Of a stretch of 34,834 nucleotides of DNA, positions 1 to 34,834 are shown one piece after another. The first letter of the stretch is position 1. The number at the start of each line of letters is the position of its first letter. The stretch covers positions 1 to 34,834 of the forward strand of contig JAOUMJ010000029.1 of assembly GCA_029881495.1 (NCBI GenBank), written 5' to 3'. Both the position numbers and the translations under genes were made by a program. Below the pieces are notes generated by a model, which saw only the letters and a program-made list of their open reading frames with translations, did not search any database and was not told where the DNA came from. The stretch comes from Nitrospinota bacterium (GTDB taxonomy: Bacteria; Nitrospinota_A; UBA7883; JACRGQ01).

Positions 1-900
1 AAAGAATATGAAGATTATAAGAAAAAGGTAAGCGTTCTTCTTGCGGAGGACAGCCTTGTCTATTCGGTTTTTCTGTCGAATCTTCTTGAAAGCAGGGGTT
101 TCCTTGTGCAAAAGGCCGGAAACGGACGGGAAGCGATAGAATTCCTGGAATCGGGGAGAAAGTTCGACGTTATTCTCAGCGACCTCAACATGCCGGAGGT
201 AAACGGATTCGAGCTTGCCAAATATAACTTCGATACGCAACTCCTCCCTTTCATAATCATCACAACGCACAGCGACGCTAGCTACGCGATGGATCTCATC
301 AAATTCGGCGTGCGTGATTACCTTGTGAAGCCGTCCACCGGTAACATAATCGTGTCGGTCGTGAAGAACGCCGCGTTGAGGCATCCCGGCAAGGTGGTTG
401 ATATGGAAGAGATATCAGGGTTGAACAACCTGGCCTTCATCGAAATACCTTCAGACCTCGATTCGATAAACAAGGCTAGCCTCTGGGTGGAAAACAAGAT
501 TTCAGAATATTCCGACGTGCACGAAACTAAAAAGTTCATAAACTACCTTTACGAATTTCTCGTGAACGCGCATGAGCACGGCAATCTTGGTCTCGGCGAA
601 CATGAGAAGGAGACTCTGCTGAACAAAGGTGTGTACGACGAATTTTTAAGGTGCAAACAATCGTCAAATACGATAGAGGTAAAATTTTCCGCCGTCGGCA
701 ACCAGGTGGCGGTAAACATCACAGATCGCGGCAAAGGTTTCAATTACGAAAAATATCTTCGGATGTCGAAGGACGAGGTACTTGAAAGGATCACGATGCC
801 GAACGGAAGGGGAATCGTCATGGCTATCGGGTATTTTGATTCCGTAACGTATGAGAAGAACGGGGCGTCCGTCTCGCTCGTAAAAAAGCTGGGCAAATAA
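1..900 (+). CDS. Response regulator with anti-sigma-type ATPase output domain (5' partial)
   Basis: The reading frame is open from base 1 with no ATG, and the receiver domain is already under way, so the true start lies upstream. A GTG at 106 would delete the first strand and acidic pair of the receiver and is not the start. The receiver shows the acidic pair in LLAEDS, the phosphoacceptor Asp in LSDLNMP, the switch Thr in IITTHSD and the Lys in YLVKPS. The C-terminal half looks like a GHKL ATPase of the RsbW/SpoIIAB kind: an N-box EFLVNAHEHG, a G1-like DRGKGF and a G2-like NGRGIVMA. By family knowledge such ATPases bind sigma factors or phosphorylate anti-anti-sigma partners, so phosphorylation of the receiver could control a partner switch. 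No HisKA dimerisation domain is visible, so it is not a hybrid kinase. The partner is not in the window. Confidence 0.85.
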   Translation, partial: KEYEDYKKKVSVLLAEDSLVYSVFLSNLLESRGFLVQKAGNGREAIEFLESGRKFDVILSDLNMPEVNGFELAKYNFDTQLLPFIIITTHSDASYAMDLIKFGVRDYLVKPSTGNIIVSVVKNAALRHPGKVVDMEEISGLNNLAFIEIPSDLDSINKASLWVENKISEYSDVHETKKFINYLYEFLVNAHEHGNLGLGEHEKETLLNKGVYDEFLRCKQSSNTIEVKFSAVGNQVAVNITDRGKGFNYEKYLRMSKDEVLERITMPNGRGIVMAIGYFDSVTYEKNGASVSLVKKLGK

Positions 901-917
901 ATACCCTCTTCCTGTTC

Positions 918-933
918 AGCCGGCTGGCTTTTT
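918..933 (+). terminator. Weak intrinsic terminator-like hairpin after the response regulator
   Basis: AGCC and GGCT form a 4-bp GC-rich stem around a 4-nt loop, and the last stem base begins a run of five T. It lies 18 nt after the stop codon of the response-regulator gene and before the chemoreceptor gene. The stem is short, so this is only a candidate. Confidence 0.3.
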
Positions 934-1040
934 CCGTCTCCTGTAGTTTCAGCAATTACTCCACACTGCGAAAGGGGAATAGCGTAGTTTTATAAGAGCC
1001 GGTAGTTTTCCGGGAAATACGATATATAATTGTAGCCTAA

Positions 1041-2774
1041 ATGAAATTTGATACTATTGGAAAGCAGTTCATGCTCGTCGCGTTCATTCTGGCGCTTTTC
1101 GGGCTCGCCGCTGGGGTAACCTCCCTTTCGAGGTCGGTGACCAGCGGATTCGAGAAGGGGATGGAGGAGCGGATTACCCTCCTCTCCGGCACGATATCTT
1201 CATCCATGAAAAGCATAATGCTTTCCGGTAACGCATCGATACTTCTTGATTGGATAAAGAATGTCAAGAAGGCGAACAGCGGGGCGATAATCCAGGTATT
1301 GCGCAAGTCGGGCGGGGAGGCGTTTGCCGACGGCGAGACGATAACAGCGGTGAACAATTTTCTGGAAACCGACATCTTTGCCCTGCATCACGATAACCAG
1401 TACAGGGCGGACGAGAACTTCGCGGGGTTCAACAGGTACTCTGTCAACATGGAGAAGTTCAGCGAGGCTTCCGCCGGATTTACACCGGTGAAGTTTTTCG
1501 AGGATATGGGGGGGCGGCAGTTCATGACGATATTCTTCCCGATAGTTTCGAGCGATGAGTGCATGGCGTGCCACGGCTACGACAGCGACACGCTAAGAGG
1601 CGTCGTAAGGGTTTCAATGTCGATGGAGTCTTTTCTCGGCGAGTCGGCGCGTATAAGAAATGAGTTTGCCTATCTGGCGTCAGCCATGCTTCTTGTGGCG
1701 TTCCTTGCTATCTACATGTTGCTCAGGAGACTTGTCATTACCCCTGTTAGGTCGATGATTGATACGGTCAAAAAGCTATCCAGCGGCGATCTCACTTCGT
1801 CGGCTGAGATAGATTTCAGGAACGAGATGGGGGATCTGGCCGACGCGATAAACAACATGGCGTTCCGGTTCGGCTCGATGGTGAAAGGGATAAAGTCGGA
1901 GATAAATCTCCTTTCAAGCGCGGCGGAGGAGGTATCGGAGAGTTCCAAGCAGTTGTCCGGCAATTCCACCGAAGGGATATCTGGCTCAAAGTTTCTCACG
2001 CAGTCCGCCGGCAAGCTCTCCGAGACGGTTGCGGAGGTTGCCAGCCTCGCGGAAGGGATATCGAACTCCATAAGGCTGACCGCCTCGGCAGTCGAGGAAC
2101 TTGGCGCCTCAATCGCGGAGGTGGCATCGAAATCGAGCCGCGAACTTCAGATTGCGGGTGAGGCGAACATGCAGACCGAAAGGACCAGGGCGCTTCTGGA
2201 AAACCTGAGCCTCTCGATAGGGGAGATAGGTGGCGTACTTGAGACGATAGAGGATATCGCGGAGCAGACCAATCTTCTTGCGTTGAACGCGACCATCGAG
2301 GCATCGGCCGCCGGGGAACCGGGGAAGAGATTCGCCTCTGTAGCGGGAGAGGTTAAAGAGCTTGCCGGGCAGGCCTCATCCGCCGCCTCCGAGATAGGGA
2401 GGAAGGTGGAAGAGATAGGGAAGAGCGCAAAGACCGCGTCCGATTCCGTTGAGGCTATATCCAATGTTGTAACGGAGATAAACCGCATATCTGTGCGGAT
2501 ATCCGAGCTGGTAGGTAAGCAGACAGCGGCGGCGCGCGAGCTTGAGAGGTCGATCACAAGTTCATCCGACACAGCCAACAGGATATCCCAGAACGCCAGG
2601 TCGGTTTCCACTGGTGTAAACGAAGTGACTATTTATCTCGACCAGATAAACCAGGTTGCGAAGGAGTCGGTCGATCGCGCGTCGGCGTCGAAGGAGAACG
2701 CGAATTCCCTTTCGATGCTTGCGAAGGACCTGCGACAGCTGGTTATCAAGTTCCGCGTCGACGACGAGGATTGA
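1041..2774 (+). CDS. Methyl-accepting chemotaxis protein with periplasmic c-type heme motif
   Basis: A 577-residue chemoreceptor. TM1 spans about residues 10-30 and a periplasmic sensor about 31-210. TM2 spans about 211-230, followed by HAMP and the cytoplasmic signalling bundle. The sensor contains CMACH (Cys174, Cys177, His178), a CxxCH c-type heme attachment site just before TM2, in a context like Tll0287/DUF3365-type and Geobacter heme-PAS sensors. The likely cue is redox state, oxygen or another heme ligand (inference). The receptor tip reads [19 protein letters not shown], close to but degenerate from the usual AIEAARAGE, and the conserved FAVVADEV becomes FASVAGEV. No CheR-binding pentapeptide ends the protein. 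The ATG at 1041 keeps the charged N-terminus. No good Shine-Dalgarno precedes it, and a TATAAT at 1025-1030 lies only 10 nt upstream, so a leaderless transcript is possible. An ATG at 1071 would start inside TM1. Confidence 0.9.
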
Positions 2775-2904
2775 CAGGAAGTTCGTTATTTATTCCAGGC
2801 ATCTCCCTTGCGGGATTATGTGAAACTCCCCTTTCCGGTAGCGTGGAATTTCTCAGTGATCGCGAGCGGAGCAAGACAATCAATTTCTGCGATGACAGCT
2901 CACA

Positions 2905-3729
2905 TCAGATTCGTTTATCTGATTTTGGATCAAGGATGTCGCGCAGGCCGTCGCCAGTGAGATTGATGGCGAGCACGAGGAGCATGAGACAGATGCCGGG
3001 GAATGCCGTGAGATGCGGGGCGATAAGGAGGAACGATCTCCCTTCATTGAGCATTGCACCCCAGCTTGGCGCGGGGGGCTGAATGCCGAGGCCGAGAAAA
3101 CTTAGTCCCGCTTCGCCGACTATCACCGCCGCCATTCCGAATGCCGCCTCTATTATGAGGGGGGCGCTCGCGTTTGGTATGTAATGCAGAAAGATAAGTC
3201 TCGACTGTTTCGCTCCCGCGGCGGAGGCGGCGAGAACGAATTCACGCTCTCTTAGCGAAAGTATCTGTCCCCGCACAATCCTTGCAAAGCCGACCCATCC
3301 GGTGAGGCATAATGCCACGACCACATTGAACAATCCCGGCCCGAGTATCGCCATTATCGATATGGCAAGTAGTATTCCGGGAAATGCGAGGACAATATCG
3401 ATTATCCGCATTATCGTCTCGTCGACCTTTCCACCGAACGCCCCCGCGATGCTCCCGATGATCGTTCCGGCAAGCGCGCTCACGGTGATGGTAATAAGGC
3501 CGACCGTCAGGCTGACCCTTGAACCGTAAATGATACGGCTCAATATATCCCGACCAAGAAGATCTCTCCCGAGAAGGTGCCCCGCTTCCGGCGTGGAGAG
3601 ACCGAACAGAAGTTCTTGATCAAATGGGCTGGCAGGAGCGATGAGGGGGGCAAAGAGCGCCACGATGACGAAAAATGAAAGCATGGCTACTCCGATGAGG
3701 AACGTTGCGCCGTATTTTCCGCTGTTCAT
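2905..3729 (-). CDS. dppC: Dipeptide/oligopeptide-type ABC transporter permease (DppC-like)
   Basis: A 274-residue inner-membrane permease of the DppC/OppC family, with a short N-terminal cytoplasmic tail, TM1 at about residues 10-30 and five further hydrophobic segments. The EAA loop that contacts the ATPase is clear (EFVLAASAAGA followed by HYIPN), as is the family signature GEAGLSFLGLG. Its start overlaps the end of the dppB-like gene in an ATGA arrangement, which suggests translational coupling and a 1:1 heterodimer with that subunit. It is the last gene of the minus-strand operon. The next gene is a convergent chemoreceptor, so no DppD/DppF ATPase follows. The substrate cannot be told from sequence: this family imports peptides, nickel complexes, heme and others. 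The gene symbol indicates the family only. Confidence 0.92.
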   Translation of the reverse strand: MNSGKYGATFLIGVAMLSFFVIVALFAPLIAPASPFDQELLFGLSTPEAGHLLGRDLLGRDILSRIIYGSRVSLTVGLITITVSALAGTIIGSIAGAFGGKVDETIMRIIDIVLAFPGILLAISIMAILGPGLFNVVVALCLTGWVGFARIVRGQILSLREREFVLAASAAGAKQSRLIFLHYIPNASAPLIIEAAFGMAAVIVGEAGLSFLGLGIQPPAPSWGAMLNEGRSFLLIAPHLTAFPGICLMLLVLAINLTGDGLRDILDPKSDKRI

Positions 3730-4661
3730 CTATCGACTCTCACTCTCGGGTCGATCACTCCGTAAAGAATGTCGACAAGGAAGTTTACGAAAACATAGCA
3801 GGCCGATATGTTGAGTACGCACCCCTGAACGACCGGGTAGTCGCGCGCCTCGATAGCTTCTATCATCAGCCTTCCAATGCCGGGCCATGAAAAAATTGTT
3901 TCGGTAATGACCGCGCCGGAGAGAAGCGCGCCGAGTTGAAGGCCGGAAACTGTGATGACCGGGATAAGCGCGTTTGAAAGGGCGTGCCTGAAATAGACCG
4001 CGGTTTCATTCAATCCCTTAGCGCGGGCGGTGCGGATATATTCGTCACCCATTACTTCGAGGATGGATGAGCGGGTGAGTCGAACGAGTATCGCGGCTAG
4101 CGCAGTGCCGAGAGTAATCGCCGGGAGGATGATGCTATCGAATCCCCCTCTGCCGGAGACCGGGAGTATGGCGAACTCTATGGAGAAAAGCATGATGAGT
4201 AGAGGGCCGAGCCAGAAATTCGGTATCGCAATTCCGAAAAGCGAGGCGACAAGCGTCCCCTTGTCGACGGCGGTATCCTTTCTTGCGGCGGAGAGAACGC
4301 CGAGCGGGATGGAAACCGCGACCGCAAAGAGCATCGCGAAAAGCGCGAGCTCGGCTGTGGCGGGCCAGCGTGAAACAATTTCTTTCAGCACCGGCTCGTG
4401 CGAGTGAATGGAGGTTCCGATGTCCCCCTGTAATATCCCAGCAAGGTATGAAACATACTGTACGCCAAGCGGCCTGTCGAGGCCTAGTTGCCGCCTCAGC
4501 TCCTCCTTGTCGGCAGACTGCGCCGATTCGCCGAGCATTATCTCCACAGGGTCGCCGGGGATAAGATGTATCATCAGGAAAACCACGGTCACTACTCCGA
4601 AAAGAGTCGGGAGGAGTAGCGATACCCTGCGCAGGACAAACGATAACATTTTACAATCCAT
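3726..4661 (-). CDS. dppB: Dipeptide/oligopeptide-type ABC transporter permease (DppB-like)
   Basis: A 311-residue inner-membrane permease of the DppB/OppB family. It has the typical N-terminal TM segment (LLPTLFGVVTVVFLMIHLIP followed by GDP), a periplasmic loop and then the transport core. The EAA loop reads EYIRTARAKGL and is followed by HALSNALIP. The C-terminus ends in the usual YGVIDPRVR. The start at 4661 gives MDCKMLSF. The in-frame ATG at 4649 (MLSFVLRR) resembles family N-termini more closely, and neither has a strong ribosome binding site, so the start is uncertain by four codons. It lies 39 nt after the lipoprotein gene and overlaps the dppC-like gene by 4 nt. It should form the channel together with that protein. 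Confidence 0.92.
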   Translation of the reverse strand: MDCKMLSFVLRRVSLLLPTLFGVVTVVFLMIHLIPGDPVEIMLGESAQSADKEELRRQLGLDRPLGVQYVSYLAGILQGDIGTSIHSHEPVLKEIVSRWPATAELALFAMLFAVAVSIPLGVLSAARKDTAVDKGTLVASLFGIAIPNFWLGPLLIMLFSIEFAILPVSGRGGFDSIILPAITLGTALAAILVRLTRSSILEVMGDEYIRTARAKGLNETAVYFRHALSNALIPVITVSGLQLGALLSGAVITETIFSWPGIGRLMIEAIEARDYPVVQGCVLNISACYVFVNFLVDILYGVIDPRVRVDR

Positions 4662-4700
4662 CTTCGCTGTTGAAGGTTTTACAAACGGTACTATCCATCG

Positions 4701-6212
4701 TCATTCCTTAAAGTATACGCCGGCCAGCGAGTCGAGGCTCTCGTCGGGGTAAATTTCGAATCCTTGCACCCGTCTGTCCATTACCGCGATATTTTTGCCG
4801 AACCAGAGGTGGACATATGGCGTGTCGTTTGAGATCATTTCCTGCACCTTGCTGTAGATCTCTTTTCTCCTTTCCAGGGAAACGGTTTTTCTGCCGATGG
4901 TGAGGAGGGAGTCGAGCTCGGTATTGAAATATCTTCCTCGGTTGGCCCCGTCCGGAGGGAGGCTTTCGCTATGAAAAATGTAGTAATAGATGTCCGGGTC
5001 CGCCACCCCTACCCATGTAAGCGAATAGATCTGAAAGTTTCCGCTCTTGATGTCGGAAAAAAAGGTTCCCCATTCAAAGCTCTTTATCTCTATAGCTATG
5101 CCGACCTGTCTCAGCTGTTCGCCGATTATCTCCGCTATCTTTTTTCTGGTCGGGTTTTTACTTGTCTTGTATGTGAGCGAAAAGCGCGGTGAGCCGTCGG
5201 GCTTTTCAATGAATCCGGCGTCGTCGAGAAGTTTTTTTGCCAATTTCGGATCGTGGGCTGTGCGTCGAAGGTTCGGATTGAAAAATTCGTTCGATTCCGC
5301 GATTATGCTCTCCGCCTCTACGGCGGTATTTTTCAGCAGGTATTTGATAATCGAATCGCGGTCGATGGCTTGTCCGATAGCTTTTCTCACGTTTGAATTT
5401 TTCAGAATTTCATCTTCCATGTTGAAGCCGAGGTATGAAACGTTAGTCCCGGTTTCCATCGCTATCTTCAGATTTTTCTGCTCTTCCAGCCAAGGGAGCA
5501 CCGCAGGGGTGACGCCGTTGGAAATTAAATGTATATCCCCTTTTTTAAGGGCAAGCATCCGCACAGTTTCATCCGGGATAATTTTGAATATCACGCCGGA
5601 AAGTTTCGGCTTTCCAAAAATAAAGCCGTCGAAACCTTTTAAGGCGAGTTCCGCCCCCCTTTCGTAATTCGAGAACGCGAAAGGCCCTGCGCCGACAGGC
5701 TCTTTTGTGAGGTCGTCGGCCCCCTCGGGCACGATGCCGATGGTCAGGTTTCCGAGAAATGGGGCGAAGACCTCGCTTAATTTAATTATGACAATATGTT
5801 CGTCCGGCGTATCTATCGATTCGATCTTTGAAAACGAATTTTTCTTTGGGGAGATGCTGTCTGGGGCGAGGATAGATTCGAACGTAAAGCGGACGTCAGC
5901 AGAGGTCAACTCCTTGCCGCTATGGAATTTTATCCCCTCTCTAAGATGGATGACGTATGTCCTGTCGTCAGGCTGATCGACCGATTTCGCGAGGTAGGGT
6001 TCAAGGTTAAGTTTTTTATCCCTGCGAAGGAGGCCTGGGTATATGAGGCCGCACACGGTGGAGGAGATGGCGTCGGTGGCAAAGCGGGGATCGAGAACGG
6101 AAGGCCCCGTCTCTGTTCCAATTACGAGCACATTCTCAGGGAGAGGTTTTCTCGAAGTGCATGAGAGGATGAAGAGGGGAAGGATGAAGAGCGCGAATAT
6201 TTTCTGTTTCAC
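4701..6212 (-). CDS. ABC transporter substrate-binding lipoprotein, SBP_bac_5 (DppA/OppA) family
   Basis: A 503-residue extracytoplasmic binding protein. The N-terminus is a lipoprotein signal peptide ending in the lipobox ILSC with Cys18. Family features include the opening GTETGPSVLDPRFATD, the stretch TYVIHLREGIKFHSG with LTSADVRFTFES, GAGPFAF, and a C-terminal YSKVQEMISNDTPYVHLW. The start codon is GTG at 6212, three nucleotides after the tandem TGA-TAA that ends purD, so translation is probably coupled to purD. It delivers an unknown ligand to the two permeases encoded just downstream. Peptides are the default guess for the family, but nickel, sugars and other solutes are known alternatives. 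Genes for its ATP-hydrolysing subunits are not in the window. Confidence 0.93.
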   Translation of the reverse strand: MKQKIFALFILPLFILSCTSRKPLPENVLVIGTETGPSVLDPRFATDAISSTVCGLIYPGLLRRDKKLNLEPYLAKSVDQPDDRTYVIHLREGIKFHSGKELTSADVRFTFESILAPDSISPKKNSFSKIESIDTPDEHIVIIKLSEVFAPFLGNLTIGIVPEGADDLTKEPVGAGPFAFSNYERGAELALKGFDGFIFGKPKLSGVIFKIIPDETVRMLALKKGDIHLISNGVTPAVLPWLEEQKNLKIAMETGTNVSYLGFNMEDEILKNSNVRKAIGQAIDRDSIIKYLLKNTAVEAESIIAESNEFFNPNLRRTAHDPKLAKKLLDDAGFIEKPDGSPRFSLTYKTSKNPTRKKIAEIIGEQLRQVGIAIEIKSFEWGTFFSDIKSGNFQIYSLTWVGVADPDIYYYIFHSESLPPDGANRGRYFNTELDSLLTIGRKTVSLERRKEIYSKVQEMISNDTPYVHLWFGKNIAVMDRRVQGFEIYPDESLDSLAGVYFKE

Positions 6213-6216
6213 ATTA

Positions 6217-7488
6217 TCATGGGTTTTTTATTGCCTTGTCGGCAATGTCGTTTCGGAAATAACAGCCGTCCCATGAGATGCCCTTTACGCGGCTGTATGC
6301 GAGATCCTTTGCCTCCTTTATCGTTCTTGCCGTGGCGGTAACACCAAGGACGCGCCCGCCGGAGGTGACCACCTTTTCATCCTTCACGCCGGTCCCTGCG
6401 TGGAAAACGGTTACGCCGTCTAAATTCTTCTCCAGTCCTTCTATGGTTTTTCCTTTCGCGTATGAGCCGGGATATCCACCCGCCGCCATTACAACGCAGA
6501 CGGATGCGTTTTCCGGCCATTCGAGATCGATCCCTGTGACATCTCCATTTGCCGCCGCTTCAAGGAGGTCGAGGAGGTCGCCGGGGTAGCGTGAGAGTAT
6601 CGGCTGTGTCTCCGGGTCGCCGAACCGCACGTTGAATTCGAGCACATACGGCTCCCCGTTTTCTATCATCAGCCCCGCGTAAAGGAAACCTGTGAATGGG
6701 GAACCTCTCCTTTTCATTTCGGCGAGTAGCGGTTTGATTACTCTTTCATCGACTTTTTTTCTCACGTTGTCGGTAACGATCGGTGCCGGGGAGTATGCCC
6801 CCATCCCACCCGTGTTCGGGCCGGTGTCGTTATCGCCGATCCGCTTGTGATCCTGCGATGTGGCGAGGGGAACGAAGTTCTCTCCATCCGCTACGACGAT
6901 GTACGACGCCTCTTCTCCGCCGAGGAACTGCTCGATGATCACCCTGTTCCCCGAATCGCCGAAGATCCTTTCGCCCATGACATCTTTCACGAATGCTGTT
7001 GCTGATGCGGCGTCTGGCGCGACGAGCACACCCTTGCCAGCGGCGAGTCCGTCCGCCTTCACTACCTGTGGAAACTTTTTTACGCCGTTCAGGTAGGCGA
7101 TAGCTTCATCGGCACTTGTGAAGGTGTGGTATTCGGCGGTAGGGATATTTGCCGAAATTAGAACCTCTTTCATGAAGATCTTGCTCCCTTCGAGCCTTGA
7201 CGCTTCCATGGAGGGGCCGAATATTTTAAGGCCGTTCTTTTTAAAGAGGTCGACAATTCCCGCCACTAGTGGCTGTTCGGGGCCGACTACGGTGAAGTTG
7301 ATCTTTTCATTTTTGGCGAATGCGAGGAGCGCCTCAATATCCTCCGCTCTGATATCTATATTTTCAGCAACCGATATTGTCCCGGCATTTCCGGGTGCGC
7401 AGTAGATCCTGGAAACGCGGGGCGATTGGGCGATCTTCCAGGCGAGGGCGTGCTCCCTTCCCCCTCCACCTACTACAAGTATTTTCAT
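6217..7488 (-). CDS. purD: Phosphoribosylamine-glycine ligase (GAR synthetase)
   Basis: A 423-residue cytosolic ATP-grasp enzyme for the second step of de novo purine synthesis: phosphoribosylamine, glycine and ATP give glycinamide ribonucleotide. The N-terminus KILVVGGGGREHALAWKI and the CAPGNAG motif are diagnostic. So are QDHKRIGDNDTGPNTGGMGAYSP, split here as QDHKRIGDND and TGPNTGGMGA, and VLEFNVRFGDPETQ. The length is normal for the family. It sits 43 nt after the hpt-like gene and 4 nt before the binding-protein gene, all on the minus strand. No other pur gene is present, so purD is separated from the rest of its pathway. No clear Shine-Dalgarno precedes the ATG. Confidence 0.97.
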   Translation of the reverse strand: MKILVVGGGGREHALAWKIAQSPRVSRIYCAPGNAGTISVAENIDIRAEDIEALLAFAKNEKINFTVVGPEQPLVAGIVDLFKKNGLKIFGPSMEASRLEGSKIFMKEVLISANIPTAEYHTFTSADEAIAYLNGVKKFPQVVKADGLAAGKGVLVAPDAASATAFVKDVMGERIFGDSGNRVIIEQFLGGEEASYIVVADGENFVPLATSQDHKRIGDNDTGPNTGGMGAYSPAPIVTDNVRKKVDERVIKPLLAEMKRRGSPFTGFLYAGLMIENGEPYVLEFNVRFGDPETQPILSRYPGDLLDLLEAAANGDVTGIDLEWPENASVCVVMAAGGYPGSYAKGKTIEGLEKNLDGVTVFHAGTGVKDEKVVTSGGRVLGVTATARTIKEAKDLAYSRVKGISWDGCYFRNDIADKAIKNP

Positions 7489-7531
7489 TGGGAATAAGTA
7501 TAACGTGAAGAGTAGGGTGGATTAAATCAAT

Positions 7532-8116
7532 TTACAATTGAATTTCTTCTATGTAATCGAGGTCGCGGTGTTCGCCGTTCATGTCGATGCCGAAACCGTA
7601 AAGCCACCGCTTGCGCGCCAATTCGATTGGGTAGTTGAGTTCGAAGCAGGCGTATGTCAGGTAGCTGTCAGTATCTATGTTGCTCTTCTTTACTACGACA
7701 ACGGATATGAGATTCGACGGGTTGAATGAGCATATCGTGTCCCAGGCGAGCTTCAATGTTTCCCCTTCGTCAACAAGGTCGTCGATGATCACCACGAATT
7801 TCCCTTCGAAATCCTCGCGGGTGTATTGAAACTCTTTTAATTCGGGTGTTCTCAATTCTGTCCCATCGGAGCGTTTTATGGTCATCGGTTTTTCCGTTAT
7901 GGCCGGGCCTCCCAAACAGGGGCCGCAACCCCCGAACGTGTCTTCCACGAACATGGCAAACATCCTTGAGGCGGTTGCCGCCCCGTTCAAAAGCGGAACA
8001 AGGACTATCTCTCCGGCGTCTGGCGGTAGCTTCTCCAGCGCCTTGGCGGTTATCTCCCGTAACCTTTCGGCTATTTCGTCGCGCGTAAAGAGGATGGTCC
8101 GCTTATTGTTTTTCAT
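7532..8116 (-). CDS. Hypoxanthine/guanine-type phosphoribosyltransferase family protein
   Basis: A 194-residue protein with the type I phosphoribosyltransferase fold. The PRPP-binding loop is clear at about residues 108-121 (VVIIDDLVDEGETL). The C-terminal YGFGIDMNGEHRDLDYI resembles the end of hypoxanthine phosphoribosyltransferases, where the Asp-containing loop binds the purine, and Lys143-Lys144 sits where HPRTs hold the base-contacting lysine. The expected role is purine salvage from PRPP, which fits the neighbouring purD. Unusual is an insertion at about residues 62-100 that carries a CxxC pair (Cys64 and Cys67, GGCGPCLGG) where normal HPRTs have the flexible SSYG loop. The start overlaps the comEC stop by 4 nt (ATGA). 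Another PRTase specificity is possible. Confidence 0.8.
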   Translation of the reverse strand: MKNNKRTILFTRDEIAERLREITAKALEKLPPDAGEIVLVPLLNGAATASRMFAMFVEDTFGGCGPCLGGPAITEKPMTIKRSDGTELRTPELKEFQYTREDFEGKFVVIIDDLVDEGETLKLAWDTICSFNPSNLISVVVVKKSNIDTDSYLTYACFELNYPIELARKRWLYGFGIDMNGEHRDLDYIEEIQL

Positions 8117-10554
8117 TTTCCTATTTTAACAGGCTCCCGGTTGACAAAACTGTGCGCTAAAATTTCGCCATCCTTAAGCGTAAGGACAATCTCCCCTTCC
8201 TTCTGGGTGTCCATTATCGTAATTCCCTTTTTTTCGAGCCGTTCTACCGTTGTTTTGGAAGGCATTTTCCAGCGATTGTACCTGCCGGAACTTATGATGG
8301 CAAGGGAGGGGTTGACCTTATTAAGGAATGATGCCGTGGCGCTCGTCTGCCCTCCATGGTGACCGACTTTCAATACATCGGCTGAAAGGTCTATCCCCCT
8401 TTCAAGGAGCCTCTTTTCGGCATTTTTTTCCATGTCCCCAGCATGCAGAATTCTGGAACCTTCAGAAGATATCATCAGCGCGATTGAGAGGTCGTTGTCG
8501 ATGGAGTTCGGATTTTCCGCCGCGAATCGGGGGTCTGGATGTATGACCATAAGGCTATCCCCCTTCATTCCTACGAAATCGCCAGCACGCAGAGAGGAAA
8601 CCGGGATACCCTTCTCCTTTGCCACGCTTCGAAGCTGTTCAAGGAGCGCCGTATGTTTGGGCTGATCGTTGTCGTAATATTTCGCTATTTGAATCCTTTT
8701 CATAACGGTGAGAAGGCCACCGGCGTGGTCGTCGTCGCCGTGTGTCGCAATTACGGCGTCGAGCTTTCGTACCTTCAGTCTTGCGAGCGCAGGGACGATC
8801 ACATATTCGCCGATATCGAGCCGCCCCCTGTTTATTCCTCCGTCTATCAGGATGTTTCGTCCGTCCTTTAGCATTATCAGAGAGGAGTCACCCTGCCCAA
8901 CATCGAAGAATCTTATTTCGGTGTTCTCCCTCGGCCATGAAACAAAGAATGGAACCAGCAGAATGAAGAGGAGAGCGGAAAACCATACTCGATATCTGTG
9001 ACGAAAAAACCATGAGAGGAGAACAAGGTAGTAAATGATCACCACCGGCAAAGGGAGCGCCGGGCCGGAAATGGTAAGAAGATCGAGTCGGGAAAAAAAG
9101 TCGGCGATAAAGTTGATCCCTCCGAAAAAGAGAATGCCGAACCATGCGACGAGCGAACCGACCGCGGGGTGGATATCGTATAGAAATACTCCTATAAGAG
9201 TGGATGGAACAGCAACCGCTGTCATCGGCACGGCAAAGATGTTCGCCAAAAGCCCTCCGAGCGGGACGCGGAAAAAGTTTGCCAGGACTACCGGCGCCGT
9301 TGCGAAGGTAACGGCTATCGATATTTTAATGGAGATGACCAGAAATTTCCCAACCTTGTCGACAAGGGACGCCGTTCGGATATTTTCGATTTCCTCTTTT
9401 TCAGTACCTTCTCCGGCGAATAAAAGAAGGATCCCGAATACGGCGATGTATGACATCTGGAACGATGCCGAGAAGAGCGCGGCGGGATCGAACAGCAGAA
9501 TGATTATTGCGGAGAGCGCGAGTGAATTGTAAATCTCTTTTTCTCTGCCGATGAGGGCGGAAACAAGGTAGACGCCGACCATAATGCCCGCCCGGACTGC
9601 GGAGATCTTAATTCCAGTTGAAAGGACGAAAACAAAACAGACGAAAAGTGAAAAGAAAAGCGCCGCTTTTTTATGAAACCCGGTAAGAGTGAGGACAGGG
9701 TGGAACTTCCCGAACAAGTGAAAAAAGAAGAAATATAGGACGGCGTATGACAGCGCCGATATGAATCCTACATGCAGGCCGGAAATGGCGAGAAGGTGCG
9801 CCAAGCCGCTGGTCGTGAAGCGCCATCGGGCGTCGCCGGAGATTCTGTCGGTTATCCCGACTGTCATGGATTCCGCCACCGGCGCAAGCTCGGCTCTGAA
9901 ATGGCTCTGGATGTATTGGTGCGCTTTTCTTCTCAGTTTTTCGCCGAGCCGGTAAGGGTCAGTTTGAAAACCCGAGAGGCTCTCGATGGTGATCTTCGAC
10001 GAATGCGGGACCGCGGTACGAGCGCCGATCCCCTTATCTTCCATGTATTGGCTGTAATCAAATCCGTCAATATTTCTGAATGATGTTATCGGCATCAGTT
10101 TGACATTTTTCAGCGTAACCGTATCGCCAGGGAGCGGCATTTTATCCCGACGGTAAACAGTAACAAGCAGGAGACCATGCGCGGGATTTTTTCTGTCGCT
10201 GAAGGAAATGGATTCTGTTTCGAGGTGGAACTGGTAGCTCTCGCCAAAATACCTGAAACCAGTGGCTGTTTTTCCCTGTATCGTGACATTGTTCTGTGGA
10301 GCAAACGATGAGATATGGCCAGGTTTGAGGAAATCTTCCTCCGAACCGCTGATAAGCAGGAATCCAGCCGCCGAAAAAACAGGTATCAGGATACGCAGTT
10401 TTAAAGGAATCCTTGAAATGCCTATTATGCAAAGAGTGAAAAATGTTATTATGAAGACGCTGGCGGTTGAATAGCCGAATTGCCTTCCTGTTAAAATGCC
10501 GGTGATCAAAGCCAGGCATAGGTCGGCAGAAGGCGTAGGTAAAAGCCTTATCAA
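8113..10554 (-). CDS. comEC: ComEC/Rec2-family DNA internalisation protein
   Basis: An 813-residue inner-membrane protein with the full ComEC layout. It has N-terminal TM segments with a soluble OB-like DUF4131 region (about residues 1-200) and a central Competence domain with many TM helices (about 210-500), including GLAHLLAISGLHVGF. A C-terminal metallo-beta-lactamase-like domain follows (about 540-800), with DVGQGDSSLI, the metal motif ATHGDDDHAGG, HAGDM and VGHHGG. ComEC forms the channel that takes single-stranded DNA into the cytoplasm during natural transformation, and the MBL domain is thought to degrade the other strand. It is the first gene of the long minus-strand operon and overlaps the phosphoribosyltransferase gene by 4 nt. 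No comEA or type IV pilus gene is in view. Confidence 0.96.
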   Translation of the reverse strand: MIRLLPTPSADLCLALITGILTGRQFGYSTASVFIITFFTLCIIGISRIPLKLRILIPVFSAAGFLLISGSEEDFLKPGHISSFAPQNNVTIQGKTATGFRYFGESYQFHLETESISFSDRKNPAHGLLLVTVYRRDKMPLPGDTVTLKNVKLMPITSFRNIDGFDYSQYMEDKGIGARTAVPHSSKITIESLSGFQTDPYRLGEKLRRKAHQYIQSHFRAELAPVAESMTVGITDRISGDARWRFTTSGLAHLLAISGLHVGFISALSYAVLYFFFFHLFGKFHPVLTLTGFHKKAALFFSLFVCFVFVLSTGIKISAVRAGIMVGVYLVSALIGREKEIYNSLALSAIIILLFDPAALFSASFQMSYIAVFGILLLFAGEGTEKEEIENIRTASLVDKVGKFLVISIKISIAVTFATAPVVLANFFRVPLGGLLANIFAVPMTAVAVPSTLIGVFLYDIHPAVGSLVAWFGILFFGGINFIADFFSRLDLLTISGPALPLPVVIIYYLVLLSWFFRHRYRVWFSALLFILLVPFFVSWPRENTEIRFFDVGQGDSSLIMLKDGRNILIDGGINRGRLDIGEYVIVPALARLKVRKLDAVIATHGDDDHAGGLLTVMKRIQIAKYYDNDQPKHTALLEQLRSVAKEKGIPVSSLRAGDFVGMKGDSLMVIHPDPRFAAENPNSIDNDLSIALMISSEGSRILHAGDMEKNAEKRLLERGIDLSADVLKVGHHGGQTSATASFLNKVNPSLAIISSGRYNRWKMPSKTTVERLEKKGITIMDTQKEGEIVLTLKDGEILAHSFVNREPVKIGK

Positions 10555-10595
10555 ATCAGGTTTCCCTCCGCAAATGATACAGTCCTTTTAGTTTG

Positions 10596-10624
10596 TTGAC
10601 TATATAGTACATGCAGGATTATAT
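10596..10624 (+). promoter_or_regulatory. Candidate sigma70 promoter for gap-pgk
   Basis: A TTGACT -35 element at 10596-10601 is followed after 17 nt by TTATAT at 10619-10624 (or TATATA one base later). This lies in the 125-bp divergent region between comEC and gap. Transcription would begin near 10631, giving a leader of about 50 nt. The gap ATG is preceded by a strong Shine-Dalgarno GAGGGG at 10669-10674. Confidence 0.5.
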
Positions 10625-10679
10625 AAAGGTTGTAAAGTCAGATTAACGGATAAATCAAAATAATTTTGAGGGGGTTTAC

Positions 10680-11687
10680 ATGGCAATAAAGGTAGGCATA
10701 AACGGTTTCGGACGAATCGGACGAAATATCCTTCGTGCCGCGTTACATGATAAAAATATTGATTTTCTGGCGGTAAACGACCTGACCAATCCTGAAACCC
10801 TTGCCCACCTGTTTAAATATGACTCGGTACTTGGCAACCTACCGGACGAAGTAACCGTTGAAGGTGATGTTATCAAGGTAGCTGGCCGCAAGATCAAGGT
10901 GTTAAGCGAGCGCGATCCCGCGGCTCTTCCATGGGGAAAAATGGGGGTTGATATCGTTGTCGAGTCGACCGGATTTTTCACAAAACGCGCTGACGCTCAA
11001 AAGCATATTGACGCCGGCGCGAAAAAGGTGATCATCTCGGCCCCGGCGAAGGATGAGGACATAACCATTGTGCTTGGGGTCAACGAGGGGAAGTACGATA
11101 AAGCAAAGCATCATGTTGTTTCAAATGCTTCATGCACGACCAACTGTCTTGCGCCGGTCGTTAAGGTACTTATAGAAAAATTTGGATTTGTTTCTGGCCA
11201 GATGACTACGATTCATTCCTATACAAATGACCAGAACGTGCTCGATTTTCCACATAGCGATTTGAGGAGAGCGCGAGCGGCCGCTCTTTCCATGATACCG
11301 ACTACGACAGGCGCCGCGAAGGCGGTCGGTCTTGTTTTGCCGGAAGTGAAAGGGAAGCTCGATGGTCTTGCCATAAGGGTCCCAACGCCGAACGTATCGC
11401 TGATCGACCTTGTATGCGTGGTAGAAAAGGAGACCACCGCTGATGAGGTGAACGCCGCACTGAAATCCGCTTCCGGCGGCGCGTTGAAAGGATACCTGGA
11501 ATATTGCGAATTGCCGCTTGTCTCGAAGGATTTCCAGGGGAATCCCGCTTCTTCGGTAGTAGATTCACTCTCTACGAAAGTGATGAACAAGACACTGGTC
11601 AAAGTTCTCGCGTGGTACGACAACGAGCTGGGGTATTCGAACCGGGTTGTTGACCTGGTGAAATTCATGGCGGGCAAGGGTCTATGA
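10680..11687 (+). CDS. gap: Glyceraldehyde-3-phosphate dehydrogenase, type I
   Basis: A 335-residue cytosolic enzyme that oxidises glyceraldehyde 3-phosphate to 1,3-bisphosphoglycerate with NAD(P). The N-terminal Rossmann motif [19 protein letters not shown], the catalytic [10 protein letters not shown] (Cys152), HSYTNDQ and the C-terminal [15 protein letters not shown] are all intact. The AVNDL segment is typical of NAD-using enzymes. The start is well supported: GAGGGG sits 5 nt before the ATG. The stop overlaps the pgk start (ATGA), so the two successive glycolytic enzymes are translationally coupled and their product is handed directly to the next step. Confidence 0.98.
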
Positions 11688-12889
11688 ACAACAAGCTCTG
11701 CCTTAGCGATATTGATGTAGAGGGGAAACGCTGTTTTGTCCGCACCGATTTCAATGTGCCCCTCGACGAGTTTCAGAACATCACAGATGACACAAGGATA
11801 AGGGCATCGCTTCCTACGATTAACCACCTTATAGACAGCGGAGCGAAGATAATTCTGGCATCCCACCTTGGCAGACCGAAGGGGAAGAGAAATCCGTTGA
11901 TGAGCCTGAAGCCGGTAAGGGCGAGACTTTCTCGTCTTCTCAAGCAGGAGGTAAAATTCGTTGAGGAGTGCATCGGCCCGGAGGTGGACAAAGAGGTAGC
12001 CGATTTGAAGGAGGGGGAAGTGCTCCTTTTGGAGAACCTCAGGTTCTACAAGGAGGAGACCGATAATGATCCTGAGTTTTCCAAAAAGCTTGCCTCATTG
12101 GCGGATCTGTATATAAACGACGCATTTGGTTCCGCTCATCGCGCACACGCCTCCACCGAGGGGATAACGAAGTTCATGAAGATATCGGCATGCGGCTTTC
12201 TGATGAAGAAGGAGATAGATTATTTTCACAGGGCGGTCTCCGATCCCGCGCATCCAGTGGTGGCGATCGTCGGGGGGGCGAAGGCTTCCACCAAGATAGC
12301 GGTTCTGCTGAACCTTCTTGAGAAGGTGGACAAACTGATAGTCGGCGGGGGCCTTGCCTTTACTTTTCTCAAGGCGCGGGGACGTGAGATAGGGAACAAT
12401 ATCCTTGAAGAGGAGATGCTACCAGACGTTAGAAAGATCATGGATAAGGCGAAAGAGCGTGGTGTGAAATTCTACCTCCCCGTCGATTTTGTCGTTGCCG
12501 AGAAGATAGATCCCAGGGCTCAGACAAAGGTTGTCACTTCGCAGGAGATTCCGGAGAATTGGGTGGCCCCTGATATTGGACCGGCGTCGGTTAAGCTTTT
12601 CTCGGAGGCACTACAGGACGCGCGAACGATTATCTGGAACGGCCCGATGGGGGTATTCGAGATGGACATTTTTTCCAGGGGGACAATGGGGATTGTCTCC
12701 GCGGTGTCGAACGCTTATGCCACGACAATCGTAGGGGGGGGCGATACCGATGTTGCGGTACATCGCGCCGGCGCCGAAGACAGCATCTCCTTCATATCCA
12801 CAGGGGGGGGAGCCTTTCTGGAGCTTCTTGAGGGGAAAGTTCTTCCGGCTTTGGCCGCACTTACGGATAATCCGGATAAAAAGCATTGA
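11684..12889 (+). CDS. pgk: Phosphoglycerate kinase
   Basis: A 401-residue monomeric kinase that transfers phosphate from 1,3-bisphosphoglycerate to ADP. The substrate-binding [10 protein letters not shown] and [10 protein letters not shown], the NLRFYKEE motif, [29 protein letters not shown] and [14 protein letters not shown] are all present and in order. The length is normal. It overlaps gap by 4 nt. No tpiA follows, unlike many gap-pgk operons. No convincing intrinsic terminator lies in the 113-nt gap that follows. Confidence 0.98.
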
Positions 12890-12933
12890 TAATTAGGCCT
12901 ATTCCAGCCGTTACGTTGCCTATTGCACCTCTT

Positions 12934-12963
12934 TTGTGACAAAATGTACACGGCAAGTACAAT
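12934..12963 (+). promoter_or_regulatory. Candidate sigma70 promoter upstream of the HD-GYP gene
   Basis: TTGTGA at 12934-12939 and TACAAT at 12958-12963 are 18 nt apart, in the gap between pgk and the HD-GYP gene. The -10 matches five of six consensus bases and the -35 four of six. A short inverted repeat (GGCAA/TTGCC) overlaps the -10. Confidence 0.3.
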
Positions 12964-13002
12964 TGCCTGTTTCATAAATAGAACTGGGGTGTTTTTTGAA
13001 CA

Positions 13003-14754
13003 ATGTCGGAAAATAAAAAGAATTTGAGGGAGTCGGACCTTACAAAGATCACTAACGGGGAAGTGAAAAAGGAACGACGCAGGGAAAACCAGAAATTTCT
13101 TGATTCCTACGCCAGGTATTTCGACAATCAGATAAAAAAACTCTCCGACATCGGGATTGCGCTTTCATCAGAAAAGAATCTCGATAAACTCCTTGAAATG
13201 ATCCTGAATGAGGCGATGTCGTTTACCAGCGCCGATGCTGGAACCCTTTACACCAAAGAGGGGGAGGCGCTTGTCTTCAAGATAATGGTGAACAATACTT
13301 TCAAGACGCGGTCCGGGGGGACTTCCGGCACGCCGATTACGCTGCCTCCGGTTAATCTCGTGAGGGAGAACGTATCCGCATACTCCGCCATTACCGGCGA
13401 AACGGTAAATATACCGGATGTTTACACAGCAAAAGAGTTCGATTTCACCGGTCCCAGGAAATACGACGCCGCGACAGGATACAAATCTACCTCCATGCTG
13501 GTGGTACCTATGAAGAATCAGGATAACGAGATCATAGGTGTTCTCCAGCTTTTAAATGCAACCGACACATTGACGGAAACGGTCATCCCTTTTCCTGACG
13601 ATAAGGTGTCGCTTACGGAATCGCTTGCTTCTCAGGCCGCTGTAGCGATCACCAACGCCCAGCTTATACAGGGAATGGAAAACCTCTTTAATTCGTTCGT
13701 AAAGGTTATGGCTACCGCGATCGACGAAAGGTCGCCATACACCGGCGGCCATATCAGGAGGGTCGCCGAGCTGGGTGAGTTGATGTGCGATGTAATTAAC
13801 AAATCCAACGCCGGAAAATTCAAGAACATAACCTTTACCCCTGAGGAGCGCAAAGAGATACTGATAGCAGGGTGGATGCACGATGTTGGCAAGATCACCA
13901 CTCCGGTGCATATCATGGACAAATCCACAAAGCTGGAAACGATAAGCGACAAGGTGGAACTGGTAAAGGCCAGGTTCATGCTTATCGAGACGGTATTGCG
14001 AGCTGAGTGGCTCGAAAAGAAGGTTGAACTTCTTCAGAACGGCAATTCAGGCGAGGAGATTCAAAAAGGAGAAGAGAACCTGGGGGCGACACTCGAAGAG
14101 CTTCGCGACGACCTTGAGTTTATTGTCAAGTCGAATACCGGCGGGGAGTTCATGTCCGATGACAAGGTGGAGAGAATAAGGAACATAGGGACAAAGACGT
14201 TCACCCACAACGGTGAGACCTCCAATTACCTTTCGGAGTCCGAAATTGAAAATCTCAGCATCAGGAAAGGTACCCTGCTGGAATCCGAAAGAAAACTGAT
14301 GCAGGATCACGTATCGGTCACGCTCAAGATGCTTAACCAGATCCCATTCACGAAACACCTGCGCAATGTGCCGCTTTTTGCGGGGTCGCATCATGAGTGT
14401 GTGGACGGCAGTGGATATCCTCTCGGATTGAAGGGGGACGATCTACCGCTTGGTGGACGTATCCTCAATCTTGTCGATTTCTATGAGGCTCTGTCAGCCT
14501 CCGACCGCCCGTATAAGAAGAAAATGCCGATCGAAAAGGTCATCTCCATTCTTCAGGCGGAGGCCGACCATGGGAAGATAGATTCCGACCTCCTGGCGCT
14601 TTTCCTCAAGGAAAGGGTTTGGGAAACCTATGAAAAAATGGAAGCGGAAAAGAAGAAAAATGCCGCTGCCGAAGCAGGTGAAAGCGAGTCTTCCGAAACA
14701 GGCAGTGTAGATGAAGTTGAAAGCGATACCGCCGAGAAGGCGAAACTGGCATAA
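13003..14754 (+). CDS. GAF and HD-GYP domain protein, putative cyclic-di-GMP phosphodiesterase
   Basis: A 583-residue soluble protein. A GAF domain occupies about residues 45-215. The HD-GYP domain follows, with TGGH (His250), the metal pair His293-Asp294 in MHDVGK, and HHE at 463-465 followed by DGSGYP at 468-473. All key residues of the phosphodiesterase family are intact, so hydrolysis of cyclic di-GMP to pGpG or GMP is likely, gated by a ligand or state read by the GAF domain. Between HDVGK and HHE there are about 165 residues, roughly 105 more than in a minimal HD-GYP domain. The extra part is charged and helical (about residues 310-425). I recall similar insertions in a subgroup of GAF-HD-GYP proteins. 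The C-terminal 35 residues are acidic and low in complexity. The next gene begins directly after its stop. Confidence 0.9.
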   Translation: MSENKKNLRESDLTKITNGEVKKERRRENQKFLDSYARYFDNQIKKLSDIGIALSSEKNLDKLLEMILNEAMSFTSADAGTLYTKEGEALVFKIMVNNTFKTRSGGTSGTPITLPPVNLVRENVSAYSAITGETVNIPDVYTAKEFDFTGPRKYDAATGYKSTSMLVVPMKNQDNEIIGVLQLLNATDTLTETVIPFPDDKVSLTESLASQAAVAITNAQLIQGMENLFNSFVKVMATAIDERSPYTGGHIRRVAELGELMCDVINKSNAGKFKNITFTPEERKEILIAGWMHDVGKITTPVHIMDKSTKLETISDKVELVKARFMLIETVLRAEWLEKKVELLQNGNSGEEIQKGEENLGATLEELRDDLEFIVKSNTGGEFMSDDKVERIRNIGTKTFTHNGETSNYLSESEIENLSIRKGTLLESERKLMQDHVSVTLKMLNQIPFTKHLRNVPLFAGSHHECVDGSGYPLGLKGDDLPLGGRILNLVDFYEALSASDRPYKKKMPIEKVISILQAEADHGKIDSDLLALFLKERVWETYEKMEAEKKKNAAAEAGESESSETGSVDEVESDTAEKAKLA

Positions 14755-15480
14755 GTGTTCTCCACTTTGAAAGATTTTCTCCTCAATGTCTGGCGCTTTC
14801 TCGCCTACTTTGTGATGGATCTCATCCTGCACGTTGTATATCGAGCTGGTTCAATAGGGTCGGAAAATATTCCAAAAAGCGGCGGAGTGTTCATAGCTTC
14901 AAATCATCTGTCGGGGATGGATATACCGATAATCCCCTACTTCGCTGTGAGCCGCTTCTCCTCAAGAAAATTCTACAGCCCCGGCAAAGAGGAACTGTTC
15001 AGGTTTCTTCCGGCGGCGCTTCTCTTCAAATCACTCCGCGCGTTTCCGATAAAGCGAAAGAGCAGGGATGTCGCGGGGATGCAGAGAATAATCGATTTGG
15101 TGAAGGATAATATCGTTGTCATATATCCCGAAGGGACCCGTTCAAGGGACGGGATACTGAAACCGGGCCAGCCTGGAATGGGGCGGCTCATTTACGAATC
15201 GAAAGTAAATGTTGTCCCAACGCTGGTTATAAATACCAACAGGCTCTTCAAGGGGAAGCTCCCGAATTTCTCACAGAGAATGTATGTCGTTTTCGGCAAG
15301 CCGCTGAACCTGGAGCCTTATTTCAGCCGTGAAGGGACAAAAGACAATTTCAGGCAGATAGTAAAATATCTGATGGACGAGATAGCGAAACTCAAGGAAG
15401 AGTATCGGCATCTGGATAGCATGCCGCATATTTCAAGCGAGAAACCAGGCGGCCAGGAGCAGGGAAATAGTGACGCCTGA
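14755..15480 (+). CDS. PlsC-family 1-acylglycerol-3-phosphate acyltransferase (first copy)
   Basis: A 241-residue membrane-associated acyltransferase. Motif I is NHLSGMD (His-X4-Asp), motif III is YPEGTRSR and a motif IV-like VVPTLVINTN follows. The N-terminal hydrophobic stretch (about residues 8-28) probably anchors it to the inner membrane. The family adds a second acyl chain to lysophosphatidic acid in phospholipid synthesis, though other lyso-lipid substrates are possible. The start is GTG, directly after the TAA of the HD-GYP gene with no gap, so translation is probably coupled. A paralogue follows after 81 nt. The last 25 residues are hydrophilic and lack counterparts in the second copy. 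Confidence 0.87.
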   Translation: MFSTLKDFLLNVWRFLAYFVMDLILHVVYRAGSIGSENIPKSGGVFIASNHLSGMDIPIIPYFAVSRFSSRKFYSPGKEELFRFLPAALLFKSLRAFPIKRKSRDVAGMQRIIDLVKDNIVVIYPEGTRSRDGILKPGQPGMGRLIYESKVNVVPTLVINTNRLFKGKLPNFSQRMYVVFGKPLNLEPYFSREGTKDNFRQIVKYLMDEIAKLKEEYRHLDSMPHISSEKPGGQEQGNSDA

Positions 15481-15561
15481 CGACAGTATGGCGGAAGGCA
15501 AAACGGGCCGGAGGGTAGAGAATGAGTTTTCCGATTTGTTTCTTATGAAAGGGAGCGGACG

Positions 15562-16314
15562 GTGATTGTATTCCTTCAAAACCTCTTCAGGTTTATTGTC
15601 TTCTTTTTCGTCGACTTCTTTTACAGGCTCGTTTTCAGATCCTACGTTATCGGTACTGAAAATATCCCAAGGAACGGAGGAGCGCTTATTGCCCCGAATC
15701 ATATCTCCGGCTGGGATGTTTTTATTGTCCCATATTTCGCGCTGAACAGATTTTCATCCCGCCAGATGTGGGCCCCGGCCAAGGAGGAGCTATTCAGTTT
15801 TCCGCCGATGGGGTGGGTGCTGCACATACTCCGGGCGTTCCCTGTGAGGAGGAAGAAGAGCGATTACGCCTCCCGCGACAGGACCGCCGAGATAACGCGG
15901 GATCACTTGGTGATGATCTTCCCGGAAGGAACGCGCTCGAAGAACGGAAAGCTGGGCCGTGGGCGCCCCGGCGTGGGAAAGATCATCTGGGATTCGCGGG
16001 TGCCGGTAATACCGACACTTGTAATAAATACGAATTACTGTGTGATACCGGGACTCTTCATGCTCAATTTCTTTCAAAAGCTCTACGTGGTTTACGGAAA
16101 GCCTCTCGATTTTTCGAGATTTTGGGGGAGAGAGGATACAAAGGAGACATCGCAGGAGGTTGCCGATTATCTAATGAAAGAGATTGCCAGAATGAAGGAG
16201 GAGTACAAGCATCTCGACTCAACGCATGAATGGATAAAGCGGCGAGTTGAAGCGAAGTACAGAAGATATGAGGAAAAGATTAAGATGATGGACGATGCGG
16301 ATAGCGGGGGTTGA
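15562..16314 (+). CDS. PlsC-family 1-acylglycerol-3-phosphate acyltransferase (second copy)
   Basis: A 250-residue paralogue of the preceding gene, with the same order of motifs: N-terminal hydrophobic anchor, NHISGWD (His-X4-Asp), FPEGTRSK and VIPTLVINTN. The start is GTG at 15562, supported by AGGGAG six nucleotides upstream. The two copies share many blocks (for example PYFA-NRFSSR against PYFAVSRFSSR, and EEYKHLDS against EEYRHLDS), so this is an old tandem duplication with probable split of substrate preference. The C-terminus has a basic, helical extension absent from the first copy. Its last 20 nt overlap rnhB. Confidence 0.87.
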   Translation: MIVFLQNLFRFIVFFFVDFFYRLVFRSYVIGTENIPRNGGALIAPNHISGWDVFIVPYFALNRFSSRQMWAPAKEELFSFPPMGWVLHILRAFPVRRKKSDYASRDRTAEITRDHLVMIFPEGTRSKNGKLGRGRPGVGKIIWDSRVPVIPTLVINTNYCVIPGLFMLNFFQKLYVVYGKPLDFSRFWGREDTKETSQEVADYLMKEIARMKEEYKHLDSTHEWIKRRVEAKYRRYEEKIKMMDDADSGG

Positions 16315-16858
16315 CGAGGCGGGGCGAGGTCCTCTCGCGGGTCCGGTGGTCGCTTCCGCTGTCATCCTGAACGGGGGGAAGCCTCCTCATCCGCTTGTCG
16401 ATTCGAAGAGTATCGGCGAGGAGCGGAGGGAAAGGATATTCGACTGGCTGTTCGAATGCGGAGCCGAGATCGGCATCGGCATTGTGGAACATGATGAGAT
16501 AGACAGAATAAACATTCTTCAGGCGTCTCTCCTGGCGATGAAAAAAGCGGTGGAGATGATAAGTCCAATGCCGGAAATGCTGCAAATCGACGGACAGTTT
16601 ACTATCAGCGGTTTCAGCGGGGATATCAGGCAGGAGGCTGTCATAAAAGGTGATACGAAGATAGAGGCTATCTCGGCGGCATCCATCGTTGCGAAGGTGA
16701 CCCGTGACAGGATAATGAAAAAATATCACGAAGAGTATCCTCAATACGGCTTTGCCAAACACAAGGGGTATCCGACAGCATCTCATAAAAAGGCGATCGC
16801 CGAACATGGTCCCTCTCCGATCCACAGGCTGAGTTTCAGAGGCGTGAAAGGTATATAG
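16295..16858 (+). CDS. rnhB: Ribonuclease HII
   Basis: A 187-residue cytosolic nuclease that removes ribonucleotides from DNA and the RNA strand of RNA-DNA hybrids. Catalytic residues are in place: Asp7 and Glu8 in GVDEAGRGPLAGPVV, Asp99 in QIDGQF, and Asp120 in KGDTKIEAISAASIVAKV. The C-terminal GYPTASH motif is present. The family DSKKL motif reads DSKSI here. The ATG at 16295 lies inside the end of the second acyltransferase gene, a 20-nt overlap, and starting later would delete the catalytic Asp-Glu. It is followed after 2 nt by yraN, the common rnhB-yraN pairing. Confidence 0.96.
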   Translation: MRIAGVDEAGRGPLAGPVVASAVILNGGKPPHPLVDSKSIGEERRERIFDWLFECGAEIGIGIVEHDEIDRINILQASLLAMKKAVEMISPMPEMLQIDGQFTISGFSGDIRQEAVIKGDTKIEAISAASIVAKVTRDRIMKKYHEEYPQYGFAKHKGYPTASHKKAIAEHGPSPIHRLSFRGVKGI

Positions 16859-16860
16859 GC

Positions 16861-17241
16861 ATGGCGGGATTCTTGTCGCGTCTGGCGAGGCTGGCAGCAC
16901 TTGAGTTCGGCAAGAGTTCGGAGGATATGGCGGCGCGGAAAATGAGGAAATCAGGCTACAGGATCATTGACAGGAATTTCAGTTGCCGCGAAGGGGAGAT
17001 AGATGTAATTGCCGAGCAGGATGGATGCCTGGTTTTTTGCGAGGTTAAGGGGAGAAGAAACTCAAATTTCGGCTCCGCGCTGGAGGGGATTACCCCGGCG
17101 AAAATCAGAAAAATAAAAAAGGCGGCGGAGGTGTATATCGCCAGGAACGGACTTCATGAACAGGACTGCAGGTTCGACGTGGTTACGATAGATGAGTCCG
17201 AAGGGGAGCTGAAGTTGGAGATAATCCCCAACGCGTTCTAG
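16861..17241 (+). CDS. yraN: YraN/UPF0102 family endonuclease-like protein
   Basis: A 126-residue protein of the UPF0102 family with a restriction-endonuclease-like fold. The diagnostic core GEIDVIAEQDGCLVFCEVKGRR carries the Asp and the Glu-X-Lys of the nuclease-type active site, spaced as in Holliday-junction-resolvase-like proteins, and an RIIDRNFSCREGE segment precedes it. Its biochemical role is not well established. It begins 2 nt after rnhB, and the pair is conserved in many bacteria. It ends 18 nt before the convergent metallo-beta-lactamase-fold gene. Confidence 0.92.
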   Translation: MAGFLSRLARLAALEFGKSSEDMAARKMRKSGYRIIDRNFSCREGEIDVIAEQDGCLVFCEVKGRRNSNFGSALEGITPAKIRKIKKAAEVYIARNGLHEQDCRFDVVTIDESEGELKLEIIPNAF

Positions 17242-17259
17242 CAACAGGTTTTTGCAGGG

Positions 17260-18000
17260 TCAGATATTTTCCGCGGAGCCTACCTCTAGTTCTTCGAACC
17301 AGTCCAGGAACTTTTCCGCTTCGGCTTTTTTATATATCGCGCCATGCTGGGGGCACATCATGTTTATATCGAGTTTTCTCACCCGTTCTATCCATTGGTT
17401 TTTTGCTGTCTTTGAAGGCATCCATCGCTTGTGGAATCCTTCAATGTACTGGACATGTCTATCGAAATCTTCAACAAAGATGCCGCTGTTATCCTTTGGC
17501 AAAAGCGCCGCCCCTATATCTCCGCTGAACAGGATCTTCGCAGTGGGGTCGTAGAGTGAAAAGTTGCCAGAAGAGTGGCAGTAGTGCGCAGGGATCAGTT
17601 GTAATTCGTCGCTTCCGCCAAGCGGGAGGGTCATCCCTGCGTCCGGTATCTGGTAGAGAGTTCTGTCACTCCCGAAGTGGGGAATGAACAGCGACCATAT
17701 CGAAGGAACATAAACTTTCATGTTCTTGCAGACTCCGAACCAGAGGGAAAGAGAGGAACATATATCCGGGTCCTGGTGCGAGCAGAAGAGAATTTCGATG
17801 TCGTCCATTTTTATTTCGCGGGAGATGGTTGATAAAACGGGAGGGAATATCTCCATGCCGCCCGGATCCAGCAGAAGCCCTTTTCCGTTTTCCATGATGA
17901 GATATTCATTTGTATCTATGACAATATCTTTTTTATCGGGGTCGCGTCCAAAAAAGAGCCAGCGTCTCCCTTTTTTATTAAAAAGTTCATAGGTTTTAAT
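17260..18000 (-). CDS. ODP-like metallo-beta-lactamase-fold protein (putative diiron sensor) with probable ATT start
   Basis: A metallo-beta-lactamase-fold protein related to the oxygen-binding diiron proteins (ODP) and flavodiiron lactamase domains. Numbered from the proposed start, possible metal ligands are His75, Asp77 and Asp79 (SHQDPD), His139 (PAHYCHSSG), Asp160 (SGDIGAA) and His219 (CPQHGA). The second His of the usual HxHxDH motif is missing, which argues against a zinc hydrolase and for a diiron centre. There is no flavodoxin domain. The first ATG (17895) would cut off 35 residues, including DTNEYLI and the first sheet strands. The frame stays open upstream with no ATG, GTG or TTG. 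A perfect GGAGGT at 18007-18012 is 7 nt before ATT at 17998-18000, so ATT is the likely start (246 residues). The upstream gene encodes a receptor-tip-like protein and ends 17 nt earlier, which suggests a sensory pair. Confidence 0.75.
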   Translation of the reverse strand: MKTYELFNKKGRRWLFFGRDPDKKDIVIDTNEYLIMENGKGLLLDPGGMEIFPPVLSTISREIKMDDIEILFCSHQDPDICSSLSLWFGVCKNMKVYVPSIWSLFIPHFGSDRTLYQIPDAGMTLPLGGSDELQLIPAHYCHSSGNFSLYDPTAKILFSGDIGAALLPKDNSGIFVEDFDRHVQYIEGFHKRWMPSKTAKNQWIERVRKLDINMMCPQHGAIYKKAEAEKFLDWFEELEVGSAENI

Positions 18001-18006
18001 AAGCTG

Positions 18007-18012
18007 TACCTC
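18007..18012 (-). promoter_or_regulatory. Shine-Dalgarno that decides the ATT start of the ODP-like gene
   Basis: On the minus strand the sequence reads GGAGGT, then ACAGCTT, then ATT. It is a full-strength ribosome binding site in the 17-nt gap between the upstream stop and the proposed start. No ATG, GTG or TTG in any frame lies at usable distance for the conserved protein. Confidence 0.65.
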
Positions 18013-18017
18013 CGAGT

Positions 18018-18746
18018 TTAGTTTACACCCTTGCGATATTGTTTGTATGTTTCTATCATTTTTATCAGCTTGTATACTTCTTCTTCAGCATCCTCATGTA
18101 TTTTGGCGATATCGGCAGTAAGTTGGGATATGTTTTCGGCGACGATTATCAGGTCTTCACCATAGTCGCTTACCCGTACCGATTCCACTTTGGCGGTTAT
18201 GGCGAGGTATTTGCTGTGTTTCTGAGTCATGTTGCGTACCCCTCCCAGCAATCCCGCGAGTTTTTGCGCGTTTTCAAAAAGCCCTTCCCTCTGATCTGCT
18301 ATTGTTTTTTTGCTGGTTTCAAGGATTCTTTCGAGATGTTCCCCAGCTGTACCGGGCAAAAACTGGTGTTTGTCCGGTTTTTCAGTTTCGTTTCCATCGT
18401 CATCTTCAGCAGATTCCGCTTTTTCTTTGGCAATTATCAGATTCAAACTTTCAGCAAAAAATTTTCCTCTTTTGTTTTCGCCGTTCCATTTCGCAACCTG
18501 ATTTACCATTTTCGCAAATATGTCTTCAACTTCTTCTATCATGCGCGTAAGTTCCTCAGACATGACGATAAGTTCCTTAACCAGCACGGAGAACGGTTCG
18601 CCGGCGGCGCCGATCCGTGATGATGCGACTTGGGCGTTTATCGCAAGTTTCCTTGAGTGCCTGGTCAAATCCATAATGCCTTTGAAGGAGAGGTTTACGT
18701 CGATCGCCTTTAATTTCAGGCTCTCTTCCATTAATTTCAGGCTCAC
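18018..18746 (-). CDS. Soluble protein with two degenerate chemoreceptor-tip hairpin motifs
   Basis: A 242-residue, almost wholly helical protein with no membrane segment. I know no named family for it. Two segments resemble the hairpin tip of chemoreceptors ([12 protein letters not shown]...FAVVADEV): residues 34-50 (LAINAQVASSRIGAAGE, then FSVLVKEL) and residues 181-197 (LAITAKVESVRVSDYGE, then LIIVAENI). An acidic linker (about 105-130) separates the halves. The conserved Glu and Arg of the CheA/CheW-contacting surface are only partly kept, so it may be a decoy, adaptor or scaffold rather than a full receptor. The start is GTG at 18746 or ATG at 18731. It lies 17 nt upstream of the ODP-like gene, in the same direction. 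Coupling between the two is inference. Confidence 0.75.
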   Translation of the reverse strand: MSLKLMEESLKLKAIDVNLSFKGIMDLTRHSRKLAINAQVASSRIGAAGEPFSVLVKELIVMSEELTRMIEEVEDIFAKMVNQVAKWNGENKRGKFFAESLNLIIAKEKAESAEDDDGNETEKPDKHQFLPGTAGEHLERILETSKKTIADQREGLFENAQKLAGLLGGVRNMTQKHSKYLAITAKVESVRVSDYGEDLIIVAENISQLTADIAKIHEDAEEEVYKLIKMIETYKQYRKGVN

Positions 18747-18752
18747 GGGTTT

Positions 18753-18780
18753 ATTCTATCTTATTGAGGCGAGGAATCAA
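18753..18780 (-). promoter_or_regulatory. Candidate sigma70 promoter for the receptor-tip/ODP pair
   Basis: On the minus strand TTGATT (18780-18775) is followed after 16 nt by TAGAAT (18758-18753). Transcription would begin near 18746. The mRNA would then be leaderless from GTG at 18746, or would have a 15-nt leader before ATG at 18731. Confidence 0.35.
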
Positions 18781-18913
18781 TTTTTCAAGTTTCTAGTAAT
18801 GTATTATGTTCCACTGGAATAGAAATTGTCGGTAAATCCGTTTTTATAGCAGTTTTTGAAAATTCTAATTTGGTAATAGGATGCTGTCCGACGTTACGTT
18901 ATAATACAGTTTT

Positions 18914-18928
18914 TCGGCAATTCGCCGA
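18914..18928 (+). other. Short hairpin next to the ribosome binding site of the NtrC-type gene
   Basis: TCGGC and GCCGA form a 5-bp stem around a 5-nt loop, ending 2 nt before the AAGGA ribosome binding site (18931-18935). A TATAAT at 18900-18905 just upstream could be the -10 element, but no -35 is recognisable. If so, the hairpin would lie at the very 5' end of the mRNA. Confidence 0.3.
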
Positions 18929-18941
18929 CGAAGGATATTTG

Positions 18942-20300
18942 ATGAGTACCATACTGATAGCAGACGACGAGGAGAGCATGGTAGGGATGCTTGGGATCCT
19001 TTTCAAGGGTGAAGGGTACGAGATAGAGACCGCCTCAAGCACCGATGAAGCTGTGAATATTCTGGAGTCGAAAGAGGTAGATTTGGTAATTTCAGATATG
19101 AAGATGCCGACAGATGGCGGTATAAGCATATTGAAGGCATCCTTGAGAATGGACATCGACAGGCCGGTTGTAATGGTAACGGCCTACGCGTCGGCGGAGA
19201 GCGCCGTGGAGGCAATGAAACTCGGAGCATATGATTACATTACAAAGCCATTTAACGTTGACGAGATAAGGCTTATCGTGAAAAACGGGCTTGAGCGACG
19301 CGCCTTAATAAGAGAGAATAGCTCGCTTAAGGATCAATTGAGGCGGAAGGAAGGGATAAGTGAGATAGTTGGAAACTCCGAGCCGATCAATGGAGTAAAG
19401 GATCTTATAATCCGCGTGGCAGATTCTTCCAGCACGATCCTTATCACCGGGGAGAGCGGAACTGGCAAGGAGCTTGTCGCCAGGGCAATACACCAATTGT
19501 CACCCAGAAAGGACGGAAATTTCCTTTCAATCAATTGCGGCGCGGTCCCAGAGCAACTTCTCGAAAGCGAGCTGTTCGGTTATACGAAAGGCTCGTTCAC
19601 GGGTGCGGTTTCAAACAAGATCGGATTGTTGGAGGCGGCAAACGGCGGCACCTTTTTTTTCGATGAGATCGCCGAAATGCCGGTATCTCTCCAGGTAAAG
19701 CTGGTTAGGGCGCTTCAGGAGCGTGAAGTGCAAAGGATTGGCGGTACAAGCCCGATACCTCTGGATGTGAGGTTTGTTGCGGCGACAAACCGGAACCTGG
19801 AGGAAGAGGTGAAAACAGGGGGATTCCGCGAAGACCTTTATTACAGGTTGAACGTTATACGGATAAAGCTCCCTTCTCTGCGCGAGAGGAAAGAGGATAT
19901 ACCGGCGCTGGCGAACAGCTTTTTACTGAAATTGAATGTGCAGAATAAAAGGGAAGTGAAAGGATTTATGCCCGATGTGATGAAGTTGTTCGAAAGTTAC
20001 GGCTGGCGCGGAAACGTGCGTGAGCTTGAGAACGTCGTTGAGCGGGCGATGGTTCTGGAGACTTCCAACTGGATAACCATGGAAAGTCTCCCTGACAGCA
20101 TCAGGAACCCGGGGCAGTTTGAAACCGCGCTAAACCTTCCGGGTGACGGGCTGGACCTTGAAGGGAAGCTGGGTCAGATAGAGAAGAGACTCATCGCCGA
20201 GGCGCTGGAAAGGAGCAAGGGCTCAAAAAGGGAAGCCGCCAAACTGTTGAATGTTAATTTGCGTTCTTTGAGATACAAGTTGTCGAAATATGATTTATAA
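18942..20300 (+). CDS. NtrC-family sigma54-dependent response regulator
   Basis: A 452-residue transcription activator. The receiver (about residues 1-120) has the acidic pair in IADDEES, the phosphoacceptor Asp in ISDMKMP, and the Lys in YITKPF. The AAA+ domain (about 140-370) has Walker A GESGTGKE, Walker B GGTFFFDEI, and the sigma54-contacting loop as GSFTGA instead of GAFTGA, a common functional variant. A Fis-type helix-turn-helix closes the protein (SKREAAKLLNVNLRSLRYKL). The start is ATG at 18942, with AAGGA six nt upstream. An in-frame ATG at 18870 would add 24 non-family residues. A cognate histidine kinase is not adjacent. The gene overlaps the next one by 11 nt. I see no clear sigma54 promoter in the window that would name its target. 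Confidence 0.94.
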   Translation: MSTILIADDEESMVGMLGILFKGEGYEIETASSTDEAVNILESKEVDLVISDMKMPTDGGISILKASLRMDIDRPVVMVTAYASAESAVEAMKLGAYDYITKPFNVDEIRLIVKNGLERRALIRENSSLKDQLRRKEGISEIVGNSEPINGVKDLIIRVADSSSTILITGESGTGKELVARAIHQLSPRKDGNFLSINCGAVPEQLLESELFGYTKGSFTGAVSNKIGLLEAANGGTFFFDEIAEMPVSLQVKLVRALQEREVQRIGGTSPIPLDVRFVAATNRNLEEEVKTGGFREDLYYRLNVIRIKLPSLRERKEDIPALANSFLLKLNVQNKREVKGFMPDVMKLFESYGWRGNVRELENVVERAMVLETSNWITMESLPDSIRNPGQFETALNLPGDGLDLEGKLGQIEKRLIAEALERSKGSKREAAKLLNVNLRSLRYKLSKYDL

Positions 20301-22422
20301 AAGCAGAAGAGTATCGGCTCTCGCGGCGTCACTGCTGTTTGCGCTTTTGTTTGCCGGATGCGTTTCGAAGGAAAAGGCCCCGATATCCGGCGTGATAACG
20401 GGGGATATCAAGAAACTTGCGGCCGCCGCTGAAAAAGCTGAAGCTAAAAAAGATCAGAAGCGCGCCACAGAGCTGTACAAGATCATGATAGCCAACTTCC
20501 CAAGGGAGCCGGAGACGGCCTCCGCCTGGTACCATCTTGGGCAGGATTATCTTGACATGAGGGATTACAGGCTGGCGCATGAATCGTTTTCCAGCGTAGT
20601 CAAATATTTCCCCGATTCGAAATTCTTCTTCGTTTCATTCATCAATATGGGTATTTCGCTTGTTTACCTGAAACAGTATGAAGATGCGGAAAATGTCCTT
20701 ACGCGGGCACTGAGAAGCAGTACGACAGCGCTTCAGAAATCCACCGTTCTATATTTTCTAGGGGAGAACAACTATCTTTCCAGCAACTATATGTCCGCCC
20801 TTGAGAGGTTTATCGAGTGCTATGGCGTTCCCGGCTTGTACAGGAGCCAGGCAGAAAGGCGGATAAAGCTCATCATGCACAACGTTCTCTCGGAAAAGGA
20901 ATTGCTGAACGTCATAGACTTGTATAAGAATAAATTTCCGGCAGACGTCGCATTCATCGAGCTTTCGCAGATCTACACAAGGAACGCTGATTCGCATTCT
21001 CTCGGCAGGCTGAAGAAAAGGATGGAGAAATTATTCCCAGGGCTTGAGCTGCCTGATGAATTAGTCGAGGAAGCGCAGGAGGAGAAAGAGGCCGGAAGCG
21101 TGATTACTATCGGATGCGTTCTCCCTTTGACGGGAGAGAATTCCAAAAGAGGGATTGAGATAATGAAGGGTATTCAGCTCGCCTTTTCCATGAACAATAA
21201 TATCGTGGAAAAAGGGAACGTGAAACTTGTCATCAAGGATACGCTTAGCCAATCCTCTACGGTAGCGCCGTCGATAGCGGAACTTGGAGAGGATAATTCC
21301 GTCGTGGCGATAATCGGGCCGTTTACTGAAGATGGTCTTTCAGAGGCGTTGTCAGTCGCGCCGAAATACAGGATGCCGATACTTTCGCCGGAGTATTCCA
21401 TGGAGACGTACGAGATGTCCAGAATGTACCGTTTCCCGATTGGCGTGACTGAAGACAGGGAAGGGGATATCCTCGGGGAAATGGCCGTTGAAAGGCTCGG
21501 TTTTTTCCGGGCTGTAATACTCTACCCTGATAGCGAGTACGGGAAGCGCATGGTAGATTCCTTCACGACCAAATTTACCGCGCATAACGGGGAAGTTGTC
21601 GAAGCATTGCCATATGAGCCGGAAGCGACCGATTTCGGCCCGCAGATAAGGGCGATAGGAGGGATGAAGGATTCGCAGATAAGAAACCTCATTTACGCCT
21701 ATGTGAAGGAAGATGAAGAAAGAACACCGGAGGAGATTAATGACCTGCTGGAGATGAAATACCAAAACGGGTATACGATTCCCTACATTGCCGACTACAA
21801 GGAATTACCTCTCACAAAGGATAATTTTTCGGTCGGGCTGAAACTTAATTACGATGCCGTATTCATTCCGGCGCCGGCGGTCAATGCCGGACTTCTGGTT
21901 CCCGAGCTAGTCTTCTACAATTTGTCCAGCGCACAGGTGATAGGCGGCGGATATTTCAGTCACCGCGATTATTTCAGGCTTGCGCAGAGACATTCCGAAA
22001 GATCGCTTTTCCCCGCGGAGTATTTTCCCGAATCCAGGAAATACGCCATCAGGACGTTTAACAAGAATTACAGGAATTCTTTTGGATTGAATCCCGGCAT
22101 CGACGCCGCGCGAGTTTACGACGCGGTGAACATTCTTCTTTCGTCAATAGAATCGGGAGCCGATACTAGGAGCAGGATATGGGACGCGCTTGTGAACCTT
22201 CCCCCCTACATCGGGGTGAGCGGAGAATTCAGCGGAGGCATGGACAGCAGTCTCGTAAAAACGCCATACCTCCTGACCGTCAGGAACGGGAAGACAGTTG
22301 AATTCGAGATGGATTTCATCGAATCCGCCCAGAAAGAGGAAGAGCTGCCGGAGGTCATAAAAAAGGGTCCGGTATCAAAAGCGAAAAAGGGCAAAGTGGA
22401 AAAGAAAAGGAAGAAACCTTAG
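20290..22422 (+). CDS. LpoA/LppC-like lipoprotein: TPR region plus periplasmic-binding-protein fold
   Basis: A 710-residue predicted lipoprotein. The signal peptide ends in the lipobox FAGC with Cys24. Residues about 50-230 hold TPR-like helical repeats (YHLGQDYLDMRDYRLAHESF is one). From about 270 on there is a type I periplasmic-binding-protein domain of the branched-chain amino-acid family (ITIGCVLPLTGENSKRG, VVAIIGPFTEDGLSEAL). This two-part build is that of LpoA, the outer-membrane activator of penicillin-binding protein 1A, so a cell-wall role is likely, but ligand sensing is an alternative. The last 15 residues are very basic. The ATG sits inside the final codons of the NtrC-type gene, so expression is coupled to a regulator, which is unusual. 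Confidence 0.85.
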   Translation: MIYKSRRVSALAASLLFALLFAGCVSKEKAPISGVITGDIKKLAAAAEKAEAKKDQKRATELYKIMIANFPREPETASAWYHLGQDYLDMRDYRLAHESFSSVVKYFPDSKFFFVSFINMGISLVYLKQYEDAENVLTRALRSSTTALQKSTVLYFLGENNYLSSNYMSALERFIECYGVPGLYRSQAERRIKLIMHNVLSEKELLNVIDLYKNKFPADVAFIELSQIYTRNADSHSLGRLKKRMEKLFPGLELPDELVEEAQEEKEAGSVITIGCVLPLTGENSKRGIEIMKGIQLAFSMNNNIVEKGNVKLVIKDTLSQSSTVAPSIAELGEDNSVVAIIGPFTEDGLSEALSVAPKYRMPILSPEYSMETYEMSRMYRFPIGVTEDREGDILGEMAVERLGFFRAVILYPDSEYGKRMVDSFTTKFTAHNGEVVEALPYEPEATDFGPQIRAIGGMKDSQIRNLIYAYVKEDEERTPEEINDLLEMKYQNGYTIPYIADYKELPLTKDNFSVGLKLNYDAVFIPAPAVNAGLLVPELVFYNLSSAQVIGGGYFSHRDYFRLAQRHSERSLFPAEYFPESRKYAIRTFNKNYRNSFGLNPGIDAARVYDAVNILLSSIESGADTRSRIWDALVNLPPYIGVSGEFSGGMDSSLVKTPYLLTVRNGKTVEFEMDFIESAQKEEELPEVIKKGPVSKAKKGKVEKKRKKP

Positions 22423-22445
22423 TCACATTCCTTTGTTAATTATCA

Positions 22446-22488
22446 ATCAGGAGGCGCCAAGGCCGGCATAAAGCCTCATGCTCCTGAT
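22446..22488. terminator. Large imperfect inverted repeat between convergent genes
   Basis: ATCAGGAG at 22446-22453 pairs perfectly with CTCCTGAT at 22481-22488. An alternative or inner pairing joins AGGC (22452-22455) with GCCT (22473-22476). It lies 24 nt after the lipoprotein stop codon. No T run follows on either strand. A role in termination or mRNA 3'-end protection is plausible. Confidence 0.35.
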
Positions 22489-22521
22489 CATTCTCCCTGT
22501 GCGATGTCGCTATCATTGCTG

Positions 22522-22548
22522 TCCCCGGCAACATTCATTTGCCGGGGA
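22522..22548. terminator. Strong GC-rich hairpin between convergent lipoprotein and skp genes
   Basis: TCCCCGGCAA and TTGCCGGGGA form a perfect 10-bp stem around a 7-nt loop, 10 nt beyond the end of the skp-like gene. Position and strength suit a bidirectional terminator for two converging operons, but there is no T tract on either side, so rho-dependent or structure-only action is possible. Confidence 0.5.
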
Positions 22549-22558
22549 ACTCCAGCGC

Positions 22559-23089
22559 CTAATTCTTGCTGTTGTATAGCGTGATTATTTCGTTCGTGAT
22601 ATCGAGCGAGTTGTCATGATATATGAGGGAGCCAGGAACGCCAGGAGCCTGTTGCCCCTTTTCAAGTATAAGCGTGAAGTTTTTTTCAGCGGCGTATTTG
22701 TTCAGTGTTTTCAAAATTTCTTTGTATATCCTTTCGGTGGCATCTCTCTGCTCGGCCATAAACTCGGTCTGCTTGTCTTCACGGTACCTTTCGAACTCGC
22801 GTGAAAGTTTCCTGAGGGTTTGGTCCTTCTTGTTCCTTTTGGCCTCATCCATCATGAAACCCTGGGACTGAAGTTCGTCTTCCATTTTTTTCAATTCATC
22901 CTTTTTCTTGGCGAGAATGTCCTGTTCCTTCATGAGCTTTTCCTTCATCTTTTCAAGGACGACTTTTCCCTCCTTGGATTCGTTCAGCGCCTTTTGCATA
23001 TCGATAATGCCGATCTTCATCTCTTTTGCGTCTGCGTCTGTCGCTAAAAGCGCAACCAGCGCGATGGAAAATAAAATCCTGGAAAGCAT
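22559..23089 (-). CDS. skp: Skp/OmpH-family periplasmic chaperone
   Basis: A 176-residue exported protein. A signal peptide with a hydrophobic core (LFSIALVALLA) probably ends after ADA near residue 21. The mature part begins KIGIIDMQKAL and continues as a long charged coiled coil (about residues 45-125), the tentacle region that grips unfolded outer-membrane proteins. The C-terminal strand FTLILEKG closes the core. It lies 21 nt downstream of bamA, the conserved partner that inserts these clients into the outer membrane. GGAG stands 7 nt before the ATG. In many diderms lpxD and fabZ follow, but here the operon stops at a convergent gene. Confidence 0.93.
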   Translation of the reverse strand: MLSRILFSIALVALLATDADAKEMKIGIIDMQKALNESKEGKVVLEKMKEKLMKEQDILAKKKDELKKMEDELQSQGFMMDEAKRNKKDQTLRKLSREFERYREDKQTEFMAEQRDATERIYKEILKTLNKYAAEKNFTLILEKGQQAPGVPGSLIYHDNSLDITNEIITLYNSKN

Positions 23090-23110
23090 AAAAAAACTCC
23101 TTAAAAAAAG

Positions 23111-25414
23111 TTAAAATCCGACTCCGCCGATATTGAAATGGAACTGCATCGAGGTCTCGCCCGGCATTTTGTCGAGTTTGAAGCCCCAAGCCAGGGTTAT
23201 AGGCATCATGGGCGTCATGAAATTCATTCCGAATCCAACGCCCTGGCGCATGTTCTCAATATCGAATCTCCTGCTGGTTGTTGTGGAAAGGTCTTCACCT
23301 TCTCCATACACCTGTCCCCTGTCATAAAACAGTATCCCTTTTACAGTTTTAGAAAAATGGTAGTGTACTTCAAGATTGAAAAGAAGTGAAGAGTCGCCGC
23401 CAAGGGGGAGGCCGTTGGCGTCTTTCGGCCCTACGTCGCCGTATGAGAATCCCCGCAGGCTTTGCACGCCGCCAAGATAGAAATTCTCGACGAGCGGGAG
23501 TTTGTCTCCGTTGTAGCCGCTCCCGTAATTTATCTGGCCCCTGCCGAAAATTACGAACTCCTTTGGGAGCGGGATGTACTGCCATGCTTCAAATCCAAGT
23601 TTGTAAAAATCGAGGTCGCCATTGAGAGGCCCGCCGGCGATTATCGTGTTTGCCCGTATTCTGTGACCTTTTGTAGTTACATAGTAGTTGTCCCTTGTAT
23701 CGTGTACAAATATTGGCTGTATCGAGCTTGTGACCTTCACCCCCTGCTGAGATTGAAGTATGGGCGAAAGAGCGGAACCGTCTGTTGGCATCACTTCCGA
23801 GCTTTCCAGGCGATATAGAAAGCTCGCGTAAGCGTATTCGTTCAAGCCGCGCCCCAATGACACGCTGGCTCCTTTGTTGAAGCGGGTGTACCCATGTGTG
23901 GAGGTGCCGTAATCGAATTGGCGGGAGTAAACCTGGTAGCCAAGCTGTATGTCGCGATCGAGGAATTTCGGCTGACTGAAATCCATGTAGTAATCCCGTC
24001 GCAGTTTAGACTGGTCGATACTTAATGAAAGTTTTTTACCGGTTCCGAAAAGGTTGTTTTCACTTACTTTTGCAGTGACGCTTACTTCCTCGTCAAAGCT
24101 GTAACCTATTCCGGCCTGCAGGTTTCCGGTAGGTTTTTCTACCACGGTAACTTCGAGGTCCATCAGATTCGGCTGGCTCCCGCTTTTCTGCTCAATTTCC
24201 ACCGCTTCAAAATATCCGGTGTTGCCTAGCCTCTGTCTGGTCCTTTGCATCTTCTCGCCGTTAAAAAGCTCGCCTTCATGAAGGCGGAATTCACGCCTGA
24301 TAACGTTTTCATGGGTCTTGTCGTTCCCCTTGATATCGATGCGGCCGATGTATATTTTTTCGCCGGCGTCGACTTTTATATGTATGTCTATTACCTTCTC
24401 TTCTTCATTCTCTTTCATGGAGGGGATAGGATTTGCGTACGCGTACCCCTTGTTCGAATACATTTCGGTAATCTTGAAAAGGTTCTGCCGGAATGAGGTT
24501 TGATTGAACGGTTCCCCCTCCTTCACGGAAATATTCTTCAGTATCTCCTCGGCTGAGTAGAGGTTGTCCCCTTCGGCGGTGATCTTTCCGAAGAAGTACT
24601 GCTCCCCTTCGTGCACGACCATTGTTATGTAGATGGTCCCTTTTTGCCGGTCTATCTCTATCCTCGGGGATTCGATAGTCGCGTTGATAAAGCCTTCATC
24701 CCTGTACCTAGATTCAAGGCGTAAAACGTCGGTCTTGAGGATCTCCTTTTCGAAGTTTCCGCTGTCATTGAAGAACGAGAAGAAATCGACTTCCTTTGAT
24801 TCAATCGTCTCCTTGAGCAGATATTCCTTTAGCTGTTTATTTTCGCGAAAACGTATTTCAGAGATCTTTACTTTCTGTTTCTCTTCGATGTTATAGGTGA
24901 TATCGACCTGATCATCTCCAGCCTCCTTTATCTCCGCATCGACAGTTGTAAAGTAGAAACCCTTCTTCTGGTATTTTTCCTTTATCTTTGCAATATCCTT
25001 TTTCAGGAGATGCTTTTGAAAATAGGTCCCCTTTTTCATCTGGATTAGAAGGCGCATATCCTTTTCAGGGACTTCCGACGCCCCTTTAAGCTCTACCGAT
25101 CTGACGAAAGGCTTTTCCTTCAATCGGTATATAAGCACCAGGCCGTCAGCCTTCTCCTCTACCTCAAGGGCGATATCGTCGAAATAGGTCAGGTCGTGAA
25201 GTCTTCGAATATCTTCCCTGGTTGTCTTTACGGAGTATTTGGAGCCGACCCTTGAATGGATGTAGTAATGGATGGTCTGGATATTCGCCCTGTTGTTCCC
25301 AACGACCTTGATGTCCTTGATCTCTTTCCTGAAATCGATTGCCGAAGCAGGAGGAACGGAAAGGAGGATAGTTGTTACGGCAATTCCTACCGCTTTAAAA
25401 ACACTCCCCCTCAT
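23111..25414 (-). CDS. bamA: Outer membrane protein assembly factor BamA
   Basis: A 767-residue Omp85 protein that folds and inserts beta-barrel proteins in the outer membrane. A signal peptide (ending near PPASA, residue 25) is followed by POTRA repeats over about residues 27-410. The C-terminal barrel contains the lid-lock motif as LRGF (653-656) in place of the common VRGF. It ends with an aromatic C-terminal strand (FHFNIGGVGF), the usual assembly signal. Only the ATG at 25414 is available, since an in-frame stop lies upstream without another start, but no Shine-Dalgarno is visible. It stands 67 nt after clpC and 21 nt before skp on the same strand. Lysine-rich POTRA sequences are otherwise ordinary. 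Confidence 0.96.
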   Translation of the reverse strand: MRGSVFKAVGIAVTTILLSVPPASAIDFRKEIKDIKVVGNNRANIQTIHYYIHSRVGSKYSVKTTREDIRRLHDLTYFDDIALEVEEKADGLVLIYRLKEKPFVRSVELKGASEVPEKDMRLLIQMKKGTYFQKHLLKKDIAKIKEKYQKKGFYFTTVDAEIKEAGDDQVDITYNIEEKQKVKISEIRFRENKQLKEYLLKETIESKEVDFFSFFNDSGNFEKEILKTDVLRLESRYRDEGFINATIESPRIEIDRQKGTIYITMVVHEGEQYFFGKITAEGDNLYSAEEILKNISVKEGEPFNQTSFRQNLFKITEMYSNKGYAYANPIPSMKENEEEKVIDIHIKVDAGEKIYIGRIDIKGNDKTHENVIRREFRLHEGELFNGEKMQRTRQRLGNTGYFEAVEIEQKSGSQPNLMDLEVTVVEKPTGNLQAGIGYSFDEEVSVTAKVSENNLFGTGKKLSLSIDQSKLRRDYYMDFSQPKFLDRDIQLGYQVYSRQFDYGTSTHGYTRFNKGASVSLGRGLNEYAYASFLYRLESSEVMPTDGSALSPILQSQQGVKVTSSIQPIFVHDTRDNYYVTTKGHRIRANTIIAGGPLNGDLDFYKLGFEAWQYIPLPKEFVIFGRGQINYGSGYNGDKLPLVENFYLGGVQSLRGFSYGDVGPKDANGLPLGGDSSLLFNLEVHYHFSKTVKGILFYDRGQVYGEGEDLSTTTSRRFDIENMRQGVGFGMNFMTPMMPITLAWGFKLDKMPGETSMQFHFNIGGVGF

Positions 25415-25481
25415 TGTGTAATTGGCGAAAAGATGCTGGCTATCGGCCTGGGGAAAAATCTGTACAGAGATAGATCATAGG

Positions 25482-27911
25482 TTACAGGCTTTCGACCGGG
25501 CTTTTTTCGACCAGTGTCAATTCTTCGTCATGAAGGTCAACGAGTATTGTGCTTCCAGGTTTAACTTCGTCTGAAAGTATTTTATCGGATAGGGGGTTTT
25601 CAAGGTATTTCTGCAATGCCCTCTTGAGGGGTCTTGCTCCGTACGATGGATCAAATCCCTTGTCGACCAGCCATGTCTTAGCGGAGTCTGTTATCTCCAA
25701 ATAGAGATTCTCTTCCTTCAGTCTCTCTCGAAGTTTATTCAGCTGGGTGTCTATTATCTTGGCGATCGAGTTTCTGTCCAGCTTGTTGAAGACGACTATT
25801 TCATCTATCCGGTTGAGGAACTCCGGAGTGAATTGGCGTTTCAGTTCGGTCCGTATGCTGTCGGACATCTTCTTGTGGGATTTTTCCTGATTGTCGTTCT
25901 GGAATCCCATGGAAAAATTCTTTTCAATGGTCCGCGCGGAGAGGTTTGATGTCATTATCAGGATAACGTTCTTGAAGGATACGTGCCTGCCGTAGCTGTC
26001 CGTCAGGTTTCCTTCATCCATTATCTGGAGAAGCATCTGGTAAATGTCGGGGTGTCCCTTTTCGATCTCGTCAAGGAGCACAACTGAGTAAGGTTTTCTG
26101 CGAACCTGCTCGGTAAGCTGGCCACCCTCTTCATATCCGACGTATCCTGGAGGGGCGCCGGTGAGTTTGCTGGCGGCGAATTTTTCGTTGTATTCGGACA
26201 TATCGAGCCTGATAAGCGATTTTCTGTCGCCGAACAGATATTCGGCAAGTACGAGCGCAAGCTCGGTTTTTCCTACGCCGGTCGGGCCAAGAAAGAGGAA
26301 ACTGCCGAGAGGTTTCGAAAGGTCCTTGAGCCCCGCGCGGGACCTCAATACCGCTTCGCTTACTACATCAACAGCCTGATCCTGGTCGAACACCATCTTT
26401 TTCAGCTCGGACGCCATCTCTCTCAGGCGCTGAGTCTCTTCTTTCGCGAGCCTGTTGAGGGGGATACCGGTAACGGATGAGACCACCTCGGCGATATCGT
26501 GTTCGGTGACTATCGGCTGTTCCTGCTTATTTTCCTTAAGCCACTCGGTTTTCAACTCTTCCTGTTCCACCTTTAGCGCCTCTTCCTGATCGCGCAGGTC
26601 GACGGCGAGTTCAAACTCCTGCCGTTCGATCTTCTCCTTTTTCTGCCTGACTATCTCGTCAATCTGCCTTTGCAGGTTCCTGACCTCAGGCGGGAAAGTC
26701 ACCTGGCGAAGCCTTACTCTTGAGCCTGCTTCGTCCAGCACGTCTATCGCCTTGTCGGGGAGGAACCTGTCGTTCATGTATCTGTCGGAAAGGATAACCG
26801 AGGAGGTAATCGCTTCGTCCGTAATGACCGCCTTGTGGTGGAGTTCGTACTCCGCCTTGAGCCCCTTGATTATCTCAATGGTCTCGTCTACCGACGGAGC
26901 GGCTACCATGATCGACTGGAATCGTCTTTCAAGCGCTCCGTTCTTTTCGATGTATTTTCTGTATTCGTCGAGAGTGGTGGCGCCTATGCACTGGATGTCG
27001 CCGCGAGAGAGCGCGGGTTTCAGCATGTTTGAAGCATCGACCGACCCTTCGGCGGCTCCCGCCCCGACCAGTGTGTGTATCTCGTCTATAAAGAGGATGA
27101 TCTTGGTCGACTGCATTATCTCCTTCATGATAGATTTGATGCGCTGTTCGAACTGTCCCCTGTACTTTGTGCCGGCTATGATCGCGCCAAGGTCGAGAGA
27201 AACCACTCTTTTGTCGTAGAGAAGTTGCGGAACCTCACGGCTGATTATTCTCTGTGCCAGCCCTTCCACGATAGCGGTTTTGCCGACACCCGGCTCGCCG
27301 ATAAGTATCGGATTGTTTTTTGTTCTCCTGGCAAGTATCTGGATGAGCCGCTCTATCTCCTTCTCCCTGCCGATAACCGGATCGAGCTTCCCTTTTTGCG
27401 CCAGCTCTGTAAGATCCCTGCCGAATTCGTCCAAGGCGGGGGTTTTGCTTTGCTGTTTCTCCTGGGGATTCACAGGCTCGCGCAGGAGGTTGATGGTCTG
27501 ATCGCGAAGTTCGGCGAAAGTGAGGTTCATGCCGGTCAATATTTTGGACGCAACCCCTTCCTTCTCGCGCATGAGACCGAGCATCATATGCTCGGTACCG
27601 ATGTAGGTGTGCCCCATTGAGCGCGCCTCTTCGACGGCATATTCAAGTACCTTTTTCGCGCGGGCCGTAAACGGTATATCTCCGATTACCAGCGAATTGG
27701 AATTCGGAGGCATCGCCTTTTCCACTTCGCTCCTGATCTGGGCAAGATCAACGCCGAGACGCTGAAGAACGGCGATCGCAACGCCGCCGCCATCCTTTAA
27801 AACGCCCATCAGCAGGTGTTCTGTGCCGAGATATTCGTGCTGGTTCTTCTCTGCCTCTTCTCGTGCCAGTATGACTACCTTGCGAGCGCGTTCGGTGAAT
27901 CTTTTAAACAT
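25482..27911 (-). CDS. clpC: ClpC-type ATP-dependent protease ATPase subunit
   Basis: An 809-residue Hsp100 unfoldase. Two Clp N-domain repeats fill about residues 1-145 (EYLGTEHLLMGVL and TYIGTEHMMLGLM). AAA module 1 has Walker A GEPGVGKT (205-212), and FIDEIHTLVGAG follows. A UVR-like segment (FELAVDLRDQEEAL) lies in the middle domain, and module 2 has Walker A GPTGVGKT (542-549). The single short middle domain and the UVR motif mark ClpC rather than ClpB or ClpA. It should feed substrates to ClpP, which is not in the window. The ATG is preceded by GGAG eight nt upstream. It begins the minus-strand clpC-bamA-skp run. No ctsR or mcsAB genes are present, so McsB-type control is not evident here. 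Confidence 0.95.
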   Translation of the reverse strand: MFKRFTERARKVVILAREEAEKNQHEYLGTEHLLMGVLKDGGGVAIAVLQRLGVDLAQIRSEVEKAMPPNSNSLVIGDIPFTARAKKVLEYAVEEARSMGHTYIGTEHMMLGLMREKEGVASKILTGMNLTFAELRDQTINLLREPVNPQEKQQSKTPALDEFGRDLTELAQKGKLDPVIGREKEIERLIQILARRTKNNPILIGEPGVGKTAIVEGLAQRIISREVPQLLYDKRVVSLDLGAIIAGTKYRGQFEQRIKSIMKEIMQSTKIILFIDEIHTLVGAGAAEGSVDASNMLKPALSRGDIQCIGATTLDEYRKYIEKNGALERRFQSIMVAAPSVDETIEIIKGLKAEYELHHKAVITDEAITSSVILSDRYMNDRFLPDKAIDVLDEAGSRVRLRQVTFPPEVRNLQRQIDEIVRQKKEKIERQEFELAVDLRDQEEALKVEQEELKTEWLKENKQEQPIVTEHDIAEVVSSVTGIPLNRLAKEETQRLREMASELKKMVFDQDQAVDVVSEAVLRSRAGLKDLSKPLGSFLFLGPTGVGKTELALVLAEYLFGDRKSLIRLDMSEYNEKFAASKLTGAPPGYVGYEEGGQLTEQVRRKPYSVVLLDEIEKGHPDIYQMLLQIMDEGNLTDSYGRHVSFKNVILIMTSNLSARTIEKNFSMGFQNDNQEKSHKKMSDSIRTELKRQFTPEFLNRIDEIVVFNKLDRNSIAKIIDTQLNKLRERLKEENLYLEITDSAKTWLVDKGFDPSYGARPLKRALQKYLENPLSDKILSDEVKPGSTILVDLHDEELTLVEKSPVESL

Positions 27912-28200
27912 CAGTCAATCTCCAATCTGTATATAGATTGTGCCACATGAAGGCTTGGGTTAAAAGCCCTGCCAATTAAAAATCCACTTCCTATACAAAC
28001 CTACTTATAATTATAGACAATATATCGAGTGAAAACGAATAATGATTAGTCAAAACAGATCAATTCCGCATTTGCCGGGTTTAATGGTTGCAGGCGGCAA
28101 TCGGCGGCGGCGCCTGTTTGGAGCTGCTTTGCGTGCAACTACGCATGAAAGGTATGGTTGTTTTTGATATTTTCGGCTGGATCCCGGTCATGATAACTCT
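27912..28200. other. Divergent intergenic region between clpC and the RND exporter
   Basis: This 289-bp gap holds the control regions of two divergent genes. A minus-strand TATAAT at 28015-28010 could be the -10 of clpC, about 100 nt upstream of its start, but no good -35 is seen. The half near the RND gene is GC-rich, with a GGCGGC-type run near 28095-28112, and lacks a recognisable Shine-Dalgarno. No small ORF with convincing features was seen. Confidence 0.4.
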
Positions 28201-31200
28201 ATGAATATTGCTGAATTTGCCGTAAAAAACCGGGTTTTTGCAAATCTTTTGCTCGCTGTTACACTTTTGTGGGGCGCGGTTTCGTATCTTTCGATGCCGA
28301 GGGAAGTCTTCCCCGCAATCCCGCTGGACATGATCATAATAAATACCCTATACAACGGCGCCACCCCCTATGAAGTAGAGCAGCAGATAACCATCCCCGT
28401 GGAAAATGCGCTTGAAGGGATGGCGGATATCGAATTTATCTCAAGCCAGAGCTATGAAAATATTTCAATGATCGAAATCAAGATCCAGCAAGGGGCCGAA
28501 GACCTCCAGAAACTTGTAAACGATATCAAGGATGAAATGGACAAGATCAAGAATTATCCCAGCGAGGCGGAAAAGCCGGTCGTTCTTCTGGTTGAAAGCG
28601 AAGTCCCTGTTATTACGGTGAACATTGCCGGGAATGTTTCGGAAGAGGTGAGGCGAAGGGTATCTGAAGATTTGAAGAGCCGTCTATTAACCGTTTCGGG
28701 GGTTGCCAGGATACAGGAGAGCGGGCTCCGGGAGCGGGAGATCTGGGTGGAAGCAGATCCATACAGGCTCTCCGCAATGCATATAAATCCCGGCCAGGTA
28801 GCCGCTGCCATAAGGACGGCAAACGTGAACATCCCTTCGGGGGTGCTTTCCGGGGGTCGGCAGGAGTATCCGTTGCGCACTTTGAGCGAATTGAAAACCG
28901 CGGAAGATGTGGCAAATATCGTCATACGTCGCGATAACGCCGGGCGTGAGGTGCGGGTCAGCGATGTCGCCATGGTCAGCGATGGATTTGAGGAGAGGAC
29001 AAGCATAGGGAGGCTCAACGGCAAGGAGTCGGTCTCGCTGATGGTGATGAAGACCAGAGAAGGCTCCACCATCGAAATAGTCAACCGCATAAAGGGCATA
29101 GTGGAAAAGTATTCCGATGACGTTCCCGAAGGGATTTCCATCAACCTGAACCAGGACTCAAGCCGCTACATAAGGGAAAGGCTGAAAACCCTGTATGTGA
29201 ACGGAGCGATAGGGCTCTTCCTGGTATGCGTTGTTTTATTCCTGTTTCTCAACTGGCGCATGGCGTTCTGGACCGCCATCGGCATTCCGGCATCGTTCAT
29301 GGGTGCGATCATCATGATGGACTATTTCGGCATAACCATAAACATGATGTCCCTTTTCTCGCTGATCCTGGTACTTGGAATGGTTGTGGACGACGCGATA
29401 ATCGTAACCGAAAACGTCTACAGATATTTGCAGGCTGGATTGACCCCTCACCGCGCGGCTATCAAGGGGACGATGGAAGTTGTATGGCCGATAACCGCCG
29501 CAACCTCAACGACCATTGCCGCATTCCTTCCGATGCTTCTCATGACCGGTATTATGGGGAAATTCATTTCAACCATTCCGATAGTCGTATCGCTCTGCCT
29601 TATTGCATCTTTTGTGGAGGCGTTTATAATTCTCCCCTCCCACCTTGCTGATTTCGCGAAGCCGTCCAATAAGCCGTTGGAGAGCGAATCGGAGTGGTTC
29701 AGGAAAATGAGGAACTCATACAGAAGATTGATAGTTTCGCTCCTCAAGGTGCGTTACAGAACTGTGGCAGTCTCTTTGGCGGTGTTTTTGGCGGCGGTCT
29801 ATTTTGCCGCCGTGCATATGAAGTTCATCCTTTTCAACTCGAAGGACATTATCGGCTTTGTGGTCAGGATCGAGATGCCCGAAGGGACCAGTCTGGAAAA
29901 CACAGCCGAAGCCCTGCGCAAAGTGGAAGAGCTGGCCGTGACTATGCCAAAGGAGGATCTTGCCCACGCGGTTTCAATGGTCGGGATGACAATAAACTAT
30001 CACAATGGCAGGGTCGATTTCGGGAGCCATCTCGCCCAGACCATGTTTGAATCGACTGAGTTTGAAACTCCGGGGCGGAGAAACGGGTATGAGGTACTGA
30101 ATGAAGTGAGGGAAAAGCTCAAGTACCTCACCGGTGTACGGTCGATAGAGATCAAGGAGATCGGAGGGGGGCCACCGGTCGGCTCAGCCCTTGAAGCGAG
30201 AATAAGCGGAGACAATTACGAAACACTGCTGAAAATATCTGAAGGACTTCAGAATCATTTGCGCGGTATCGGGGGCGTAAAGGATTTGAAGGACGATTTC
30301 ATCCATGGGAAAAATGAGATACATATCGTTGCCGACGAGGGGAAACTTAGCCTTTTCGGGCTTTCGGAAAATGATGTCTCCTCCGCGGTAAAGGCCGGTT
30401 TTGACGGTATTATCGCCACTACCGCCAGGCGTGGGAGCGACGATATCGACGTCAGGGTCGTATACGACACCGAGCACAGGGAGGATATTGACCTTATAAC
30501 CCAGATCCCGATTGTCTCTCCCTCCGGGAAGCAGGTGAGGCTTTCAACTGTTGCCGATATCGAATGGAAAAGAGGGTATTCCACCATAAGCCATTTCAAT
30601 TCCAAGAGGACGATAAAGGTATTTGCGGAAGTCGACACTTCTGTTCTTACCGCAGGGGAGCTTTCAAAGATAGTAAAGGAATATTTCAGCGGGATTTCCG
30701 AAAACTATCCGGGCTATTCCCTTGAATTCGGCGGACAGACCGAGGAGCAGACGAAATCGCTTCAATCGCTCTTTCGCTCCACCCTTATAGGCCTGCTGGT
30801 TATATACCTAATTCTCGGCACACTTTTTAAATCTTTTTCACAGCCGTTTATTGTAATTGCGTCGATCCCGTTTTCGTTTATCGGTGTTGTAATAGGCCAC
30901 GCAGTCATGGGGGAGCCTATCGGGATGCTGTCGATGGTAGGGCTTGCGGCCCTTACGGGGATAGTTATAAACGATTCCCTCGTAATGGTCGATTTTATCA
31001 ATAATGCCAGGTATCGAGGCGGTACGCGCTGGGGCTCAATAATAAGATCGGCTTTCGTCAGGTTCAGACCGGTGATCCTTACTTCGCTGACTACGATATT
31101 CGGCCTCGCTACGCTTGCGTTCAAGACGTCAGGACAGGCGGCGTTCCTGGCGCCGATGGCGATATCGATAGTATTTGGTCTTATATTTTCAACAATACTT

Positions 31201-31308
31201 ACTCTTGTTGTAATACCTTGTCTATACGCGATCCTGGACGATTTTTTAATGAGGATCTATGGAACTGATTGGAAGTTAAACGAGGATCAGGAAGCAGACG
31301 CATATTGA
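28201..31308 (+). CDS. RND-family efflux transporter, AcrB-like permease
   Basis: A 1035-residue inner-membrane exporter with the full RND layout: TM1 near residues 12-30, a large periplasmic loop, TM2-TM6, a second periplasmic loop, then TM8-TM12. Proton-relay aspartates Asp397-Asp398 are present in TM4 (GMVVDDAIIVTENV). The TM10 lysine of AcrB (AKNAIL) is replaced by the INDSLVMVDF type (Asn924, Asp925), so it belongs to another subgroup of the HAE-type transporters with unknown substrate. No membrane-fusion or outer-membrane-channel gene flanks it. It must use partners encoded elsewhere or act differently. The ATG at 28201 is the only usable start after an in-frame TGA, and no clear ribosome binding site precedes it. 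Confidence 0.92.
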   Translation: MNIAEFAVKNRVFANLLLAVTLLWGAVSYLSMPREVFPAIPLDMIIINTLYNGATPYEVEQQITIPVENALEGMADIEFISSQSYENISMIEIKIQQGAEDLQKLVNDIKDEMDKIKNYPSEAEKPVVLLVESEVPVITVNIAGNVSEEVRRRVSEDLKSRLLTVSGVARIQESGLREREIWVEADPYRLSAMHINPGQVAAAIRTANVNIPSGVLSGGRQEYPLRTLSELKTAEDVANIVIRRDNAGREVRVSDVAMVSDGFEERTSIGRLNGKESVSLMVMKTREGSTIEIVNRIKGIVEKYSDDVPEGISINLNQDSSRYIRERLKTLYVNGAIGLFLVCVVLFLFLNWRMAFWTAIGIPASFMGAIIMMDYFGITINMMSLFSLILVLGMVVDDAIIVTENVYRYLQAGLTPHRAAIKGTMEVVWPITAATSTTIAAFLPMLLMTGIMGKFISTIPIVVSLCLIASFVEAFIILPSHLADFAKPSNKPLESESEWFRKMRNSYRRLIVSLLKVRYRTVAVSLAVFLAAVYFAAVHMKFILFNSKDIIGFVVRIEMPEGTSLENTAEALRKVEELAVTMPKEDLAHAVSMVGMTINYHNGRVDFGSHLAQTMFESTEFETPGRRNGYEVLNEVREKLKYLTGVRSIEIKEIGGGPPVGSALEARISGDNYETLLKISEGLQNHLRGIGGVKDLKDDFIHGKNEIHIVADEGKLSLFGLSENDVSSAVKAGFDGIIATTARRGSDDIDVRVVYDTEHREDIDLITQIPIVSPSGKQVRLSTVADIEWKRGYSTISHFNSKRTIKVFAEVDTSVLTAGELSKIVKEYFSGISENYPGYSLEFGGQTEEQTKSLQSLFRSTLIGLLVIYLILGTLFKSFSQPFIVIASIPFSFIGVVIGHAVMGEPIGMLSMVGLAALTGIVINDSLVMVDFINNARYRGGTRWGSIIRSAFVRFRPVILTSLTTIFGLATLAFKTSGQAAFLAPMAISIVFGLIFSTILTLVVIPCLYAILDDFLMRIYGTDWKLNEDQEADAY

Positions 31309-31579
31309 AAGCGGTTTAATACGTTTTAGTATATCTTCTCTTCATAAGATACATTCATGTTATGGTACGTTTTGCAACACCCCAACTATAACAATTTGTA
31401 GTTATATCAGTAACACTATTGTTTTAATTGACTGAAAGGAAATTGTTTTGATAACATGCTAATGAAGTAGGGAGCACTTATTCTGAATAGTTGCGACTGT
31501 ATAGTTTTCTGTTCCCGTCTAGCCGTGTGGGTTTTATAGATACAGCTTGGGAAAGCAGTTTAAAGTGGAGAGTCTTCGG
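31309..31579. other. AT-rich intergenic region upstream of the first NIT chemoreceptor
   Basis: This 271-bp gap carries no convincing gene. It is clearly richer in A+T than its neighbours. A short imperfect inverted repeat (AACTATAACA with TGTAGTT) lies near 31385-31406. I could not identify a sigma28 or sigma54 promoter by eye. Confidence 0.4.
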
Positions 31580-33562
31580 GTGAAAAATTTTTCAATAAGG
31601 ATTCAGCTGATTCTGATGCTGCTGGTTCCGATAACAGTCCTGGCTGTCTACTCTATTTCTGCGATTACCGAAAAACGAGCCACCTCCAGCGAGATGGCCA
31701 AGCTGAAAATTCTTTCCGAGCTTGCCGAAAAAATAAGCAATCTGATCCACGAAACCCAAAAAGAGAGGGGAATGACGGCCGGATTCATCGGCTCCAGAGG
31801 TGCTCAGTTCAAGGATGAACTCCCCAGGCAAAGGGAGCTTACCGATAAAAAACGGGCCGAGATGGATGAATTCCTTAAAGATTTTGATCATTCGCTGTAT
31901 GGCTCTGAACTGAAAAAGATACTCGATACCGCGCTTACCCTGTTAAGCGACATCAACAATAAAAGGAGCGCTATCGACGGATTTACCATCCCCCTTGGAG
32001 AAGCGATAGGGTATTACACAAAAAACAACGCCGCATTCCTTGAGATCATCGGCTTCATGGGGCAGTTGAGTAAAGACGGAGAGGTTGGGATAAGGTATCT
32101 CGCCTATTACTTCCTGCAAAATGAAAAAGAGAGGGCGGGGATAGAAAGGGCTGTTCTCAGCGCAGCTTTCGCTGCGGACAAGTTTGCTCCCGGGATGTAC
32201 AGGAAAACGGTAGAGCTGATCTCGGCGCAGGATAACTTCCGCAAGCTGTTTCTCTCATCGGTACCGCAGGCCGACGTTGACATGTATTTCAAGATCATGA
32301 GCGGCGAAGCGATTGCGGAAACCGACCGGATGAAGGCGATCGCATTGGAAAAGGCCGATGAAGGTGGTTTCGGGATAGACGCCGCCTATTGGTTCAAGAT
32401 GCAGACGGAGAAGATCAACAAGATGAGGGAAGTTGTCGAATATGTAACCGGTAAGATGCTCTCGCTTACGCTTGAGCGGAAGAAAGAGGCCGACTACTCC
32501 CTGGCGCTCTACGTTATCGCCACACTTGCGGCGTTTGCAGTCACGATCCTGTTCGCGACGGTTATTTTAAGGAGCATCATCGGCTCGATCGCCGTAGTAG
32601 TAAACGGCATGAAAATACTGGCAGAGAAAAACCTGACGGCGGTATTGAATGAATCACGAAATGACGAGATAGGCCAGCTGTCGAGATGGTTCAATTCGTC
32701 TACGAAATCGCTCCGCGAAGTGATGAGCATGGTCGCCGAGGCGACGAGCAGGGTTTCAAGCGCCGCTGAGGAGCTCTCAGCATCAGCCAGGCAGTCCACA
32801 CATGGGACTGAGGATCAAACCCAGCGGACCGACGCGATAGCAAGCGCCATGGAAGAGCTGAGCGCGACGATATCGTCGGTATCAAGCAACCTGAACGACG
32901 CCGCAGAGATCTCAAAGCAGGCGATGGAGACCGCCCTTGAAGGTGGAAAGGTAGCGACAAACGCCATAAAAGGGATGAACAGCATCGACGCGACCGTCAA
33001 GGAATCTGCAAAGATAATTGAAACGCTCGGCGAACGCTCACAGCAGATCGGCGAGGTGATCAACGTCATCAACGATATCGCCGATCAGACGAATCTCCTT
33101 GCGCTGAACGCCGCCATCGAGGCGGCGAGGGCAGGGGAGCATGGAAGAGGTTTCGCGGTCGTAGCGGACGAGGTGAGGAAGCTGGCGGAGAGGACCACGA
33201 AGGCGACCAAGGAGATAGGTGTGACCATCGAGGATATCCAGATTAAGACCGGCGAAGCAGTAACCTCCATGAATCGGGGTACCGGTGAGGTTTCAAAGGG
33301 TCTTGAGCAGATAGACAAGACCGGTGAAGCGCTTCAGCAGATAGTGAACATGGTAAAAAAACTTGCCGACCGCGTAAGCGAAGTTGCCGTAGCCGCCGAG
33401 GAGCAGGCCGCCACCACTACCGAGATAACCAATAACACGGTAAACGTATCGCGTGTAGCCAAGGAGATGGCAAACGGCGCCGAGCAGACCTCCGCCGCCG
33501 CGCTTGACCTTACAAAGCTCGCTGGCGACCTGACCTCGATGGTCAAGCAGTTCAAGATCTAG
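31580..33562 (+). CDS. Methyl-accepting chemotaxis protein with NIT (nitrate/nitrite-sensing type) domain
   Basis: A 660-residue chemoreceptor. TM1 spans about residues 8-29. A large periplasmic all-helical NIT domain fills about 40-300, with ETQKERG and later [22 protein letters not shown], the twin motifs of PF08376. TM2 spans about 306-330, then HAMP and the signalling bundle with an intact tip ([30 protein letters not shown], given here in two parts: [18 protein letters not shown] and [11 protein letters not shown]). NIT domains are linked to nitrate or nitrite sensing, but the ligand here is unproven. I chose GTG at 31580: GGAGAG sits 7 nt upstream and the paralogue downstream starts at the same aligned codon with the same MKNFSIR beginning. 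A TTG at 31547 would add 11 residues. There is no C-terminal CheR-binding pentapeptide. Confidence 0.9.
32204..32579 (+). repeat. First copy of a near-identical 376-bp direct repeat inside the NIT receptors
   Basis: From here to the window end the two receptor genes align at a constant offset of 2255 bp, with about ten mismatches that I count by eye and no indel. It covers the last third of the NIT domain and TM2. Just upstream the two genes diverge strongly. Confidence 0.9.
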
Positions 33563-33834
33563 CTCTTTCTTTACTTTCCAGTTCTATTCTTGGTAACTCA
33601 ATTATTTTGTAATTTAATTCTTTCGTTATATTGTTCGAATAAAATATTGCATAATACTTTGCCAAAGTGTAACTTATTGGAACGAAACATTTCTGAAACG
33701 AGTAAAGTTCGGGGGGAATTGAATTCATATTTTTGCGAACACTGATTTATCAGGAATAAGGACCCATTATTTATGTCAATTGTCGGTTCGTGGCTTCTGG
33801 CGCTAAATAAATTAATTGAAAAGCGAGGTTATTT
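33563..33834. other. AT-rich intergenic region between the two NIT chemoreceptors
   Basis: This 272-bp gap has no convincing gene and does not resemble the gap before the first receptor, so the duplicated unit does not obviously include its promoter. A small palindrome CTGATTTATCAG lies near 33746. No T-tailed terminator hairpin follows the first receptor. Confidence 0.4.
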
Positions 33835-34834
33835 GTGAAAAATTTTTCAATCAGATTTCAGCTGATTCTGATGTTGCTTGTTCCGATAACGGTGCTGGCT
33901 GTCTACTCTTTTTCTGCGATTACCGAAAAACGCGCGACCTCCAGAGAGATGACCAAGCTGGAGACTCTTTCCGAGCTTGCCGAAAAAATAAGCAACCTGA
34001 TACATGAATCGCAAAAAGAGCGGGGTGCGACAGCTGTTTTCATCGGTTCCAATGGGGAGAAATTCAGAGATGAAATGAACAGGCAAACAGAGCTTACAAA
34101 TGATAAAAGAGTTATTTTTGTTAATTTCATTAAGGAGTTCGACAGCGGCGAATACGGTGAAGGCTTTAAAAAAACCTTTGATAAAGCTCTCAATATGCTG
34201 GGCGAACTTGATAAAAAGAGGAGCGAATCCGATAATCTGTCCATCCCCCTCGGAGAAGCGATAGGATATTACACAAATACACATGCCGCCTTTCTTGATG
34301 TCATAGCGTTTATGGGACAGGTAAGCAAAGATGGTGAGGTCAGTATTCGCTATCTTGCCTATTATTTCCTCCAGTCGGAAAAGGAGAAGGCAGGTGTCGA
34401 AAGGGCTGTTCTCAGCGGAACATTCGCCGCGGACAAATTTGCTCCTGGCTTATACCGAAAAACGGTAGAGCTGATCTCGGCGCAGGAGCACTTCCGCAAG
34501 CTGTTTCTCTCATCGGTACCGCAGTCCGACGTTGACATGTATTTCAAGATCATGAGCGGCGAAGCGATTGCGGAAACCGACCGGATGAAGGCGATCGCAT
34601 TGGAAAAGGCCGATGAAGGTGGTTTCGGGATAGACGCCGCCTATTGGTTCAAGATGCAGACACAGAAGATCAATCAGATGAGGGAAGTTGTCGAGTATGT
34701 GACCGGCAAGATGCTCTCGCTTACGCTTGAGCGGAAGAAAGAGGCCGACTACTCCCTGGCGCTCTACGTTATCGCCACACTTGCGGCGTTTGCAGTCACG
34801 ATCCTGTTCGCGACGGTTATTTTAAGGAGCATCA
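33835..34834 (+). CDS. Second NIT-domain methyl-accepting chemotaxis protein (3' partial)
   Basis: The gene begins at GTG 33835, with GCGAGG six nt upstream, and runs off the window after 333 codons, inside TM2. It is a tandem paralogue of the preceding receptor, aligned without any indel. TM1 and the first 70 residues are well conserved ([18 protein letters not shown]). Residues about 70-200 differ widely (for example GSNGEKFRDEMNRQ against [14 protein letters not shown]). From about residue 208 on the two are almost identical. The QKERG and [15 protein letters not shown] motifs of the NIT domain are kept. The signalling half lies outside the window. The pattern suggests two receptors that read different ligands but share one output part. 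Confidence 0.9.
   Translation, partial: MKNFSIRFQLILMLLVPITVLAVYSFSAITEKRATSREMTKLETLSELAEKISNLIHESQKERGATAVFIGSNGEKFRDEMNRQTELTNDKRVIFVNFIKEFDSGEYGEGFKKTFDKALNMLGELDKKRSESDNLSIPLGEAIGYYTNTHAAFLDVIAFMGQVSKDGEVSIRYLAYYFLQSEKEKAGVERAVLSGTFAADKFAPGLYRKTVELISAQEHFRKLFLSSVPQSDVDMYFKIMSGEAIAETDRMKAIALEKADEGGFGIDAAYWFKMQTQKINQMREVVEYVTGKMLSLTLERKKEADYSLALYVIATLAAFAVTILFATVILRSI
34459..34834 (+). repeat. Second copy of the near-identical direct repeat, cut by the window end
   Basis: Matches 32204-32579 with about ten substitutions in 376 bp. The repeat probably continues past the window into the HAMP and signalling parts, which cannot be seen here. Confidence 0.9.

Follow-up and report, generated by a model that had tools for sequence, protein, structure and literature searches.

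The window, which is the whole stretch of 34,834 nucleotides analysed from a Nitrospinota bacterium, carries two adjacent genes on its minus strand (Table 1). The upstream gene codes for a helical protein with two chemoreceptor-tip-like hairpins (the partner), and the downstream gene codes for a member of the ODP family. The stop codon of the partner gene, TAA, occupies 18020-18018, leaving a gap of 17 nt before the start of the ODP gene. The positions and gap agree with a preliminary description of the locus. A gene for a sigma-54-type (NtrC-type) response regulator (18870-20300) is the divergent neighbour of the pair.

Table 1. Features of the gene pair, with positions in the window
Feature	Position	Strand	Remarks
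Tandem-tip partner gene	18018..18746	-	242 aa, GTG start, predicted soluble all-helical protein
First receptor-tip motif, residues 34-52, LAINAQVASSRIGAAGEPF	18591..18647	-	Tsr N381 and R388 equivalents kept, E385 absent
Second receptor-tip motif, residues 181-199, LAITAKVESVRVSDYGEDL	18150..18206	-	Tsr E385 and R388 equivalents kept, N381 absent
GGAGGT ribosome-binding site, ODP gene	18008..18013	-	
ODP-family (PF19583) putative diiron protein gene	17260..18000	-	246 aa, probable ATT start
HQDPD motif, predicted metal ligands H75, D77, D79	17764..17778	-	invariant in 84/84
Predicted metal ligand H142	17575..17577	-	invariant in 84/84
Predicted bridging metal ligand D161	17518..17520	-	invariant in 84/84
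Predicted metal ligand H219	17344..17346	-	invariant in 84/84

The start of the ODP gene lacks an ATG, GTG or TTG at the right position. An ATT codon (17998-18000) is found 7 nt after the perfect GGAGGT (18013-18008), and two homologues, L013 and L014, have methionine exactly at the corresponding residue. Owing to this spacing and the homologous methionines, ATT 18000 is most likely the start codon, although it is a rare one. ATG 17895, which opens the mechanically called reading frame (17260-17895), was rejected as it would remove the invariant residues W14, D29, N31, Y33 and L34.

The encoded protein matches Pfam PF19583 at E=4.9e-78, with 261.9 bits placing it above the curated cut-off of 27.2. 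The two solved ODP sequences match it at E=9.6e-74 and 2.8e-70, with identities of 43.8% and 44.1%. The metal site was compared in 84 aligned sequences, made up of 80 fetched loci (the best 80 of 291 relatives) and four local ones. Of the hydrolase motif HxHxDH, the ODP lacks the second and the final histidine, and a diiron-type ligand set, H75/D77/D79/H142/D161/H219, replaces this zinc motif. Residue 80 is I, V, T or L in the alignment and never H. The preliminary description had recorded an altered SHQDPD sequence in place of HxHxDH in an ODP-like protein. That sequence is present, with its HQDPD part conserved throughout, and is of the ODP/flavodiiron type. A zinc hydrolase reading of this metallo-beta-lactamase-fold protein was dismissed, as HxHxDH occurs in 0/84 aligned ODPs. 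By analogy with the solved relatives, the site would be expected to hold two irons.

The partner is matched by Pfam MCPsignal (PF00015) in two stretches (E=7.2e-8), with a score of 32.9 bits that falls just below the cut-off of 34.6. In profile-profile comparisons, the halves, each taken alone, matched canonical receptor tips at 98.8% and 95.0%, and each other at 96.4% (E=1.1e-9). This likeness to receptor tips is far beyond chance. Since the halves match receptor tips separately and also match one another, the partner is a tandem of two tips. The AlphaFold2 model of the window protein (pLDDT 91.5, pTM 0.83) is helical. The earlier claim of two tip-like motifs in a soluble helical protein is borne out. 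The homologue from Dechloromonas agitata was modelled with a pLDDT of 91.3 and a pTM of 0.82. Foldseek searches with the window model returned mainly generic single-chain four-helix bundles, while those with the Dechloromonas agitata model also returned Tsr and other receptors. The latter model fits a tip chain of the E. coli core signalling unit, with 98 columns superposed at 1.8 A and a target-based TM of 0.86. From these models, the partner would be a bundle of four helices whose two tips lie at the same end, resembling a receptor dimer built from one chain; the DSSP assignment, however, runs through the first tip without a break. The protein is presumably too short for the usual MCP methylation region.

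The preliminary description had proposed looking for the two families as neighbours across genomes. A profile scan of genome contigs with the ODP alignment gave 291 relatives, from which the best 80 were kept. A same-strand reading frame ends within approximately 80 nt of the ODP start in 79 of these 80, and in the window as well as in 79 of the best 80 of 291 relatives the ODP gene adjoins one for a sensorless, membrane-free receptor homologue. Small independent profiles, built from own receptors or from four Nitrospinota partner sequences, recognised the partner in 70 of the best 80 loci; the other nine were assigned by position and family alignment, which is partly circular. In the one exception (L070, genome G093), the ODP and the partner (L107) reside on different contigs. 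As a control, 27 other ODP-family loci from relatives and random genomes were inspected. No tandem-tip gene adjoins any of these, and a single-tip receptor stands beside one of them, L113. A lack of co-occurrence, which the preliminary description had named as a refutation, is not what these loci show, and the contrast (79/80, from the best 80 of 291, against 0/27; Fisher p=1.8e-24) rules out chance adjacency.

Searching 47 carrier genomes with the partner model yielded a single strong match in each, followed by a gap to the ordinary MCPs. Weaker second copies in genomes G101 and G106 both lie directly upstream of an ODP. The possibility that the partner is a free-standing MCP relative was rejected, as the strong matches sit with an ODP in the 47 genomes, with one clear split (G093). 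The distances of partner and ODP co-vary with r=0.946, against 0.21 for the best of 1000 permutations, a correlation that is uncorrected for species relatedness. The pair is a real, conserved and widespread two-gene unit. Fusion of ODP and partner into a single reading frame was found at none of the 80 loci (best 80 of 291).

Some loci depart from the simple arrangement. Two tandem partner-like genes precede a single ODP in L105:3431-4638. In the Methylobacter genome G106, the second pair (L109:145-3401) lies directly downstream of two cheB-like genes. The partner gene of a Rhodocyclaceae MAG (L097:2993-3514) has two in-frame deletions of about 51 and 60 nt when compared with its close relative L093. 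These take out the cores of both tips and the remainder is nearly identical; either this is a natural variant without tips, or the assembly is at fault.

The nearest relatives of the window ODP come from Nitrospinales/Nitrospinota MAGs. Carriers extend over about a dozen phyla or groups, namely Nitrospinota, Myxococcota, Planctomycetota, Actinomycetota, Pseudomonadota, Acidobacteriota, Spirochaetota, Bdellovibrionota, Bacteroidota, Ignavibacteriota, SAR324 and Sericytochromatia, and include the cultured genera Dechloromonas, Azonexus, Undibacterium and Methylophaga. In the ODP tree, the 62 rows of tandem-tip ODPs branch as the sister of a group that holds both solved ODPs and the single-tip L113. 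Support is 100/99 for the joint clade and 91/90 and 99/80 for its two sides; these values are rough because the bootstrap had yet to converge, and L113 sits on a long branch.

The two tips differ in the residues they retain at positions of known contact. Among 79 intact partners, aligned at a mean identity of 28%, asparagine occupies the Tsr N381 equivalent in all first tips (79/79) and in few second tips (7/79), whereas glutamate at the E385 equivalent is found in none of the first tips (0/79) and in most second tips (76/79). Arginine at the R388 equivalent is found in 57/79 first and 17/79 second tips, with the window partner having it in both. After a redundancy cut at 40% identity, the remaining 34 partners have N in 34/34 first tips, and E in 0/34 first and 31/34 second tips. 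The full N381/E385/R388 set is never present in the first tip and rarely in the second, and all three residues occur together in each of the 8 canonical receptors checked from the window genome. Since neither tip regularly has the full set, docking of the partner on CheA/CheW may differ from that of a normal receptor. The division of contact residues over two unequal hairpins would fit an asymmetric guest in receptor assemblies.

Carrier genomes also encode the machinery of chemotaxis. CheW domains were found in 47/48 carriers and in 15/36 background genomes, in line with the earlier proposal to look for che genes alongside the pair. Members of the FliM/FliN family were found in 47/47 carriers tested and 15/36 background genomes, although FliMN_C also covers related secretion proteins, making this a strong hint of flagella and not a proof for each genome. 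The carriers include one Rickettsiales MAG and one Acidimicrobiia MAG, from groups that are not expected to be flagellated. The only carrier without CheW, the planctomycete G063 (L029, L110), also lacks the CheA dimerisation domain. As it retains FliM/FliN and receptor-like matches, the absence of Che genes may reflect a gap in the assembly.

In a Bacteriovoracaceae MAG (L045) and in Legionella rowbothamii (L072), one run of genes encodes, in this order, the partner, the ODP, a canonical mini-receptor of 139-153 aa, CheA, CheW and a CheW-like protein. This is the strongest direct link of the pair to the kinase. The mini-receptor suggests that the partner is not the sole coupler at these loci, and hints that the partner does something that a plain receptor tip does not.

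The window genome itself encodes ten MCPs and several CheA genes, with seven matches to the CheA dimerisation domain. It has two further ODPs. One (L106:6211-8769, contig C2 of G000) shares its run of genes with CheY, CheR and a STAS-domain protein, and ODPs of this type in relatives adjoin CheB/CheY (L130) or CheA (L131). The other (L010:1420-3390) has a hybrid histidine kinase-receiver protein encoded 15 nt downstream, an arrangement that suggests an ODP-fed two-component system. Downstream of a different Nitrospinota ODP type (L117, L118, L119, L122 and L139), the next gene encodes a small conserved protein (about 90-125 aa) with a motif like Y-x-D-L-x-E-x-x-x-K-R-x-x-G-I-x-G.

It is fairly likely that the pair is a module of flagellar chemotaxis that senses oxygen or iron in the cytosol and couples the ODP to CheA/CheW assemblies. 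We infer a sequence of sensing, ODP-partner contact, insertion into arrays and an effect on CheA. The ODP would read O2 (or Fe(II), NO or peroxide) at its FDP-like diiron site, and its apo, diferrous or peroxo state would change its contact with the partner. The partner, in the order helix 1, tip 1, helix 2, linker, helix 3, tip 2, helix 4, would serve as a single-chain mimic of a receptor-tip dimer and bring the state of the ODP into receptor/CheA/CheW assemblies. In the simplest form, the partner would take an asymmetric place amid the receptor dimers, at the tips closest to the kinase, altering CheA output, with its tips providing complementary halves of the usual contact set when placed with receptor dimers. 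This place as a guest in receptor trimers is held with less confidence than the coupling role. A wider proposal is that such partners form a new family of single-chain pseudo-dimers that share out the contact residues of one ordinary receptor tip over two unequal hairpins, obligatory asymmetric guests of arrays that couple a freely cytosolic diiron oxygen sensor to CheA across about a dozen phyla; this is offered tentatively, as a possibility somewhat short of even.

The partner could instead be an adaptor or tether that holds the ODP near receptors or the mini-receptor through leftover trimer-type contacts, with a canonical receptor controlling the kinase. Both L045 and L072 place a canonical mini-MCP and CheA next to the pair, and the residues of the E385-R388 pair, an ionic lock between the dimers of a receptor trimer (PMC8144572), are unevenly shared between the two tips. 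Most loci, however, have no mini-receptor beside the pair, and the positions kept best among the partners are the N of the first tip and the E of the second, pointing to an active tip surface. A tether is considered rather unlikely.

Two other explanations carry far less weight than the tether. The ODP may be mainly an enzyme for the removal of O2 or NO, with the helical protein as a structural or redox partner and an incidental link to chemotaxis. It does have the fold and ligand pattern of flavodiiron proteins, but its 246 residues leave no space for a flavodoxin or rubredoxin domain, che and flagellar-switch genes are near-universal in carriers and the characterised relative is a sensor (PMC7666581), making an enzymatic role highly improbable. 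The output may otherwise pass to a non-flagellar Che-like pathway or another regulator, such as the adjacent NtrC-type protein, a kind of regulator that is likewise divergent from the pair in G009. The seven CheA-dimerisation-domain matches mean that several Che systems may exist in the window genome. Yet FliM/FliN-family genes occur in all carriers tested and the NtrC-type neighbour is absent from L013/G017, so that such an output is thought very unlikely.

Should the chemotaxis module hold, a soluble metalloprotein sensor would plug into chemoreceptor arrays without the receptor's own sensor domain, and a natural heterodimer-like tip would become available for dissecting the two sides of the receptor-kinase interface. 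The pair occurs in cultured genera, where its role in oxygen or iron taxis is directly testable.

The ODP shares its metallo-beta-lactamase core with the flavodiiron proteins ROO and NorV, and its ligand spacing is close to their H-x-[ED]-x-D...H...D...H pattern. In ROO, the ligands are H79-x-E81-x-D83, H146, D165 and H226. Unlike these proteins, the window ODP is without a flavodoxin domain, has Asp in the first motif where they have Glu, and is linked to che genes. The partner has the antiparallel hairpins, sequence and predicted geometry of an MCP signalling tip (PF00015, e.g., Tsr). It differs in that two tips stand in tandem on one polypeptide, the N381 and E385 equivalents are divided between them, and the membrane and sensor parts of MCP receptors are absent.

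Operons of ODP and MCP genes have been described in two orders, along with ODPs beside other signalling genes and in fusions (Muok et al. 2019, as summarised in PMC7319448). The ODP of Treponema denticola senses oxygen and has a genetic coupling to the sensorless MCP TDE2496, which is without transmembrane and sensing modules and yet can modulate CheA (PMC7666581). The preliminary description had held the pairing to be undescribed. This does not stand for the general arrangement, as operons of an ODP with a sensorless cytosolic receptor are published (PMC7319448, PMC7666581). Within the literature searched, the tandem-tip, single-chain pseudo-dimer form of the partner looks new, and a literature search, a weak negative, found no tandem-tip receptors. 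The partner scores below the MCPsignal cut-off and has two divergent tips in one chain, which may set it apart from TDE2496, and the tandem-tip ODPs form a sister clade to the solved ODPs and the single-tip L113. The window ODP nevertheless belongs to the same broad clade as the T. denticola system, with approximately 44% identity to both solved ODPs, and in both systems the organism has chemotaxis genes and couples an ODP to a receptor homologue that lacks membrane and sensor modules.
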